Positions 1 through 64,000 of a stretch of 64,000 nt of DNA are shown piece after piece. A model generated the notes under the pieces. It searched no databases and was not told the origin of the DNA. It saw only the letters and a list, made by a program, of their open reading frames with translations. The stretch covers positions 1 to 64,000 of the forward strand of contig CANLUL010000002.1 of assembly GCA_947494305.1 (NCBI GenBank), written 5' to 3'. The position numbers and the translations under genes were made by a program. The DNA is from an uncultured Sphingomonadaceae bacterium (GTDB taxonomy: Bacteria > Pseudomonadota > Alphaproteobacteria > Sphingomonadales > Sphingomonadaceae). Within the stretch, counting starts at the first letter, position 1. Each line of letters begins with the position of its first letter.

Positions 1-71
1 AGGCTTTCGAACGCCCAAAACCTCCATACCTTTCAAGGTCTTAGGTGATATTTCCACTCACAAAAGCAATA

Positions 72-147
72 TGGTGCCGCTTAGAGGACTCGAACCTCTG
101 ACCCCATCATTACGAATGATGTGCTCTACCACCTGAGCTAAAGCGGC
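72..147 (-). tRNA. tRNA-Thr (anticodon CGT)
   Basis: Reading the minus strand gives a complete cloverleaf. There is a 7-bp acceptor stem (GCCGCTT/AAGCGGC), a D arm GCTC...GAGC, and an anticodon stem CATCA/TGATG closing the loop TTCGTAA. The T arm is AGAGG-TTCGAGT-CCTCT, and a 3' ACCA is encoded in the DNA. The loop centre CGT reads threonine ACG codons. No integrase or partial tRNA duplicate lies next to it, so it shows no sign of serving as an attachment site. Confidence 0.96.
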
Positions 148-357
148 TAGTCGCCTGCGCGATATGCGGGTGGGCCATAACAGCAGCGTTGCTGAGTGAC
201 AAGCCAAACTAGATCAGCGGCTTTGAACTGTCGAACACTGGTAAACTGCTACATTGATGAAATCAAAGATTACCCAGAATTTTTCACTGGAATTTACCAA
301 ATATTTACCATGGTTGCTGCACAACAGCCTGGAATTAGTGAAATAGGTGGGACCGAA

Positions 358-1695
358 ATGGAAAATCTTCGGAATAATGATGGCATGAGCGACGTCAGCG
401 AGGACAGCAGTCCAAGCTATGTAGCCTATGAAGAAGAGGATAATGCGATTGAGGCTCCCCCGGCCATTGGCCAGGATGAGCGCCGCATGCATGTGCGCGC
501 ATATAATTTTTGGGCTGGTCTGCTGGAAGATCGGCAGTTTCCAAGTGTCGAAGACCTCAATCCAGAGACTGATGACGACTTTGGTCCAAATAGTGTGTTG
601 TTGGACTTTACTGATGGCGTTGAAAATCCAACGATCCAGTTCCTCGGCCAAGCTTTGCGTGAAGAATGTGAAATTGACGAAAGCATCAAGTCGATCGACG
701 ATGTGCCGGCACGTTCTTTACTCTCTAGAATAACAGATCACTATTTGCAGATTATCGCAAATCAGGCCCCGATAGGGTTTGAAGCAGAATTTGTGAATCA
801 ACGCAGCGTTACGATCATGTATCGAGGTATTCTGCTGCCCTTCTCTACAGATGATGACAATATCGATTTCATCTACGGAGTTATCAACTGGAAAGAAGTA
901 GCCGACGACGAAATTATGGGCGAATTGCAAGAACAGATCGCACAAGAAATGCGGACCGCAGCTGAAAATGTGGAAGCGGGACCAGTGTGGGCCGATGGAC
1001 CAAGCGCAGAACAGATTGACGACTATAATCCACTTCTTTCCAAACCAGCCTCAACCGATGTTCCCGAAGAAATCATTGCCGAACAACCGTCGGTTGATGC
1101 AAGTCTTGCGGATTGGCTTTCTTTGGCACGCAACAGTGCCGACGAAGCGGCTCACTGTGAGCAGCGTAGCCGAAATGCGCTTTATGGTGCGATCTCCCAA
1201 GCCTATGATTTCTATTTGATGACCCAGTCACGTCCCGAAGAATATCAACAGATACTGAACGATTGCGAAATGGCAGTTCAGGAACGCGCACCCATGACGC
1301 CGATTGTAAAGCTTGTGTTCGGTGTTCAATATGACAAAACGCGTTTGACGGAATATGCTTCAGCGCTTCGGTTTGCTGAGCAAATCAGCATCGAGCAAGG
1401 TGCATTTGCCGAATTTTTAGCGGGCTATGATGGCGGATTGAAAGCCATTGTCGCCGCCGAACGAGAATCGCGAAGAAATGACTCCGAGGAGGGTTCAGCC
1501 AAGGTAACGCATGACGATGTGCTCGAACGATTGCGCGCTGCACCCGCAAAGCAGCTATCCGAGATATCAGTTGGCGATGATGAATTTGTCGTGCTGGTCG
1601 CTCGCAAGGATGCAGATGGCGAGTTAGCGATTGTTGGATCAATGGATGCCAACGAGAGATTGACCAATCAAGTTCTTAAGAAAACACAGGTCTAA
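358..1695 (+). CDS. PAS-like signalling/regulatory protein
   Basis: Predicted 445-aa soluble acidic protein. I chose the ATG at 358 because an AGGTGG ribosome-binding site lies 7 nt upstream; the frame is open back to a GTG at 196, and an ATG at 310 has no ribosome site. Residues about 45-185 resemble the alphaproteobacterial PAS_5-type domain: a motif around HVRAYNFWAGL, then a hydrophobic sheet pattern ending in YGVINWKE. The C-terminal half is helical and charged, with no output domain I recognise. Kinase, GGDEF and DNA-binding motifs are absent. A sensory or scaffolding role is inference; the family identity is moderately secure. Confidence 0.7.
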   Translation: MENLRNNDGMSDVSEDSSPSYVAYEEEDNAIEAPPAIGQDERRMHVRAYNFWAGLLEDRQFPSVEDLNPETDDDFGPNSVLLDFTDGVENPTIQFLGQALREECEIDESIKSIDDVPARSLLSRITDHYLQIIANQAPIGFEAEFVNQRSVTIMYRGILLPFSTDDDNIDFIYGVINWKEVADDEIMGELQEQIAQEMRTAAENVEAGPVWADGPSAEQIDDYNPLLSKPASTDVPEEIIAEQPSVDASLADWLSLARNSADEAAHCEQRSRNALYGAISQAYDFYLMTQSRPEEYQQILNDCEMAVQERAPMTPIVKLVFGVQYDKTRLTEYASALRFAEQISIEQGAFAEFLAGYDGGLKAIVAAERESRRNDSEEGSAKVTHDDVLERLRAAPAKQLSEISVGDDEFVVLVARKDADGELAIVGSMDANERLTNQVLKKTQV

Positions 1696-1838
1696 ATTTC
1701 TCTTTGATCGAACTTGGGTTTCTTGGTTTCCAATGTAACTATAATATCACTTTCTTTGACAATATAGCCGATCCGAACAGAGCCGATTGAATCACACTTG
1801 AGCAACGCTTTGATTAGGCGCATAGATTTCCCAGAGGA

Positions 1839-1856
1839 GTAACAGGAGACTGTTAC
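1839..1856 (+). promoter_or_regulatory. Perfect inverted repeat in the gdh leader
   Basis: GTAACAG, a GAGA spacer and CTGTTAC form a perfect 7-bp inverted repeat ending 18 nt before the dehydrogenase ATG. It could be an operator or a small 5'-UTR hairpin next to the ribosome-binding site. The sequence shows the symmetry only; no binding protein can be named. Confidence 0.45.
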
Positions 1857-1874
1857 GATAGATTGGGGAACCTT

Positions 1875-4800
1875 ATGGCTGTTAGCGGCAAAAGCAAACG
1901 ATCCCGGACCAAAACTCCACCAAAGTTCAAAAAACTTCAACCCAAGCTAATGGCTGCATTCAATGAAAGCGCCTTGCCGGGAGAGGATATCGGATTTGAT
2001 CAGGCGGCCTGCAAAGAAGCCGTGCTGTTTGTGCTCGAACACGCCTATGCGAAGGCGGATGGAAAACCGGTCATTGCACTGGAAAGCATTAGCGACGGAG
2101 AGACTAGTCGGCATTTGCGAATGGTCGTTGTTAATGACGATATGCCATTTTTGGTAGATTCCATATGTGCGGTTATCGCAAATCTTGGGTTGAATATCGA
2201 GCGACTTATCCACCCTGTCGTTGGCACGAAGCGTAACAAGTCTGGATCGCTGACCGAAATTTTACCGGACACAACAAGCGGTGAAAAACTGGAATCGATT
2301 GTTTACATCGAACTAGAGCGTACCGACGCCCGTTTTAGACGGCGACTCGAAACCGAGATTCGCGGCGTTTTGAAAGATGTTGCAGCAGCTGTTCAAGATT
2401 GGTTGAAACTTCAGATCGCGTTGGGAGAACAGGCGGACAGCCTTCCAGAAGGCGAAGGATCCGCATTGTTACGCTGGTTCCTAGATCGTAATTTGACGCT
2501 GCTTGCCCATGAACAGATTGATCTGAAAGGAAAACGATCCAATCAACTTGGAATTGCCAAGGTCCGCACAAAACCCTCACTATCTCCCGCAAGTTTGAAG
2601 AAGGCGATCGGTTGGTTTCAGCGGGGTGGCAAGGCTCCGTTGATTCTCAAATCAAACCAAATTTCGACCGTGCATCGACATGTCTTAATGGACCTCATCA
2701 TTGTTCCCGTCCGCAAACAAGAGAAACTAACGGGAATTTCGATTATTGGGGGTCTTTGGACCAGTGCAGCGCTCGCCGCCACACCGGAAAAAGTCCCTGT
2801 TCTTCGCACACAGATGACGCAGCTGTTTGATAAATTTGAGTTTGCGGTTGCCGGACATGCCGGAAAGTCACTGACCCATGCACTAACATCTCTTCCGCAT
2901 GATTTATTGATCACATTCCAACAGGAGGAATTGGAGAAACTCGCCCTAATTTCCATGTCACTGCTGGATCGTCCACGTCCGAAATTGCATACTGTCACGT
3001 CGCCTCTTGCGCGTCATCTATTTGCATTTATCTGGTTGCCGAGAGAACAATTATCGACACAGCGCCGCAACAGCATCGAAGATATGTTGGTCAGAGCCAC
3101 GGGCGCAAAGATATTGAGTTGGTCGAATACTCTGGGTGAAGGCGGCATCTCATCACTCCGCTATACATTGGATATGGGCACGAATGGTCAGGTTCCCGAT
3201 CCTGAAGAGTTGGATCGCGAGCTTGAAAACATGGTGCGCGGATGGCGCCCAGCGGTTGAAAAATACTTACGTGATGCTGGGCAGCAAAACCGCTCCGTCA
3301 TTCTCGCACAACGCTATGCCGACTGTTTCCCCAATAGCTACCAAGCCAGCTATGGCGCTGAGGAAGCCGCAACGGATATCCTGCATCTCTTCAGCCTGGA
3401 ACGCGGGGGCACTAGATCAGCGCGTCTTTATCGTCTGGATGACGATGCCGAAAATTTGCTGCGCCTAAAAGTCTATCATTTGGGTGGGGCGCTGCCTCTG
3501 TCCGATGCAGTTCCGACGTTAGAAAATTTTGGCTTTACGGTTTTGGAAGAGTTGCCGACCCCCCTGGACAATGGCCGGCTGGGGTACATCCATGATTTTC
3601 AGCTCATTGCTGAAAATGCTAACCAATGTGATGGCTTGATTGCCCGTGCAGAAGAGATCCAGCAGGCCATTACCAATGTCCTCGATGGACTGTCGGAAAA
3701 TGATAATTTCAATAAACTGATCACCGCGACCGGGATTGATGCTGAATCAACGATCTGGTTTCGGGCGTGGTTTCGATATTTGCGCCAGACCGGCTTAAGC
3801 TATGGCCTGGTCACGGTTGTGGAGGCACTCTCTGAAGCACCGGAAGTAACGGGTGCACTGATTCAACTGTTCCGCCTATTACACGATCCCACCTTCGAGG
3901 GTGATCGTGAGGGCGAAGCGGCGAAGTCCTACAAGAGGATCGATAGCGCACTGACGAAAGTCCATAGCATTGATGATGATCGCATTCTTCGCCTATTCAA
4001 AGCAGTCATCCAATCTATATTACGAACCAACGCTTTTGCTTTTGCGTCAGACGAGGCGCTAGCCTTCAAAATCGAAAGCGCCAAGATTCCTGAACTTCCC
4101 GATCCGGTTCCTTGGCGAGAAGTGTTTGTATACAGCCCGCGGGTTGAAGGTATCCATCTTCGCGCCGGACCGGTAGCGCGCGGGGGTTTGCGTTGGTCCG
4201 ATCGCCGAGATGACTTCCGTACCGAGATATTAGGCTTGATGAAGGCGCAACGTGTCAAAAATGCTGTTATTGTTCCAACTGGAGCAAAGGGCGGTTTTTT
4301 TGCCAAACAGTTACCGGCTGGCAATGACCGTGATGCCTTTCTCGCCGAAGGTGTCGAAGCCTATAAGATGTTTATCAGCGCCCTTTTATCCATCACCGAC
4401 AACATAAAGTCCGGCAAAATTATACCACCCAAAAATGTTGTGCGCCGGGATGAAGATGATCCATATTTTGTTGTGGCAGCAGATAAGGGCACTGCCAGTT
4501 TCTCCGATATCGCCAATGGCATCGCAATCGATAGAGGGTTTTGGCTTGGCGATGCCTTCGCCAGCGGCGGTAGTAACGGTTACGATCACAAAGCTATGGG
4601 CATTACGGCACGCGGTGCCTGGGTATCGGTTCAGCGCCACTTTCTGGAAATGGGGGTTGATGTCCAATCTGATCCCGTTTCTGTGATTGGTGTTGGTGAC
4701 ATGTCCGGTGACGTGTTTGGCAATGGGATGCTGCTTTCCAAGTCGCTAAAACTGGTAGCAGCTTTTGATCATCGCCATATCTTTGTTGATCCCAATCCCG

Positions 4801-6557
4801 ATCCCGCAAAAAGCTGGGTGGAACGAAAACGATTGTTCGATTTGCCGCGATCAAGCTGGGAAGATTATAATAATAAACTGATATCAAAAGGCGGCGGTGT
4901 CTTTTCGCGCCAATCGAAGACGATAAAGATATCCAAAACCGCTTCCGAAATGCTGAATATGGGTGGCGAGACCGAAACGACACCGTCCAAGTTAATTACT
5001 GCAATCCTAACCGCTAACGCAGACCTACTTTGGTTTGGCGGCATTGGTACTTACATCAAAGCAGCGTCAGAAAATCACATCGAGGTTGGCGATCCAGCAA
5101 ATGATGCCATTCGTGTCAACGCCCATCAATTGAAGGTAAAAATAGTCGGGGAAGGCGCCAATCTGGGTATCACGCAAGCGGCTCGTATCGATTTCGCAAC
5201 GCGTGGCGGTAGAATTAATACCGACTTTATCGACAATAGCGCTGGTGTTGACTGTTCCGATAACGAAGTGAACATAAAGATTGCTTTAAATGCCGTGATG
5301 GCAGGCGGCAAATTAAAGGAAGCTGCGCGTAACAAATTGTTGAGCAGTATGACCTCCGACGTTGCGGAAATTGTACTCAACAATAACCGTCTGCAAGCGC
5401 TCAGTCTATCTATTGCGGAAATGGGTAAGCAAAAGTCTCTACCCTCCTACGCGCGATTGATCGAGCAATTTGAAGAACAAGGGCAATTGAATCGCACCGT
5501 TGAAGGCTTAGCTGACAACGAAGAACTGATGCGGAGAGCTCAGGAAAAACGCGGGCTGACGCGTCCAGAACTCGCGGTACTGATTTCAACCGCAAAACTG
5601 GCTCTTCAAGCCGCCATAGAGAATAGCGATCTATCTGATGATCCGGCTTTGGATAGCGAACTCTGCGCGGCATTCCCTGCGGCGATACAAAAGAAATATC
5701 CAAAGGTCATTAGGACCCATCAATTGCGGCGGGAGATTATTGCTACAAAAATGGCCAACCGCATGATCAATAAGATGGGGTTGATCCATCCCTTTGAATT
5801 GGCTGAAGAAGAAGGTTGTTCATTGGGAGAAGTCGCACGGGCCTTTGTCATGACGGAACGACTGTTTGGCGCGCAAACCTTCTGGGAAAAACTAAAGGAT
5901 GCCCAAATACCGGAGGAGGTTCGTCTTCTGCTTTACGATCGCATCGCCTATATTCTGCGATCCCATATGGCCGATTTAATGCGCATTGGTCTAACCGACG
6001 AACCGATTGATGATATCGTAAAAATGCTGTCACCTGGAATCAAGAAACTCAGCGAAAAAGTCGATAGCCTCATCACAGCCGAAGGGAAGCTCCAATCGGC
6101 AAAACAAACCAGCATGTTGATCGATGCAGGTGCGACAGATGAACTCGCCCAGATGGTAGCTACAATTTACAAGATCGACGGTGCAGCAGGCATTGCCCAT
6201 TTGTCATATCAACGGAAGATAGACATCGTGACTGTCACATCAGCCTTTACCAAACTTGGTGATTTGCTTGGTCTTGATTGGGCACAAATGACGGCTACCA
6301 GAATTAATCCGTCTGATCCTTGGGATCGTTTGCTTGTTTCGGGTCTTGCCCGTGATTTTCAGCAAATTCGCCTCGACTTCTTGCGTCGGGCACGGAGCAA
6401 GGACATGGACCAGTTCGTTGATAGTTGGGCCGATAAAAACATGGCACGCGTTGTACAGTTCCGAAAAATTGTTGATCGGGCACAACAGTCACCGCGTCCC
6501 TCGATCACTATGCTGGGTCAAATTGCCGGGCAAGCTAGGATATTGTTGTCGCGTTAG
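1875..6557 (+). CDS. gdhZ: NAD-specific glutamate dehydrogenase, large (about 180 kDa) type
   Basis: Cytoplasmic 1560-aa enzyme that oxidatively deaminates glutamate to 2-oxoglutarate with NAD+, mainly for catabolism. The ATG at 1875 follows GGGGA at a good distance; a TTG 12 nt earlier is less likely. The N-terminal 700 residues are the ACT-like regulatory part. The catalytic core shows GGLRWSDR near residue 770 and PTGAKGGF near 801, and the NAD fold shows GVGDMSGDVFGNG near 939. A helical C-terminal region completes the usual length of the large GDH family. Its stop codon overlaps that of the convergent DUF445 gene. The neighbouring genes are not related to its pathway. Confidence 0.96.
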   Translation: MAVSGKSKRSRTKTPPKFKKLQPKLMAAFNESALPGEDIGFDQAACKEAVLFVLEHAYAKADGKPVIALESISDGETSRHLRMVVVNDDMPFLVDSICAVIANLGLNIERLIHPVVGTKRNKSGSLTEILPDTTSGEKLESIVYIELERTDARFRRRLETEIRGVLKDVAAAVQDWLKLQIALGEQADSLPEGEGSALLRWFLDRNLTLLAHEQIDLKGKRSNQLGIAKVRTKPSLSPASLKKAIGWFQRGGKAPLILKSNQISTVHRHVLMDLIIVPVRKQEKLTGISIIGGLWTSAALAATPEKVPVLRTQMTQLFDKFEFAVAGHAGKSLTHALTSLPHDLLITFQQEELEKLALISMSLLDRPRPKLHTVTSPLARHLFAFIWLPREQLSTQRRNSIEDMLVRATGAKILSWSNTLGEGGISSLRYTLDMGTNGQVPDPEELDRELENMVRGWRPAVEKYLRDAGQQNRSVILAQRYADCFPNSYQASYGAEEAATDILHLFSLERGGTRSARLYRLDDDAENLLRLKVYHLGGALPLSDAVPTLENFGFTVLEELPTPLDNGRLGYIHDFQLIAENANQCDGLIARAEEIQQAITNVLDGLSENDNFNKLITATGIDAESTIWFRAWFRYLRQTGLSYGLVTVVEALSEAPEVTGALIQLFRLLHDPTFEGDREGEAAKSYKRIDSALTKVHSIDDDRILRLFKAVIQSILRTNAFAFASDEALAFKIESAKIPELPDPVPWREVFVYSPRVEGIHLRAGPVARGGLRWSDRRDDFRTEILGLMKAQRVKNAVIVPTGAKGGFFAKQLPAGNDRDAFLAEGVEAYKMFISALLSITDNIKSGKIIPPKNVVRRDEDDPYFVVAADKGTASFSDIANGIAIDRGFWLGDAFASGGSNGYDHKAMGITARGAWVSVQRHFLEMGVDVQSDPVSVIGVGDMSGDVFGNGMLLSKSLKLVAAFDHRHIFVDPNPDPAKSWVERKRLFDLPRSSWEDYNNKLISKGGGVFSRQSKTIKISKTASEMLNMGGETETTPSKLITAILTANADLLWFGGIGTYIKAASENHIEVGDPANDAIRVNAHQLKVKIVGEGANLGITQAARIDFATRGGRINTDFIDNSAGVDCSDNEVNIKIALNAVMAGGKLKEAARNKLLSSMTSDVAEIVLNNNRLQALSLSIAEMGKQKSLPSYARLIEQFEEQGQLNRTVEGLADNEELMRRAQEKRGLTRPELAVLISTAKLALQAAIENSDLSDDPALDSELCAAFPAAIQKKYPKVIRTHQLRREIIATKMANRMINKMGLIHPFELAEEEGCSLGEVARAFVMTERLFGAQTFWEKLKDAQIPEEVRLLLYDRIAYILRSHMADLMRIGLTDEPIDDIVKMLSPGIKKLSEKVDSLITAEGKLQSAKQTSMLIDAGATDELAQMVATIYKIDGAAGIAHLSYQRKIDIVTVTSAFTKLGDLLGLDWAQMTATRINPSDPWDRLLVSGLARDFQQIRLDFLRRARSKDMDQFVDSWADKNMARVVQFRKIVDRAQQSPRPSITMLGQIAGQARILLSR

Positions 6558-7867
6558 TGGTATAACCATAGGCTGATCGTATGCAGGGTGACCCCCACAA
6601 GACCACCGACCAATGTACCGTTTACCCGAATAAACTGTAGATCACGGCCGACCGCATTTTCAACGCGGTCGGTGATTGTTTGCGCATCCCAACCACGAAC
6701 TGTCTCTGAGACCAGTTTCACGATATTATCACCATAGCTCGCAACTACACCAGCAACCGCACGCCGTGCAAAACGATTAATCTGCCGGTTGAGGATCGGA
6801 TCCTTTTGCAAACTTCCGCCAAGTTGCACCATCGCTTCGCCAAAATGGCCGGCCAAAGTCGTATCGGGGTCACGTGATGCTTTCAACAATGCTTCTCGCC
6901 CATGCTCCCAGATGCCATCAATCCAACTGGCAATAGCCGGGTTTTCGATCATCTCTAGTTTCCAGTCTTCGACTCGCTGTCGAAGCTCTGGATCGGTTTT
7001 TAACTCATGGGCCAGTTCAACCAGGCTTTCTTCTGTTTTGGCGCGAACGGGATGATTTGGATCTACCGCCATATCCGCTAGCAGCTTGTACAGCCCATCC
7101 ATGACTTCGTTAGACACACGATCATCAAGGCCGGTCCAGCGCATCACGGCATTGGCTCGTTCATGCACAATAGTGCGAATGACGTGCTCGTTCGTATCAA
7201 GCGTTCGATACGCCCATTTAATGGTGGAATCGATCAACGGTCCATGCCTGTCCTCCGACATGACCACATCCAAAATCTGTCCCATCGGTGTAGCGAGATC
7301 GAGATCACGAGCCTGTTTCTTCACCGCACCTTTAAACATGCTGCCAAGACGATCCTGATCGAGCGATCCAACGATATCCGCAAAAATGCGAGAGGCGCCA
7401 TAACGCAGTCGCCCTTCACCGCCAGCAGGAGACTTTAGAAACCGTCCTGCCGCTCCGGCCATATCCACGCCGTGCATGCGCTGAGCCACAATTTTCGTGA
7501 CAAGAAAGTTCTCGCGCAAAAAATTTGCGAGCGTATCGCCAATACGATCCTTGTTGCGCGGGATGATCGCAGTATGCGGGATCGGGATTCCCATTGGGTG
7601 GCGAAATAGAGCCGTCACAGCAAACCAATCAGCAAGCCCACCGACCATCGCGGCTTCAGCAAATGCCCTTACAAACCCGAGCGCCGGATGAACATATTCA
7701 TAAGATTTCGAAGTGAAATAGACAATTGCCATCACCACCAGCATACCGGTGGCAATAATTTTCATATCACGGCCTGCATTATTATTGCGGCCCGCAATAC
7801 TCAGCTTCATTTCGCTACTTCGCGACGTTGATGCAGTGGTAGACAAATCGGAAGTAAGAGGCGTCAC
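6554..7867 (-). CDS. DUF445 family membrane protein
   Basis: 437-aa protein. After a polar leader there is a hydrophobic segment (residues about 35-55) and the DUF445 signature region EAAMVGGLADWFAVTALFRHP near residue 95. A long helical domain follows, with a C-terminal hydrophobic anchor (GTLVGGLVGVTLHTISLW). The function of the family is not established. The GTG start sits in a GTGA overlap with the stop of the RND pump gene, so translation is probably coupled and the protein may act with the efflux system; that link is inference. An internal ATG about 19 codons later is an alternative start without a clear ribosome site. Confidence 0.88.
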   Translation of the reverse strand: MTPLTSDLSTTASTSRSSEMKLSIAGRNNNAGRDMKIIATGMLVVMAIVYFTSKSYEYVHPALGFVRAFAEAAMVGGLADWFAVTALFRHPMGIPIPHTAIIPRNKDRIGDTLANFLRENFLVTKIVAQRMHGVDMAGAAGRFLKSPAGGEGRLRYGASRIFADIVGSLDQDRLGSMFKGAVKKQARDLDLATPMGQILDVVMSEDRHGPLIDSTIKWAYRTLDTNEHVIRTIVHERANAVMRWTGLDDRVSNEVMDGLYKLLADMAVDPNHPVRAKTEESLVELAHELKTDPELRQRVEDWKLEMIENPAIASWIDGIWEHGREALLKASRDPDTTLAGHFGEAMVQLGGSLQKDPILNRQINRFARRAVAGVVASYGDNIVKLVSETVRGWDAQTITDRVENAVGRDLQFIRVNGTLVGGLVGVTLHTISLWLYH

Positions 7868-10800
7868 TCGGCGGGTTGAACCTCTGGTTCCGGATCGGTT
7901 CGGCCTACTTTGGGGTCAGCCAGCATATATTTGCCGAAAAACTTACCCATCCATTTTTCGATATCATCGGCAAGACTAAATCCAGCCGGGACCAATATCA
8001 AAGTCATGATGGTTGAAAGAATAAGGCCGCCAATCACCACTACACCCATTGGTTGGCGCCACGCAGCGTCACCCGATAGCGATATTGCAGTAGGAACCAT
8101 GCCGGCAACCATAGCAACTGTGGTCATCACAATGGGCTGTGCACGCTTGCGGCCGGCATCAACCAGCGCTTCAAACCTTGGAACCCCCTTTTCCATCTCT
8201 ATCAATGCAAAGTCGATCAACAGGATGGAGTTTTTCCCTACAATCCCAATCAACATCAAAACACCAATAAACACCGGCAAAGATAGTGGTTGTCCGGATG
8301 CCCAAATAAGCAGCAAACCACCAAGAGGTGCGATGAGGAGAGACGCCATATTTACCAACGGTGCCATGAATCGCTTATAGAGTAGTACCAACACACCAAA
8401 GACCAGAAGAACACCGGAAATGAGAGCAATCGGAAAATTATCCGTCATTTCTTTTTGTATCTCATCGGCACCAACCGGGGCATTGGAAACACCCGCTGGT
8501 AAATCTGCCAAGATGGTATTTTGATTGATCAGCGGATCAATATCACCTTTCAGAACGCCGGAAGCCAAATCAGCACCGACCAGAATACGTCGAGATTGAT
8601 TATACCGTCGAATGGCGGTGGGACCAGAACCAAAACTGATTTCCGCTACTCGGCTAAGCGGCACGGAACCACCTCGTGCCGTTGGAACGGGCAGGTTTTC
8701 AATGGTTGATAGATCGCGACGTGAACTTTTTGGGAGCATCACACGGATCGGAATCTGCCGATCCGACAGGGAAAATTTCGCACTATTTTGATCAATCTCA
8801 CCCAATGTTGCAATCCGGATAGTCTGACTAAGTGCAAGTGTTGTAACACCCAGTTGCGCAGCCAGATCATGGCGCGGGTTGATAATGATTTCCGGACGAC
8901 GCATGTCGGCGCTAATGCGCGGTGTGACAACGCCTGGGATTTCTTTCATTTGCTCCACCAACGTGGCTGCCGTTCTTTCCAATAGCACTGGGTCGGAACC
9001 TGACAACATAATCGACAAAGCGCGCCCGGTGCCTCCTCCGCCCGGCCCATTCAGATTTTGGAAGGTTACACGCGCATCCGCGATAGTACCAAATTCTTCT
9101 GCAACTCCGCGAATAAATTCTTGATTGGACCGCTCACGTTCAGGTTTTAAAGCTACGAAAATATCTGCTGTACCTTCTTCAACATCTTGCAGGGCGACGT
9201 CCACTTCGGATTGATTACTCAGTATTTGGGCGACTTTTCCGGTTACTCGGTCTGTTTGCTCTAGCGTTGTACCAGGAACCATTTCGATTTTGACAATCGC
9301 AAAATCGAAATCAACGTCTGGAAACAGTTGGCCCGGCAATACGAAAAACATACCCACGGTTGCAGCAAATGCTGTGACCCCTACACCCACCATCTTCCAA
9401 CGATTTACCAGTGTCCATTTTAACAATTCGACATATTTATCCATGATCGGTCCAGAAGCGTGATCGGCTTCCCCTTTGGCCTTCATGAAATAAGCAGCGA
9501 TCATCGGAGAGATCATCCGGGCAACCGCGAGGCTCATAAGCACCGCCACCACCACCGTTAGTCCAAAATTCTGGAAAAATTGACCCGAAACACCAGGCAT
9601 CAAACCAACGGGCAGGAACACTGCAACGATCGAAAAAGTAGTTGCGACAACCGCAAGGCCAATTTCATCGGCGGCATCAATGGACGCTTGATAGGCGGAT
9701 TTGCCCATCCGCATATGGCGTACGATGTTTTCTATCTCCACGATGGCATCATCAACGAGCACCCCGGCAACCATAGCAAGAGCCAGCAAACTCATTTGAT
9801 TCAAGGTAAACCCGAGCAGATCCATAAACCAGAAAGCCGGAATAGCAGACAACGGAATAGCTATGGCAGCTATGATCGTGGCACGCCAATCGCGAAGGAA
9901 CAAAAACACTACGACGACAGCCAACAATGCTCCTTCAACCATAGCGGCGATCGAACTGCGATACTGGGCCTTGGTATAATCAATGACAGAGAATACGCGT
10001 TTGAATTCAATCCCCTTATTCTCTTCCTTTATCTGGTCCAGCACCACCATCGCGTTGTCATAGACAGTCACATCTGATGCACCTTTGGCGCGCTGAAATC
10101 CGAAGGTGACCACCTGTTTGTCGTCAATTTTGTTGAACGACCGCTGCTCACCATAGGCATCCGAAACAGTGGCAACATCTTCAAGTTTCACCGTTCGGCC
10201 GTCGCCAAGAGAAATTTGCGCCTGACTTAAATCAAAAGCGGTATCAGAATTGCCTAAAACACGTACCGACTGGCGGGAACCACCAATCTCTGCTTGGCCG
10301 CCGCCGGCGTCTACATTCACCTGCCGAAGCGCAGCATTGATTTGACTGGCTGTGACGCCCAGAGCCTGCATTTTTTGCGGACTGATAATGACGCGAATTT
10401 CTCGATCAACACCGCCACCACGAAACACTGAAGCCATGCCTTCAACGCCCTGCAATCGCTTTGCAACCGTATCATCGACAAACCAACTGAGCTGTTCCAG
10501 CGTCATATCGGTCGCTTTGACTGAAAAATACGCTAATGCGTTGCCAGCAATGTCTACCCGGCTAATGCGCGGCTCTAAAATTCCATCGGGCAGGTCGCCC
10601 CGAACAGTATCAATTGCATTCTTGACATCATTGACGGCTCGGTCGGTATCGGTACCGATTGTAAATTCAACAAAGGTTCGGCTTTGGCCTTCACTGGCTG
10701 TGGAACTGATATTGGAAACACCATTTATCGATTGCAGCGCTGCATCCGTAATTTGTGTGATTTGCGATTCGATCTCTTCCGGTGCCGCACCCGGAAGTGA

Positions 10801-10956
10801 AATTACGACCCGCGCAGCTGGAAATTCAATCTCCGGATTATCGTTTACCTCCATTCGCGAGAAGCTGAGCATCCCAGCAAGCAGCAATCCGATAAACAGT
10901 ACAAGTGGCACAACCGGGTTGCGGATGGACCATGCAGATATATTCTGAAAATTCAT
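7864..10956 (-). CDS. RND efflux pump inner-membrane permease (AcrB/MexB-like)
   Basis: 1030-aa proton-driven transporter of the hydrophobe/amphiphile efflux type. The layout is typical: TM1 at residues 14-32, a large periplasmic loop, a block of TM helices near 335-500, a second periplasmic loop and a final TM block. TM4 carries the adjacent aspartates D402-D403 (motif GVLVDDAIVEIEN) needed for proton translocation in this family. The gene begins 3 nt after the adaptor gene and overlaps the DUF445 gene downstream. No outer-membrane channel gene is present, so a TolC-like partner must be encoded elsewhere. Substrate cannot be predicted. Confidence 0.95.
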   Translation of the reverse strand: MNFQNISAWSIRNPVVPLVLFIGLLLAGMLSFSRMEVNDNPEIEFPAARVVISLPGAAPEEIESQITQITDAALQSINGVSNISSTASEGQSRTFVEFTIGTDTDRAVNDVKNAIDTVRGDLPDGILEPRISRVDIAGNALAYFSVKATDMTLEQLSWFVDDTVAKRLQGVEGMASVFRGGGVDREIRVIISPQKMQALGVTASQINAALRQVNVDAGGGQAEIGGSRQSVRVLGNSDTAFDLSQAQISLGDGRTVKLEDVATVSDAYGEQRSFNKIDDKQVVTFGFQRAKGASDVTVYDNAMVVLDQIKEENKGIEFKRVFSVIDYTKAQYRSSIAAMVEGALLAVVVVFLFLRDWRATIIAAIAIPLSAIPAFWFMDLLGFTLNQMSLLALAMVAGVLVDDAIVEIENIVRHMRMGKSAYQASIDAADEIGLAVVATTFSIVAVFLPVGLMPGVSGQFFQNFGLTVVVAVLMSLAVARMISPMIAAYFMKAKGEADHASGPIMDKYVELLKWTLVNRWKMVGVGVTAFAATVGMFFVLPGQLFPDVDFDFAIVKIEMVPGTTLEQTDRVTGKVAQILSNQSEVDVALQDVEEGTADIFVALKPERERSNQEFIRGVAEEFGTIADARVTFQNLNGPGGGGTGRALSIMLSGSDPVLLERTAATLVEQMKEIPGVVTPRISADMRRPEIIINPRHDLAAQLGVTTLALSQTIRIATLGEIDQNSAKFSLSDRQIPIRVMLPKSSRRDLSTIENLPVPTARGGSVPLSRVAEISFGSGPTAIRRYNQSRRILVGADLASGVLKGDIDPLINQNTILADLPAGVSNAPVGADEIQKEMTDNFPIALISGVLLVFGVLVLLYKRFMAPLVNMASLLIAPLGGLLLIWASGQPLSLPVFIGVLMLIGIVGKNSILLIDFALIEMEKGVPRFEALVDAGRKRAQPIVMTTVAMVAGMVPTAISLSGDAAWRQPMGVVVIGGLILSTIMTLILVPAGFSLADDIEKWMGKFFGKYMLADPKVGRTDPEPEVQPAE

Positions 10957-10959
10957 GAC

Positions 10960-12162
10960 TTAGCTATCCACCGGCTTCGCGGCAGGTTCTTTCTTCTGTT
11001 TCTCGGGCCGAATTGATTCACCGGGATTGAGAAATCCGCCAGCGAAGAGAACCACACTTTCTGTTCCATTTAAGCCATCAGAAATAATGATGCCATCTGC
11101 GGTGACTCCATTGGTGGTGACCACTTTCTTTGCAACCTTGTTGTCCTTGCCAACGATATAAACATAATCGCTATTTTCATCCTGCAAAACCGCTGATTCA
11201 GGAAGGACAATCGACTCTGACGCACCGCTTGCGATTCGCGCACTCGCAAAGCCACCGGGTCGCAATGAACGGTCATAGGCCAAAGCGAAACGCGCAATAC
11301 CTTGCCGCGATTGCGAGTCGATCATCGGCGATATCTGCCAAATTTGACCCGTAAAGCTGGCATCGGTTCCTACCGGCACAATTTCCGCACTCGTGCCAAC
11401 TGACACACGCGCTAAGTCAGCTTCGCTCAGTTGAGCCTGAAATTCCATTTCTCCATTTTGGGCGATACGAAACAACACGCCGCTGCCTTGCGTTACGGTT
11501 TGACCGGTTTCAACGCTGCGTTCCAAAACATAACCACCTGTCGGAGCCACGATACTTAACCGACTATTTCGCGCACGTGATTCGCCAAGTTGCGCCTGTG
11601 CAACCCTCAGCCGAGCAGCCGCAGAATCCCGTGTCGCCGTCAATCGATCAATATCGGCCTTTGAAATAAATCCTCTTTCGATCAACTTGGACGCACGATC
11701 AAGATTCGCCTGTGCCAAATTCAAGTCGGCTTGAGATGCACCTACCGAAGCGCTTAAACTTGCAACTTGCTGATTTTGAACCGACCGATCAATACTAGCC
11801 ATTACCTGGCCTTTTTTGACCCAGTCTCCAGCATCAACATGTACACGGATTACCCGGCCACCCTCGCCAACCACCCCAACAGGGATTTCGCGACGGGCGG
11901 CCAACGTACCGGTTGATGTAATGGTTTGGACAACGGCTTGCTTGACCGGAATTGCCACCGTCACCACCGGCGCCTGATTGGCATCCGCCTCCACAGCAGC
12001 ACCCTCACCACCGGCGAAGAAATAATAACCCAAGCCAGCGACTAAGGCGGCCGCAACAATAGCTGCGATGACCATCAAACGCTTGCTCCGACCATTATGA
12101 TCAGGATCATTCATATTTTCAAAATCGACATCTTCGCCGGAAATGGTAGATTCGTAGTTCAT
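10960..12162 (-). CDS. RND efflux periplasmic adaptor (membrane fusion protein)
   Basis: 400-aa HlyD/AcrA-type adaptor that bridges the inner-membrane pump and an outer-membrane channel. I prefer the ATG at 12162; a GTG at 12210 would add 16 residues. A cytoplasmic tail of about 28 residues precedes one TM anchor (MVIAAIVAAALVAGLGYYFF). Then come a biotinyl-lipoyl half motif, a coiled-coil hairpin rich in Ala, Leu and Gln (about residues 120-190), the second lipoyl half and beta-barrel domains. The TM anchor replaces the lipoprotein signal seen in some relatives. First gene of the adaptor-pump-DUF445 operon; no local regulator gene is seen. Confidence 0.94.
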   Translation of the reverse strand: MNYESTISGEDVDFENMNDPDHNGRSKRLMVIAAIVAAALVAGLGYYFFAGGEGAAVEADANQAPVVTVAIPVKQAVVQTITSTGTLAARREIPVGVVGEGGRVIRVHVDAGDWVKKGQVMASIDRSVQNQQVASLSASVGASQADLNLAQANLDRASKLIERGFISKADIDRLTATRDSAAARLRVAQAQLGESRARNSRLSIVAPTGGYVLERSVETGQTVTQGSGVLFRIAQNGEMEFQAQLSEADLARVSVGTSAEIVPVGTDASFTGQIWQISPMIDSQSRQGIARFALAYDRSLRPGGFASARIASGASESIVLPESAVLQDENSDYVYIVGKDNKVAKKVVTTNGVTADGIIISDGLNGTESVVLFAGGFLNPGESIRPEKQKKEPAAKPVDS

Positions 12163-12324
12163 ATTATCACTCGTCAGACAACCTGATACCGCGCTTGCAC
12201 GGTCGGTCACACAAAAGATTTACGAAAATTACAGGAATACTATAGTTTTCGACCAAAGCTGTATTATCTGAATATATCACCAACGACAAGGCCGGAAAGA
12301 AAAATTTAAGGTTTCAGTTCCAAT

Positions 12325-12360
12325 CAAAGAAAAAGGCTGGTTTCCCGCAAGAAACCAACC
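12325..12360 (-). terminator. Rho-independent terminator of the GlsB-like gene
   Basis: On the minus strand a 10-bp stem (GGTTGGTTTC / GAAACCAGCC, one G-U pair) with a short TTGCGG-type loop is followed by a run of T. It lies about 30 nt past the stop of the GlsB-like gene. Confidence 0.8.
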
Positions 12361-12391
12361 CTTTAAAACAGTTTGCTTGCTAAATCGCGAT

Positions 12392-12655
12392 CTAGCGAAC
12401 ACGGCCCCGTTGCACCAGGTTTACAATACCCAGTAAAATGATGGCGCCGACTACTGCGACAATCAGGCCGGTAATCGAAAATTCTTGCACACTACCGGAA
12501 ATCCCAAATTGATTGGCAACCAGATTACCGATAATCGAACCAACACAGCCGACTACGATATTCCAGAAAATACCCATAGATGCATCGCGGTTCATCACCA
12601 TGCTTGCCAACCAGCCAGCCACACCGCCGACTATCAATGCCACTATCCAACCCAT
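12392..12655 (-). CDS. GlsB/YeaQ/YmgE family stress-response membrane protein
   Basis: 87-aa protein with three hydrophobic segments rich in Gly (GWIVALIVGGVAGWLASM, then IFWNIVVGCVGSIIGNL, then a Val/Ile/Leu-rich C-terminal helix ending in QRGRVR). This is the transglycosylase-associated (GlsB) pattern at its usual length. The ATG at 12655 is set by an AGGAGG ribosome site 5 nt upstream. Members are commonly induced by envelope or general stress, but the molecular role is unclear. Monocistronic, with its own terminator. Confidence 0.92.
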   Translation of the reverse strand: MGWIVALIVGGVAGWLASMVMNRDASMGIFWNIVVGCVGSIIGNLVANQFGISGSVQEFSITGLIVAVVGAIILLGIVNLVQRGRVR

Positions 12656-12744
12656 ATTTTCCTCCTGCATTTAATAAGCCTAAACATACAAATGGCCTAT
12701 TTCTGGGACCATTATAGAGAACCTTATGCGCAAACAGAAGAAAT

Positions 12745-12779
12745 AAAAAAGGCCGCTATTAGAATAACGGCCGTTTTTA
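12745..12779 (-). terminator. Rho-independent terminator after sciP
   Basis: A GGCCGTTATT...AATAGCGGCC hairpin with T runs on both sides. On the minus strand the single mismatch becomes a G-U pair and a T6 run follows, so it best serves the sciP transcript, whose stop is about 30 nt upstream. Confidence 0.78.
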
Positions 12780-12804
12780 CATTTGGTAGCTGATATGAAT
12801 TAGG

Positions 12805-13104
12805 TCAATATTTTTGCTGACGCTCGTACAAATCTCGATAGTGCTGTATCCGTGTCACGCGCAAACCTGGCATACCAGAGCGATCTACTGCGCGTTGCCA
12901 CGATGCAAATTCTTCCAGCGAAAGCTCATAGCGATCACAAACCTCGTCAACGGTCAACAATCCACCGTTTACAGCAGCCACCACTTCCGCCTTGCGCCTT
13001 ACAACCCAGCGGGTTGTTCCAGGCTTTGGAAGGTCATTAATCGTCAATGGTTCGCCCAATGGACCGACGACCTGTGCTGGCTTTATTTTTTGGTTCTCAA
13101 TCAT
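12805..13104 (-). CDS. sciP: SciP-like regulator (DUF1153), CtrA-pathway inhibitor
   Basis: 99-aa small helix-turn-helix protein. The sequence carries the DUF1153 core: VGPLGEPLTINDLPKPGTTR, then WVVRRKAEVVAAVNGGLLT, then the HTH region around CDRYELSLEEFASWQRAV and a final RVTRIQHYR. In Caulobacter SciP binds CtrA-activated promoters and blocks transcription late in the cell cycle; an equivalent role here is inferred from family. The ATG at 13104 follows GAGGG at 5 nt; the upstream ATG at 13134 has no ribosome site. Its hairpin terminator follows. Confidence 0.9.
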   Translation of the reverse strand: MIENQKIKPAQVVGPLGEPLTINDLPKPGTTRWVVRRKAEVVAAVNGGLLTVDEVCDRYELSLEEFASWQRAVDRSGMPGLRVTRIQHYRDLYERQQKY

Positions 13105-13209
13105 ACTACCCTCAAAATTTGTGCCTTTCGGCATTTCCCTTGATCCGATGTTTCCACTTATGGGCCAAGAGCTTTTCCATATGCTAAATTGCCAAGGTAA
13201 ACAGCGCGT

Positions 13210-13557
13210 TCATACTTTTCCCCGTGCGCCGCTCTCGACAATAGTCTTGCCTGCTAGATCAGGGCGAAAATGACCCCGAACAAACAGATTTTTATTTTCC
13301 GTTTCCGTTTCGCTACCAGATTGTCCGGCGAAGAAACGGATACGGTTATGAAGTGAACGTCCCTGTTTGGATGCAATAGCCGCAGCCGATTGCATCTCAT
13401 GCGCAAATACCTTTCGCGCAGAATGACTCAGTGATTGCCGCGCAATCACACGAGCCATCAAAGCGTTGTAATCACTCTGCTGCTGGTCTTCTGCAGAGAG
13501 ATCCAAATCCGCTTCAGCCTTTGGGCCTTTATGGGGAAAGTTCATTTCCATGGACAT
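13210..13557 (-). CDS. Hypothetical protein
   Basis: 115-aa open frame with no family I recognise. The middle part (about residues 30-75, ALMARVIARQSLSHSARKVF) looks helical and basic, and the ends are charged and low in hydrophobics, so it would be a soluble protein. Three in-frame ATG codons lie at the start (13557, 13551, 13545) and none has a good ribosome site. It is kept because it fills an otherwise empty stretch on the same strand as sciP and its composition is protein-like. It may be an unconserved frame. Confidence 0.45.
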   Translation of the reverse strand: MSMEMNFPHKGPKAEADLDLSAEDQQQSDYNALMARVIARQSLSHSARKVFAHEMQSAAAIASKQGRSLHNRIRFFAGQSGSETETENKNLFVRGHFRPDLAGKTIVESGARGKV

Positions 13558-13702
13558 GTGTCTAGCAGCGAAGATATAAACTTATGTAAAAGCCGCGTTC
13601 ATCAGCCCTTAGGGGAGGTTAAGCAATTCTTCCTCGTAATCGAGCATTTCGTCCCAATATGAACCAAAAGCGCATTTATGCCGCAAATTCCGAGCAAGAC
13701 TA

Positions 13703-13732
13703 GCGCTCTTCACATCAGATAGCTAAGAGCGC
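13703..13732 (+). promoter_or_regulatory. Hairpin immediately upstream of mnmA
   Basis: GCGCTCTT and AAGAGCGC form a perfect 8-bp stem around a 14-nt loop, ending 7 nt before the mnmA ATG at 13740. Its 3' arm covers the only purine-rich sequence that could serve as ribosome-binding site, so it might modulate translation. No T run follows, which argues against a terminator. Confidence 0.45.
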
Positions 13733-13739
13733 GAGTAAT

Positions 13740-14873
13740 ATGTCAGACAGAATCATTCCAGATTTTCAGCTTTCGGGCGATATGAGTGGCAAACGCATCG
13801 TGGTGGCCATGTCAGGCGGCGTCGATTCGAGCGTTGTCGCTGCTTTGGCGGCGCGAACAGGCGCAGAAACCATCGGAATCACGCTCCAACTATATGACCA
13901 TGGCGAAGCTGTAGGGCGAGTCGGCAGCTGTTGCGCCGGTCAGGATATCCGCGATGCCCGGGCTGTGGCTGACAAACTTGGTATCGCCCACTATGTATTT
14001 GACCATGCCAGCCGCTTTCAAGAATCGGTAATGGATGTATTCGCTGACGAATATATGGCCGGTCGCACGCCTATCCCTTGTGTACAATGTAACATGGGGG
14101 TGAAATTCACCGACTTATTGCAGCTATCACGAGAATTGGGCGCAGACTGCCTAGCAACTGGCCACTATGTCCGCCGCGTTGACGGGCCCAACGGTGCCGA
14201 ATTACACCGGGCGCTCGATCCTGCACGCGATCAGAGTTACTTTCTGTTTGCGACGACGCAAGATCAACTTGATTATTTACGCTTCCCTCTTGGCAACTTG
14301 CCAAAGTCTCAAGTGCGCGAAATTGCTGAAGAGATGGGGCTAGCCGTTGCTTTCAAACCAGACAGCCAGGATATTTGCTTCGTTCCCGATGGCGACTATG
14401 CCAGCGTCGTTCGCAAATTGCGTCCCGAAGCCGACGATGACGGAGAGATTGTCCATCTTAACGGTGAAGTGATGGGGCGCCACAAAGGTATGATCCATTA
14501 TACCGTCGGCCAGCGTAAGGGCCTCGAGATTGGTGGGCAGGCGGAGCCGTTATATGTGATTCGCCTGGAACCAGAAGAGAAACGTGTCATTGTTGGCCCC
14601 CGAGAAGCATTGGCCGTGGCATCGGCAACCCTGCGTGATATCAACTGGATCGGAGGGGATTTTGAAGGGCCGATGCAGGTTAAGGTACGTTCGATGGCAA
14701 AACCAACCCATGCACGGCTCGAAAATGACACCCTTCATTTCCACAATCCGGAATATGGCGTATCCCCGGGACAGGCCGCGGTGTTCTATAATAAAGATCG
14801 TGTGCTCGGTGGCGGCTGGATCACTGCGACGGGTGAAGTGGAACAAAATTGGTTGGCGGGGGCAGAGGTTTAA
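13740..14873 (+). CDS. mnmA: tRNA-specific 2-thiouridylase MnmA
   Basis: 377-aa cytoplasmic enzyme that thiolates U34 of tRNA-Lys, -Glu and -Gln, activating the base with ATP and taking sulfur from a persulfide relay. The PP-loop SGGVDS is at residues 25-30. The catalytic pair appears as C117 in PCVQCN and C213 in [13 protein letters not shown]. The C-terminal beta-barrel contains [13 protein letters not shown]. Length matches the family, with a short N-terminal extension before the PP-loop. The stop is 15 nt from the convergent membrane-protein gene. Confidence 0.97.
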
Positions 14874-14888
14874 TACGCTAAGCCCTAC

Positions 14889-15257
14889 CTAGTCTTCAGC
14901 GACTTCTTCGTCGGTCAAGATTACACAACCCCAACCTTCACGAAACTCCGCAGTTGCCGAATCCATCAACGGGACGGATGCCGTTACGCGCTTCTTTTCT
15001 TCGTCGACCGACAAACCGATCACTTCCATGCCTGGTTCAAAGTCTTTTTCGCAATCCCCGATGTCACGTCCACCTATATAGTGGCAGGAACAGGCGACAC
15101 GTGCTCCATAAGCAGTACCGACATCAAGTTGGCCCTGGATGAATTTCAGATTGTAGAAAAACACACCCGCCAAAATCATAACAAATAGCACGACTATATA
15201 TAGAGCGATCCGTCCTTTGCCCGTTCCTCCGGCAGATTTGGTTTTTGCAGTTGCCAT
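14889..15257 (-). CDS. Small membrane-anchored cysteine-containing protein
   Basis: 122-aa protein of unknown function. One N-terminal TM segment (ALYIVVLFVMILAGVFFY, residues 18-35) probably places the rest in the periplasm. The soluble part has a compact cysteine motif, VACSCHYIGGRDIGDC (residues about 54-69), and a further Cys in GWGCVIL near 111. The four cysteines could make disulfides or hold a metal. It is divergent from the serine-hydrolase lipoprotein gene, with only 29 nt between start codons. That suggests shared control and perhaps a joint envelope role, which is inference. Start ATG at 15257. Confidence 0.75.
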   Translation of the reverse strand: MATAKTKSAGGTGKGRIALYIVVLFVMILAGVFFYNLKFIQGQLDVGTAYGARVACSCHYIGGRDIGDCEKDFEPGMEVIGLSVDEEKKRVTASVPLMDSATAEFREGWGCVILTDEEVAED

Positions 15258-15286
15258 GATGGCCCCTATTGGTGCAACGCTTCGTC

Positions 15287-16423
15287 ATGCACAAGATCAA
15301 ATTTCTTTCCGTAATCACCGCCGCACTGGTTCTGACTAGTTGCGCATCAGAACCGGAAGCGCCGCCGGTCAAGACGGCTGAAGAACTGGCTTATATTTCC
15401 GATTCAAGCTCGATCAAAAAAGCGCGTTTGGACCGTGTTGTCGCGCCTTTGTTTGAAGACCCCGCAATGGCTGAAACGAGAGCAGTCGTAATCATGCATC
15501 GCGGCGAGATAATAGCGGAGCGTTACGGGGAGGGCTATGACGAGGACACACGCTTCATCAGCTGGTCGATGGCGAAATCCTTCACCGGTGCGCTTATCGG
15601 GTTCTTGGTCAGTGACGGCCGCTTAGTACTAGATGATCCGGCGCCGGTACCGGCATGGCAACGTTCCGGGGATCCGCGCGGAGACATTACTCTACGCCAT
15701 CTTATCCACATGTCATCCGGCCTTGATCATACGGAGGTGCCTGAGGAAGGCGGCAAAACGCTTTATGAAGCGGATACGAACCGGATGCTGTTCATGGATG
15801 GCGCGCCCGACATGGCCGGTTATGCCGAAGCCCGTCCGCCAGAAGCACCGCCAGGGGAAAAGTTCGAGTATAGCACTGCCACCAGCATGATACTCGCGGA
15901 CATCATCACTCGAACCTTAACCAGCAGCAAAGATCCAGCCGTTCGCCGCCAAGCCGCAGATCGTTTCATCCGAGGCCGGTTACTCGAGCCACTGGGGATG
16001 GATGGCACCTATTTTGAGTATGACGCCAATGGAACGTTTTTGGGGGGCAGTATCATACAGGCCACCGCTCGCGACTATGCAACGTTCGGCGAGTTTCTGC
16101 GCCACAAAGGCGCAAAAAAGGGCGCACAGCATTTACCTGTGAACTGGGTAAACTTTATGCGCACATCTTCAGAAAATGATCCTGCTTATGGCGGTCACAT
16201 TTGGCTTAACAAGAAACGCCCGGAAGGCCGTGGCCAGGTGCTATTTCCCGACAACGGTCCAGATACGATCTTCGCAGCACTGGGTCATTTAGGCCAACAA
16301 ATTGTGGTATCGCCCGATCAAAAGCTGACTGTTGTGCGATTGGGCAAAACACAAGATGATGTACTGGCGCCAGTCCATGCACAAATCGGCGAGATTATGT
16401 CGGTCTTTCCAATCGAAAATTAG
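15287..16423 (+). CDS. Serine hydrolase lipoprotein, beta-lactamase/6-aminohexanoate-dimer hydrolase family
   Basis: 378-aa protein starting at the ATG at 15287. It has a lipoprotein signal (hydrophobic ALVLTSC, Cys19). The SxxK nucleophile motif is SMAK (S94-K97) and the second motif is Y-S-T in FEYSTATSM. These mark the class C beta-lactamase/esterase fold that also includes nylon-dimer hydrolases. The substrate cannot be read from sequence; hydrolysis of an amide or ester in the periplasm is the safe statement. Its stop overlaps the stop of the convergent phzF-like gene. Confidence 0.9.
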   Translation: MHKIKFLSVITAALVLTSCASEPEAPPVKTAEELAYISDSSSIKKARLDRVVAPLFEDPAMAETRAVVIMHRGEIIAERYGEGYDEDTRFISWSMAKSFTGALIGFLVSDGRLVLDDPAPVPAWQRSGDPRGDITLRHLIHMSSGLDHTEVPEEGGKTLYEADTNRMLFMDGAPDMAGYAEARPPEAPPGEKFEYSTATSMILADIITRTLTSSKDPAVRRQAADRFIRGRLLEPLGMDGTYFEYDANGTFLGGSIIQATARDYATFGEFLRHKGAKKGAQHLPVNWVNFMRTSSENDPAYGGHIWLNKKRPEGRGQVLFPDNGPDTIFAALGHLGQQIVVSPDQKLTVVRLGKTQDDVLAPVHAQIGEIMSVFPIEN

Positions 16424-17214
16424 AGGCTAAACTCACCCTCAACAACTGTGACACATTTCCCGCCCAGCCAAGCTGTATCACCATCCAACCGGCAATTGAC
16501 ATAGCCGCCACGCTGGCTGGCCTGATAGGCGGTAAAGCTATTGCGCCCCAATTGCTTGGCCCAATATGGAGTCAGAACGGCATGGGCTGACCCAGTCACG
16601 CTATCTTCGTCCACGCCGCCGCCCGGCACAAAAACGCGGCTAAGCGCGTCGGTGTCCTTACCGGGCGCAGTACAGATAAACTGTTCATTGCCGCGTTTGG
16701 CCAGTTCCTTCAGATGAGGTTTGAGCGCCAACACATCATCCGCCGTTTCATAGCGAATGACATTATAGCGTCCTGGATGAAACTCGGTTGCTATCGGAGA
16801 TCCTCCAATCAGCGCAACAACGTCAGAAATATCCTTTGGCTCGGTCGGATAGGATGGCAAGCCCAGCGAATAACCATCGCCGTCTCGCATCATGAACAGC
16901 ACACCGGCCTGTCTGGTACGAAAGGTAACTTGATCCAGATCGGGATTTTGCGACAAAATAATATGCCCACTCGCCAAGGTCGCGTGCCCACAAAGTGCAA
17001 TTTCAACTGTTGGTGTGAACCAGCGAAGTTCATAATCCGCTTTGCCGGTTGAATCGGGGAGGTAAAAAGCGGTTTCAGCAAAATTATTCTCTTCACCAAT
17101 CGCTTGCAGAATATCATCATCCAACCACTCGGTCAGCGGCATCACAGCGGCCTGGTTACCCGTAAAGGGGCGATCAGCAAAAGCATCGACATGATAATAG
17201 GGAATCGTAGTCAT
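16420..17214 (-). CDS. PhzF family isomerase-like protein
   Basis: 264-aa soluble protein of the PhzF/diaminopimelate-epimerase fold. Evidence is the N-terminal AFADRPFTGNQAAVMPL, the ENNFAET motif near residue 42-48 with the family's catalytic glutamate, the ALCGHATLAS motif near 93, and GGGVDEDSVTGSAH in the C-terminal half. No other phenazine genes are present, so phenazine synthesis is not implied; most chromosomal PhzF homologues have unknown substrates. The ATG overlaps the pdxH stop by 4 nt, so the two are co-translated. Confidence 0.93.
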   Translation of the reverse strand: MTTIPYYHVDAFADRPFTGNQAAVMPLTEWLDDDILQAIGEENNFAETAFYLPDSTGKADYELRWFTPTVEIALCGHATLASGHIILSQNPDLDQVTFRTRQAGVLFMMRDGDGYSLGLPSYPTEPKDISDVVALIGGSPIATEFHPGRYNVIRYETADDVLALKPHLKELAKRGNEQFICTAPGKDTDALSRVFVPGGGVDEDSVTGSAHAVLTPYWAKQLGRNSFTAYQASQRGGYVNCRLDGDTAWLGGKCVTVVEGEFSL

Positions 17215-17789
17215 GGGTAGAGCATTCCTTTTGTCCAGCTAGCACCGTCTTTTTCAAAGGTTCGGCGTTCATGCAGCCGATGTTCGCGATCTTGCCAGAA
17301 TTCAAAACGATCGGGCATTAAACAATAGCCTGACCAATGTGGTGGTCGCGACACGTCGCGACCTTCAAATTTCGTCTTCATTTCGGCATAGCGTGCTTCG
17401 AAGGTCTCCCGACTATCCAATGGCTGCGATTGATCCGATGCCCAGGCGCCCAATTGCGAGTCCCGACTGCGCGTAGCAAAATAAGTATCGGCCACCGCAT
17501 CATCGACTGTCGACAAGGAGCCTTCGATACGAATTTGTCGGCGCAGGCTCTTCCAGTGGAACAGGATCGCGGCCTTGGCATTGGCCGCAATATCCGAGGC
17601 CTTTCGGCTTTGCTGGTTGGTATAAAAGACAAAGCCATCCGGACCATATCCTTTCAGCAGCACCATACGTGCGGCAGGCTGGCCATCAGCATTGACGGTG
17701 GCGATGGTCATCGCATTGCCATCATTGAGTTCGGTTTCACGGGCTTCTTTGAACCACGAATCGAATAGGGAAAAAGGATCATTGCTCAT
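17211..17789 (-). CDS. pdxH: Pyridoxamine 5'-phosphate oxidase
   Basis: 192-aa FMN enzyme making pyridoxal 5'-phosphate from pyridoxine or pyridoxamine phosphate. Recognisable features are the FMN-binding ARMVLLKGYGPDGFVFYTN, SRKASDIAANAKAAILFHW, the RSRDSQLGAWASDQS block and the C-terminal PDRFEFWQDREHRLHERR. I take the ATG at 17789 (MSNDPF); the frame is open for 16 more codons upstream but they do not look like family sequence. The gene overlaps the PhzF-like gene by 4 nt. Confidence 0.96.
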   Translation of the reverse strand: MSNDPFSLFDSWFKEARETELNDGNAMTIATVNADGQPAARMVLLKGYGPDGFVFYTNQQSRKASDIAANAKAAILFHWKSLRRQIRIEGSLSTVDDAVADTYFATRSRDSQLGAWASDQSQPLDSRETFEARYAEMKTKFEGRDVSRPPHWSGYCLMPDRFEFWQDREHRLHERRTFEKDGASWTKGMLYP

Positions 17790-17890
17790 AAGCGATTCTT
17801 TATCAGGGCACTTACAGGCAGGATAGAGCCAAAACATTTTGACAGAGACAGAAATTCTTTTTCTGCTAATTCAAAATGAAGGAGGCATTT

Positions 17891-18346
17891 ATGAACTGGG
17901 AACTTATTTTCACCGTTACTAACAGTTGGGCGTTGTTGATGTGGTTGATCTTGGCCTTTGCGCCAAGGAATGAAATAGTGATGAAGGCGTTGATCTATGG
18001 TGGCGTCGGGTTGCTCTCACTCGCATATGCTTTGATTATCATACCGCTAATGACCGGCATGATTGACGGTGGAAGCTCCGAAGGTTCGTTTAACAGTCTG
18101 GCCGGTGTGCAGGCTCTGCTTTCCAGCGATGGAGGGGCAACCATCGGTTGGATCCACTATCTTGCCTTCGATCTGTTCGTTGGACTTTGGATTGCTCGCA
18201 ATGCCGATCGCTATGGATTTAACCGGATCATTCAGATCCCATTTCTGTTTTTCACGCTCATGTTTGGGCCGCTTGGATTGACGCTTTATTTGCTGTTGCG
18301 CTTCACAAGGCATGACAGGGTTGCAGATGGCGTCATACCTCAATAA
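17891..18346 (+). CDS. ABA4-like (DUF4281) membrane protein
   Basis: 151-aa integral membrane protein with four hydrophobic helices. It carries the family pattern WIHYLAFDLFVGLWIARNA (residues about 98-116) and a C-terminal FGPLGLTLYLLLR. Plant ABA4 is involved in neoxanthin formation and bacterial relatives are thought to act on carotenoids; a carotenoid role here is only a guess, as no carotenoid genes are nearby. The ATG at 17891 has GGAGG 6 nt upstream, so the earlier ATG at 17876 is rejected. Confidence 0.85.
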   Translation: MNWELIFTVTNSWALLMWLILAFAPRNEIVMKALIYGGVGLLSLAYALIIIPLMTGMIDGGSSEGSFNSLAGVQALLSSDGGATIGWIHYLAFDLFVGLWIARNADRYGFNRIIQIPFLFFTLMFGPLGLTLYLLLRFTRHDRVADGVIPQ

Positions 18347-18425
18347 GACACTGACTCTTAAATTGTTGAAAAACAGGGACGCAACTCCAATCTTGGGTAG
18401 ATAAGGAGTTGAGTAAAGGCACAAA

Positions 18426-19352
18426 ATGGCAGATCCATATTCAGAGTTGGGCGTGGCCAAGGGCGCGAACGAAAAAGAGATAAAAAGCGCATATCGCAAG
18501 CTTGCGAAAGAGCTGCATCCTGACAAGAACAAGGACAACCCCGCAGCGAGCGAACGTTTCTCGAACGTGACCAAAGCCTATGACTTGTTGATGGACAAAG
18601 ACAAGCGCGCCCAATTTGACCGCGGCGAGATTGACGCAGAAGGCAATCCAACTGCGCCATTTGGCTTTGGCGGTGGTTCTGGCGGCACATATTCACAAGG
18701 CGCACCCGGCAGCGGTCAATTCGATTTTGGCAATGGTGGCATGGACTTTGGCGATATTTTCGAAGGCCTTTTCGGTGGCGGTGGCGCGGGATCCGGGAAC
18801 CGCGGTGGACAACAGCGCAGAGCCCCTCCACCCAAAGGTGCGAATGTCAATTATCGACTAAAGGTAGAATTTGTAGCTGCTGCAACGCTCGACAAACAGA
18901 GAATCACGTTGGAAGATGGCAAGTCAGTTGATCTCAGCCTTCCAAAAGGGGTTGAAGAAGGCACGCAAATGCGGCTCACTGGCAAGGGACGACAAGGTCC
19001 AGGCGGCAATGGCGATGCCATCATCACTGTGCATATAAAGCCGCATCCATTTTACGAGCGCGATGGCAATAATGTTCGTTTGGAACTGCCCATTACCCTG
19101 AAAGAAGCGGTTGAGGGAGCAAAGGTCAAAGTGCCAACCGTGGATGGACCGGTAATGGTATCTGTGCCTGCGGGCTCGGATAGTGGCAAGACGCTGCGTC
19201 TAAAAGGCAAGGGGTTTACACCCAAAACCGGCAATCGCGGTGATCAGTTGGTGACGTTGATGATCCATGTGCCAGAGGATGACAAAGCTCTGAAAGATTT
19301 CGTAAAAGACTGGTCTGATGGAGAAAACCCGCGTAGTTTCATGGGTGTATGA
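18426..19352 (+). CDS. DnaJ-family co-chaperone without zinc finger (CbpA-like)
   Basis: 308-aa type II J-protein. The J domain occupies residues 4-70 with the HPD motif at 31-33, which stimulates DnaK ATPase. A Gly/Phe-rich linker (about 75-125, many GG and FG) follows, then the two beta-sandwich substrate-binding domains with the usual GTQMRLTGKGRQGPGGNGD and LRLKGKGF motifs. The CxxCxGxG zinc repeats of DnaJ are absent. The next gene starts 18 nt later, so it may be co-transcribed with the YihY-like gene. Confidence 0.95.
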   Translation: MADPYSELGVAKGANEKEIKSAYRKLAKELHPDKNKDNPAASERFSNVTKAYDLLMDKDKRAQFDRGEIDAEGNPTAPFGFGGGSGGTYSQGAPGSGQFDFGNGGMDFGDIFEGLFGGGGAGSGNRGGQQRRAPPPKGANVNYRLKVEFVAAATLDKQRITLEDGKSVDLSLPKGVEEGTQMRLTGKGRQGPGGNGDAIITVHIKPHPFYERDGNNVRLELPITLKEAVEGAKVKVPTVDGPVMVSVPAGSDSGKTLRLKGKGFTPKTGNRGDQLVTLMIHVPEDDKALKDFVKDWSDGENPRSFMGV

Positions 19353-19370
19353 TCCTGAAAAACCTTTTTA

Positions 19371-20330
19371 ATGTCTGAATCATCCCGTCTTTCTCCTGAA
19401 GCCCGGCGGAAGGGGCAAGTCGAAGCAGACAAGGGGCATGCGCCTGCACCAGATAATCTCAAAGAGGAAAATCTCCCGCATCAGATCAAGACTGTGATCG
19501 AACGGGTGGCCTTGGGGGTCTATGACGAGGGCTTTATCTTTTCGGGTAATTTTGCCTATCTGTCCCTGCTGGCTGTTTTTGCCTTTTTCATAGTTGCGGC
19601 TGCCATTGCGGGTAGTTTCGGGCAGACTGCCGCTGGCACAGATATTGTCGAGACTTTTCTCAGCACGGTCCCCCCTTCGGTTGCTGGCGCGTTGCGGCAA
19701 CCCATTGGCGATGCAATGACGGCGCGGACCGGTCCATTGCTCTGGTTCAGTGCGGCGGTTGGCTTGTGGACAGCAACCAGCTTGATGGAAGCAATCCGCG
19801 AAATCTTGCACAGAGCCTATGGCGTAACCGCCCAGCGTGCTTTCTGGGAATATCGACTGACTTCCATTGCGGTCATCATACTATCGATATTCTTTGCGAT
19901 GTTCGCCCTTAGTGCCCAGTTTCTATTCTCAGCAGTGGAAGAATTTTTGGTTAGCTATTTTCCGCAGATGGAAACGCACGCTTTTTGGGTTTGGCTTACC
20001 GGAGTTCTGCCATTTCTAATTCTCTTTGTGACTCTTTACCTATTGTTTCGCCTCCTGACCCCGCGTGAATATCGCTCACGGCATTTTCCCAAATGGCCCG
20101 GCGCTGTCATTATCAGTATCTGGTGGCTCACCATTACCGGAGCATTGCCAATATTCCTGAAATATGCGGCGGGCTTTCAACTGACATATGGCAGTCTGGC
20201 CGGTGTTATGATTACACTGATCTTTTTCTATCTGGTTGGGTTGGGAATGGTAACTGGCGCGCAGCTCAACGCGGCTTTGGCTGAATTTAGACGCAAACCC
20301 GAGACAAGTGCACCTGATATCCAAACATAG
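19371..20330 (+). CDS. YihY/BrkB family inner-membrane protein
   Basis: 319-aa polytopic protein with a polar N-terminus of about 60 residues and six hydrophobic segments. The family hallmark lies in the last third: a basic RSRHFPKWPGAVIISIWW, then YAAGFQLTYGSLAGVMITL and a final TM segment followed by GAQLNAALAEFRR. It was once mislabelled ribonuclease BN. The physiological role is unsettled. It follows the J-protein gene by 18 nt. Confidence 0.93.
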   Translation: MSESSRLSPEARRKGQVEADKGHAPAPDNLKEENLPHQIKTVIERVALGVYDEGFIFSGNFAYLSLLAVFAFFIVAAAIAGSFGQTAAGTDIVETFLSTVPPSVAGALRQPIGDAMTARTGPLLWFSAAVGLWTATSLMEAIREILHRAYGVTAQRAFWEYRLTSIAVIILSIFFAMFALSAQFLFSAVEEFLVSYFPQMETHAFWVWLTGVLPFLILFVTLYLLFRLLTPREYRSRHFPKWPGAVIISIWWLTITGALPIFLKYAAGFQLTYGSLAGVMITLIFFYLVGLGMVTGAQLNAALAEFRRKPETSAPDIQT

Positions 20331-20398
20331 GATTTGCTGGAAAATCAGTTGGGTACAGGGTATTGGTCCACACAAGTAACGCAGAAAAGGAACAAGCT

Positions 20399-21202
20399 AT
20401 GGGCGACTTGATGCAAGGTAAACGCGGCCTGATCATGGGGCTGGCTAACAACAAATCTTTGGCTTGGGGCATTGCCCAAAAACTTGCCGATGAAGGTGCG
20501 GAGCTGGCTATCAGCTATCAGGGAGAAGTGATGGCCAAGCGCGTTGTACCTCTGGCTGAACAGCTGGGGTGCGAGTTCCTGATTGATTGCGATGTGTCTG
20601 ACATGGACAATTTAGACGCTGCTTTTTCTACGATTGAAGAAAAATGGGGTAATCTGGATTTTGTCGTCCACGCAATTGGTTTCACCAACAAAGAAGCGCT
20701 ACGCGGCAAATATTTTGATGTGACGCTTGATGATTTCCTCATGACGATGAACATCAGTGTTTACAGCTTTACCGCCGTTGCCAAACGAGCAGCCCCACTG
20801 ATGCGTGAAGGCGGTTCAATGCTGACACTGTCATATTATGGCGCGGAGAAAGTCATCCCTCATTATAACGTTATGGGCGTTGCAAAGTCGGCGCTGGAAA
20901 CATCGGTCAAATATCTGGCCAATGATGTTGGGCCCGATGGAATTCGGGTCAACGCGATTTCCGCTGGACCGATCAAAACGCTAGCCGCCAGTGGTATTGG
21001 GGATTTCCGCTACATCTTGAAATGGAATGAACTCAACGCGCCGCTGCGGCGCAATGTCACCATTGATGATGTGGGCGGTTCCGCCTTGTATTTTCTGTCG
21101 GACTTGTCGGTCGGCGTGACCGGAGAGACCCATCATGTCGATGCGGGCTATCACACGGTTGGTATGAAACAGGAAGATGCGCCGGATATCGGACTCGAAT
21201 GA
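20399..21202 (+). CDS. fabI: Enoyl-[acyl-carrier-protein] reductase FabI
   Basis: 267-aa short-chain dehydrogenase that performs the NADH-dependent last reduction of each fatty-acid elongation cycle. Features are the N-terminal nucleotide site GLIMGLANNKSLAWGIA, and the FabI active site Y156-x6-K163 in HYNVMGVAK preceded by LSYYGAEKVIPH. The C-terminal GETHHVDAGYH is typical. The ATG at 20399 has AAGGAA at a good distance. FabI is the target of triclosan-type inhibitors. aroC follows 60 nt downstream. Confidence 0.97.
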   Translation: MGDLMQGKRGLIMGLANNKSLAWGIAQKLADEGAELAISYQGEVMAKRVVPLAEQLGCEFLIDCDVSDMDNLDAAFSTIEEKWGNLDFVVHAIGFTNKEALRGKYFDVTLDDFLMTMNISVYSFTAVAKRAAPLMREGGSMLTLSYYGAEKVIPHYNVMGVAKSALETSVKYLANDVGPDGIRVNAISAGPIKTLAASGIGDFRYILKWNELNAPLRRNVTIDDVGGSALYFLSDLSVGVTGETHHVDAGYHTVGMKQEDAPDIGLE

Positions 21203-21262
21203 TCCGAAATTGCACGAATGAATCGGTTTGTCTTTATCCGTGCATGTCACTAAACAAATTTC

Positions 21263-22330
21263 ATGAGCTTCAATACGTTCGGTCGCGTTTTTCGCTTTTC
21301 CACCTGGGGAGAGAGCCACGGTCCCGCCTTGGGAGCGGTTGTTGATGGCTGCCCGCCAGGAATTGCTTTGAGCGAAGATGATATCCAGCCGTTTATGGAA
21401 GCCCGCAAACCGGGTCAGTCGAAATATACAACGCAGCGAAAAGAACCCGATCAGGTGAAAATTCTCTCTGGTGTTTTTGAAGGCAAAACCACGGGCACAC
21501 CGATTTCGCTGCTGATCGAAAATGTGGATCAGCGCAGCAAGGATTACAGCGAGGTTGCCAAAGCTTATCGTCCTGGCCATGCTGATTACGCTTATGACCA
21601 GAAATATGGCTTTCGCGATTACCGTGGTGGTGGCCGATCCAGTGCCCGCGAAACGGCGGCCCGAGTGGCTGCGGGGGCGATTGCCCGTAAAGCGCTAGCA
21701 GGTGTTAAGATCACCGCATGGGTAGCCGAAATTGGCGGTGATGCGATCGATATGGCGAACTTTGACGCAGAAGAAATTGGCAACAACCCCTTTTTCTGTC
21801 CCGATGCCAAAGCGGCGAAGCGTTGGGAAACGCTGGTCGATGGTGCACGCAAGGATGGTAGCAGCCTGGGCGCCATCGTCGCTTGCGAAGCAACCGGTGT
21901 TCCTGCTGGTTGGGGCGCGCCCGTCTATGCCAAGATGGACAGCGAATTAGCGGCAGCAATGATGACGATCAATGCCACCAAAGGCGTCGAAATCGGAGAC
22001 GGGTTTGAGGCCGCGCGGTTGCGCGGCGAAGAAAATGCCGATGCAATGCGGCCAGGTAATGACGGGCCTCGGTTTGGCTCAAACCATGCTGGAGGCACAG
22101 CGGGCGGTATTTCTACAGGCCAACCCATATTCTGCCGCGTCGCTTTCAAACCTACCAGCTCGATCCTGACGCCAGTCGAAACGATTTCACCCGATGGCGA
22201 AGCCACCGAAATTTCGACAAAAGGCCGCCACGACCCTTGTGTCGGTATAAGAGGCGTTCCGGTTGTCGAAGCGATGATGGCGCTGGTGCTTGCTGATCAG
22301 AAATTACTGCACAAAGCCCAATGCGGTTAG
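21263..22330 (+). CDS. aroC: Chorismate synthase
   Basis: 355-aa enzyme of the shikimate pathway that converts EPSP to chorismate using reduced FMN. Signature stretches include [18 protein letters not shown] near residue 17, the [14 protein letters not shown] block near residue 103, [18 protein letters not shown] near 120, and [19 protein letters not shown] near residue 272. Length agrees with the bacterial family. It follows fabI and its last 10 nt overlap the small lipoprotein gene, suggesting a shared transcript. Confidence 0.97.
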
Positions 22331-22920
22331 ACCATTTCGCAGCATTGATGGCAACCAGCCTGCTTGTTGTATCATGTACGACACCACAAACCGCTGTTCC
22401 CGCTGAGGCAGCTATGGGTTCGCTGGTGATTAGTCCAGATCGTATTGGGCCATGGGCGGTCGGTGTTTCTTATGAAAAAATGGCAGCCACCGCTCCTTTG
22501 GAGCTGCAATATTCCTCCGAGACAACGGGTAGCGCCGACGAAATGCCAACTGGGCGCGGTTGTGAGTTTTTCATGTTGGGTGAAAATTGGCCAGGCCTGG
22601 GTTTCATGTTTGAAGATGGTGTGTTGACCCGGATTGATCTGTTTGACCCAAACAGTCGTTCAGAGCCACCCGAACCCATGAAAGCGGTCACCGAAAACGG
22701 CATCAAAATCGGAGATACCATAGCAAAGGCCAAAGCAGCCTATGGTTCCGCCTTACAGATTTCTCCTCATCCCTACCTTGAAGATGCAGGATCCTATTTG
22801 ACCGTAAGACCAAACAGTGGCAGCCCCCACGGGATAGTTTTTGAAGCTGAGGGTCAGGTCATCACAAGTTTGCGTGTTGGTGACCAAAACAGTGTCCAAT
22901 ATATTGAAGGTTGCCTCTAA
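22321..22920 (+). CDS. Hypothetical lipoprotein
   Basis: 199-aa protein with a lipoprotein signal (ATSLLVVSC, Cys19). The mature part is soluble and acidic. It contains the stretches [14 protein letters not shown] and [18 protein letters not shown], a layout that resembles small proteins with repeated beta-alpha units, but I recognise no family. Three further cysteine or GC sites are scattered (GRGCEFF, EGCL). It overlaps aroC by 10 nt and is followed within 3 nt by the SLC13 transporter gene, so it probably belongs to one operon with them. Confidence 0.82.
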
Positions 22921-22923
22921 GCC

Positions 22924-24723
22924 ATGTTCGAACTCGTCCATCATGTGATTGATGAATATATTCAACAGCATAAGGCGATTATCGGACTAGTCATATTGGG
23001 CTTCCTGTTCGCCGGTTTCATCATGGAACGCTTTCCGGCAGCCGTGGTGGCAGTGCTGGGTGCCTGTATGTTCCTGTTTCTCGGCATTATCGATTCCGAT
23101 GGACTTTTCTCGGTCTTCTCCAACACCGCGCCGATAACCATTGCCGCTATGTTCATATTATCGGGCGCACTATTGCGCACCGGAACAATTGACGCGATTG
23201 CTGGATTCATTATCGAACGGGCCAAGAAGCGACCAAAACTGGCGGTCGTCGAAATGTTCTTAGGAGCCTTTGTCGCATCCGCCTTCATGAACAATACGCC
23301 AGTCGTTCTGGTACTTATTCCGATCATCATTCGACTGTCGCACGCCACCGGTTTCTCGTCTAAAAAGCTTCTGATACCGCTTAGTTTTGTCTGCATATTG
23401 GGCGGAACAACTACATTGATTGGTACTTCTACCAATCTGATTGTAGATTCTGTTGCCCAAGAGTCCGGATTACCCGGCTTTGGCATATTCGAAATTTCTC
23501 CCTACGGCTTAGTTGCTGCGGTTGCTGGCACGATAATGATGCTGTTGTTCAGCAGTTGGTTGTTACCCGATGGGCAAGTTTCTGGAGAATTTGAAAGCAG
23601 TGATGAAAGCGATTTCCTCACCGAATTGACCGTACGAAAAAGCTCCGATGCTGTCGGTAAACAGGTCAAAGACATTCCGTTCCTTCGCCGATCCAATATC
23701 AATGTCACCGCGATAAAGCGTCTGAGCAGTTATTTCCGCCATGATTTGGAATATCATGAACTGCGCCCCGGTGATCGCATAGTTGTCCGGCTTGATCTGG
23801 CCGAGCTAATATCGCTGCGCGAATCAACCGATTTTAAAGTTGGCATTGTTAACTCAGGTGATGTGGGCCCGATTGGCGAAGAACTGGTGGAAGCCACGGT
23901 CGCGCCCAGCCACCCTGCGATTGGTAGTCGGTTGTTCGACATTCCCTTTTTGAGCCAGCTAAACGTCCGTGTTTTGGGGATGACCAGGTTTCGGAATTTG
24001 CCGCGATCCGATCTCACCAATGCACGCATTCACGCTGCCGATCGTCTGCTTGTGACCGGCTCGAGCGAAGATATCAAACGCATGTATCAGAACCCGAATT
24101 TGTTCGGAATTGGTCAAACCAAAACCCGCGCTTTTCGCCGCGATCGCGCGCCAATTGCTATCGGTGCTTTGGTTGCAGTGGTAGTATTGGCGGCGTTGAA
24201 CATAATCCCACTCGCGGTTGCCGCCATCCTTGCTGTCGGCGCCATACTGCTTGCCCGCTGCATTGATGCGGAAGAAGCATGGGGCTCAATCGACGGCAAT
24301 GTGCTGGTTCTCATTTTCGGGATGCTGGCGGTCGGGCTTGGCCTGCAACAGGCTGGCAGTGTGGACCTCATCGTTCATGAAATAACCCCATATTTGCGCG
24401 ATATTCCGCCATGGGCGCTGGTCTTCGTTATTTATGTGCTATCCGTTATCATGACAGAGATTGTAACCAACAACGCTGTGGCGATCATTATTACACCCAT
24501 TGCGATTGCACTCGGTCAGGATCTGGGCGTCGACCCGAGAGCATTGGTCATTGCCGTGATGTTCGCCGCCTCTGCCAGCTTCGCCACTCCCATTGGGTAC
24601 CAAACCAATACATTGGTCTATGCGGCCGGCAATTATCGCTTCACGGACTTCTTTAAGGCTGGTCTTCCGCTAACCTTCGGTGTTGGACTAGCAACCTGCA
24701 TGGCGATCACCTTTTGGATGTAA
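22924..24723 (+). CDS. SLC13-family permease with two RCK_C domains
   Basis: 599-aa inner-membrane transporter of the divalent-anion:sodium or ArsB-like superfamily. Two hydrophobic halves (about residues 15-215 and 405-599) flank a cytoplasmic insert with two TrkA-C (RCK_C) domains, near 230-290 and 310-380. The motif MNNTPVVLVLIPII near 117 and TEIVTNNAVAIIITPIA near 510 are the paired helical-hairpin signatures. Relatives carry sulfate, dicarboxylates or other anions; the substrate here is unknown. It starts 3 nt after the lipoprotein gene. Confidence 0.9.
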   Translation: MFELVHHVIDEYIQQHKAIIGLVILGFLFAGFIMERFPAAVVAVLGACMFLFLGIIDSDGLFSVFSNTAPITIAAMFILSGALLRTGTIDAIAGFIIERAKKRPKLAVVEMFLGAFVASAFMNNTPVVLVLIPIIIRLSHATGFSSKKLLIPLSFVCILGGTTTLIGTSTNLIVDSVAQESGLPGFGIFEISPYGLVAAVAGTIMMLLFSSWLLPDGQVSGEFESSDESDFLTELTVRKSSDAVGKQVKDIPFLRRSNINVTAIKRLSSYFRHDLEYHELRPGDRIVVRLDLAELISLRESTDFKVGIVNSGDVGPIGEELVEATVAPSHPAIGSRLFDIPFLSQLNVRVLGMTRFRNLPRSDLTNARIHAADRLLVTGSSEDIKRMYQNPNLFGIGQTKTRAFRRDRAPIAIGALVAVVVLAALNIIPLAVAAILAVGAILLARCIDAEEAWGSIDGNVLVLIFGMLAVGLGLQQAGSVDLIVHEITPYLRDIPPWALVFVIYVLSVIMTEIVTNNAVAIIITPIAIALGQDLGVDPRALVIAVMFAASASFATPIGYQTNTLVYAAGNYRFTDFFKAGLPLTFGVGLATCMAITFWM

Positions 24724-24813
24724 TCCTGATTTAGCATCGAACCAGGCCGTTATCAGGCTTGCCCCTCTTGCAGCAGCGCTATAGGCTCATAAAAAATATT
24801 TCGGGGAAGAGTG

Positions 24814-26052
24814 ATGCTTAGTTTCTGGTTCAATATACCACTATGGCAGCGTGTTATTGGTGCGCTCATTTTGGGCGTAGTGGCCGGTTTCGCGATGGGA
24901 CCAGACGCAGAATCGATCAAATGGATCGGTGATTTCTTCATCAAGGCGATCAAGATGTTGGTCGTTCCGTTGATCTTCTTCTCCCTCGTATCAGGCGTTG
25001 TGGCCATTGGCGACCTTAGTAAATTGGGCAAAGTGGGCGGGCGTGCATTGATCTTGTTCATTGTCACCGGACAGATTGCTGCCTGGCTGGGGCTCTTCCT
25101 GGGGACCATTGTCAAACCAGGGGCAGGGTTACAGACGGACCTGATTGAAAAGGGCGAAACGCCCGTACCCAATGAGACTTCGGCCGTGGATATGATCCTG
25201 TCGATTGTTCCCGATAGCCCGGTTCAGGTCATGGCAGATGCCCGCGTACTTCCGCTCATCGTTTTTGCCATGCTTATCGGAATTGGTATTTTAATGGCTA
25301 AGGAAGAAGGCAAGCCGCTGGTTAAAATCTTCGATGCCGGCGCGGTCGTCATGCAAAAAGTTACAATGATCGTGATGGAGTTAACGCCTTTTGGGGTGTT
25401 CGCCCTGATGGCTTGGGTCGCTGGAACATTGGGCCTCGATGCCTTGCAAGCGCTGGGCAAATTGGTGTTTCTCAACTATCTGGGTTGCCTGTTGATCATT
25501 GGCGTCATGTATAGCGCGATGCTGAAATTTATCGGCAAAGTGCCGGTGATAGATTTCTTCCGAGGTATAGTCGACGCGATTGCGGTCAGCTATTCCACTG
25601 CGTCTTCCAACGCTACGCTACCTGTCACCTTGCGTTGTACACAGCGTAATCTAGGCGTTTCAAAAAGTGTCTCAAGCTTTGTGGTATCACTTGGTGCAAC
25701 AATCAATATGAACGGCACTGCCATGTATCTGGGTCTCGCGACGTTATTCGGCGCGCAGATATTCGGCGTGGACCTAACCTGGGGTCAATATTTCCTGATC
25801 TCCATATTATCCACATTGGGCGCAATTGGTGCAGCCGGTATTCCCGGAGCGGGCCTGATCATGATGGCGTTGGTATTTGGCGCTGTTGGTGTTCCGCTAG
25901 AGACCATCGCTTTTGTCGCCGGCGTTGACCGGATCATGGATATGATGCGCACGACAACCAATGTATCCGGTGATGCAGCGGTTGCTGTCACCGTAGCCAG
26001 CATGACCGGTGAATTGGATAAAGAAGAGCTGATCAGTGCGGATGACGTTTAA
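24814..26052 (+). CDS. Dicarboxylate/amino acid:cation symporter (DAACS family)
   Basis: 412-aa sodium- or proton-coupled carrier related to GltP and DctA. The serine-rich re-entrant loop SYSTASSNATLPVT near residue 262, the cation-site motif INMNGTAMYLGLATLF near 295, and the C-terminal GVDRIMDMMRTTTNVSGD are the family hallmarks. The ATG at 24814 lies 6 nt after GGGGA; the adjacent GTG at 24811 is too close. Likely substrates are C4-dicarboxylates, glutamate or aspartate; which one cannot be settled. Confidence 0.94.
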   Translation: MLSFWFNIPLWQRVIGALILGVVAGFAMGPDAESIKWIGDFFIKAIKMLVVPLIFFSLVSGVVAIGDLSKLGKVGGRALILFIVTGQIAAWLGLFLGTIVKPGAGLQTDLIEKGETPVPNETSAVDMILSIVPDSPVQVMADARVLPLIVFAMLIGIGILMAKEEGKPLVKIFDAGAVVMQKVTMIVMELTPFGVFALMAWVAGTLGLDALQALGKLVFLNYLGCLLIIGVMYSAMLKFIGKVPVIDFFRGIVDAIAVSYSTASSNATLPVTLRCTQRNLGVSKSVSSFVVSLGATINMNGTAMYLGLATLFGAQIFGVDLTWGQYFLISILSTLGAIGAAGIPGAGLIMMALVFGAVGVPLETIAFVAGVDRIMDMMRTTTNVSGDAAVAVTVASMTGELDKEELISADDV

Positions 26053-26118
26053 AGACAGTTCTAATGGAACTGATGTTCTAAGGAAATCAATCAAGGCAAA
26101 ATGCAAGCAACTTGAAGC

Positions 26119-27465
26119 TTAACTATTATGTCTGATGGCACCGCGTTCAAGTTCTTCGCGTAGCGCCAAGCCATATAGGCCCGGCGTGATAGCTACGCGG
26201 TTTAACATTGGAGAGGCGCGGCGCTCTCTTTCATCCTTTGATGGCAATTGATATCGGCCGGACAAAAAGGCTCCAGCAAATTGTGCCTGTGCTTCCGCTA
26301 TGGGCCAGAAGGCACCAAAAGGTCTGCTAACGCCTATAAAGAATAGGTCATCTCTATCGGATGGCACGATCCCGCAAAAGAGGTCCAGGTCATCATCGCT
26401 GGTATCGGCAACATCCTGGTCCAAGAACGGATAAGATAAATGATAGCCCGTTGCGCACAATATTATGTCCGCTTCTGCACGCTCGCCTCCTTCATAAATG
26501 ATACCATCGCTATCCAAGCGTATAATTTGAGGTTTCGCGACCATTGCTCCCTTTTCCAAACACTCCAACAGGTTTTGAGATATCGTTGGTCTTTTGAGAA
26601 AGGGATGATCCGGTGCCGATGGCAAACCTTGTGCTTCCAATTGCTTCATGCGGCCAGCATATCGCCCTTTGAAAGCAGCGATTGCCTTGGTCATCAATGC
26701 TGCATCCCTGTGCTCTTCCGGCAGTTGAACCAGTTCATCTGGTACCGGGTCTGTAGGGTGGGTCAATGGTGTCGAATTTGCGATCGGGACACCATCTACA
26801 GTCTTTGGAACGATCCAGCTTCCGCTACGCGCGGAGAGCTCGACCGAGGCCGCCTGCGCACCCGATAATTCGCAGGCAAGCTCGCATCCCGTATTGCCTA
26901 TACCGACCACTATGACGCGTTTGCCATTGGTTTGAAGGGGTGTTTGAGGGTCCCGATAGTCTTGTGAATGGAGAATTTCTCCGTCAAAACTACCCGGCCA
27001 CTCTGGCATTTTTGGATCCCAATAGCTGCCACTTGCCACGACTAGTGCGTCATAATCCTTCTCATACGTAACACCATCGGGAGATTTTAATGTAAGGGTC
27101 CATCCACCCTTGGCCTGCGGCACAGCGCGCATCACTTCGGTCGAAAGCCGGATATTCTCTCGAAATGCAAACTTATCGACATAGCTTTCCAGCCATTCTC
27201 GCACGCGTCCGAAGGAAGGAAATTCCGGCCATTCCGCCGGCATCTCAAAATCGCTAAAGCGGCTCATGCGTTTTGTCGTATTGGTATGCAAAGAACGATA
27301 GGCCGAAGAACAACCGGTGGGGTTGTCGATAACCCAATGACCACCGATATGCGGTGACTTTTCATAGCAATCGACTTGCAGTCCCTCATGAATCAGGCTT
27401 TTTGTAGCCGTGAGCCCAGATGGTCCGGCTCCAACAACGCACACTCGCTTCACATTTGCATCCAT
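26119..27465 (-). CDS. Flavin-containing monooxygenase (FMO family)
   Basis: 448-aa class B flavoprotein monooxygenase using FAD, NADPH and O2 to oxygenate soft nucleophiles or ketones. The FAD motif GAGPSG is at residues 12-17, the NADPH motif GIGNTG at 188-193, and the exact FMO fingerprint F-x-G-x3-H-x3-Y-R runs from F160 to R171. Length fits microbial FMOs such as trimethylamine monooxygenase and related Baeyer-Villiger-capable enzymes; the substrate is not predictable. Located beside the hydrolase/PQQ-dehydrogenase cluster. Confidence 0.93.
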   Translation of the reverse strand: MDANVKRVCVVGAGPSGLTATKSLIHEGLQVDCYEKSPHIGGHWVIDNPTGCSSAYRSLHTNTTKRMSRFSDFEMPAEWPEFPSFGRVREWLESYVDKFAFRENIRLSTEVMRAVPQAKGGWTLTLKSPDGVTYEKDYDALVVASGSYWDPKMPEWPGSFDGEILHSQDYRDPQTPLQTNGKRVIVVGIGNTGCELACELSGAQAASVELSARSGSWIVPKTVDGVPIANSTPLTHPTDPVPDELVQLPEEHRDAALMTKAIAAFKGRYAGRMKQLEAQGLPSAPDHPFLKRPTISQNLLECLEKGAMVAKPQIIRLDSDGIIYEGGERAEADIILCATGYHLSYPFLDQDVADTSDDDLDLFCGIVPSDRDDLFFIGVSRPFGAFWPIAEAQAQFAGAFLSGRYQLPSKDERERRASPMLNRVAITPGLYGLALREELERGAIRHNS

Positions 27466-27534
27466 TTTCTGGTTATAGAATGACGCGATAAAGGTGTCAT
27501 CCTTAGACTAATTTTGCTGTCTTGCTGCGGTGAT

Positions 27535-28578
27535 TCACTTACTCTTTTTATTGAGGAAGTCTAAGATCGCCTGATTGGCTTTTTCCGGCTGTTCCATGGA
27601 AGTCCAGTGATCGACTTCAGGCAGATTTACAAATTTCAGCTTGGATGATGCGTTGGCCAATAGACTGACCAGTTCTGGAACCGCCACACGGTCTTTCTCG
27701 CCCCATATGACCAATGCCGGCACATCAATCGTAGCATCGGGCGACGGCCACATATCGTCTTCAGTGATTTGATCCCATGCTGGAATATTGGCACGATACC
27801 AATTCATCATCGCATAAGCAGTTTTCGGGTCGGCCATGGCGGCGCCAAACAACGCCACCTCTTCCTCGCTCAAGTCTCCACGGCTGGCAAGTTTGCTATA
27901 GCCCAGTTGCGCCAATCGTTTTCCGCCATCGGTGGCTTGGATTTGCTTGATCGTTGTGTCCTTGATACGGATCATATATGTCGAGCGCTGCTGTTGCTCT
28001 GGGCTTTCCGACAGAAATTTCAGAAACATATTGAGCGGCGGAGCGTTCATCCCGATCACCTTGTGCAGACGCTGAGGATATGCCTGCGCATAGGAAAGCG
28101 CCAAAACCGAACCCCAGTCGTGGCCGATTAATATGTACTTTTCATCGCCGCCCAAATGGCGCGACAGATCATCTAGCTGCTTGGACAAAGCAGCCAGTTT
28201 ATAGGGTCCTACATTCTGTGGTTTCGCGGATAGGCCCGATCCCAAACCATCGACGGCTACAACCCGATACTGCTCTTTGAGTGCCTCCATCTGATCAAAC
28301 CAGCTATACCAGAACGACGGAAATCCATGATAGAGTATGATCAAAGGGCCCTGCCCCGCTTCAACATAATGCAGACGATTATCACCGCTGCCAAAATATC
28401 CCTCTTGATAGCCTATCGCGCCGGCCTTGTTGGCATTGGCGAATAGAACTGCGGGATCGCTTTGCTCAATTGGTTCAGTGGCGGAACCAGATGTTTGCAC
28501 ATCGCTTTCCTGGTTCGGTGAGACGCATCCAACAAAGGCCAGCAAAGCGACACCAATGGCAAAATTTTTGTTAGTCAT
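27535..28578 (-). CDS. Exported alpha/beta hydrolase, epoxide hydrolase/dehalogenase-like
   Basis: 347-aa protein with an N-terminal lipoprotein-like signal (ALLAFVGC, Cys18). The fold shows the HGFP oxyanion motif at 84-87 and a nucleophile elbow GHDWGS with aspartate D154. An Asp rather than Ser nucleophile is typical of epoxide hydrolases and haloalkane dehalogenases. The catalytic His sits in EVDHWTSME near the C-terminus. An envelope location is unusual for this subfamily. It is divergent from the PQQ-dehydrogenase gene across 81 nt, with an inverted repeat between them. Confidence 0.88.
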   Translation of the reverse strand: MTNKNFAIGVALLAFVGCVSPNQESDVQTSGSATEPIEQSDPAVLFANANKAGAIGYQEGYFGSGDNRLHYVEAGQGPLIILYHGFPSFWYSWFDQMEALKEQYRVVAVDGLGSGLSAKPQNVGPYKLAALSKQLDDLSRHLGGDEKYILIGHDWGSVLALSYAQAYPQRLHKVIGMNAPPLNMFLKFLSESPEQQQRSTYMIRIKDTTIKQIQATDGGKRLAQLGYSKLASRGDLSEEEVALFGAAMADPKTAYAMMNWYRANIPAWDQITEDDMWPSPDATIDVPALVIWGEKDRVAVPELVSLLANASSKLKFVNLPEVDHWTSMEQPEKANQAILDFLNKKSK

Positions 28579-28629
28579 TCGCGTCTCCAGGTTCGCTAAA
28601 ACAGCAATTGCTTTTTCCAGTTACAGTCT

Positions 28630-28652
28630 TATTGTAAACATAGTCAACAATA
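28630..28652. promoter_or_regulatory. Inverted repeat between divergent hydrolase and PQQ-dehydrogenase genes
   Basis: TATTGT and ACAATA half-sites separated by 11 nt sit just before the dehydrogenase start, within the 81-nt divergent spacer. The arrangement suits a dimeric repressor, for example the TetR protein encoded at 31709. The link is inference from position. Confidence 0.35.
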
Positions 28653-28659
28653 GGAGTGG

Positions 28660-30552
28660 GTGTTGATCAGCAAGACCGGTTTGTTTTCCATAGTGCTCGC
28701 AGCGCAACTGGCCCTTTTGGGTGGCTGCTCCAAAACAGTTGAGCAAGAGAAAACTGCACAGTCCGAACCTGAAAATACGCAACAAGCCAGTGATTTTGGT
28801 GAGGCCGTTTATCAAAAGCACTGTGCTGCCTGTCATGATACGGGTGACGGAGAAGCGCCTAAGCGAGAGGCGCTCAGACTGCAATCCAATGAAGCTATCA
28901 CGGCGGCCATAACGACGGGGCTTATGAAAGAACAGGCGTCGATGTTGACGCCGCTCGAAATCAGACTTGTTGCTGATTATGTGGGTGGTCCCACTGGTCA
29001 GAATGCACTGGAAAATGCCGAAGCGAACAAATGCGAAGGCAGCTTTAAACTGACCTCTCCCCCGCTCTGGCATCGGTGGGGCAATAATATCCGAAATTCG
29101 CGTTTTCAAAGTGCGGAACGAGCTGGCATAAACAAACTCGATGTACCAAAGCTAAATCTGAAATGGGCCTTTGGTTTTCCTGGAGCCGCAAGGGCCCGAT
29201 CGCAGCCCACCGTGACCAAGGAAGCTCTGTTTACCGGCAGTCAGAGCGGCATCGTATATGCGCTAGATGCCAAAACCGGTTGTGTCTGGTGGACATTCTC
29301 TGCCGATACCGAAGTGCGCAATGCTCCAACCATCTCGCTTGATCGAAATGGCCATCCAGACATTCTCTATTTCGGTGATTTCAACGCCACTGTTTATGCG
29401 CTCAAGGCCGCCACCGGAGAACTGATTTGGAAAAAGTCCGTTCGCGATCATCCGGTTGGCATTATCACCGGCGCCATCACCCATTATCAAGGCAAGTTAT
29501 ACGTACCCATGTCCTCGATGGAGGTGATCAACGCTTATCAACCGAAATATGCATGTTGTACCTTTCGTGGCGGCTTAATGGCCTTGGACGCCAAAACCGG
29601 AGATAAAATTTGGCGGTTCTATACCGTCGATGAGCCAAAGAATACGGGCTCCAATAGCGAAGGGAAAGATCGCTTTGGCCCGTCGGGAGCACCCATTTGG
29701 TCGTCCCCAACATTCGACCGCAAGCGCAACTTAATTTATGTTGGTACTGGCGAGAATTACTCTTCACCAGCCAATGACAAAAGCGATGCGATTATCGCGC
29801 TGGAACCCGAAACCGGAAAAGTGCGCTGGGTTCAACAAACCATCGAAGGAGACGCCTGGAACGGCGCATGCGGTCGATTTGGCACGCAGGTTAACTGCCC
29901 AGCAGAAAATGGCCCTGACTTTGACTTTGGTGCGCCGCCAATTTTGACAACCCTGGCCAATGGCAAAGACATCATTCTGGCCGGGCAAAAGTCTGGCATG
30001 CTTTTCGGCTTGGACCCCGATGATGACGGGAAAATCCTTTGGAAAATTCGCGCCGGTATGGGCGGCTTCAATGGCGGCGTACACTGGGGTATGGCGAGCG
30101 ACGGCAAGACCTTGTTCGTTGGTATTGCCGATACGCCGGGGAACGAGTTTGCTACCGGTCCTTCTCGGCAAGGGCTCCATGCCTACGACGCTGCAACAGG
30201 CAAGCCAATTTGGAGTCATTTTGAGCCAAATGTCTGTGACGAAAACGAGCATAAATGCCGTACTGCATTGTCAGCTCCTCCTACCATTGCCGATGGCGTT
30301 ATCTATGCTGGCGCGTTGAATGGTATTTTGCGCGCCTATTCAGCATCAGATGGAGCACCGCTATGGAGCACGGATACAAGACGGGACTATGTCACCATTA
30401 ATAATGTTCCCGGCCGTGGTGGTTCCATTGATAGTGCAGGACCGATTGTTGCCGGCGGTATGCTGTATGTGAACAGTGGTTATGACAAGTTTCGGCAGAT
30501 ACCCGGCAACGTATTGTTGGCCTACGGCATCGACGATGGAGACGAAAAATGA
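28660..30552 (+). CDS. Cytochrome c-PQQ dehydrogenase lipoprotein, polyvinyl-alcohol-dehydrogenase-like
   Basis: 630-aa envelope quinohemoprotein. A lipoprotein signal (ALLGGC, Cys23) is followed by a cytochrome c domain with C55-A-A-C58-H59, then an eight-bladed PQQ propeller with repeated ALDAKTG-type tryptophan-docking motifs. Adjacent cysteines C299-C300 match the vicinal disulfide of PQQ alcohol dehydrogenases. Having the heme domain at the N-terminus and the opening HRWGNNIRNSRFQSAERAG resembles polyvinyl-alcohol dehydrogenases of sphingomonads; oxidation of a secondary alcohol is therefore likely, the true substrate unknown. The start is GTG 28660 or TTG 28663 after AGGAG. It overlaps the VOC gene by ATGA. 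Confidence 0.9.
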   Translation: MLISKTGLFSIVLAAQLALLGGCSKTVEQEKTAQSEPENTQQASDFGEAVYQKHCAACHDTGDGEAPKREALRLQSNEAITAAITTGLMKEQASMLTPLEIRLVADYVGGPTGQNALENAEANKCEGSFKLTSPPLWHRWGNNIRNSRFQSAERAGINKLDVPKLNLKWAFGFPGAARARSQPTVTKEALFTGSQSGIVYALDAKTGCVWWTFSADTEVRNAPTISLDRNGHPDILYFGDFNATVYALKAATGELIWKKSVRDHPVGIITGAITHYQGKLYVPMSSMEVINAYQPKYACCTFRGGLMALDAKTGDKIWRFYTVDEPKNTGSNSEGKDRFGPSGAPIWSSPTFDRKRNLIYVGTGENYSSPANDKSDAIIALEPETGKVRWVQQTIEGDAWNGACGRFGTQVNCPAENGPDFDFGAPPILTTLANGKDIILAGQKSGMLFGLDPDDDGKILWKIRAGMGGFNGGVHWGMASDGKTLFVGIADTPGNEFATGPSRQGLHAYDAATGKPIWSHFEPNVCDENEHKCRTALSAPPTIADGVIYAGALNGILRAYSASDGAPLWSTDTRRDYVTINNVPGRGGSIDSAGPIVAGGMLYVNSGYDKFRQIPGNVLLAYGIDDGDEK

Positions 30553-31637
30553 AGAACGTTGTTGCTACATTGTTGCTTGGGCTGTGCCTGTCGTCCTGCA
30601 TGCAGACCGCTCCCGCTGCACCCGTCGCAGTTGCAGCCACTGATGCACCCATTATCAAACAATCAGGCTATTTTCGGCCAACCAGTCTGGGAGACACGCG
30701 CATCAAGGGCGTGCGCTACATCGGTAAAACCGTATCTGATATTGATCAGACAATCGCTTTTTACAAACAAGGCGTACCCTTTGATCTGGTGAAACGATAC
30801 CGCGTTCCAGCAAGCGAGTTATTTCATTCAGAAATGATGACCAAGCAGCATGGCGAAGTGGAAATCGCATTAATCAGGACCGCGACCGTCTTTGTGAACC
30901 TGATTGACTTTAATCCAGACGTCAAAGAGGCGCCCTATGCAAAGCCAGTATATGGTCCGGGATACACTCATATATGCTTTCAATCGCCGGCCATCGATCC
31001 TGCCTTGGCGAAATTTGAAAAGGCGGGACTCGACATGGTGTCGCGCAATGCACCAGTGGATCTGGGTGGCTATGGCGTAACCTATGCTTATGGCCGTGAT
31101 CCCGATGGTACTATGATTGAAAATGAAACGGTAGACAGGCCCCGCCGATCCGATAGCGCATGGATCACCCATATTGGCGGCGCGACCTCTGACGTCGATC
31201 GAATGGTGGCGTTCTATACCAAACTTATCGGCTATGGCGCACGGCGGCGCGGCGAATATGCGAACTTCAAGCGTATTGATGATGTTGCAGGGATTGACGA
31301 TTTGGTGCTTCGCAGCAGCTGGTTTGCGCTTCGCAATCTCGAGATTGAATTTTGGGAATATGTAAAACCGGCAACCCCCGTTCGCGATGAACCCGCCAAT
31401 GTTGATAAGATTGGCTACAACATGACTGCATTCGAGGTTACGGATGCAGATGCCGAAGCGAAGCGATTGCAGAAGCTAGGTATTGAAATTGTCGGCGCGG
31501 CCAAAATCAGCCAGGGATGGAAAATCTATTATGCCTATGATCCGGATGGCAATGTGATTTCCATCCAACAGAACCTCTTTGCGCCAAAATCGCAATCCAT
31601 CGATGATATGTTGTGGATTGATCCAACGACTTTCTAG
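30549..31637 (+). CDS. Two-domain VOC (glyoxalase-like) lipoprotein
   Basis: 362-aa protein with a lipoprotein signal (LGLCLSSC, Cys17). Two vicinal-oxygen-chelate domains follow, about residues 50-195 and 205-350, recognised by KTVSDIDQTIAFYKQG, GYTHICFQSP, DPDGTMIENETV, then GATSDVDRMVAFYTKLIG and YDPDGNVISIQQN. Only some of the usual metal-ligand His/Glu positions are present in each half, so catalysis is not assured. VOC enzymes are normally cytoplasmic; the envelope location and ATGA overlap with the PQQ dehydrogenase suggest it works on that enzyme's product. Confidence 0.88.
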   Translation: MKNVVATLLLGLCLSSCMQTAPAAPVAVAATDAPIIKQSGYFRPTSLGDTRIKGVRYIGKTVSDIDQTIAFYKQGVPFDLVKRYRVPASELFHSEMMTKQHGEVEIALIRTATVFVNLIDFNPDVKEAPYAKPVYGPGYTHICFQSPAIDPALAKFEKAGLDMVSRNAPVDLGGYGVTYAYGRDPDGTMIENETVDRPRRSDSAWITHIGGATSDVDRMVAFYTKLIGYGARRRGEYANFKRIDDVAGIDDLVLRSSWFALRNLEIEFWEYVKPATPVRDEPANVDKIGYNMTAFEVTDADAEAKRLQKLGIEIVGAAKISQGWKIYYAYDPDGNVISIQQNLFAPKSQSIDDMLWIDPTTF

Positions 31638-31708
31638 CAGATGGAATCTATGTTCTTTGTGCAATTTGTCTATTTCATTCGAATGCGGCAAAATGCTAAT
31701 CATTGGCT

Positions 31709-32329
31709 ATGAATGTTTCAACACCTATAAAACGGCGGCGATTGAGCCCGGAGAAACGCAAGTCGCTGATTCTTGACCATACCGCCGAGATTGTTGCACG
31801 TGAGGGCGTTTCCGCGCTCTCTATGGACCGGATTGGAAAAGAGGCCGGGATCAGCAAGTCTCTCGTCTACACGTATTTTGAAAATCTAACCGAATTGCTG
31901 CGAACACTGTTGCAACGGGAGTTGAAAAGTTTACGCAAAAAACAGCTGCAGGAAGCGGATGCAGCGGATACGTTTGAACAGCTCGTGCGCGGTGTTACGC
32001 ATCAATATCTGAAATACATCGAAGAACGCGGGCTTCTCATAGAAAGATTGCAAGCAGAACCTAGTGTTGCCGGGGGTAACGATCCGACGGATTTTAGCCG
32101 TGATGAAGCGGTTGAATATCTGGCAAAAGTGATTGCGGACAATTTCAACATTCCCTCAGATGTCGCACATGCAGCAACAGACATATCTTTCGGTCTACCC
32201 GCTACAGCCGGCGCTTATTATCTGCATAATGATATGCCGCGAAAAGATGTTGAGGACATTGCAGTGACGATGATCTTGGGCACATTCAGTGCGCTGCGCA
32301 ACAAGCACGGTTTACGAATACAAAAGTGA
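31709..32329 (+). CDS. TetR/AcrR family transcriptional regulator
   Basis: 206-aa repressor-type protein. The N-terminal HTH lies around residues 35-58 (ALSMDRIGKEAGISKSLVYTYF), the standard TetR DNA-binding signature. The C-terminal ligand domain is variable and gives no clue to the effector. The start is the ATG at 31709; there is no strong ribosome site, and a TTG at 31703 is possible. It lies 71 nt after the VOC gene on the same strand and probably controls the PQQ-dehydrogenase/VOC cluster. Confidence 0.9.
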   Translation: MNVSTPIKRRRLSPEKRKSLILDHTAEIVAREGVSALSMDRIGKEAGISKSLVYTYFENLTELLRTLLQRELKSLRKKQLQEADAADTFEQLVRGVTHQYLKYIEERGLLIERLQAEPSVAGGNDPTDFSRDEAVEYLAKVIADNFNIPSDVAHAATDISFGLPATAGAYYLHNDMPRKDVEDIAVTMILGTFSALRNKHGLRIQK

Positions 32330-32647
32330 CAACGTTCAACTAATCGAAACTTTGGATAGGCAAAGATCCCGTCCCGCATTGGATGGATATTCAAACCCCG
32401 TCAAACATCAGGCGTCGTTCAGACGTGAAATATTTGTCCACTCAATGTATCTTCCGATACCGTCACGACAGCTTATTGGAAAAAATGTCACTAGTGATGT
32501 AGTGGTTTCTGCTGTAAAATTCGATCCCTAGTGTAATATGAAAACTATGGCCCACAGTGGAATCGATGGCCAATATTCCGGTTTCCGCCAAAGCAGCGAT
32601 GCGAAGGAGTAGAATATTTCTAAATTCACTATGATTGAACGCCCGCT
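32330..32647. other. 318-nt intergenic region before the symporter
   Basis: No convincing gene. It contains a perfect 10-bp palindrome TCACTAGTGA at 32488-32497 and an AAGGAG at 32604-32609. A six-codon frame MIERPL (32631-32651) has its stop overlapping the TTG start of the symporter gene. No terminator hairpin for the TetR gene was found. Confidence 0.5.
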
Positions 32648-34348
32648 TTGAACGCGAATCAACTTATCTTCACGATAGTAAGCTGCCTGTTCTTCATGGC
32701 GCTGGTGGCATTGATCAGCTGGTGGAAGACTCGCGGTACGGTCGATAGCAAGGAAGGGTATTTTCTCGCCGGCCGCGGCCTAGGCGCAACCTTCATCGCT
32801 GGCTCATTATTGCTGACCAATTTATCCGCCGAACAATTGATCGGCCTCAATGGTTCCGCATATGGATTCAACCTTTCGAGCATGGCATGGGAAGTAACCG
32901 CAGCCATAGCAACGATCGCGATGGCTTTTATCTTTCTGCCGAAATATCTGGCTGGCGCATTCACGACCTTACCGGAATTTTTGAACGACCGTTTTGATCC
33001 GGTTGTGCGGCGGATGTCCGTTATATTGTTCATGCTGGGCTACGGATTAGTGACGATCCCATCAGTACTCTATTCTGGTTCGGTTGCTGTGCTGCAGCTG
33101 TTCAATGTAACCGAGCTAACCGGCCTAGATTATTTTCCCGCCCTCGTTGCCACTGTAATTTCCATTGGTTTGATCGGATCTGTCTACGCCGTTTTCGGCG
33201 GACTGAAAGCGGTTGCCATTTCCGACACGATCAACGGAATCGGTCTTTTAATCATCGGCATATTGGTGCCCGTGCTCGGACTTATCGCGCTTGGCCAGGG
33301 CGACTTTGGTTTGGGCGTAGACAAACTAGTCAATGACCATCCTGAAAAACTGAACGCCATTGGCGGAGCGGAAGATCCTACGCCCTTTGGCACAATTTTT
33401 ACTGGCATGGTGTTCGCCAACCTGTTCTACTGGTGCACCAACCAATATGTGATCCAAAGAACCCTTGGTGCCGCCTCACTCGCTGAAGGCCAAAAGGGCG
33501 TCCTGTTTTCCGGCTTCTTCAAGGTTCTTGTGCCCTTCTTGATGATGATACCCGGGGTCATTGCGTTTCACCTCTATGGACCCGGCCTGGGCTCCATCGA
33601 TCAAGCCTATCCGCGATTGATCAAGGACGTGCTGCCGGTTTATCTCTCCGGCTTTTTTCTCGCTGTCTTGCTGGGCGCGGTATTCAGTTCCTTCAACTCG
33701 TTGCTCAACAGCGCCGCGACACTATTCAGTCTGGATGTCTACGCCCCGGCGCGCAAAGGTCAGGCAAGCGATGCCGACCTCGTGCGGGTTGCCAAAATTG
33801 CGAGTATTGTCATCGCTCTCTTCTCTTTCGTCGTTGCGCCGATGCTCTATTTTGCGGAAGCGGGACTCTGGCAAGTCATCCGGATATTCACCGGTTTCTA
33901 CAATATACCCACGGTGGTAATCGTGATTGTTGGTCTGTTCACTGCAAGAGTTCCAGCCTTGGGCGCAAAGCTGGTCATTGTCTTCCACGTCATCGCCTAC
34001 GGTTTGTTACGATTTGTGCTTGATGATGTGTTGACCATCCACTTCCTGCATCAATATGCGATCCTGTTCATTATCGAGGTTGGTATCATGCTGACGGCAG
34101 GGATATTCAAACCACGCGAAACAGCATGGGCGTTCACCCGCAATGAACAGGTCGATATGACCCCTTGGCGATTTGCTCGCCCGCTTGCGATCACGTTGTT
34201 TAGCTGTGTGGTTGCGCTCTACCTGCTGTTTTCACCGATCGGACTGGCGGGGATTATGGACAGTTTATTCTATGCGCTGATCGGCATATTGCTTATGGCC
34301 AATATTGGTATCTGGTTTCGCGCACGAGCAAAAACACTTACAATATGA
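32648..34348 (+). CDS. Sodium:solute symporter (SSS/SLC5 family)
   Basis: 566-aa polytopic transporter with about 14 hydrophobic helices. Family features include the N-terminal SWWKTRGTVDSKEGYFLAGR, GSLLLTNLSAEQLIGLNG, and YAVFGGLKAVAISDTINGIG in the middle. Relatives carry sugars, inositols or other polar solutes with sodium. The N-terminus aligns with a TTG start lacking a clear ribosome site; it may be reached by reinitiation from a tiny upstream frame. Adjacent convergent sugar-like oxidoreductase genes suggest a polyol or sugar derivative as substrate, which is inference. The gene overlaps the dioxygenase gene by 11 nt at the 3' ends. Confidence 0.92.
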   Translation: MNANQLIFTIVSCLFFMALVALISWWKTRGTVDSKEGYFLAGRGLGATFIAGSLLLTNLSAEQLIGLNGSAYGFNLSSMAWEVTAAIATIAMAFIFLPKYLAGAFTTLPEFLNDRFDPVVRRMSVILFMLGYGLVTIPSVLYSGSVAVLQLFNVTELTGLDYFPALVATVISIGLIGSVYAVFGGLKAVAISDTINGIGLLIIGILVPVLGLIALGQGDFGLGVDKLVNDHPEKLNAIGGAEDPTPFGTIFTGMVFANLFYWCTNQYVIQRTLGAASLAEGQKGVLFSGFFKVLVPFLMMIPGVIAFHLYGPGLGSIDQAYPRLIKDVLPVYLSGFFLAVLLGAVFSSFNSLLNSAATLFSLDVYAPARKGQASDADLVRVAKIASIVIALFSFVVAPMLYFAEAGLWQVIRIFTGFYNIPTVVIVIVGLFTARVPALGAKLVIVFHVIAYGLLRFVLDDVLTIHFLHQYAILFIIEVGIMLTAGIFKPRETAWAFTRNEQVDMTPWRFARPLAITLFSCVVALYLLFSPIGLAGIMDSLFYALIGILLMANIGIWFRARAKTLTI

Positions 34349-35279
34349 GCGATGCCAGTACGCGCCGTTTTCCGGCGAAGGGGCGCCGACCATGCATCAC
34401 AAGAAAATTGTCAACCAGCGCAACGTCACCGGCTTGCCATTCCAGATCGTAGCTGAGCGCATCGGAAATCTGGATGGCCGCTGCCATATCTTCGGGCATG
34501 ATGGGCGTTCCGTCACCGAAAGTCACTGATTTGGAAGCTTCATTGCGTTTATCCGACCAGCCCCGGAACGCGGCAATTAACTGATTGAAAAACACCTTCC
34601 GACCATCAGGCAACATCCGCACGGCATCGAGCCTTGGTGAGGTCATCCGTAAACTACCGTCTTCCATCCATTGCCAGTCATAGCCGAGATCATTGAGTCG
34701 GGCTTCCGCCGATTCGCGTTCCGTCACACTCAACATGCTGCGCCAACTGCGCCCTTGACCAGAGCCGGCGTCATCCTCAGGCGGCAAGACATTGGTGTAG
34801 CGAACGCCCTTTTCCGCAAATGCAGCAACCAGATCAGGTGCCTGCTCCGCCAGTTTATCCAGCAAAACATCCGACCGGCAAAGCGGTGTCGCGCCGCCTT
34901 TACCCGGAGCAATTTCGCAATAGAAGAACAGTTTGGACGGATAGATTGGCGTCTGCGCCATCTCGTGATGCAAATAGATACTGGTTGAGGGCGGTGCCTC
35001 GTTGGCCGTGAACACACGATCCGTAACATTGACACGCACTGCATTGGAAAGAGATTCCGCATAGGGGAAATTGGGTTCCCCATAGGCTGCAATAGCTGCG
35101 TCAAAATTGTCCGCACCCGGCAGATCAAAACCGCGAAACAGTACAGCACCGCTTTTCTGTAATAAAGCATCAATGCGCGGCTTATGTTCACTCAAATAGG
35201 ATGGAAGATCGCCTTCACCAGCAACAATGGCGGGAAACTCTGCATCACTGCGGTTACTGGTTTTCATTGTTTCAGTCAT
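34338..35279 (-). CDS. TauD/TfdA-like Fe(II)/2-oxoglutarate dioxygenase
   Basis: 313-aa jelly-roll oxygenase. The facial triad is visible as H104-x-E106 in YLHHEMAQ and a distal His in VDNFLVMHGRRPF near residue 300; Arg in the C-terminus would hold 2-oxoglutarate. The HxE rather than HxD form is like clavaminate-synthase/SyrP members. The start is the ATG at 35279, overlapping the aldo/keto reductase stop by 8 nt; another ATG lies four codons later. Third gene of the Gfo/Idh-AKR-dioxygenase operon. Substrate unknown. Confidence 0.9.
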   Translation of the reverse strand: MTETMKTSNRSDAEFPAIVAGEGDLPSYLSEHKPRIDALLQKSGAVLFRGFDLPGADNFDAAIAAYGEPNFPYAESLSNAVRVNVTDRVFTANEAPPSTSIYLHHEMAQTPIYPSKLFFYCEIAPGKGGATPLCRSDVLLDKLAEQAPDLVAAFAEKGVRYTNVLPPEDDAGSGQGRSWRSMLSVTERESAEARLNDLGYDWQWMEDGSLRMTSPRLDAVRMLPDGRKVFFNQLIAAFRGWSDKRNEASKSVTFGDGTPIMPEDMAAAIQISDALSYDLEWQAGDVALVDNFLVMHGRRPFAGKRRVLASLIL

Positions 35280-36243
35280 AAATCGGATGGAAGCTATCAA
35301 AGGCGGCTTCGCAAAACACACCTGGATCATTAAACCGGCGATTGGCATTGAGCGCGGAGATCGCACGCATCTCTGCATCGCTCAGAGCGAAATCAGTGAT
35401 GGCGAGATTTTCACGCATCCTTTTCGGCTTGGTGGTTTTGGGAATGATGGATGTTTGGCGCTGAATGCCCCAACGCAGGACAATTTGTGCTGGAGATTTA
35501 TCATGGTTTTCAGCAGCCGTCAGCACCGCTGGTTCATTCAGCACACTATCTTGCGATCCGGCCATATCCAGCTCGACATAAGAAAGCGCGCCAAGCGGAG
35601 AGAAAGCGGTGACGTGCATATCATATTGTTCCGCCAGCCGGATCAACTTCTCCTGCGTCAAATAGGGGTGCGATTCAATCTGCAACGCATAAGGTTTGAT
35701 CTTTGCATAGCGCATCAGATCATGGACCAGCGCGCTGTTATAGTTGCACACGCCAATATGGCGAGTGAGGCCCTTATCGACCAGTTTCTCCATCGCCGCC
35801 CAAGTCTCATGCAGTGGCACCTTCGCCTGTTGCATAGTTGGGTTGTCTGCGGCGGGATCAAAAATCCATTCTGGCGGATAGCGCTCTTCAAAAGGAACAT
35901 ATTCAAGCGCAATCGGAAAATGGATGAGATAAAGATCAAACTGTTCTACCCCAAGATCATTGAGAGATTTCTGGCAGGCAGCTTCGACATGTTCTGGCGC
36001 ATGAAAAGTGTTCCAGAGTTTCGAGGTCACCCAGATTTCATCACGGGTGCACAAGCCTTGTTCTATCGCCTTGGCCAAACCCTCACCAACTTGCACTTCA
36101 TTGCCATAGTCGGCGGCGCAATCGAAATGGCGGTATCCGGCCCGGACTGCTTCAATGAGCGTATCGACGCAATCGTCCGAGGCAACTTTCCAAAAGCCAA
36201 AGCCGATTTTTGGTATTTCGTTCAGCAATTGCTGCTCCTTCAA
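35272..36243 (-). CDS. Aldo/keto reductase (xylose-reductase-like)
   Basis: 323-aa TIM-barrel NAD(P)H-dependent reductase. The catalytic tetrad is D41, Y46 (in DCAADYGNE), K75 (TSKLW) and H108 (LIHFP). The C-terminal cofactor loop IIPKTTKPKRMREN is the phosphate-binding motif of xylose-reductase-type members. The likely reaction is reduction of a sugar aldehyde or similar carbonyl. It overlaps the Gfo/Idh gene by ATGA and the dioxygenase gene by 8 nt, so the three are translated as one unit. Confidence 0.94.
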   Translation of the reverse strand: MKEQQLLNEIPKIGFGFWKVASDDCVDTLIEAVRAGYRHFDCAADYGNEVQVGEGLAKAIEQGLCTRDEIWVTSKLWNTFHAPEHVEAACQKSLNDLGVEQFDLYLIHFPIALEYVPFEERYPPEWIFDPAADNPTMQQAKVPLHETWAAMEKLVDKGLTRHIGVCNYNSALVHDLMRYAKIKPYALQIESHPYLTQEKLIRLAEQYDMHVTAFSPLGALSYVELDMAGSQDSVLNEPAVLTAAENHDKSPAQIVLRWGIQRQTSIIPKTTKPKRMRENLAITDFALSDAEMRAISALNANRRFNDPGVFCEAAFDSFHPIYD

Positions 36244-37313
36244 TCCTTGAAACTCAACATGACCGGATGGCCGGTTTCGATAGACTCATGCGCCGCGGCA
36301 CCCATCACAACGGCTTTGTAGCCATCGCTAGCAGAGACCAAAGCGGGCCCACCTTGCACCAAAGCTGCATGAAAATCGCGCAACTGAAAATAGGTTGCTC
36401 CATGGTGATGACCCGCTGCCATGGCATCGGCTGGCGTATCTACCGCTTCAACAACCGGACCACTGCCATCACGCGGTGACCAGGTTACATTGGCGGCGGG
36501 GATTTGAACTTCCAGCTTACCCAGATGACCGAGCGCATAAATATCTTCCTGTTGCTCTGATCCTTCTGCAAACATACACAAATCCAGCACAGCCCGCGCA
36601 CCACCAGCGAAATCTATGGTTACAAAAGCATTGTCGAGAATATCCGGCGTTTCACCATTATAACGCTCATCCAGATGATTTACATCTTGCCCGCCACTGG
36701 CGTAAATTTTAACCGGCTCGTCATTGAGCATATAACGCATCAAGTCGAAAAAATGACAGCATTTCTCCACCAATGTACCGCCCGTATTGCGGCTGAACCG
36801 ATTCCAATCTCCAATCTTGGGCAGAAATGGAAAGCGATGCTCCCTGATGCAGAGCATATTGACCGGCCCAGTGTCGCCCGCACGGACACGTTCAATAAAC
36901 CGAGCCACCGGCGGCATATAACGATATTCCATCCCGACCCAAAAAAGCGGTGAATAGGCAGACTGCATCTCTAACAAAGACGAGGCATGCTCAACCGTGG
37001 TACACATTGGTTTCTCTAGCAGGATCGCTACTTCAGATTGCATGATCGGTTGAATAACGTCGAAATGTGTATGGTTGGGGGATGCAATGACAACAGCATC
37101 GATAGTTTCATTGTCCAACAACGCAATGGGCTCTTGATAACAGCGAATATCTTGCGCCAGTTCGCCCGCCAATCGCGCAGCCGCTTCGCGTGAACCCGCA
37201 TCGGGATCAGCAATTGCAACAAGGTCGCAACCTTCAACCAAGGCGAGATTGCGCATATGCTCGCGACCCATCAAACCGCATCCAACAATCGCATATCTTT
37301 TGGAGTCTGACAT
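36240..37313 (-). CDS. Gfo/Idh/MocA family oxidoreductase
   Basis: 357-aa NAD(P)-dependent dehydrogenase of the sugar/inositol type. The Rossmann motif IVGCGLMGREH is near residue 8, the LLEKPMCTT motif that carries the catalytic lysine is near 98, and a two-domain layout follows (GTLVEKCCHFFDLMRYM near 180). I use the ATG at 37313, preceded by GGAAA; two earlier in-frame starts add residues without family similarity. First gene of a three-gene overlapping operon; probable substrates are sugars, inositols or their derivatives. Confidence 0.93.
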   Translation of the reverse strand: MSDSKRYAIVGCGLMGREHMRNLALVEGCDLVAIADPDAGSREAAARLAGELAQDIRCYQEPIALLDNETIDAVVIASPNHTHFDVIQPIMQSEVAILLEKPMCTTVEHASSLLEMQSAYSPLFWVGMEYRYMPPVARFIERVRAGDTGPVNMLCIREHRFPFLPKIGDWNRFSRNTGGTLVEKCCHFFDLMRYMLNDEPVKIYASGGQDVNHLDERYNGETPDILDNAFVTIDFAGGARAVLDLCMFAEGSEQQEDIYALGHLGKLEVQIPAANVTWSPRDGSGPVVEAVDTPADAMAAGHHHGATYFQLRDFHAALVQGGPALVSASDGYKAVVMGAAAHESIETGHPVMLSFKD

Positions 37314-37385
37314 CAAGATTTCCATGAGAGCTGGTGCATAAAATAACAAGCTTCATGGGAAAACGACAACAATTGCTCCATGCTT

Positions 37386-40190
37386 CTAATGCGCTTCATC
37401 CCAATTTTTGCCCGTTCCGATATCGACATCTAAGGGCACGTCCAGTTTTACTGCCGGCTCTGCAGCGCCTGACATAACTGAGCGGATAACATTACTCGCA
37501 GCATCCACATCGCCTACGGGCAGTTCGAATACCAGTTCATCATGCACCTGCATCATCATCTTCACATGCGGCAATCCAGCTTTGGACAACGCCGGAAGCA
37601 TTCTCGCCATGGCGCGTTTGATGATATCTGCACTGGTTCCTTGAATAGGAGCGTTGATCGCAGCGCGTTCGCTGCCTTGGCGCTCAGCCTGATTTTGTGA
37701 TTTCAGGCGCTCAAACCAAGTTTTGCGGCCAAACAACGTCTCGGTATAACCGCTTTCCCGCGCAGCTTGCAGCGTCGCGGAAATATAATGGTTGATACCC
37801 GGGAACCGCTCAAAATAGACGTTGATCATATCCTGTGCCTCATCCGGGCCCACCTCTAGGCGCTTGGCCAAACCCCAGCGGGAAATGCCATAGAGGATCG
37901 CAAAGTTAATCGTCTTGGCACGGGCACGCGCATCACGATCTTCGCCGCCGAACAGCTCGCGCGCTGTGCGGTTGTGAATATCCTCTCCATTGGCAAACGC
38001 CTCTTTCAGCGTATCGACATCCGCAATATGCGCCGCAAGCCTCAGCTCGATCTGAGAATAATCCGCCGCGAGAATTACATTGCCAGGAGTAGCAACAAAA
38101 GCCTGTCGGATTTGTCGGCCAATATCGGTTCGAATAGGAATATTCTGCAAGTTCGGTTCCGTCGATGACAAACGGCCGGTCTGGGCCCCACTAAGCGAGT
38201 AGGAGGTATGCACGCGTCCAGTTTTGGCGTTAATCTGTTCCTGCAGAGCGTCGGTATAAGTACTCTTCAATTTGCTGAGTTGCCGCCAGTTCACAACTTT
38301 TTGCGCAATTGGCTCCCCGTCACCTGCCAGACGTTCCAATACTGTTACATCGGTAGAATATTGCCCTGACTTGCCTTTCTTGCCACCCTTCAATCCTAGT
38401 TTCCCGAATAAAATTTCACCCAGTTGTTTGGGGCTGCCGATAGAGAAAGGTTCACCCGCCAGTTCATGGATTTCCTTTTCGAGACCCTCCATGTTTTCAG
38501 CGAAGCTTTGCGACAATCGCGCCAGTTCTTCCCGATCGACAAGCACACCGGTTTCTTCCATTTTGGCAATCACCGGGACAAGCGGACGGTCGACCATCTG
38601 ATAAACTCGTGTCGCTCCTTCCGGAGCCATGCGCAGACGCAATATTTCCCATAAACGCAAAGTAACATCGGCATCTTCAGCGCCATATTCCGTTGCTTTA
38701 TCAAGCGGCACTTCGGCAAAGCTAATGGCCTTTTTCCCCGAACCGCACAGAGATTTGAAGCTGATACATTCATGCCCTAAGTGCAGCTTCGATAGCTCAT
38801 CCATACCGTGACCATGCAAACCAGCATCGAGATTGAAGCTCATCACTAACGTATCATCCATCGGCGCAATTGAAATATCATGCTGCGCCAAGACACCCAT
38901 GTCATATTTCAAATTTTGCCCAACCTTCAACACAGCATCGTCTTCGAGCAATGGTTTGAGCACAGCCAGCGCCTCTTCAAACGGTATTTGCTGCGGAGTC
39001 TCTCCAAACATATCGCCGCTGCCATGGCCGAGTGGAATATAACAGGCCTCATTCGGCCCAGTGGCAAGACAGACGCCAACGATCCGCGCCGTCACGCTTT
39101 CAAGGCTGTCGGTTTCCAAATCAATCGCACAAACACCCTTCTCCGTTGCGCGAACGATCCACTGTTGTAGTGATTCCATTGTCTGAACGCATTCATATTT
39201 GCTGCGATCGATCGGCGGGGCTTCAACCGGCTTTGGTGTATCAGCCAAAACAGGATCATGGCCGCCAACGTCGGGGTCTTGTGGTTCCGCCTGTCCGCCA
39301 CCCAATTTTTTGAGCAAAGAGTTAAATCCATGATGCTCAAGAAACTCCTGAAGCGGCGGCACCGGAATATCCTTCAGAAGGAAACTGTCCAATGTATCGG
39401 GCAGCGGACAATCCTCTTTCAAAGTCACTAATATTCGTGAAAGCCGCGCCAGTTCACTATTTTCAACAAGCCTTTCCTGCATTTTCGACTTCTTCATATC
39501 GGGCGCCGCTTCGAGCACCGATTCGATATCACCATATTCATTGATCAGCTTTGATGCAGTTTTAGGTCCGATACCGGGCACGCCAGGAATGTTGTCCGAG
39601 GTATCACCCATCAAACCCAATACATCGCCTAGCTTTTCCGGACCCACACCAAATTTCTCTTCCACCGTGGCGCGGTTCATTCGCGCGTTCTTCATGGTGT
39701 CCAGCATGTCGACGCGACTATCGTCGCTAGGTTCGATAAGCTGCATCAGATCCTTGTCAGAAGAGACTATGGTGACCTTCCAGCCTTCCGCAAGCGCAGC
39801 CTTGGTATAGCTGGCGATCATATCATCGGCTTCGACATTTTCCTCTTCAATCATAGGCAGAGAAAACGCCTTGGTCGCATCGCGTATCATCGGAAATTGC
39901 GGGACAAGATCGTCTGGCGCCGGGGGCCGGTTGGCTTTATACTGATCGTAAATTTCGTTTCGGAAACTGGTACCGGATTTATCAAGCACCACCGCCATAT
40001 GCGTCGGTCCATCCGCTTTGTGCAGATCGTCCGCAAGTTTCCAGAGCATCGTTGTATAACCGTAGACCGCACCGACAGGTTCTCCATGCTTATTGGTGAG
40101 CGGAGGCAGGCGGTGATAAGCTCTAAAAATATAGGCCGATCCATCGACCAGATAGAGATGCTTTTGTTGCTTTTCAGAAGAGTCTGTCAT
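37386..40190 (-). CDS. polA: DNA polymerase I
   Basis: 934-aa repair and Okazaki-fragment polymerase. The N-terminal 5'-3' exonuclease spans about 1-290 (YLVDGSAYIFRAYH, GDTSDNIPGVPGIGPKTA). The 3'-5' proofreading domain is intact, with the AIDLETDSLES start and GQNLKYDMGVL. The polymerase domain has motif A DYSQIELRLAA, motif B with KTINFAILYG and motif C VHDELVFE. I use the ATG at 40190 (MTDSSEKQQ); an upstream in-frame extension of 10 residues looks spurious. The diguanylate cyclase gene ends 33 nt upstream on the same strand. Confidence 0.97.
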   Translation of the reverse strand: MTDSSEKQQKHLYLVDGSAYIFRAYHRLPPLTNKHGEPVGAVYGYTTMLWKLADDLHKADGPTHMAVVLDKSGTSFRNEIYDQYKANRPPAPDDLVPQFPMIRDATKAFSLPMIEEENVEADDMIASYTKAALAEGWKVTIVSSDKDLMQLIEPSDDSRVDMLDTMKNARMNRATVEEKFGVGPEKLGDVLGLMGDTSDNIPGVPGIGPKTASKLINEYGDIESVLEAAPDMKKSKMQERLVENSELARLSRILVTLKEDCPLPDTLDSFLLKDIPVPPLQEFLEHHGFNSLLKKLGGGQAEPQDPDVGGHDPVLADTPKPVEAPPIDRSKYECVQTMESLQQWIVRATEKGVCAIDLETDSLESVTARIVGVCLATGPNEACYIPLGHGSGDMFGETPQQIPFEEALAVLKPLLEDDAVLKVGQNLKYDMGVLAQHDISIAPMDDTLVMSFNLDAGLHGHGMDELSKLHLGHECISFKSLCGSGKKAISFAEVPLDKATEYGAEDADVTLRLWEILRLRMAPEGATRVYQMVDRPLVPVIAKMEETGVLVDREELARLSQSFAENMEGLEKEIHELAGEPFSIGSPKQLGEILFGKLGLKGGKKGKSGQYSTDVTVLERLAGDGEPIAQKVVNWRQLSKLKSTYTDALQEQINAKTGRVHTSYSLSGAQTGRLSSTEPNLQNIPIRTDIGRQIRQAFVATPGNVILAADYSQIELRLAAHIADVDTLKEAFANGEDIHNRTARELFGGEDRDARARAKTINFAILYGISRWGLAKRLEVGPDEAQDMINVYFERFPGINHYISATLQAARESGYTETLFGRKTWFERLKSQNQAERQGSERAAINAPIQGTSADIIKRAMARMLPALSKAGLPHVKMMMQVHDELVFELPVGDVDAASNVIRSVMSGAAEPAVKLDVPLDVDIGTGKNWDEAH

Positions 40191-40223
40191 GACGGCGAGC
40201 ATTAGCATCAGCCGCGCCAAGCG

Positions 40224-41072
40224 TCACCGTGAAATTGTAGTGAGATTTGGCTCAATATCATTGCCCAATATCTCGGGCGATGACCGGCGTCTCGTCCTCA
40301 TTCCGGGTTCAAACATAACTACGCGATTACGACCCCGACGCTTGGCCTCGAATAAGGCTGCATCTGCGTTCCGCATCAAAAGAGAACGCTCCTGATGAGC
40401 AGTGGCATTGGTCAGTCCAATACTAATTGTCATGACATAACGGACACCGGGATGCGGTTCAAATTTTGTATGTTCGACTTCGTGCCGGATTAACTCGCCA
40501 ATAATTTGGCCTTCGGCTTCACTCGTATCGGGTAACAATACCCCAAATTCTTCTCCGCCTATCCGGCCAATCAAATCACCTTTGCGCAATATCTTCCGGA
40601 AACTCCGCGCCAAAAGAACTAACGCTTCGTCTCCTTGTGGATGCCCAAAGCTGTCGTTAATCTGCTTGAAATTATCAACATCGAGCATCAATAATATGCT
40701 GTTGGTACTGGTCGCTCTGACTTCTTCGCTTCTATCAAAAAAATGTTCCCGGTTGGGTAAGCCAGTCATCCCGTCATAATTGGCTTTGTGGGCAAGCATT
40801 GTATTGGCATTGCGCAGTTCCTCTTCCGTTGCCTGTAAGCGCTTAGCTGTACTGGCAAGCCGGACCCGTTGGTTGGCCATGTACCAACTCAAGGGAATAC
40901 CCACACCCCACGGCACGACAATAGCCAGGATCATTATACCCCAGAAATGATCATCAAAACCAAAGATCAAAAGATATAAAGGCGCAGTGAGACAAAAGGA
41001 TAGTAGCACTGCCGTGCCAGTTACTATCCATGCTTCGCGCCATCGGGGCAATTCATCGAAAAAGCCGATCAT
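40224..41072 (-). CDS. Membrane diguanylate cyclase (GGDEF domain)
   Basis: 282-aa enzyme making cyclic di-GMP. Two TM helices (about 14-36 and 43-63) are joined by a short loop, followed by a short coiled coil (70-95). The GGDEF domain has the active-site variant GGEEF at 172-176 and an RxxD inhibitory site (RKGD, 163-166) five residues upstream, so product inhibition is expected. With no periplasmic sensor domain, the signal would act through the membrane helices. The gene lies 33 nt before polA on the same strand and may share its transcript. Confidence 0.94.
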   Translation of the reverse strand: MIGFFDELPRWREAWIVTGTAVLLSFCLTAPLYLLIFGFDDHFWGIMILAIVVPWGVGIPLSWYMANQRVRLASTAKRLQATEEELRNANTMLAHKANYDGMTGLPNREHFFDRSEEVRATSTNSILLMLDVDNFKQINDSFGHPQGDEALVLLARSFRKILRKGDLIGRIGGEEFGVLLPDTSEAEGQIIGELIRHEVEHTKFEPHPGVRYVMTISIGLTNATAHQERSLLMRNADAALFEAKRRGRNRVVMFEPGMRTRRRSSPEILGNDIEPNLTTISR

Positions 41073-41173
41073 CGTACGAAACTTAGAGACGAATGATTGC
41101 GACCCTATTCAATGCCATGGTTAACAATCTGCACTTCAATCCGCCAAGGTTGGCAGATTCAGGACAAAAGTTG

Positions 41174-42082
41174 TTAACAGTCGAGCCGCAGCGCATCGCG
41201 CTGCAACTCCCCCAGCAGAAAAGGCTTATGCGCACGTAAAATTCTCTCAGCAAACTCCATAAACACCCGGACCCGAGCAGTTTTCCGCAAATCCTGATGC
41301 GTCAGAATCCAAATGTCCCGGGATGGAGTGGGTGGTTGATTGGTTGCCCGCACCAGATCACCATAGCCATCACCCGCAAGACACGGCACCGCTATAAGAC
41401 CCATTTTGCGTTGAGCCATTTCCAGTTGCAGTGAGATGCTACTGAAGCTGCCCCAGACGGGCACGCGTTTAAATTCTGTATTTTGAGTCCAGTCTGGATA
41501 GCGCCCTTCGCGATCTTCCCATCCGAGCCAGCGCGCTTCCTCAGGGTGATTTTCAAAATCATGGGCGGCAATATAGTCTGGATGGGCATAAACCGAGGTT
41601 GTATAAGAAAACAGCCGCTTACCCACCAATGTGTCAGGCGGGTTATTGTCCATACGGATGGCAATATCTGCTTCACGGCGTGCAACATCCAAAAGATCAT
41701 AGCTCGTAATGATTTCCAGTTCTAACCCCGGATATTGTTCACAAAATTCGGGTAGATAGGGTGCGAAAATGTTGATCGCGAACGGTTCCGCCATGGTAAC
41801 CTTGATCGAACCCGAAAGTTCATTGTCCCGCCCTACTATATGCCTTTCAACCGAAACCAGATCGTCGTTAAATCGTCCCGCCGCCTCGGCCAACTCTTCG
41901 CCCGCCTGTGTCGGGAAATACCCTTCGGGTCGTCGTTCAAAAAGCGCAACACCAAGCGACTGCTCGAGCTGATCGATCCGGCGACTGACGGTGGAATGGT
42001 GAACTTTAAGCGATTTGGCGGCAGCTCTTACCGTGCCAGCGGCCATCACTTCGCGAAATGTCTTGATCTCTTCCCAGTCCAT
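41174..42082 (-). CDS. LysR family transcriptional regulator
   Basis: 302-aa regulator. The N-terminal winged HTH (residues 4-62: AAAKSLKVHHSTVSRRIDQLE) is canonical and the rest is the periplasmic-binding-protein-like effector domain. The gene is divergent from the DUF427 gene; a GCAAC-GTTGC inverted repeat between them is a plausible binding site. LysR proteins usually control the divergent neighbour, so the DUF427-MAPEG-DUF1993 set is the first candidate target. Confidence 0.93.
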   Translation of the reverse strand: MDWEEIKTFREVMAAGTVRAAAKSLKVHHSTVSRRIDQLEQSLGVALFERRPEGYFPTQAGEELAEAAGRFNDDLVSVERHIVGRDNELSGSIKVTMAEPFAINIFAPYLPEFCEQYPGLELEIITSYDLLDVARREADIAIRMDNNPPDTLVGKRLFSYTTSVYAHPDYIAAHDFENHPEEARWLGWEDREGRYPDWTQNTEFKRVPVWGSFSSISLQLEMAQRKMGLIAVPCLAGDGYGDLVRATNQPPTPSRDIWILTHQDLRKTARVRVFMEFAERILRAHKPFLLGELQRDALRLDC

Positions 42083-42128
42083 ATTTCCCTTCCTTAGACC
42101 AAATTCACATCAACTAAGCGGCTAATTT

Positions 42129-42147
42129 TTGCAACTATGGGTTGCGA
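42129..42147. promoter_or_regulatory. Candidate LysR operator
   Basis: GCAAC-TATGG-GTTGC is a perfect 5-bp inverted repeat with a 5-nt centre, inside a T-N11-A type frame, in the divergent spacer between the LysR gene and the DUF427 gene. This is the usual form and position of a LysR site. Confidence 0.4.
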
Positions 42148-42216
42148 TATCGTGATTGGACATCATATTTTTTAGCCAGTATCGTTGGTGCATAAAAGCT
42201 AATTGGGAGAGAGGCT

Positions 42217-42696
42217 ATGGCGAAGTTATCAACCAGCATATATCGAGCAACCGGGTCTGCGGCACCTGGTTTTCAAAAACATCCGCGATATGAACTCGAT
42301 ATTGTGCCATCACGATCATTGCATCAATTGGTATTGAATGAGGCTTTAATCGCCGCTTCGGATCGTTCGCTGATTGTTTGCGAACAGGGACTTCGTAACG
42401 TCCTATATGTACCGCGCGAGGATATTTTGGTCCCCCTCACTCGTATGAGAGGACAATCGAGCTATTGCCCCTTCAAAGGGACGGCGACCTATTGGGAACT
42501 GGATGCCAATGGGCAAATCTACGACAATGCCGCATGGAGCTATGAGCTTCCCTATGATGAAGTTGCACCGCTCAAAGGCCATTTGGCTTTCTATCTCGAC
42601 AAGCTCGATTGTTATTGGCGCAATGGAATTGACCAACCATTGCTAGGCCCAGGTCGTTGTCACGGAGATGATTGCTTTAAACCACTAGCTGCATAG
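42217..42696 (+). CDS. DUF427 family protein
   Basis: 159-aa soluble protein. The family signature is SSYCPFKGTATYWEL (residues about 86-100) followed by NAAWSYELPYDEVAPLKGHLAFY. The family has a beta-rich fold and no settled function; some members are annotated as nucleotidyltransferase-related without proof. A GGGAGAGAGG ribosome site precedes the ATG. Start of a plus-strand run that continues with MAPEG, DUF1993 and pyrC; divergent from the LysR gene. Confidence 0.9.
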   Translation: MAKLSTSIYRATGSAAPGFQKHPRYELDIVPSRSLHQLVLNEALIAASDRSLIVCEQGLRNVLYVPREDILVPLTRMRGQSSYCPFKGTATYWELDANGQIYDNAAWSYELPYDEVAPLKGHLAFYLDKLDCYWRNGIDQPLLGPGRCHGDDCFKPLAA

Positions 42697-42734
42697 CCGC
42701 CCTCTTTATCACAAATCGTATTGGAACCTATAAA

Positions 42735-43151
42735 ATGACTATTCCTATTTATGCCGCAGCAGCGGGTGCATTTCTCATTATTTTGCAAGCTTTGCTTATG
42801 GTCACCGTTGGTGCTTATCGTGGCAAATCTGGCATAAGTTTGGGTGGGGGTGATGACCCCGCACTGGAACGCAAGATCCGGCGCCATGGTAATCTGGCGG
42901 AAAATGCAGGCCTTTTTGTCGCTGTTTTGGCGCTGGCCGAAATGACCGTTGTTCCCAATATCGTCGTCCAATATATCGCCATTGCCTTTGTCATCGCTCG
43001 CATCTTCCATGCTATCGCACTGTCATCTGCGGTCGGAGCGCAGGGCGGTGAAGGCAGCAAGTTTTTTGTTGTTGCCCGTGTTATAGGTGCGATGGGAACT
43101 TTTCTCTCTTTTGTCGTGCTGGGCGGGTACATCCTCTACGGCCTATTGTAG
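42735..43151 (+). CDS. MAPEG family membrane protein
   Basis: 138-aa integral membrane protein with four hydrophobic helices. The MAPEG signature is the polar segment between helices 1 and 2: ERKIRRHGNLAENAGLFVAV (residues about 44-63), where Arg, Asn and Glu are conserved. Eukaryotic relatives are microsomal glutathione transferases and leukotriene synthases; bacterial function is not established. It lies 38 nt after the DUF427 gene and 30 nt before the DUF1993 gene. Confidence 0.93.
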   Translation: MTIPIYAAAAGAFLIILQALLMVTVGAYRGKSGISLGGGDDPALERKIRRHGNLAENAGLFVAVLALAEMTVVPNIVVQYIAIAFVIARIFHAIALSSAVGAQGGEGSKFFVVARVIGAMGTFLSFVVLGGYILYGLL

Positions 43152-43181
43152 CACTCTTCACAATTTTCATAAGGAACTTTC

Positions 43182-43697
43182 ATGACACTATCCCTCTCCC
43201 AAATTCTCAAAGGCTCCACCGCACAGGCCTTTCGCGGTCTTACCAACGTGCTCAACAAGACCAAGGAACATGCAGCCGCTGCAGAAATAGACGATGCCAA
43301 TTTTCTGGATGCCCGTCTGTTTCCCGATATGCATGAAATGAAGTGGCAAGTGCAGATGATAACCGAATTCGCAGTGCGCGGTGCTGCACGGATGACCGGC
43401 GTTGCGACAGATGATCTGCCGAGCCTACCAATGGAAGGTGACAGTTTTGACGCCCTGATCAAACGGATAGAAGAATGTGCGGAAACAGTTGAAAAAGCAG
43501 ATGATGCAACCATTGATGGCAATGCGGATATGAAAATCATTATGCCCATAGGTCCGGAACAGACGATGGAGCTGGACGGCAAAACCTATGTGCAGAGCTT
43601 CTATCTACCCAATCTGTTTTTCCACGTCACCACCGCCTATAACTTGGCGCGAATGCAGGGCGTTGCCGTTGGCAAGCGCGAATATATGGGTATGTGA
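43182..43697 (+). CDS. DUF1993 family protein
   Basis: 171-aa soluble helical protein resembling the DinB-like four-helix bundle group. Family cues are NFLDARLFPDMHEMKWQVQM near residue 40 and FYLPNLFFHVTTAYNLARMQG near 140, each contributing a His of the kind that binds metal in related bundles. The function is unknown. An AAGGAAC ribosome site precedes the ATG. The gene sits between MAPEG and pyrC on the same strand. Confidence 0.9.
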   Translation: MTLSLSQILKGSTAQAFRGLTNVLNKTKEHAAAAEIDDANFLDARLFPDMHEMKWQVQMITEFAVRGAARMTGVATDDLPSLPMEGDSFDALIKRIEECAETVEKADDATIDGNADMKIIMPIGPEQTMELDGKTYVQSFYLPNLFFHVTTAYNLARMQGVAVGKREYMGM

Positions 43698-43766
43698 TTC
43701 CAGCTACCCGACAGCTGACATCAATTTCCCATTGCGCTTCGCGTCCCTTGGCTTAGGGAGGTGGCG

Positions 43767-44822
43767 ATGACTGACAGCGCTATATCCACTCGCCTAATAA
43801 TTCGCCAACCAGACGACTGGCATGTGCACCTTCGTGATGGCGAAATGTTGGAGGCTGTGGCGGAATATACCGCACGCCAGTTTGCACGGGCGATAGTCAT
43901 GCCCAATCTGGCTCCCCCCGTCACCACGGTCGACGCGGCAAATAGCTACCGCGATCGTATCAAGGCCGCTACTGGAACCAACTTCACGCCGTTGATGACC
44001 TGTTATTTAACAGATAACATTGATCCGGCAGAGGTGGTGCTCGGTTTTGGCAAAGGGGTGTTCACGGCCTGCAAACTATACCCAGCGAACGCGACCACCA
44101 ATAGCAGTCATGGCGTAACCAATATTCAAAATATCTATCCCGTGCTGGAAGCAATGCAACGGATTGGCATGCCGCTGCTAGTCCACGGCGAAGTGACGGA
44201 CGTTGATATCGATATTTTCGACCGTGAGGCGGTTTTTATCGAACGCATTCTATCCAAAGTAATTGCAGACTTTCCAGATCTGAAGGTCGTGTTCGAACAT
44301 ATCACCACCGCTGAAGCCGTCGAATTTGTAGATGGCAGTGGCACCAATATCGCCGCTACGATTACTCCCCACCATCTGGCATTTAACCGCAACGCAATTT
44401 TCCAGGGTGGCATACGTCCACATTATTATTGCCTGCCAGTGGCTAAGCGGGAGAAACATCGATTGGCTCTGCGTCAGGCGGCCACATCAGGATCCGAAAA
44501 ATATTTTCTGGGCACAGATAGCGCCCCGCACCTTTCGGATGACAAAGAATCATCGTGCGGCTGTGCCGGTCTGTTCAACGCCCCTTATGCATTGGAAAGC
44601 TACACACAGACTTTCGAAGAGGAAAGTGCGCTCGATAAGCTGGAAGCTTTTGCTTCGGAAAATGGACCGCGTTTTTATGGTTTGGCGCTGAATGATACAC
44701 GGGTTGTTCTGGAAAAACTGGATAATCAAGCCGCAAAAGAATTTCAAACAGACAGTGGGCCGGTTATTCCGTTTCTAGCCGATGAAACCTTGTCCTGGAA
44801 ATTCGCGGGATTTGAGCATTAA
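43767..44822 (+). CDS. pyrC: Dihydroorotase (PyrC, type II)
   Basis: 351-aa zinc enzyme closing carbamoyl-aspartate to dihydroorotate in pyrimidine synthesis. The metal motif H19-V-H21 lies in [12 protein letters not shown]. The carbamylated lysine is in [16 protein letters not shown] near residue 102, and the Asp ligand is in GTDSAPHL. Sequence and length follow the short E. coli PyrC type rather than the longer type I. The ATG at 43767 follows GGAGG at 6 nt; a GTG two codons upstream is rejected. Confidence 0.97.
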
Positions 44823-44851
44823 AAACCTTCTATTTCTGCGGAAGGCAAGGT

Positions 44852-46069
44852 GTGAGTGATATTCCCACTAAAGCTGACGGCGAACGACCAAGGCGCATTA
44901 GCGAGCTAAAACTATTCCTGTTCGCACTGGCGACCGCTGCGGCCATTGCTAACGGCTATTATGTTCACCCGTTGATCACCCCCGTTGCTGATGAGTTCGG
45001 TGTGAGCGGAGCGGTGGTTGGGCTTGTTCCCGCGTTAAACCAGATCGCGCTCGCGCTGGGTATTTTGCTTTTGTTACCGCTCGGCGATCGGGTAAACAAT
45101 CGAACATTGGTTACGATATTCGTCTGCGGCCAGTTTATTGCAATGCTCGCTATGGCGCTTTCTGACAGTTTTTTTATCTTCGCCGCGGCTTCCTCCCTGC
45201 TCGGCTTTTTCACAATCATTCCCTATTTGTTGCCGGCCTATGTGACGCAGCGGGTGCAGCCAGGTCGAATGGGTCATGTCACCGGCATCATGGCAGCCGG
45301 AGTGACGTTGGGCATATTAGGCAGCCGTGTCGGCGCTGGTATGCTGGGTCATTATTTTGGCTGGCGCACTGCCTATTGGGTTGGTGTCGCACTAACCGCA
45401 TCGCTGGTTATCCTCTTGCCAATGATCATGGATCGCAAATCGGAAGAGCCCGAGAAAAAAGAAAAACCGCCAAGCTATCGTGAATTACTAGGATCACTCT
45501 GGCCGATGATCAGAGCCTATCCCGAAGTGACATTGGGCGGCTTCATGCAGGCGATTTCTTTCGGCCTCTTCCTCGCGCTTTGGTTGGGTATCGGACTGCA
45601 TCTGCCGCGCATTGGCTATGGTGTGGATACAGTCGGTTATCTGGCTTTCATTGCCGCGATAAACGTTTTCGTTGCGCCCTATGCTGGTAAATTTATCGAC
45701 CGGTCCGGCGCAGAAGAAACCCGTGTCTTTTTCTCTGCGATCCAATTGGTCGGTGTTTGCTTGCTACCCTTTGCGGGCGACAATCTGATCGTCCTAGTCA
45801 TTGCGGTCATCCTCAACACATTGGGCGGCGCGTCCAAAGATGTTGCTAGCCGAACCATCTTGTTCAGCCGCGCGCCCGAAATTCGCACGCGATTGATGAC
45901 CATTTATATCGTCATCATGTTTATCGGCGGCGGTATATCAAGCTGGCTGGGTACTGCCGTATACGAATATGGTGGTTGGACCGGTATCTCGATCATGGCC
46001 ATTATTTACGCCTCGGTCATCATGATTCTGGCAATTTGGGGGCTGCGTTTCCGCAGGGATGAAACCTAG
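44852..46069 (+). CDS. MFS transporter
   Basis: 405-aa major-facilitator permease with 12 predicted helices. The loop 2-3 motif appears as LGDRVNNRTLVTIF near residue 72, and the central cytoplasmic loop is charged (DRKSEEPEKKEKPP near 192). It starts with GTG after GGAAGGCAAGG. The pattern resembles drug/metabolite exporters of the YnfM/AraJ type, but the substrate is unknown. It follows pyrC by 29 nt and overlaps the sdaA stop by 4 nt convergently. Confidence 0.92.
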   Translation: MSDIPTKADGERPRRISELKLFLFALATAAAIANGYYVHPLITPVADEFGVSGAVVGLVPALNQIALALGILLLLPLGDRVNNRTLVTIFVCGQFIAMLAMALSDSFFIFAAASSLLGFFTIIPYLLPAYVTQRVQPGRMGHVTGIMAAGVTLGILGSRVGAGMLGHYFGWRTAYWVGVALTASLVILLPMIMDRKSEEPEKKEKPPSYRELLGSLWPMIRAYPEVTLGGFMQAISFGLFLALWLGIGLHLPRIGYGVDTVGYLAFIAAINVFVAPYAGKFIDRSGAEETRVFFSAIQLVGVCLLPFAGDNLIVLVIAVILNTLGGASKDVASRTILFSRAPEIRTRLMTIYIVIMFIGGGISSWLGTAVYEYGGWTGISIMAIIYASVIMILAIWGLRFRRDET

Positions 46070-47442
46070 CATTCCACCAAATTAACGGCCAGACCGCCCT
46101 GAGACGTTTCTTTGTAGCGTTCACTCATATCGAGGCCGGTTTTGCGCATGGTCTCGATAACCTCGTCTAGACTGACACGATGCGTACCATCGCCCAAGAT
46201 GGACAGGCGCGCCGCTTCGATCGCTTTGACTGCGCCTACCGCATTGCGTTCGATACAGGGCACCTGCACCAGTCCTGCAACCGGATCACAGGTCAGGCCA
46301 AGATTGTGCTCCATGCCGATCTCGGCCGCATTCTCGACCTGCAAAGGCGAGCCGCCCCAAGCGGCAGTGAGACCGGCCGCCGCCATCGAACAGGCAACAC
46401 CAACTTCCCCTTGGCACCCCACTTCAGCCCCGGAAATCGAGGCGTTTTCTTTGAACAGGGAGCCAATGGCCGCGGCTGTCAGAAGAAATGTTTCAACACC
46501 AGCAGCATCCGCTTTCGGCGCAAAACGCTCATAAAAGCGCAACACTGACGGTACGATACCTGCCGCTCCATTGGTCGGTGCAGTGACCACTTTTCCGCCG
46601 GCTGCATTTTCTTCATTTACTGCCAGTGCCCATAGATTCACCCAATCCAAAATTGTTAGTGGGTCGGATAGCGCCCGTTCTTGTCGGTCCATGAGGCGGC
46701 CATATATTAGCGGCGCGCGGCGTTTGACTTTTAGGCCGCCTGGCAGGATTCCTTCCTGCTTGATACCGCGATCAATACAGGCCGACATCGCATCGGCAAT
46801 CGCCCGGATGCCTTTGCTAATCTCTTCATCACTCGAACCGGTACGTTCATTGTAACGCATAATATCCGCGATAGAATAATCATTCTCTTCCGCTATGCGG
46901 AGCAGGTCTGCACCGGACTTAAACGGGTGCGGCACATCCCAAAGGCCGGTTTTTGGATCATTTGTGCCGATCTGATCCTCATCCAATATCGCCCCACCGC
47001 CGACTGAATAATAGACACGGGTGTCGAGCAGTTCATCACCGTTAAACGCGCTGAGCCGCATGGCATTGCTATGGAAATCAAGGCGTTTCTTTTGGTCGAA
47101 AATTACATCTGCTTCTTCATCAAATGAAATTTGATGCGTACCATTCAAACTGAGCTGTGACGTTTCCCGTATTTGATTGACCAGCGCATCTGCCACATCC
47201 GGTTCGATACATTCCGGCCTTTGACCGGACAATCCCAGCAAGACGGCGCGGTCGGTTGCGTGTCCCTTGCCTGTCAATGCAAGAGAGCCAAAGAGCAATG
47301 TCTCCAGCCGCGTCACTTCGTTGAGTCTGCCGGCCTCGGCAACGCGTTCGACAAATGTCGCCGCAGCCAGCATAGGCCCCATAGTGTGAGAGCTAGATGG
47401 CCCCACGCCGATTTTGAATAGTTCAAATGTGCTACAGACCAT
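46066..47442 (-). CDS. sdaA: L-serine ammonia-lyase (single-chain type)
   Basis: 458-aa iron-sulfur enzyme converting L-serine to pyruvate and ammonia. The N-terminal GVGPSSSHTMGPM near residue 12 is the SdaA signature. The cluster cysteines occur in VGCQGEVGVACSMA, LTCDPVAGLVQVPC and nearby. The beta and alpha parts are fused in one chain, as usual in proteobacteria. Its stop overlaps the MFS stop, and the DUF885 gene ends 8 nt upstream on the same strand, so read-through from it is likely. Confidence 0.96.
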   Translation of the reverse strand: MVCSTFELFKIGVGPSSSHTMGPMLAAATFVERVAEAGRLNEVTRLETLLFGSLALTGKGHATDRAVLLGLSGQRPECIEPDVADALVNQIRETSQLSLNGTHQISFDEEADVIFDQKKRLDFHSNAMRLSAFNGDELLDTRVYYSVGGGAILDEDQIGTNDPKTGLWDVPHPFKSGADLLRIAEENDYSIADIMRYNERTGSSDEEISKGIRAIADAMSACIDRGIKQEGILPGGLKVKRRAPLIYGRLMDRQERALSDPLTILDWVNLWALAVNEENAAGGKVVTAPTNGAAGIVPSVLRFYERFAPKADAAGVETFLLTAAAIGSLFKENASISGAEVGCQGEVGVACSMAAAGLTAAWGGSPLQVENAAEIGMEHNLGLTCDPVAGLVQVPCIERNAVGAVKAIEAARLSILGDGTHRVSLDEVIETMRKTGLDMSERYKETSQGGLAVNLVEC

Positions 47443-47450
47443 GACTTAGC

Positions 47451-49307
47451 TCAAGACGCCTTCACACCGGCAATCCACTGATCTACTCGCTTTTCCAATA
47501 TACCAAGCGGCAACGCGCCGCCGCCCAAAACCGTGTCATGAAACGCGCGCATATCAAATTTTTCTCCCAGTTCTGTCTTCGCTCGGGCGCGCAACTCCAA
47601 TATTTTGATCATTCCGATTTTGTAGCTCGTTGCCTGTCCGGGGTTGACTAGATAGCGCCTGACCTCCGATCGCACCGCCGCTTCAGGAATGGACGAGTTT
47701 TCGAGGAAATAGGCGATTGCCCTCTGTTCACTCCAACCTTTGGCGTGCAGACCGGTATCAACTACCAACCGAATTGCCCGCCAAATCTCGCTGGTTAGGC
47801 GACCGAACTCAGAATAGGGGTTTTCATAACCGCCCATTTCTTTGGCGAGATATTCTGAATAGAGGCCCCAACCTTCACTATAGGCAGTGTACCCAGCTTG
47901 CGTCCGAAATTTTGGAATTCCTTCGAGCTCCTGTGCAATCGAAATTTGCATATGGTGGCCAGGCAGGCCTTCATGATAAGCAATCACCTCAAGCGTCGGG
48001 ATAGGCATCGCGCGCATATCGGAAAGATGCGCATAATAAATACCAGGCCTCGACCCATCGGGCGTTCCGCTGCGATAATGCTGAGCCGCACCATCGCGTT
48101 CCCGGAAAGCCTCGACTCTGCGAACTTCCAGATCGGCTTTGGGCAATATCCCAAAATATTTAGGCAGCTTAGGTTTTAGCGCATCAATATGCCCCTTAGC
48201 AGTCGCAATATATTGATCGGCTCCTGCATCGTCATCGGAAAAATAAAACTGATCATCTTCTCGAATAAATTTGAAGAACGCCTTTAGTTCGCCCTTGAAT
48301 CCGACTTTGGTTTTGATGGCCTCCATGTCAGCGCGGAGTCGTGCCACTTCAGATAAACCAATATTGTGAATTTCTTCAGCTGTCAGATCGGTCGTTGTCT
48401 GATTGCGCAGTCGGTAATTGTAGTAATCCATGCCGTTGGGAAGCGCTCCTGCCCCTTTTGCCTCGGCATCGGTATTGGGCATATCGGCATTATACCAAGC
48501 GATGACCCGTTGATAGGCAGGAGCAAAACTGCCAACCAATGCCTCACGGGCATTGGTGCGCATTGTAGCAGCGCGGGCAGCGGTGATCTCGCCTTCATCT
48601 ACAAGCTTCTTCAATTTGCTTTTGGTGGCCGCCCAAATTGCGCTGTCCGGCCCATCATCAAAAGGTGCACCGCTGATAATTTTAGTCGATTGATCTATGA
48701 CTCCTTCATAGGCGAAGCGCGGCGGGCGGGTTCCGGCGCCAGCATTTCTCTTTGCGCGTGCCAACAGCTGGTCAAGCGCTGTTGCGACACCCGATAACCG
48801 CTGGATAAAACCAATCATATCCGCTTCGGTTTCGACTTTGTGCGTGTTGATCAGGAAGGTTGGGAAAAAGCTCTGCAATCCATTATGTTGATGCAGCGCA
48901 TAGCGGTTAATCCGAAACAGTAATGCGGACTCTGACTGCTCCAGGTCATAGAGCCACATATCATAGGAAGTCTTCGCTTCGGGTGAGAGCGTATCATAGT
49001 CAAAGCTGCTCCGCATTTCCTTCACTGCGCCGCGTAACCAAGCCAGCTGTCGGTTCAGAGCCTCATCACTAAAATCATCTATTTTTCCATAGTCGGTTTT
49101 GCGACCAATAAATGTCTGTTCAATCGGGCTAAAAGCAAGCTGCTCTTCAAATTTCCTATCGAACCAGGCATTGATGCGCTCATCTTGTGACACACTAACC
49201 ACCGGCGCTGGCGATGCCGCTGTTGCAGTTGGTTTGTCCGGCACGGTCTGACAAGCGGCTAGCGTCGCTGTCGCAATAGACAATGTGAGATATTTGCGAA
49301 CGTGCAT
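47451..49307 (-). CDS. DUF885 peptidase-like lipoprotein (copy 2)
   Basis: 618-aa envelope protein. The lipoprotein signal is ATATLAAC with Cys near residue 19; the start is the ATG at 49307. The DUF885 core includes the metal-binding motif AYHEGLPGHHMQ near residue 478, resembling a zinc metallopeptidase HExx-type site, and a C-terminal GGGALPLGILEKRVDQW. Helical M32-like peptidase activity is plausible but unproven. It is a close paralogue of the gene immediately upstream (by eye most residues are identical), separated by about 120 nt. Confidence 0.92.
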   Translation of the reverse strand: MHVRKYLTLSIATATLAACQTVPDKPTATAASPAPVVSVSQDERINAWFDRKFEEQLAFSPIEQTFIGRKTDYGKIDDFSDEALNRQLAWLRGAVKEMRSSFDYDTLSPEAKTSYDMWLYDLEQSESALLFRINRYALHQHNGLQSFFPTFLINTHKVETEADMIGFIQRLSGVATALDQLLARAKRNAGAGTRPPRFAYEGVIDQSTKIISGAPFDDGPDSAIWAATKSKLKKLVDEGEITAARAATMRTNAREALVGSFAPAYQRVIAWYNADMPNTDAEAKGAGALPNGMDYYNYRLRNQTTTDLTAEEIHNIGLSEVARLRADMEAIKTKVGFKGELKAFFKFIREDDQFYFSDDDAGADQYIATAKGHIDALKPKLPKYFGILPKADLEVRRVEAFRERDGAAQHYRSGTPDGSRPGIYYAHLSDMRAMPIPTLEVIAYHEGLPGHHMQISIAQELEGIPKFRTQAGYTAYSEGWGLYSEYLAKEMGGYENPYSEFGRLTSEIWRAIRLVVDTGLHAKGWSEQRAIAYFLENSSIPEAAVRSEVRRYLVNPGQATSYKIGMIKILELRARAKTELGEKFDMRAFHDTVLGGGALPLGILEKRVDQWIAGVKAS

Positions 49308-49430
49308 AATGTTACTGCTCCCGAAAATTTGATGAAAGCATGGCACAACTCATATCATATTGGAACGCCTGCCAGCCCAACACAAAAATCAAGGTGCATG
49401 CTCTCGATTAACTGATCTAACGAGAGAGCG

Positions 49431-51293
49431 CTAAGCGCCTTTCGTTTCCGCAATCCACTGGTCGATCATTTTTTCAAGGATATTGAGCGGCACCGAGCCA
49501 CCACCCAAAACGGTGTCATGAAAACCGCGAATATCAAAATCATCACCCAGCTCTCGCTCCGCCTTGGCGCGCAATTCCTGAATCTTGAGCATTCCTATTT
49601 TGTAGCTCGTCGCCTGCCCTGGCATCACTAGATAGCGGCGTACTTCACTGCGCACGGCGGTTTCCGGAATAGGGGAGTTGGCAAGGAAATATTCAACCGC
49701 CTGCTCCTCGGTCCAACCCTTGCTATGAAGGCCGGTATCCACAACCAACCGAATGGCTCGCCAGATCTCGGTCGTCAAGCGACCAAAGTCCGAATAAGGG
49801 TTTTCATAAGCGCCCATTTCCTTGGCCAGAGTCTCGGAATAGAGCGCCCAACCTTCTCCAAAGGCGGGAATATAACCGCCTTGCGCACGGAATTTGGGAA
49901 CGCCTTCTAACTCTTGAGCGATCGAACTTTGCATATGATGACCCGGATTACCTTCATGATAGGCGATCACTTCTAGACTATGAATGGGCATCGCTCGCAT
50001 ATCGGATAGATGCGCATAATAGGTGCCAGGGCGCGAACCATCCGGCGTGCCGGTACGATAATGTTGGGCAGCGCCATCTTGCTCACGAAATGGCTCCACG
50101 CGTTTTACCACCAAATCAGCTTTGGGAAGTGTCCCGAAAAACTTCGGCAGCTCTGATTTAATCGCTGCGAGATGTTTCTCAGCCGTATCGATATAATCCT
50201 GTGCACCTTTATCGTCGCTTGAAAAGTAGAATTGGTCATCTTCGCGTAGGAAGGTGAAGAAGGCTTGCAGGTCTTCTGCAAAATTCACGCTGTCCTTGAT
50301 CGTTTCCATTTCGGTGCGAATACGCTTCACTTCACTGAGGCCGATATTGTGAATCTCATTGGCGGTCAGCTTGGTCGTTGTTTGGTTGGCCAAGCGATAG
50401 TTATAGAATGCCTCACCATTGGGCAGTTCCGATACGCCAAAGGACTGTTCTTTGGTGTTCGGAAGGTCGGCCTTGAACCAGGCAATGATCCGATCATAGG
50501 CTGGTTGCAAAGAACCGGTTAATGCCGTCCGCGCCTGTTCTTTCAGAGCATCAGAACGGGCTTGGGTAATTGTGCCGTCTTTCACCAATGTCGCCAATTT
50601 GGTCTGAGTAGCCTCCCACAGCGCGGAAGCCTTACCCTCACCAAAAGGCGCACCGGTTGTAATTTTCTGAGATTGCTCGATCACCCCCTCATAGGCAAAG
50701 CGAGGCGGTCGTGTTCCGGCCTTTGCATTGGCCTGTGATCGCGCCAGCAATTGATCCAATGCGCGCGCACTCTCTTTCAACCGTGCAATGAACGCCATCA
50801 TATCAGCCTCGCTGGAGACCCGATGCTGATTGATCAAGAAAGTGGGAAAGTAGGATTGTTGTCCATTAAACTGGTGCAATACATATTCGTTATTGCGGAA
50901 AGCCACGCCAGATTCCGCTTCGTTCAAACGAAACAACCACATATCCCAAGATATTTTCCCATCTGCAGATAGCTTGGCATAATCAAAAGACCGTTTCATC
51001 TCAGCGGTACTGTCTTGCATCCACTTGAGCTGCCGATCCCATCTCTCGACCGAGTAGTCGTCAATCTTGTCGTAATCGGTTTTGCGACCCAGTAATGTTT
51101 GCGTGATCGGGCTGAACTTGAGGCCTTCTTCAAATTTCGCATCGAACCAGATGTTCAGACGGTCTGTTTCAGACTGCGTTGGCGTAACCGCTGAGCTCAC
51201 GGTCGCTGGCGCTTCAGAGGAAGTTGCTTGCGTAGTTGCCGAACAAGCAGCCAGCGTTGTAGACGCCAATAGGATAGTCAGTAATTTTGTCAT
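49431..51293 (-). CDS. DUF885 peptidase-like lipoprotein (copy 1)
   Basis: 620-aa envelope protein with a lipoprotein signal (LASTTLAAC, Cys17). The motif AYHEGNPGHHMQ and all long conserved blocks match the downstream paralogue; the motif differs only in Asn for Leu. The pair looks like a tandem duplication that has been kept. The ATG at 51293 follows GAGAGG at 10 nt. The substrate is unknown; a peptide or amide-bond hydrolase in the periplasm is the likeliest reading. Confidence 0.92.
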   Translation of the reverse strand: MTKLLTILLASTTLAACSATTQATSSEAPATVSSAVTPTQSETDRLNIWFDAKFEEGLKFSPITQTLLGRKTDYDKIDDYSVERWDRQLKWMQDSTAEMKRSFDYAKLSADGKISWDMWLFRLNEAESGVAFRNNEYVLHQFNGQQSYFPTFLINQHRVSSEADMMAFIARLKESARALDQLLARSQANAKAGTRPPRFAYEGVIEQSQKITTGAPFGEGKASALWEATQTKLATLVKDGTITQARSDALKEQARTALTGSLQPAYDRIIAWFKADLPNTKEQSFGVSELPNGEAFYNYRLANQTTTKLTANEIHNIGLSEVKRIRTEMETIKDSVNFAEDLQAFFTFLREDDQFYFSSDDKGAQDYIDTAEKHLAAIKSELPKFFGTLPKADLVVKRVEPFREQDGAAQHYRTGTPDGSRPGTYYAHLSDMRAMPIHSLEVIAYHEGNPGHHMQSSIAQELEGVPKFRAQGGYIPAFGEGWALYSETLAKEMGAYENPYSDFGRLTTEIWRAIRLVVDTGLHSKGWTEEQAVEYFLANSPIPETAVRSEVRRYLVMPGQATSYKIGMLKIQELRAKAERELGDDFDIRGFHDTVLGGGSVPLNILEKMIDQWIAETKGA

Positions 51294-51410
51294 GGAAACA
51301 ACCTCTCACTAATATAATATCTTTGGTAACTGCATGGCATAGTCTTTTCGGTTTGGGAACATTTTCAAACATTTGGTTGATCGGCACATAGTTGTATTGA
51401 CGCAAATTCA

Positions 51411-51426
51411 GTTGACTTGGGTCAAC
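51411..51426 (+). promoter_or_regulatory. Inverted repeat upstream of the ClbS-like gene
   Basis: GTTGAC-TTGG-GTCAAC is a perfect 6-bp inverted repeat 50 nt before the ClbS-like ATG, overlapping TTGAC sequences that could be a -35 box. It is a plausible operator; the regulator is unknown. Confidence 0.35.
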
Positions 51427-51475
51427 GCCGCCATTTGATTTCAAGCGTACATCTTGATCGAAAGGCAGGAGATCG

Positions 51476-51970
51476 ATGGCCGCGACAAATAAATCTGAAT
51501 TGTTAGAAATTACTCAAAAGGAATTTGAGAAGCTTGAGAAGCTCCTATCATCAATCGACAGTGATTGTGCATACGACAAAGATGAAGATCAAACCTCTAT
51601 TAAAGATGTAGTTACTCATCGCGCGCACTGGATTGGTCTGTTTTTTGGTTGGTATGAAGATGGTTTGATGGGGAGAGAAGTTTATTTCCCAGCACAAGGT
51701 TATAAGTGGAACGAGCTTAAGCAATATAATGCTCAGCTGCGACAACAACATGCTGACATTGATTGGCAGGATGCCTTAGCAAAATTACGGGATAGCTTTG
51801 AACAACTCGTCGACTTTATCGACACCCAAACCAACAACGAGCTTTATGGCAGTCCGATGAAGGGGGCGAACAACGACTGGACTCCCGGTCGCTGGGCGGA
51901 AGCAGCCGGCGCAAGTCACTTTCGATCCGCATCAAAATATATCCGCTCAAGGCTAAGGAATTTAAAATAG
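51476..51970 (+). CDS. ClbS/DfsB family four-helix bundle protein
   Basis: 164-aa soluble helical protein of the DinB/YfiT-like group. Family cues are IKDVVTHRAHWIGLFFGWYEDG (residues about 42-63), FPAQGYKWNELKQYN near 72 and the terminal SASKYIRSRLRN. ClbS of the colibactin cluster hydrolyses the cyclopropane warhead of colibactin and protects the producer's DNA. Most genomic homologues, like this one, stand alone, so a colibactin role should not be assumed. An AGGCAGGAG ribosome site precedes the ATG. Confidence 0.88.
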   Translation: MAATNKSELLEITQKEFEKLEKLLSSIDSDCAYDKDEDQTSIKDVVTHRAHWIGLFFGWYEDGLMGREVYFPAQGYKWNELKQYNAQLRQQHADIDWQDALAKLRDSFEQLVDFIDTQTNNELYGSPMKGANNDWTPGRWAEAAGASHFRSASKYIRSRLRNLK

Positions 51971-51996
51971 AAACAACCCTATTTTGGTTCTGAAAT

Positions 51997-52030
51997 ACAA
52001 AAAAGGGCCGGAGGTTTCCCTCCAGCCCTT
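51997..52030 (-). terminator. Terminator of the groESL operon
   Basis: On the minus strand AGGGCTGGAGG-GAAA-CCTCCGGCCCT, a GC-rich stem with a GAAA tetraloop, is followed by a T6 run. It lies about 33 nt past the groEL stop. Confidence 0.9.
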
Positions 52031-52062
52031 CTTGAGTTTCAGACGTATCTGAGAAGCGTGGC

Positions 52063-53736
<1,674 letters not shown>

Positions 53737-53771
53737 TTATGAGTTTAAATGATGAAATGAATACAAGGAGA

Positions 53772-54059
53772 TTACTCGATGATACCGAGAATATCGCTTT
53801 CTTTCATGATGATCAGCTCTTTGCCTTCAACGGTAACTTCCGTGCCGGACCATTTGCCGAACAGGATGGTGTCGCCTTTTTTGACATCAAGCGGCGTAGA
53901 TTTGCCGTTGTCGTCTTTCAAGCCATTGCCAACGGCAACCACTTTGCCTTCGGATGGTTTTTCCTGCGCGCTGTCAGGAATGATGATGCCGCCAGCGGTT
54001 TTTGTATCCGCTTCAACACGGCTAACCAGTACGCGGTCATGTAGTGGACGAAATTTCAT
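53772..54059 (-). CDS. groS: Co-chaperonin GroES
   Basis: 95-aa lid protein of the GroEL chamber. It begins [20 protein letters not shown] and contains the mobile-loop sequence [16 protein letters not shown] and the terminal ESDILGIIE. First gene of the groESL operon, preceded by an 82-nt leader and a perfect CIRCE element, so heat-shock control by HrcA is expected. Confidence 0.99.
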
Positions 54060-54141
54060 ATGTTTCCCTTTCTTGTCCGACCTTTAGGATCAACCCGCCT
54101 GCTCCTTTGGAAAAAGGCCGGTTGAGCTGAATATTCGAGAA

Positions 54142-54168
54142 TTAGCACTCACTCCTTTCGAGTGCTAA
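54142..54168 (-). promoter_or_regulatory. CIRCE operator (HrcA binding site)
   Basis: TTAGCACTC, nine spacer bases and GAGTGCTAA match the CIRCE consensus without mismatch, 82 nt before the groES start. HrcA, not encoded in this window, represses chaperonin genes through this element. Confidence 0.98.
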
Positions 54169-54174
54169 CCAGGT

Positions 54175-54203
54175 TCATGTAGTCGCTATTTTCCGACGGT
54201 CAA
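54175..54203 (-). promoter_or_regulatory. Candidate groESL promoter
   Basis: On the minus strand TTGACC, a 17-nt spacer and ACATGA stand where a promoter would place its start point at the edge of the CIRCE element. The -35 is good and the -10 is weak. Position relative to CIRCE is the main support. Confidence 0.45.
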
Positions 54204-54288
54204 GAGATTCCGGAAAATTTATTTATCTCTCTTTTTGTTGGATTTTCGCGGCTTTGCGATTCTTTTGGAAAAATTTTTCTAACCCAGT

Positions 54289-54314
54289 GTAACGACATCT
54301 CCGACTCCGGCGAA
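54289..54314 (+). promoter_or_regulatory. Candidate ECF (SigF-type) promoter of the buf operon
   Basis: GTAACG, 16 nt and CGAA lie about 65 nt before the bufA start. An AAC-containing -35 with a CG-containing -10 at this spacing is the ECF form, and it is close to the GTAACC...CGAA motif I recall for Caulobacter SigF. The matching sigma gene lies in the same operon, so the promoter would be autoregulated. Confidence 0.65.
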
Positions 54315-54378
54315 TGGCTTGATGAACCACTTTGAGCGGTTCTCCCTTATTCCCCAATTTCCTAGAGAGGAAAAATTC

Positions 54379-54672
54379 ATGTCTTCATTTGTTAAATCTG
54401 CCGCTGCTGCTGCCGTATTGGCTTCCGCTGCTACCATGACTCTTACCGCTACTGCTGCTGAAGCAGCTGGTGCAAAAGAAAAATGCTTCGGCGTTGCTTT
54501 GGCCGGCAAAAATGACTGCGCTGCAGGTCCAGGTACGAGCTGCTCCGGTACGTCGACCATCAATTATCAGGGCAACGCTTGGAAATATGTATCCAAAGGC
54601 AGCTGCACTAAAATTGGCGGTTCACTTACAGCTAAAAAAGGCAACAAAAAACCCGTTCCACAACGCGGCTAA
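54379..54672 (+). CDS. bufA1: BufA1-type bufferin precursor (DUF2282)
   Basis: 97-aa exported precursor. A Sec signal of about 29 residues (hydrophobic Ala-rich, ending TAAEA) is followed by a DUF2282 core with four cysteines, C36 (EKCFGVA), C47 (KNDCAAG), C55 (SCSG) and C76 (KGSCTKIGG). In known bufferins, the BufB/BufC pair converts such cysteines to thiooxazole-type groups that bind copper in the periplasm; applying this here rests on family and gene context. The ATG at 54379 follows GAGAGGA at 8 nt. First gene of the six-gene operon and divergent from groES. Confidence 0.93.
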
Positions 54673-54690
54673 TTGCGCTAGTTTTTGCGG

Positions 54691-55605
54691 ATGAACAACA
54701 GCTCTGATCCTCATGTTTCGGAAAATCATGCTATGCCGTACTCCCTCCCTCCATCAGGCGGCATAGGTCTAAAGTCAGTCCATTATGAAAATGTGCTGGC
54801 GGAAGGTGACAATCTGAAACACCCTTCTTGGGTTGAGGTTCATCCGCAGAATTACTTCGGTGATGGCGGGCCATCGCATAGATGGCTAACCGCTATTGCC
54901 GAAGTTTATCCTTTGAGTTTTCACAGCGTTGGTCTTTCGCTTGGAAGCGCCGATGGCCTGAATGAATATGAACTTGAAAAGATAGCGGAGCTTTGTGATC
55001 GCTATCAACCGGCCATGGTCTCTGACCATTTGAGCTGGAGCGGCAATGCACATGACCGCTACCCCGATCTGCTCCCCATTCCCTATACACAGGAATCGCT
55101 CAATCATTTCGCCGCGCAAATCGGGCGGGTGCAAGATAGATTGAAACGCCCCATCCTCATCGAAAACCCCTCACGTTATCTGTCGTATAAAGACGATCAG
55201 ATGAGCGAGACCGATTTCATTCATGCACTCTGCAAACAAGCCGGGTGCGGATTGCTGTTCGATGTCAACAATGTCGAGGTGACAGCCACCAACGTCCATC
55301 TGGATATGGAGGCGTATATAGATGCGATTGATCCGAACATAGTTGGTGAAATGCATCTGGCAGGGCATGTGCGAGAAGAACATGATGACGGGCCATTGTT
55401 AATTGATGATCATGGCTCAATTGTTTCCGATGTCACCTGGGATCTTTACAACCGCTTCATTGAACGCGCTGGCCCGAAACCAACGCTGATCGAATGGGAT
55501 ACTGATATTCCAGAATATGATGTGTTGATGACCGAGGTTGGCAAGGTTGAAGCCGTAATCGAAAACCACAATCAGGAAACACCGCGCCATGCCCTCGCTA
55601 GCTGA
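54691..55605 (+). CDS. bufB1: BufB: DUF692 multinuclear iron oxidase (MNIO)
   Basis: 304-aa TIM-barrel enzyme of the MbnB/DUF692 family that uses iron and O2 to modify peptide cysteines. Characteristic strands are WVEVHPQNYFGDGG near residue 46, MVSDHLSWSG near 109, RPILIENPSRYL near 151, LLFDVNNVEVTA near 186, and EMHLAGH near 218, which together provide the His/Asp/Glu iron ligands. The start is ATG 54691, with ATG 54733 as an alternative; neither has a strong ribosome site, so coupling to bufA (18-nt gap) is likely. It overlaps bufC by 17 nt. Confidence 0.94.
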   Translation: MNNSSDPHVSENHAMPYSLPPSGGIGLKSVHYENVLAEGDNLKHPSWVEVHPQNYFGDGGPSHRWLTAIAEVYPLSFHSVGLSLGSADGLNEYELEKIAELCDRYQPAMVSDHLSWSGNAHDRYPDLLPIPYTQESLNHFAAQIGRVQDRLKRPILIENPSRYLSYKDDQMSETDFIHALCKQAGCGLLFDVNNVEVTATNVHLDMEAYIDAIDPNIVGEMHLAGHVREEHDDGPLLIDDHGSIVSDVTWDLYNRFIERAGPKPTLIEWDTDIPEYDVLMTEVGKVEAVIENHNQETPRHALAS

Positions 55606-56353
55606 GAGCCAATCGCGTTTCATTGCGTGTCTGCAAAAAGGCCCGGACCATTTGCCGGTTGAGATGTTCACCGAGAGTGCCAATCGTGCGCTACTTGGTA
55701 TGAAAGCGCACGCCAATACCATCTCCCACGCACGCCTGGTTGCACTCGAAAATGCGTATCCCAAATTGCACGAGCATATGGGCCACGAGGAATTTCACTC
55801 CGTTTCGCGCGATTATATCGAACAAGATCACATATTGCTCTGCGATATGAACACCATTGCGGAGGATTTTTCCCGATTTCTCGAACAAAACAATATTGGT
55901 GCTACCGAAGTTGATTTGGCTAAAGTGGAATGGGCTTGGCTCGAGAGTTATCGCGCAGCTGAAGCTGAACCAGTTATGCTCGAAGATATCGTGACACTTG
56001 ATGAAGATGGCCTTCTAGCCTTACCCATTGATCGACATCCTGCCGTACAATTGATTCAACTATCAGGGAAATTATCACCCGAACTTGCTGAACTAGGCGA
56101 GGAAACCCCGCACGCCTTGCTAGTAGCCCGCCCCGAAGAGCAGGTATTATTCCACCCGCTATCGAAATTAGAGCATCAGATAGCCAAAAAAATTGCAAAT
56201 ATTTCCTGTATGGGTAACCTTTTGGAGAAAGCCATCGAATTGGTTGGTAAGAACGCAAATGCTGAAGGGGACGCTGAACAGGCAATGCCTCATCTGATCA
56301 GGTTGATCCAGGCGGGCGCGTTGATGAAAAAACAAGATTTACAGGGAAGTTAA
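55589..56353 (+). CDS. bufC1: BufC: DUF2063 MNIO partner protein
   Basis: 254-aa soluble protein. The N-terminal DUF2063 domain (residues 1-95) has the pattern FIACLQKG...ANRALLGMKAHANTISHARLVALENAYPKL, and a mixed C-terminal domain follows. In MNIO systems this partner presents the precursor peptide to the oxidase. The gene starts inside the end of bufB (17-nt overlap), a strong sign of co-translation and a stoichiometric complex. Confidence 0.93.
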   Translation: MPSLAESQSRFIACLQKGPDHLPVEMFTESANRALLGMKAHANTISHARLVALENAYPKLHEHMGHEEFHSVSRDYIEQDHILLCDMNTIAEDFSRFLEQNNIGATEVDLAKVEWAWLESYRAAEAEPVMLEDIVTLDEDGLLALPIDRHPAVQLIQLSGKLSPELAELGEETPHALLVARPEEQVLFHPLSKLEHQIAKKIANISCMGNLLEKAIELVGKNANAEGDAEQAMPHLIRLIQAGALMKKQDLQGS

Positions 56354-56354
56354 T

Positions 56355-56813
56355 ATGTCCAATCTGATACAAAATACATTTGAGAAAATCAGCGGTCCGG
56401 TGCCAGAATCTATTGCACTTTTACTAGCACGGCTTGGCCTTGGCGGCGTATTTTATCGTTCGGCCACCAGTCGGATGGAAGAAGGCAGTTGGACGCAATT
56501 GTCCGAAAACGCGATCTACCAGTTTTCTGAAGAACCCTTTAACCAGGTACCGGTTATCAATGGTGAATTTGGTGCCTATTTTACCAGTTATACCGAACTG
56601 TTGATCGGCATAGCCTTGATGTTGGGTATCGCGACACGTTTCAGTGCATTTGCCGTATTGGGCATGGCTGCGGTCATTCAGATTTTCGTCTTTCCAAGTT
56701 TTGCGCATCTATGGGCCACGGTTACGGTTTGGGTCGCACTCGCGTTGATCTTAATCATTCGCGGCGGCGGCATGCTCTCGATCGACAAGTTAATCGGGCA
56801 TAAACTCGGTTAA
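56355..56813 (+). CDS. DoxX family membrane protein of the buf operon
   Basis: 152-aa protein with four hydrophobic helices. It opens with a short polar tail, then PESIALLLARLGLGGVFYRSA, and has the DoxX-type block TSYTELLIGIALMLGIATRFSAFAVLGMA (residues about 74-102). DoxX members are frequent fourth genes in bufferin operons. A redox or quinol-related role is proposed for the family but is unproven. It starts one base after the bufC stop. Confidence 0.92.
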   Translation: MSNLIQNTFEKISGPVPESIALLLARLGLGGVFYRSATSRMEEGSWTQLSENAIYQFSEEPFNQVPVINGEFGAYFTSYTELLIGIALMLGIATRFSAFAVLGMAAVIQIFVFPSFAHLWATVTVWVALALILIIRGGGMLSIDKLIGHKLG

Positions 56814-56836
56814 TCGGCAGGGCTGGGAGAGCATAG

Positions 56837-57361
56837 ATGATCGCCAATGAAGAAACCATGCGGCACCTGATGGTGAAAGCGCAAGGTGGCGACAAGCAAT
56901 GCTATGCCAGCTTGCTGGCCGAATGCGAGAAATGGCTTCGGCGTTACTACGCGCGCAAGATTAACCCATCTGCAATTGATGATCTGGTACAAGAAACCTT
57001 GATTTCGTTGCACCGCAAACGCGCCAGTTATGATCCGACAAAAGCGTTTTTACCCTGGCTCGCCGCCATTGGCCGCTATCGCTGGATCGACAGCTTGCGC
57101 AAAATTTATCGCCATGATCATGACGAGCTTTACGAAGAAATGGTCGCCGATCCCCAGGAAGAAAGCGTGTCTGCAAAGGTCAGCCTGGAACGTCTTTTGG
57201 GTATGATCCCGGAAAAACAGGCGGAAGTGATCAGCATGGTAAAAATAGAAGGCCTCAGCATTGCCGAGGCATCCGAACAAACAGGCCAATCAGAATCATT
57301 GGTCAAAGTGAATATCCATCGGGGGCTCAAGAAAATGAGCGCCTTAATCGAGAGTGAGTAG
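56837..57361 (+). CDS. sigF: ECF sigma factor (SigF-like) of the buf operon
   Basis: 174-aa RNA polymerase sigma subunit. Region 2 covers about residues 20-85 (DDLVQETLISLHRKRASYD, FLPWLAAIGRYRWIDSLRK). Region 4 covers 118-170 (LLGMIPEKQAEVISMVKIEG, then ASEQTGQSESLVKVNIHRG). It is followed one base later by the NrsF-type anti-sigma gene, the same arrangement as Caulobacter sigF-nrsF, which responds to heavy-metal stress. It probably transcribes its own operon from the GTAACG...CGAA promoter. Confidence 0.94.
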   Translation: MIANEETMRHLMVKAQGGDKQCYASLLAECEKWLRRYYARKINPSAIDDLVQETLISLHRKRASYDPTKAFLPWLAAIGRYRWIDSLRKIYRHDHDELYEEMVADPQEESVSAKVSLERLLGMIPEKQAEVISMVKIEGLSIAEASEQTGQSESLVKVNIHRGLKKMSALIESE

Positions 57362-57362
57362 A

Positions 57363-58004
57363 ATGAGTAATCTATCTAAAAGCCTGATTGACGGCTTGGT
57401 CGATGAGCTGGAACCGGTAAAAACAATCAAGCCGACTGCAGGTTTGCTGGTCGCAGGCGGACTGACGCTTACGGCGATGGCCGCTGTTGCGACCGCTTTG
57501 GGAGTTCGTAACGATCTGGCCATGGGCATGGCAGACGAAATGTTCTTCCTACGCAGTGGCATATTGCTGATGCTGGGGTTGGCCACGGCTTTTGCTGCAG
57601 TGAACCTTGCACGGCCCGGTGTTGGCAATCTTAATCGCGGTTGGATTTGGGCATTGGCGACCGCTTCGCTTTTCCCGATTACAGCCGTGATTATGAGTCT
57701 TATCAATACACCACCGGTCGAGGCTCTTCGCCCAACCCAAGGCATGCTCTGCTTGGCGGTCAGTATGATTTCCGCGCTTGGTATCGGCAGCGGCCTGACC
57801 ATGTGGCTGCGCCAAGGCGCCCCAACCTCACCCGAGCGCGCCGGCTGGTTGGTTGGTATTGCCTCGGGAGCGCTCGGAGCGGCAGCCTATAATATCTACT
57901 GCCCATTTAATGACATATACTATATCGGCCTTTGGTTCACATTGCCGGTGTTAGCCAGCGCAATCATTGGGCGCCTGGTTGTCCCAAAACTGATCCGCTG
58001 GTAA
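57363..58004 (+). CDS. nrsF: NrsF-like membrane anti-sigma factor (DUF1109)
   Basis: 213-aa polytopic protein with six hydrophobic helices after a cytoplasmic tail of about 25 residues (SLIDGLVDELEPVKTIKP). It has the DUF1109 pattern RPTQGMLCLAVSMISALG and AAYNIYCPFNDIYYIGLWF. Two cysteines, in MLCLAV near 129 and IYCPFND near 180, correspond to the metal-sensing positions reported for Caulobacter NrsF. It would hold SigF at the membrane until metal or thiol stress releases it. The ATG at 57363 lies one base past the sigF stop. A terminator follows. Confidence 0.94.
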   Translation: MSNLSKSLIDGLVDELEPVKTIKPTAGLLVAGGLTLTAMAAVATALGVRNDLAMGMADEMFFLRSGILLMLGLATAFAAVNLARPGVGNLNRGWIWALATASLFPITAVIMSLINTPPVEALRPTQGMLCLAVSMISALGIGSGLTMWLRQGAPTSPERAGWLVGIASGALGAAAYNIYCPFNDIYYIGLWFTLPVLASAIIGRLVVPKLIRW

Positions 58005-58025
58005 TTTACAAAAAAATATCCATAT

Positions 58026-58057
58026 AAACGGCAGGTTGCAATCAACCTGCCGTTTTT
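58026..58057 (+). terminator. Terminator of the buf-sigF-nrsF operon
   Basis: AAACGGCAGGTTG, a short CAAT loop and CAACCTGCCGTTT form a long perfect stem followed by a T run, 22 nt past the nrsF stop. It isolates the operon from sppA. Confidence 0.95.
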
Positions 58058-58075
58058 CGTTGGAGATAAGTGAAT

Positions 58076-59962
58076 ATGCAATTTGCGCGCATGGCCTGGA
58101 AGTTTTTGGTGGCGATAAAGGATGGGTTGGTGCTCATCGCCATGGTGCTCTTTTTCGCAGCCCTATATGCTGTCCTCTCATCTCGCCCCAATATTGCTTC
58201 GGTCGATGATGGCGCGCTGCTGCTTAACTTGAACGGTGTGATCGTCGAGGAATCCTCTCAGCCTGATTTCCCAACCTTCCTAACAGGTGGTCAGGGAGCA
58301 ATGGGTGAGTATCAGTTGCGCGATGTTGTCCATGTTGTTGAAACCGCTGCAACTGATGAGCAGGTTAAGGCCATTGTTCTTGATCTCAGCAGCTTTGTCG
58401 GCGGCGGTCAAACCAGCCTCACCCGAATTGGGGAAGCACTGGCGACGGCCAAGAAAGCGGGCAAGCCCATTTATGCCTATGCAAATTTCTATGGCGATGA
58501 CGCCTATCAACTGGCCGCTCATGCAGATGAGATCTGGATGGACCCGATGGGCGGGATTGTGTTTGCGGGACCCGGTGGCAATCGTCTTTATTATAAAGGT
58601 CTGATCGATCAACTCGGCGTCACTGCGAATATCTATCGTGTTGGAACCTATAAAAGCGCGGTCGAACCATATCTGCGAACGGATCAATCGCCCGAAGCCA
58701 AGGAAGCAAGTGCAGCGCTTTATTCAGTGCTTTGGGAAAACTGGCAGGCGGAAGTTAAAAAAGCACGACCAGAGGCAGCCATCAAAGCCTTTGCTGAAGA
58801 TCCTGCATCCTTTGTCACGGCAGCGGGCGGTGACTATGTTAAAATTGCGCAGGATCAAAAGCTTGTCGACAAAATTGGCGACAAATCCGCTTTCGATCGT
58901 TTCATTGCTGAAAAAGTGGGTGAAGATACCATATCGTCTCCCGATAGCTTCAAATCCATCGACTATACCGCCTATGTCGCGGCCAATCCGGTAGAAGAAA
59001 CCGGCTCCCCTATCGGTGTGATTACCGTTGCGGGTGAAATTGTGTCGGGCAATGCCGGTCCAGGCATCGCAGCCAGCGGACGGATTGCAAAACAGATATA
59101 TAAGGCACTGGAAGAAGATGATCTCAAAGCACTGGTGGTTCGCGTAGACTCTCCAGGCGGATCAGCATTTGCGAGCGAAGAAGTGCGGCTGGCGCTTCTT
59201 GAAGCCAAGAAGAAGAGACTCCCCATTGTGGTCTCTATGGGAGATGTGGCCGCCAGCGGTGGTTATTGGATCGCTGCGGCGGGGGATCACATATTGGCCG
59301 AACCCGATACAATCACTGGTTCGATAGGTGTCTTTGCGGTCTTGCCAAGCTTCGAAAAAGCGCTCTCCAAATGGGGGATTACAGCAGATGGTGTACAAAC
59401 CACACCGCTGTCGGGAGAACCAGATTTTGTCGGTGGCTTTGGCAAAGATGTGAACAGCATTTTGCAAGCTGGCGTTGAAGATAGCTATCGTGATTTCACC
59501 CAGCTGGTCGCCAAAGCGCGGAATAAGACACCTGAGCAAGTTGACGAAATTGGTCAAGGCCGCGTCTGGGATGGTGGCACTGCAAGGCAATTGGGTTTGG
59601 TTGACGGGTTTGGCGGAATGGATGAGGCGCTGGCCGAAGCGGCGAAACGCGCCAAGCTGGATGAAGGCGAATATTTTCCCAAATATCTCGATACACCAAT
59701 CGAATTCAGCTTTTCCATGCTCGATGGTATTCCGTTTGTGAAGCAGGAAGCAAAACCAATTACCGGAATAGTTGGATGGATAACGCGCCAGCAAAAAACC
59801 TTGTTTGCCGAAGCCTTGCTCACCGCTCAGGGGCTGATGGCGCGCGAAGATGTACAAGCGCTTTGCCTAGAATGTGGGCCGACCAAAACGCTTCGTGGCA
59901 ATGCAACAATCAACTGGATCGAATGGTTGAAACTTCAGTCCTTTTCCTCTGCCCCGCGATAA
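58076..59962 (+). CDS. sppA: Signal peptide peptidase SppA (67 kDa type)
   Basis: 628-aa membrane-anchored serine protease that degrades cleaved signal peptides in the periplasm. One N-terminal TM helix (about 14-38) is followed by two S49 repeats. The dyad is K193 (GTYKSAVEPY) in the first half and S394 (DVAASGGYW) in the second. Length is that of the long tetrameric form. The ATG at 58076 is preferred over the GTG at 58070 by its distance from GGAG. The 3' end overlaps the convergent TRIC-like gene by 28 nt. Confidence 0.96.
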   Translation: MQFARMAWKFLVAIKDGLVLIAMVLFFAALYAVLSSRPNIASVDDGALLLNLNGVIVEESSQPDFPTFLTGGQGAMGEYQLRDVVHVVETAATDEQVKAIVLDLSSFVGGGQTSLTRIGEALATAKKAGKPIYAYANFYGDDAYQLAAHADEIWMDPMGGIVFAGPGGNRLYYKGLIDQLGVTANIYRVGTYKSAVEPYLRTDQSPEAKEASAALYSVLWENWQAEVKKARPEAAIKAFAEDPASFVTAAGGDYVKIAQDQKLVDKIGDKSAFDRFIAEKVGEDTISSPDSFKSIDYTAYVAANPVEETGSPIGVITVAGEIVSGNAGPGIAASGRIAKQIYKALEEDDLKALVVRVDSPGGSAFASEEVRLALLEAKKKRLPIVVSMGDVAASGGYWIAAAGDHILAEPDTITGSIGVFAVLPSFEKALSKWGITADGVQTTPLSGEPDFVGGFGKDVNSILQAGVEDSYRDFTQLVAKARNKTPEQVDEIGQGRVWDGGTARQLGLVDGFGGMDEALAEAAKRAKLDEGEYFPKYLDTPIEFSFSMLDGIPFVKQEAKPITGIVGWITRQQKTLFAEALLTAQGLMAREDVQALCLECGPTKTLRGNATINWIEWLKLQSFSSAPR

Positions 59963-60567
59963 GAAGGCAACGCCAGCCCTTTGATAATAGCCAGTGCGCG
60001 TAGGGCAAAGCCGGCTGCGAAAGCAATGAAGGCGGCCACTATTCCGGGTACACCAGATTGGGCAAGCAGAACGAACAGGAAGGCCGATAGTGCACCCGCA
60101 GTCACGTAAAGTTCGGGGCGGACAATGATTGATGGCTCGCCCGATATTAAGTCCCGGATAACCCCACCGACGCAGGCAGTGATGACACCCATGATCGCGG
60201 CAGGTACCGGATCAATACCGAGTTGCAATGCCTTTGCCGCGCCAAATACGGAATAGGCCGCCAAACCGATTGCATCGAACCAGTCGACGGCTGCCGGTCG
60301 CCAGAATCTGACCGGCGTTACCCAGATCAGCAACGCTATGGCCAAACAAAGTATCGGCACGCGGCTATCCTGTACCCAGAAAACCGGTGCATCAATGAGA
60401 AGGTCCCGCACCGTTCCGCCGCCGACCCCGGTTACCAATGCGAAAAATGCGAAGGTCACTAATGTCTGTCCGTTTCGTGCGGCGACCAAAGCGCCGGAGA
60501 TTGCGAAGACCGCAATCCCGAACAGATCCAGCCAGCCAAGCGCGTTATAGAGAAGTTCGGCGTTCAA
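59935..60567 (-). CDS. TRIC/UPF0126-type channel protein (copy 1)
   Basis: 210-aa membrane protein with seven hydrophobic helices and two internal repeats. Each has the Gly-rich kinked motif GVGGGTVRDLLIDAPVFW (near residue 47) or VGGVIRDLISGEP (near 132). This is the prokaryotic trimeric intracellular cation channel family (YicG-like). The start is a TTG in a TTGA overlap with the PepSY gene stop. Potassium or glycine-related transport has been suggested for the family; not shown here. A paralogue lies 2 kb away in the same run of genes. Confidence 0.92.
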   Translation of the reverse strand: MNAELLYNALGWLDLFGIAVFAISGALVAARNGQTLVTFAFFALVTGVGGGTVRDLLIDAPVFWVQDSRVPILCLAIALLIWVTPVRFWRPAAVDWFDAIGLAAYSVFGAAKALQLGIDPVPAAIMGVITACVGGVIRDLISGEPSIIVRPELYVTAGALSAFLFVLLAQSGVPGIVAAFIAFAAGFALRALAIIKGLALPSYRGAEEKD

Positions 60568-61256
60568 GCGGCTGCCCTACGCCGTTTCTTCCGCCGGGTG
60601 AACAGCATGATGAAGCCTAGGATTGATCCAAACAGCGCCAGCGCAGCCGAACCAATCAGAATTGGATGACTGGTGTCTTCGTGCGTTTGCAAATCCATTA
60701 TGTGCAGACCCCACATGAAATCAAAAGCACGCCAAAATTGCGTGCGCACAGCCAGTGTTTCGCCGGTCAAGGCATCGATATAGATATTGGTCCCATCAGC
60801 AAAATGCACCTGCCAACTCGCTTTCTCACGACGCAAATCGGATGGAGAAGCATTGGCGGCAAAATACCGGACCGATTGTACGGGCTCTTCGGGAAGGTAG
60901 AGAGCTTCAGCTGCGGTCTGTGCTGTTTCTTTGTTAACGCGTGCTATTGGTCTGCCGGTGGCAGCATCGTAGCGCGCGATCTGACCGCCTTCATAATTCA
61001 CAACCCAAACCATATCTGAGCCCTGAGCAATCAAGCGAGCGCCAGTTACCGCATCGCCCTTATCGGCAAACATCACGATATTCTCGAACGGCATAGCGAC
61101 TTGCTGTTGTTCCGCGCGTAAGTGATTGCCACGCACTTCCTCAATCGGGCGGGCGACCATGAACAAGCCTGAGGCAGTCCATAGAATCAACGGAACGCCA
61201 ATCAGCCAACCCAGCCAGATATGCCACTTCATAAAATTTCTATGCTTGATCGCCAT
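60564..61256 (-). CDS. PepSY-domain membrane protein
   Basis: 230-aa protein with an N-terminal TM helix (WHIWLGWLIGVPLILWTASGLF, about residues 10-31), a periplasmic PepSY-like region (VNKETAQTAAEALYLPEEPV, DGTNIYIDALTGETLAVR), and a C-terminal TM helix followed by a basic RRKKRRR tail. Small PepSY proteins of this form resemble shortened PepSY-TM proteins linked to iron or envelope functions; the role is unknown. The ATG at 61256 follows AGAGG. It lies 25 nt after the amidase gene and is coupled to the TRIC gene. Confidence 0.86.
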   Translation of the reverse strand: MAIKHRNFMKWHIWLGWLIGVPLILWTASGLFMVARPIEEVRGNHLRAEQQQVAMPFENIVMFADKGDAVTGARLIAQGSDMVWVVNYEGGQIARYDAATGRPIARVNKETAQTAAEALYLPEEPVQSVRYFAANASPSDLRREKASWQVHFADGTNIYIDALTGETLAVRTQFWRAFDFMWGLHIMDLQTHEDTSHPILIGSAALALFGSILGFIMLFTRRKKRRRAAA

Positions 61257-61281
61257 ATGTGGAGCCTCTTGCCTTGATCCT

Positions 61282-62607
61282 TCAGTCGCCCAGTAACGCT
61301 CCGATCTGCCGCGCACCATCGATTGTTTTATAGTCCTGATACTGATCTGCGATAACCTGAACCCCAACGGGCATATCCTCGACAGAACCGATCGGCAATA
61401 CCGTTGCAGGCAGACCTGGAAAGGTCACCAATCCGGCCCAAGCAAGCTGTTCCGAAAATGGCCTATCGGTCCCATCTACAGCATAAGTCCGTTCCTTCAT
61501 CGGCCGCGCATCATGTTCAAAAGCCGGTGTGCTGGCCACCGGAGCCAGAACATAATCAAACTCTTCGAACAAAGTCCGCCAGGCGACTTGGTTGCGAAAC
61601 TGCGCATCAGTGAGATCAAACCAGTCCCGCACAGTCACCTGCGAACCATCTGGACGTGGTGCTCCGGCGGTCACTGCTACATTGAGCATCCGCATATAGT
61701 CGCGATGCTGATTTTCCAGATCAGGGAGCAAATCTGTTTCTCGCGCAACTTCTGCTCCGGCATCCTCAATGAGCGTTACTATATCCTCTATCTGCTTGCG
61801 CATCGCGTCATCCAAACTGGCCGACGGATGGTCCAATAACAGCAATAGTCGCGCCTCGTTCAGCGGCTTGCTCTGCTTTACCAACGGTTGGTCCAATGTT
61901 GCCTCTAACAGCAATTCCAGATCATCCGCGTTTCGGGCCAACGGACCAACAACAGCCAATGCAGAATCTGCGCCTTCCTTCACACCCGGCGGCGAATGAC
62001 CCTCATGCGTAATCACACCGTAAGTCGGTTTATGACCCCAAATGCCGCAATAATGAGCCGGCACACGGATTGATCCGCCAATATCGCTACCATATTCGCA
62101 GGCAACCATCCCACTGGCAACCGCCGCTGCTGCGCCGCCGGATGAACCGCCAGGCGACCGGTTCAGATCATGGGGATTGTTAGTCTGACCATAGACCGGA
62201 TTGTCCGCAAACCAGTCCGTCAGCAAAGTGGGTATATTGGTCTTTCCAAGGATTACCGCACCCGCCGCTTTTAGACGCTTAACCACCGCTGCATCATCGT
62301 CAGCAATGTTATTTGCTGTTCCCTTAATACCCCAGGTTGTCGGGAGGCCGGCGATATTGAAACTTTCCTTCACAGTCATCGGTACACCGAGAAGTGGGGC
62401 ACTATCTCCTCTCGCCAATCGAGCATCGGCGTCCCGTGCTTGTTGTCTTGCGGACTTAAAATCAAGCACGACCACTGCATTGATTGCTTCATTCAATTCT
62501 TCAATCCGGGCAATGGCAGCCTCGGTTGCTTCAATCGCTGAAAGCTTGTTGGCGGCAATATCGGTCGCGGTTTGAGTTGCTGAGGGTTCGTTGGTTAGCC
62601 TAGTCAT
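61282..62607 (-). CDS. Amidase (amidase signature family)
   Basis: 441-aa hydrolase using the Ser-cisSer-Lys triad. The catalytic Lys K80 is in PMTVKESFN, the cis-Ser near 155 is in [12 protein letters not shown], and nucleophile S179 is in [12 protein letters not shown]. These are family hallmarks. It is not GatA: no gatB or gatC is nearby and the C-terminal region differs. The substrate may be an amide or a carbamoyl compound. The ATG at 62607 follows AAGGAAG; the second TRIC gene ends 14 nt upstream. Confidence 0.93.
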
Positions 62608-62621
62608 CGCTCTTCCTTCAC

Positions 62622-63269
62622 TCAAGTGTCCCTGTTCTTATCGGGCAAAGTCCAGTTATAAGCCGGCAGACGCAGATTGTAACAGATAGCTGCTCCCCGC
62701 AACGCAAAACCCGCAAGCGCTCCAATCACCGCTGCAACCGATATCTGAACCTGCAGAACGGTAAGTATAATGAAGGAAGCCGATGCAAGAAAACCGGCTG
62801 AGATGTAGATGTTCTCCCCCATGACCAGCGTTGTTTCTCCCACGATAATGTCACGCAATATACCGCCTGCAACAGCAGCTATACAGCCAATCAGAATTGC
62901 AGGAGCCGGATTGACACCAAATTCCAAAGCTTTTGCAGCTCCATAAACCGCATAAGCAGCCAGCCCGACAGCATCGAACCAGTCAATCATGTTGTCGCGC
63001 CACCAGTTCGAGGGAACAAACCAAACCAACATGGAGGCAATGATTGCAATTATCGGCAATGCGTTGGATTGCGTCCAGAAAAGTGGGGCATCGATCATAA
63101 TATCGCGCACTGTTCCACCACCCATTCCGACAACAAGGCCCAGAAAAACGAACGTTACAATGGTTTGGTTCTTTCGTGCCGCGGCCAAAGCACCTGTTGC
63201 AGCGAAAAAAGCAATCGCAATATAACTCAGTGCAACAAGCACCGGCTCAAGGGAGAGATCAATATTCAC
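62622..63269 (-). CDS. TRIC/UPF0126-type channel protein (copy 2)
   Basis: About 215-aa membrane protein, paralogue of the gene at 59935. The matched motifs are GMGGGTVRDIMIDAPLFW and AVAGGILRDIIVGETTL, with seven hydrophobic helices. The open frame runs far upstream into lpdA, but the first family-like residues begin near a GTG at 63269, 25 nt after the lpdA stop. A TTG at 63284 is an alternative; neither has a clear ribosome site, so the exact N-terminus is uncertain. Confidence 0.88.
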   Translation of the reverse strand: MNIDLSLEPVLVALSYIAIAFFAATGALAAARKNQTIVTFVFLGLVVGMGGGTVRDIMIDAPLFWTQSNALPIIAIIASMLVWFVPSNWWRDNMIDWFDAVGLAAYAVYGAAKALEFGVNPAPAILIGCIAAVAGGILRDIIVGETTLVMGENIYISAGFLASASFIILTVLQVQISVAAVIGALAGFALRGAAICYNLRLPAYNWTLPDKNRDT

Positions 63270-63294
63270 TCCAGTATTCGGCAATTCAATCAAG

Positions 63295-64000
63295 CTAAAT
63301 ATGAATAGGCTTGCCCTGCACACCCATAGCAGCCTCTTTAATCGCCTCACTATGCGTGGGATGCGCGTGACAGGTATAGGCGATATCTTCAGATGTCGCG
63401 CCAAATTCCATTGCCTGAACGACCTGCGCAATCATCGTACCGGCGAGTGATGAAATGATATGCGCGCCAAGCACACGATCGGTTTTCGCATCGGCAATGA
63501 TCTTTACATAACCATCTGTATCCCGATTGGTTTTGGCGCGGCTGTTTCCGGCAAAGGGAAACTTGCCGACTTTATAGTCGATACCGCTTTCCTTCACCTC
63601 TTCTTCGGTCTTGCCGATATTGGCGATCTCGGGATGGGTATAGACAACACCGGGGATCAGGTCGTGGTTCACGATACCTTGTTGCCCGGCAATAAATTCT
63701 GCCGCGGCAACGCCTTCATCTTCGGCTTTGTGCGCGAGCATTGGACCAGGTGTTACATCACCAATCGCATAAACACCGGGAACATTGGTTTGGAAATCAT
63801 GACCAACTTCGATTTGACCGCGATCATTGGCGGTGATGCCAGCCTTGTCGAGCGCCAGACCATCGGTATTGGGTTTGCGTCCAATAGCGACCAGCACAGC
63901 ATCAGCCTCAATAGTCGAAGCATCGCCACCTTTGGCTGGCTCGACAGTGAGTGTCGCTTTTTTGCCTTTGACTGTGCAGCCAGTAACCTTGGTTGATGCT
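63295..64000 (-). CDS. lpdA: Dihydrolipoyl dehydrogenase, C-terminal part (cut by window end)
   Basis: Partial gene: the last 235 codons are present and the 5' part lies beyond position 64000. The visible region starts before the second FAD motif VYAIGDVTPGPMLAHKAEDEG and includes the dimer domain with the catalytic HPTHSE motif close to the end. This is the E3 flavoprotein that reoxidises lipoamide in 2-oxoacid dehydrogenases. The FAD and redox-disulfide domain cannot be checked here. It heads the minus-strand run TRIC-amidase-PepSY-TRIC. Confidence 0.95.
   Translation of the reverse strand, partial: ASTKVTGCTVKGKKATLTVEPAKGGDASTIEADAVLVAIGRKPNTDGLALDKAGITANDRGQIEVGHDFQTNVPGVYAIGDVTPGPMLAHKAEDEGVAAAEFIAGQQGIVNHDLIPGVVYTHPEIANIGKTEEEVKESGIDYKVGKFPFAGNSRAKTNRDTDGYVKIIADAKTDRVLGAHIISSLAGTMIAQVVQAMEFGATSEDIAYTCHAHPTHSEAIKEAAMGVQGKPIHI

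Follow-up and report, generated by a model that had tools for sequence, protein, structure and literature searches.

A SigF/NrsF-linked bufferin operon with a probable promoter within bufC and a candidate lipoprotein partner elsewhere in the genome

Introduction

Does an operon that encodes a bufferin, its maturation enzymes and its own regulator act alone, or does it share its switch and its maturase with other loci of the same genome? This question is raised by a locus in a 64,000-nt stretch of DNA (hereafter the window) from an uncultured Sphingomonadaceae bacterium, which was originally predicted to be a self-regulated bufferin operon and a stand-alone metal-stress module. The operon alone merely adds one member to a large known family. 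Its gene set is in itself of a known kind, and Buf1 clusters with a sigma factor and NrsF have already been published (PMC12452194). Antoine et al., on the other hand, leave open whether a single MNIO pair acts on several precursors or spares some of them (PMC12452194).

Results

On its gene content, the region 54289-58055 is confirmed as a bufferin operon of known type, predicted to act in copper stress, that includes its own regulator (Table 1). All six of the packed genes that had been predicted were found as ORFs, and their Pfam matches all exceed the curated cut-offs. Between bufA and bufB lie 18 nt, bufB and bufC overlap by 17 nt, and the remaining genes, up to nrsF, are spaced by 1, 23 and 1 nt. 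As anticipated, BufA, BufB, BufC and NrsF match DUF2282, DUF692, DUF2063 and DUF1109 (the former name of the NrsF family in Pfam), respectively. The order bufA-bufB-bufC-doxX, with a DUF2063 partner and a DoxX protein, is that of a Buf1 bufferin cluster. The genes are flanked by an ECF-type promoter box and a strong terminator, as proposed; the terminator hairpin was missed by a simple terminator scan and was picked up by its folding energy and z-score.

Table 1. Features of the bufferin operon (coordinates in the window)
Feature	Coordinates	Strand	Description
SigF-type promoter box GTAACG-N16-CGAA	54289-54314	+	Start 90 nt 5' of bufA ATG
bufA1	54379-54672	+	DUF2282 bufferin precursor, 97 aa; PF10048, 81.9 bits
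bufB	54691-55605	+	MNIO (DUF692) bufferin maturase; PF05114 (MbnB_TglH_ChrH), 318.6 bits
bufC	55589-56353	+	DUF2063 partner protein; PF09836, 36.9 bits (cut-off 27.2)
Second SigF box GTAACC-N16-CGAA, within bufC CDS	56214-56239	+	115 nt 5' of doxX ATG; probable internal promoter
doxX	56355-56813	+	DoxX membrane protein; PF07681, 44.5 bits
sigF	56837-57361	+	ECF sigma factor; PF04542 (Sigma70_r2), 44.9 bits; PF08281 (Sigma70_r4_2), 51.7 bits
nrsF	57363-58004	+	Anti-sigma factor; PF06532, 146.7 bits; Cys130 and Cys180
Intrinsic terminator, hairpin and T run	58026-58055	+	13-bp stem, -20.7 kcal/mol, z -6.3

BufA combines the DUF2282 domain of a Buf1 precursor with a Sec signal peptide, assigned by inspection, and four conserved cysteines at the predicted positions (Cys36, Cys47, Cys55 and Cys76). 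The 68-residue core that had been proposed agrees with a mature part of 68 aa, provided that cleavage follows residue 29. Four cysteines are present in 127 of 131 DUF2282 copies. BufA scored below the cut-off of the NCBIfam model Cu_RiPP_BufA2 (29.4 vs 60) and BufB scored above that of MNIO_BufB (NF050167; 343.5 vs 310). Based on alignments rather than on a structure model, the iron ligands of TglH have counterparts in BufB: E158, D191, N194, H222, D239, H241 and E268 were assigned by alignment to TglH, and H78 and H113 by motif. In Caulobacter, a bufferin has been reported to carry thiooxazoles at its central cysteines and to bind copper (PMC12452194).

The elements of SigF/NrsF regulation are likewise present: an ECF sigma factor gene adjoins nrsF, whose product has two conserved cysteines, and the GTAACC-N16-CGAA promoter lies 5' of target genes. 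The window contains two matches to the box for 0.16 expected, and the exact box precedes 60 of the 94 DUF2282 genes of the family sample that were not classed as lipoproteins, against 0.1 expected in shuffles. Genome-wide, the box is not enriched (38 matches vs 89 for the reversed pattern), and isolated matches therefore mean little. Cys130 and Cys180 of NrsF match the position of C131 and C181 in Caulobacter, where their mutation leads to higher SigF-dependent expression and to the release of SigF (PMC3511200). Copper induces the SigF regulon of Caulobacter, and a strain with a sigF::Tn5 insertion is sensitive to copper (PMC8224329); cadmium and chromate, like copper, are known inducers in that organism (PMC3511200, PMC8224329). 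By its scores, NrsF belongs to the Pfam family and not to the NCBI equivalog AntiSigF_NrsF (88.9 vs a cut-off of 300). Together, the domains, iron ligands, NrsF cysteines and SigF box back the predicted identity of a self-regulated Buf1 bufferin operon.

The second box, within bufC, is a probable internal promoter for doxX-sigF-nrsF. The original description of one transcriptional unit is incomplete because this conserved box sits inside bufC. We compared 145 distinct bufB genes from 195 loci (L044-L158 and L162-L241, the window excluded), after collapsing identical bufB stretches to one and leaving out two truncated genes. Where sigF lies downstream, 47 of 50 bufB genes have the box in this region, against 3 of 95 without sigF. 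Lineage confounds this contrast: the two kinds of operons come from different lineages or MNIO subtypes as well, and the counts retain relatives that are almost identical. The reversed pattern was found in 0 of 145. SigF and DoxX were located by tblastn with the window proteins as queries, so diverged copies may have been missed in these counts. Among precursor rows from bufB...sigF operons, 29 of 30 likewise showed the box, where certain operons contribute more than one row and any place in the segment was accepted.

The internal box might instead serve doxX rather than the autoregulation of sigF, a reading that we consider doubtful although it deserves weight. The box is immediately 5' of doxX, and three g2 genomes keep it with no sigF found after doxX, so it may mainly serve doxX; in the g2 locus that was opened (L063), doxX is followed by a gene resembling what we take to be sppA. 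Against this, 31 bufB genes with DoxX and no SigF downstream, many of them from other lineages, lack the box, which indicates that the box goes with sigF.

The genome encodes a further DUF2282 protein (PF10048, 57.7 bits) whose gene is unlinked to the operon and adjoins a gene that we take to be tgt (groES and CIRCE are likewise names that we presume). It presents a lipobox by pattern (LSAC) and a four-cysteine core, as in RiPP-lipoproteins, but no MNIO in the same cluster: a single MNIO was found in this genome, on a different contig. Each of the 12 sampled genomes of the genus has two precursors and one MNIO, and the exact SigF box precedes the lipoprotein gene in 8 of them and is altered in 4. 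Copies were defined as unlinked when no same-strand BufB occurred within 3.5 kb, and no divergent BufB was listed within 4 kb of a lipoprotein copy. Of the 28 unlinked lipoprotein copies, 20 lack the exact box, namely every copy from g2, g20, g65 and g83 and two from g1; the data thus support control in trans for g1, g34 and g38 only. Several candidates were set aside. In the same genome the lipoprotein profile also gave a third hit (L286, E 6e-4), which covers no more than profile positions 1-50 and was taken for a signal-peptide match, and the "lipobox" ALGC of G232, which resembles an ordinary signal peptide, was excluded from the lipoprotein counts. A protein tree with few columns does not join the copies next to the presumed tgt into one orthologous clade.

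In our view, the lipoprotein bufferin is unlikely to function, or to bind metal, in an unmodified state. All 28 unlinked copies come from MNIO-positive genomes and keep the four cysteines, as do six MNIO-linked copies in MNIO-positive genomes. Five genomes gave a profile match and no MNIO match. In the MNIO-less genus g48, the lipoprotein copy beside the presumed tgt has lost both central cysteines (2 of 2 copies), and in an MNIO-less g38 genome the copy is decayed, so that this comparison spans one genus with two genomes and one pseudogene. The decayed copy speaks against an unmodified role, whereas the g48 protein persists with no MNIO found, and such a protein can thus be kept unmodified. 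Of these five genomes, G128 (six stops, E 5e-4) was disregarded. G380 (500 contigs, 94% complete) carries an intact copy with four cysteines on a short contig and was not scored as an MNIO loss.

The exact SigF box also precedes a cytochrome b561/molybdo-oxidoreductase gene pair at 21 of 22 loci of the genus, our genome included. The anchor motif was not matched at one further locus of the genus (L304). Among the 24 genomes of the genus, G400 (67% complete) gave no match, and some of the others are fragmented. A PF00174 protein is also under SigF control in Caulobacter (PMC3511200). The claim of a stand-alone module fails because two other loci, the unlinked lipoprotein gene and this pair, lie behind SigF boxes in the same genome, which yielded a single MNIO and a single NrsF. 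Other box matches in the genome, next to a radical SAM gene, a DUF2147 gene and a gene for an outer-membrane-like protein, are not claimed as targets. An apparent abundance of Sphingomonadaceae DUF2282-doxX-sigF-nrsF loci without an MNIO was rejected, as that tally had counted same-strand hits only; for 45 DUF2282 copies, a neighbouring MNIO gene runs divergently, in many cases behind a Buf2-like precursor with six cysteines. No relative was found in the viral contigs scanned.

We consider it quite improbable that the locus is an ordinary Buf1 operon and nothing more, with boxes that are chance or codon artefacts and a lipoprotein that is an unmodified relic. The published gene set and the lack of genome-wide enrichment of the box would fit such a reading, and Antoine et al. 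leave unmodified orphan precursors open (PMC12452194). It is countered by the sigF contrast, the near-constant box at the b561/molybdo pair, the intact cysteines of the 28 unlinked copies and the preservation of the bufC box across changing codons.

This preservation was analyzed at the codon level in 28 bufC genes, two of which have no alignable letters at the box. The exact box is kept in 24 of the remaining 26, and in all 26 the first codon reads xGT while its residue varies among G, C, R and S. The residue before E is conserved at 33%, yet its codon ends in C throughout. The E is always GAA (GAG makes up 39% of Glu codons elsewhere in the same genes) and the Asn always AAC (elsewhere, AAT 85 vs AAC 77). 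The probability of this codon conservation is ~1e-17 over ten genera, a guide only since genera were treated as independent. The box is thus conserved as DNA while the encoded residues change, and it is very improbable that it is kept for a BufC protein motif (GNLL..A.E), even though the site is in frame and its N, L and E are well conserved.

Discussion

Our results suggest that one SigF/NrsF system probably controls a soluble and a lipid-anchored bufferin that share a single BufBC, with an internal promoter in the operon and the b561/molybdo pair in trans. A metal, most likely excess copper, would act on the two conserved cysteines of NrsF and free SigF, which would start transcription before bufA and inside bufC. 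The predicted start within bufC would yield an additional doxX-sigF-nrsF message, and feedback would therefore be partly uncoupled from bufABC. In trans, SigF would drive the single-gene lipoprotein bufferin beside the presumed tgt and the cytochrome b561/molybdo-oxidoreductase pair. No MNIO other than BufB was found in the genome, and BufB with its partner BufC would oxidize the two central cysteines of both precursors before Sec export, probably to thiooxazoles; one bufferin would then be soluble in the periplasm and the other, from its predicted lipidation, lipid-anchored. By analogy with Caulobacter, both bufferins are expected to be induced, modified and able to bind copper. A fuller version seems to us evenly poised: one SigF-NrsF switch would serve two compartments through a cationic soluble and an anionic lipid-anchored bufferin, with a single BufBC and a self-sustaining promoter in bufC whose DNA is selected while the residues drift.

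Two findings bear on the question of Antoine et al.: all 12 sampled genus genomes pair two precursors with a single MNIO, mostly with the same promoter box, and where the MNIO is missing, the two central cysteines are lost or the gene is decayed. The system offers a clean test, with one BufBC and two precursors. The bufC box is a clear promoter-like element over a coding sequence because residues change and promoter letters do not, and it predicts a dosage of SigF, NrsF and DoxX apart from that of the peptide genes.

The operon has in common with Buf1 (DUF2282) clusters the DUF2282 precursor, MNIO, DUF2063 protein, DoxX, sigma factor, NrsF and four cysteines (PMC12452194). Several precursors per MNIO are mentioned for such clusters; several sections of that paper mention no lipoproteins among Buf1 copies (the share given for Buf2 is 16%) and no SigF box shared by unlinked precursors or located inside bufC. 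Lipidation has been demonstrated for the RiPP-lipoproteins DybA and NedA, and lipobox signals also occur in a subset of bufferins (PMC12636315). The lipoprotein bufferin resembles these as a putative MNIO substrate with a lipobox, here predicted from sequence; RiPP-lipoproteins were mined as MNIO-associated genes, whereas this one is unlinked and tied to the MNIO by its promoter box. Captophorins are 5-thiooxazole metallophores, a class in which their authors place bufferins (PMC13097082), and they share with our system, a candidate for this chemistry, an MNIO and a DUF2063-type partner.

The closest comparison is the Caulobacter SigF regulon, which comprises the bufferin operon CC3254-3257, sigF-nrsF (CC3253-3252), CC2907-2905 and CC2748 (PMC3511200, PMC8224329). 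Common to both systems are the six gene families, the GTAACC-N16-CGAA box and the pair of NrsF cysteines; each also has another bufferin locus in trans and a PF00174 oxidoreductase that belongs, here by prediction, to the regulon. They differ in three respects: in Caulobacter, sigF-nrsF stands apart from the bufferin operon under a promoter of its own, but here it ends that operon, with a box in bufC; the second bufferin locus of Caulobacter has its own DUF692 and DUF2063 genes, whereas here it is a lone lipoprotein gene; and the partner of the oxidoreductase here, unlike in Caulobacter, is a cytochrome b561.

Gene content of the operon

The original prediction described a complete, self-regulated bufferin operon (bufA-bufB-bufC-doxX-sigF-nrsF) acting as a stand-alone metal-stress module. 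Rereading the ORFs bore out the gene content, order and spacing that it gave, and all six genes exceeded their cut-offs in a Pfam search. The observation was confirmed, and the interpretation proved right in kind but too narrow in scope. BufB was identified as a bufferin maturase by NCBIfam (score of 343.5 against a cut-off of 310). Relative to the TglH iron ligands listed in the accessible part of PMC10880893, the counterparts in BufB are E158, D191, N194, H222, D239, H241 and E268 by alignment, and H78 and H113 by motif only. NrsF contains exactly two cysteines (positions 130 and 180), which match by position C131 and C181 of the Caulobacter protein in the text available from PMC3511200. The operon is followed by a stable hairpin and its T run, which a simple terminator scan did not pick up.

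Near the operon, the inverted repeat TTAGCACTC-N9-GAGTGCTAA presents a single, exact match in the window, against 0 expected. We take this repeat to be of the CIRCE/HrcA operator form and the downstream gene to be groES.

Coordinates of the features described (window positions unless a genome and contig are given)
Feature	Location	Context
Inverted repeat	54142-54168	minus strand, before groES
First SigF box	54289-54314	before bufA
Second SigF box	56214-56239	within bufC, before doxX
Hairpin and T run	58026-58055	
Cytochrome b561/Oxidored_molyb pair (L287)	G000:C1:1314500-1320500	behind SigF box
Locus of a radical SAM gene (L289)	G000:C4:112500-117500	candidate SigF-type box just before the gene
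Tandem DUF2282 domains (L055)	G160:C1:710971-711943	before bufB

A SigF box inside bufC

Scanning the window for the SigF box (GTAACC/GTAACG-N16-CGAA) yielded two exact matches, the second of which lies within a coding sequence. In the family sample, an exact internal box was found in 29 of 30 precursor rows of bufB...sigF operons, although some operons contributed more than one row and boxes were accepted anywhere in the segment, so that two rows of genus g20 count through boxes after sigF. We then took 195 loci, which contain 145 distinct bufB genes, and compared the 1.3 kb following the BufB match: the box was present in 47 of 50 genes with a downstream sigF versus 3 of 95 without, a contrast confounded by ancestry because the sigF-less operons largely belong to other groups or other MNIO subtypes. 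The reversed pattern occurred in none of the 145 regions. The three sigF-bearing exceptions are two g20 genes with a GTAACT variant and one locus (L173) with no box. Three loci of genus g2 without a detected sigF (L063 of genome G001, L065 and L076) possess bufABC-doxX and have kept the box before doxX. In L063, the one inspected, doxX is followed by an sppA-like gene; in the window, such a gene comes after nrsF.

Codon usage was analyzed in 26 alignable bufC genes. The first codon of the box is GGT, TGT, CGT or AGT (Gly, Cys, Arg or Ser) with a constant GT; the Asn and Glu codons are AAC and GAA in all genes; and the codon preceding Glu encodes many residues with a third base that is always C. 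At all four, the third base is conserved to 0.96-1.0; across 240 columns, the median is 0.48. Four other columns of bufC reach at least 0.96 as well, and residue conservation there is at least 89%, compared to 63% and 33% at two of the box codons. Since third bases are conserved while residues vary, we conclude from the alignment that the DNA of this stretch of bufC has been preserved as a SigF site, from which a transcript would begin.

A second, unlinked bufferin

In the 3.35-Mb genome carrying the window (contig 2), we found a single gene each for MNIO and NrsF, and two for DUF2282. The second DUF2282 gene is located on contig 3, divergent from tgt and without an adjoining MNIO. Its product is a predicted lipoprotein (lipobox LSAC, acidic linker and DUF2282 core) whose core is identical to BufA at 32 of 46 positions in the first aligned columns; its best matches include Sphingomonadales/Sphingomonadaceae records and Parasphingorhabdus flavimaris (69%), which makes a sphingomonad resembling Parasphingorhabdus the likely source of the window. 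The mature parts differ in net charge (about +9 for BufA, -15 for the lipoprotein). Across the family sample, the median charge from core to C-terminus is +6.5 for non-lipoprotein copies (n=94, range -18 to 22) versus -5 for lipoproteins (n=34, range -10 to +1). Each of the 12 genus genomes sampled presented one MNIO match. The SigF box is exact before the operon in 11 of them and before the lipoprotein gene in eight, the altered boxes having one mismatch (one genome), a one-base deletion (two) or three mismatches (one).

DUF2282 and MNIO were detected in 87 and 95 of 249 family genomes, respectively. Excluding one doubtful case, 36 of 131 DUF2282 copies are lipoprotein-like: 28 are unlinked to MNIO (23 genomes, seven genera), six are MNIO-adjacent and two belong to genus g48. 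Among the 28 unlinked copies, just eight have an exact SigF box, all of them in genera g1, g34 and g38, and the sequences do not support SigF control of the lipoprotein gene beyond these genera. The protein tree did not support a single clade of tgt-linked copies.

Separately, 45 DUF2282 copies from 24 genera (L044-L158) lie in DUF2282-doxX(-sigF-nrsF) operons that adjoin a divergently oriented MNIO gene, which in many cases is preceded by a Buf2-like precursor with six cysteines. This arrangement suggests that Buf1 and Buf2 may share a single MNIO at these loci. Another locus, L055, carries three tandem DUF2282 domains, two of them within one long frame.

Absence of MNIO and of the central cysteines

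No MNIO match was found in either g48 genome examined (G047 and G122; n=2), and the DUF2282 lipoprotein persists next to tgt (L128 and L129). Both copies retain the outer cysteines and lack the two central ones, which are the residues that carry the modification in Buf1 according to the available text of PMC12452194. Among 397 genomes, a further MNIO-less genome (G367) presented a decayed DUF2282 copy with a stop. Among the DUF2282 copies of MNIO-positive genomes, two depart from the four-cysteine pattern, one through an early stop and one by missing just the last cysteine. The fragmented genome G380, with an intact copy and no MNIO match, was left out as uninformative. A match in G128 without MNIO was spurious and set aside. 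Because g48 and G367 represent two events, this pattern is suggestive, rather than proof, that the central cysteines or an intact gene depend on the presence of MNIO.

Comparison with known systems

In the searched literature, mainly open-access texts without supplements, we found no SigF box inside bufC and no lipoprotein Buf1 that is unlinked and has the SigF box in common. The gene set itself is of a known type: in the accessible text of PMC12452194 (Antoine et al.), the Buf1 core comprises precursor, MNIO, DUF2063 and DoxX genes, and Buf1 clusters include sigma factor and NrsF genes, while PMC3511200 (Kohler et al.) describes the SigF box, regulon and NrsF cysteines of Caulobacter. According to the portion of PMC8224329 at hand, copper induces this regulon and a sigF mutant is copper-sensitive. 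Lipidation has been proposed for 16% of Buf2 bufferins (PMC12452194, which also mentions one MNIO with several precursors) and for a subset of bufferins and oxazolins (PMC12636315), as far as these texts are available.

Other genes in this genome also lie behind SigF boxes. One candidate box, an exact match, precedes a radical SAM gene (L289). Of the 22 genus loci read, which include the one in this genome, 21 have an exact box upstream of a cytochrome b561 gene paired with a PF00174 oxidoreductase. A PF00174 protein is likewise under SigF control in Caulobacter in the consulted part of PMC3511200, and the cytochrome b561/Oxidored_molyb pair may take the place that MsrPQ, also a pair, occupies in the Caulobacter regulon.
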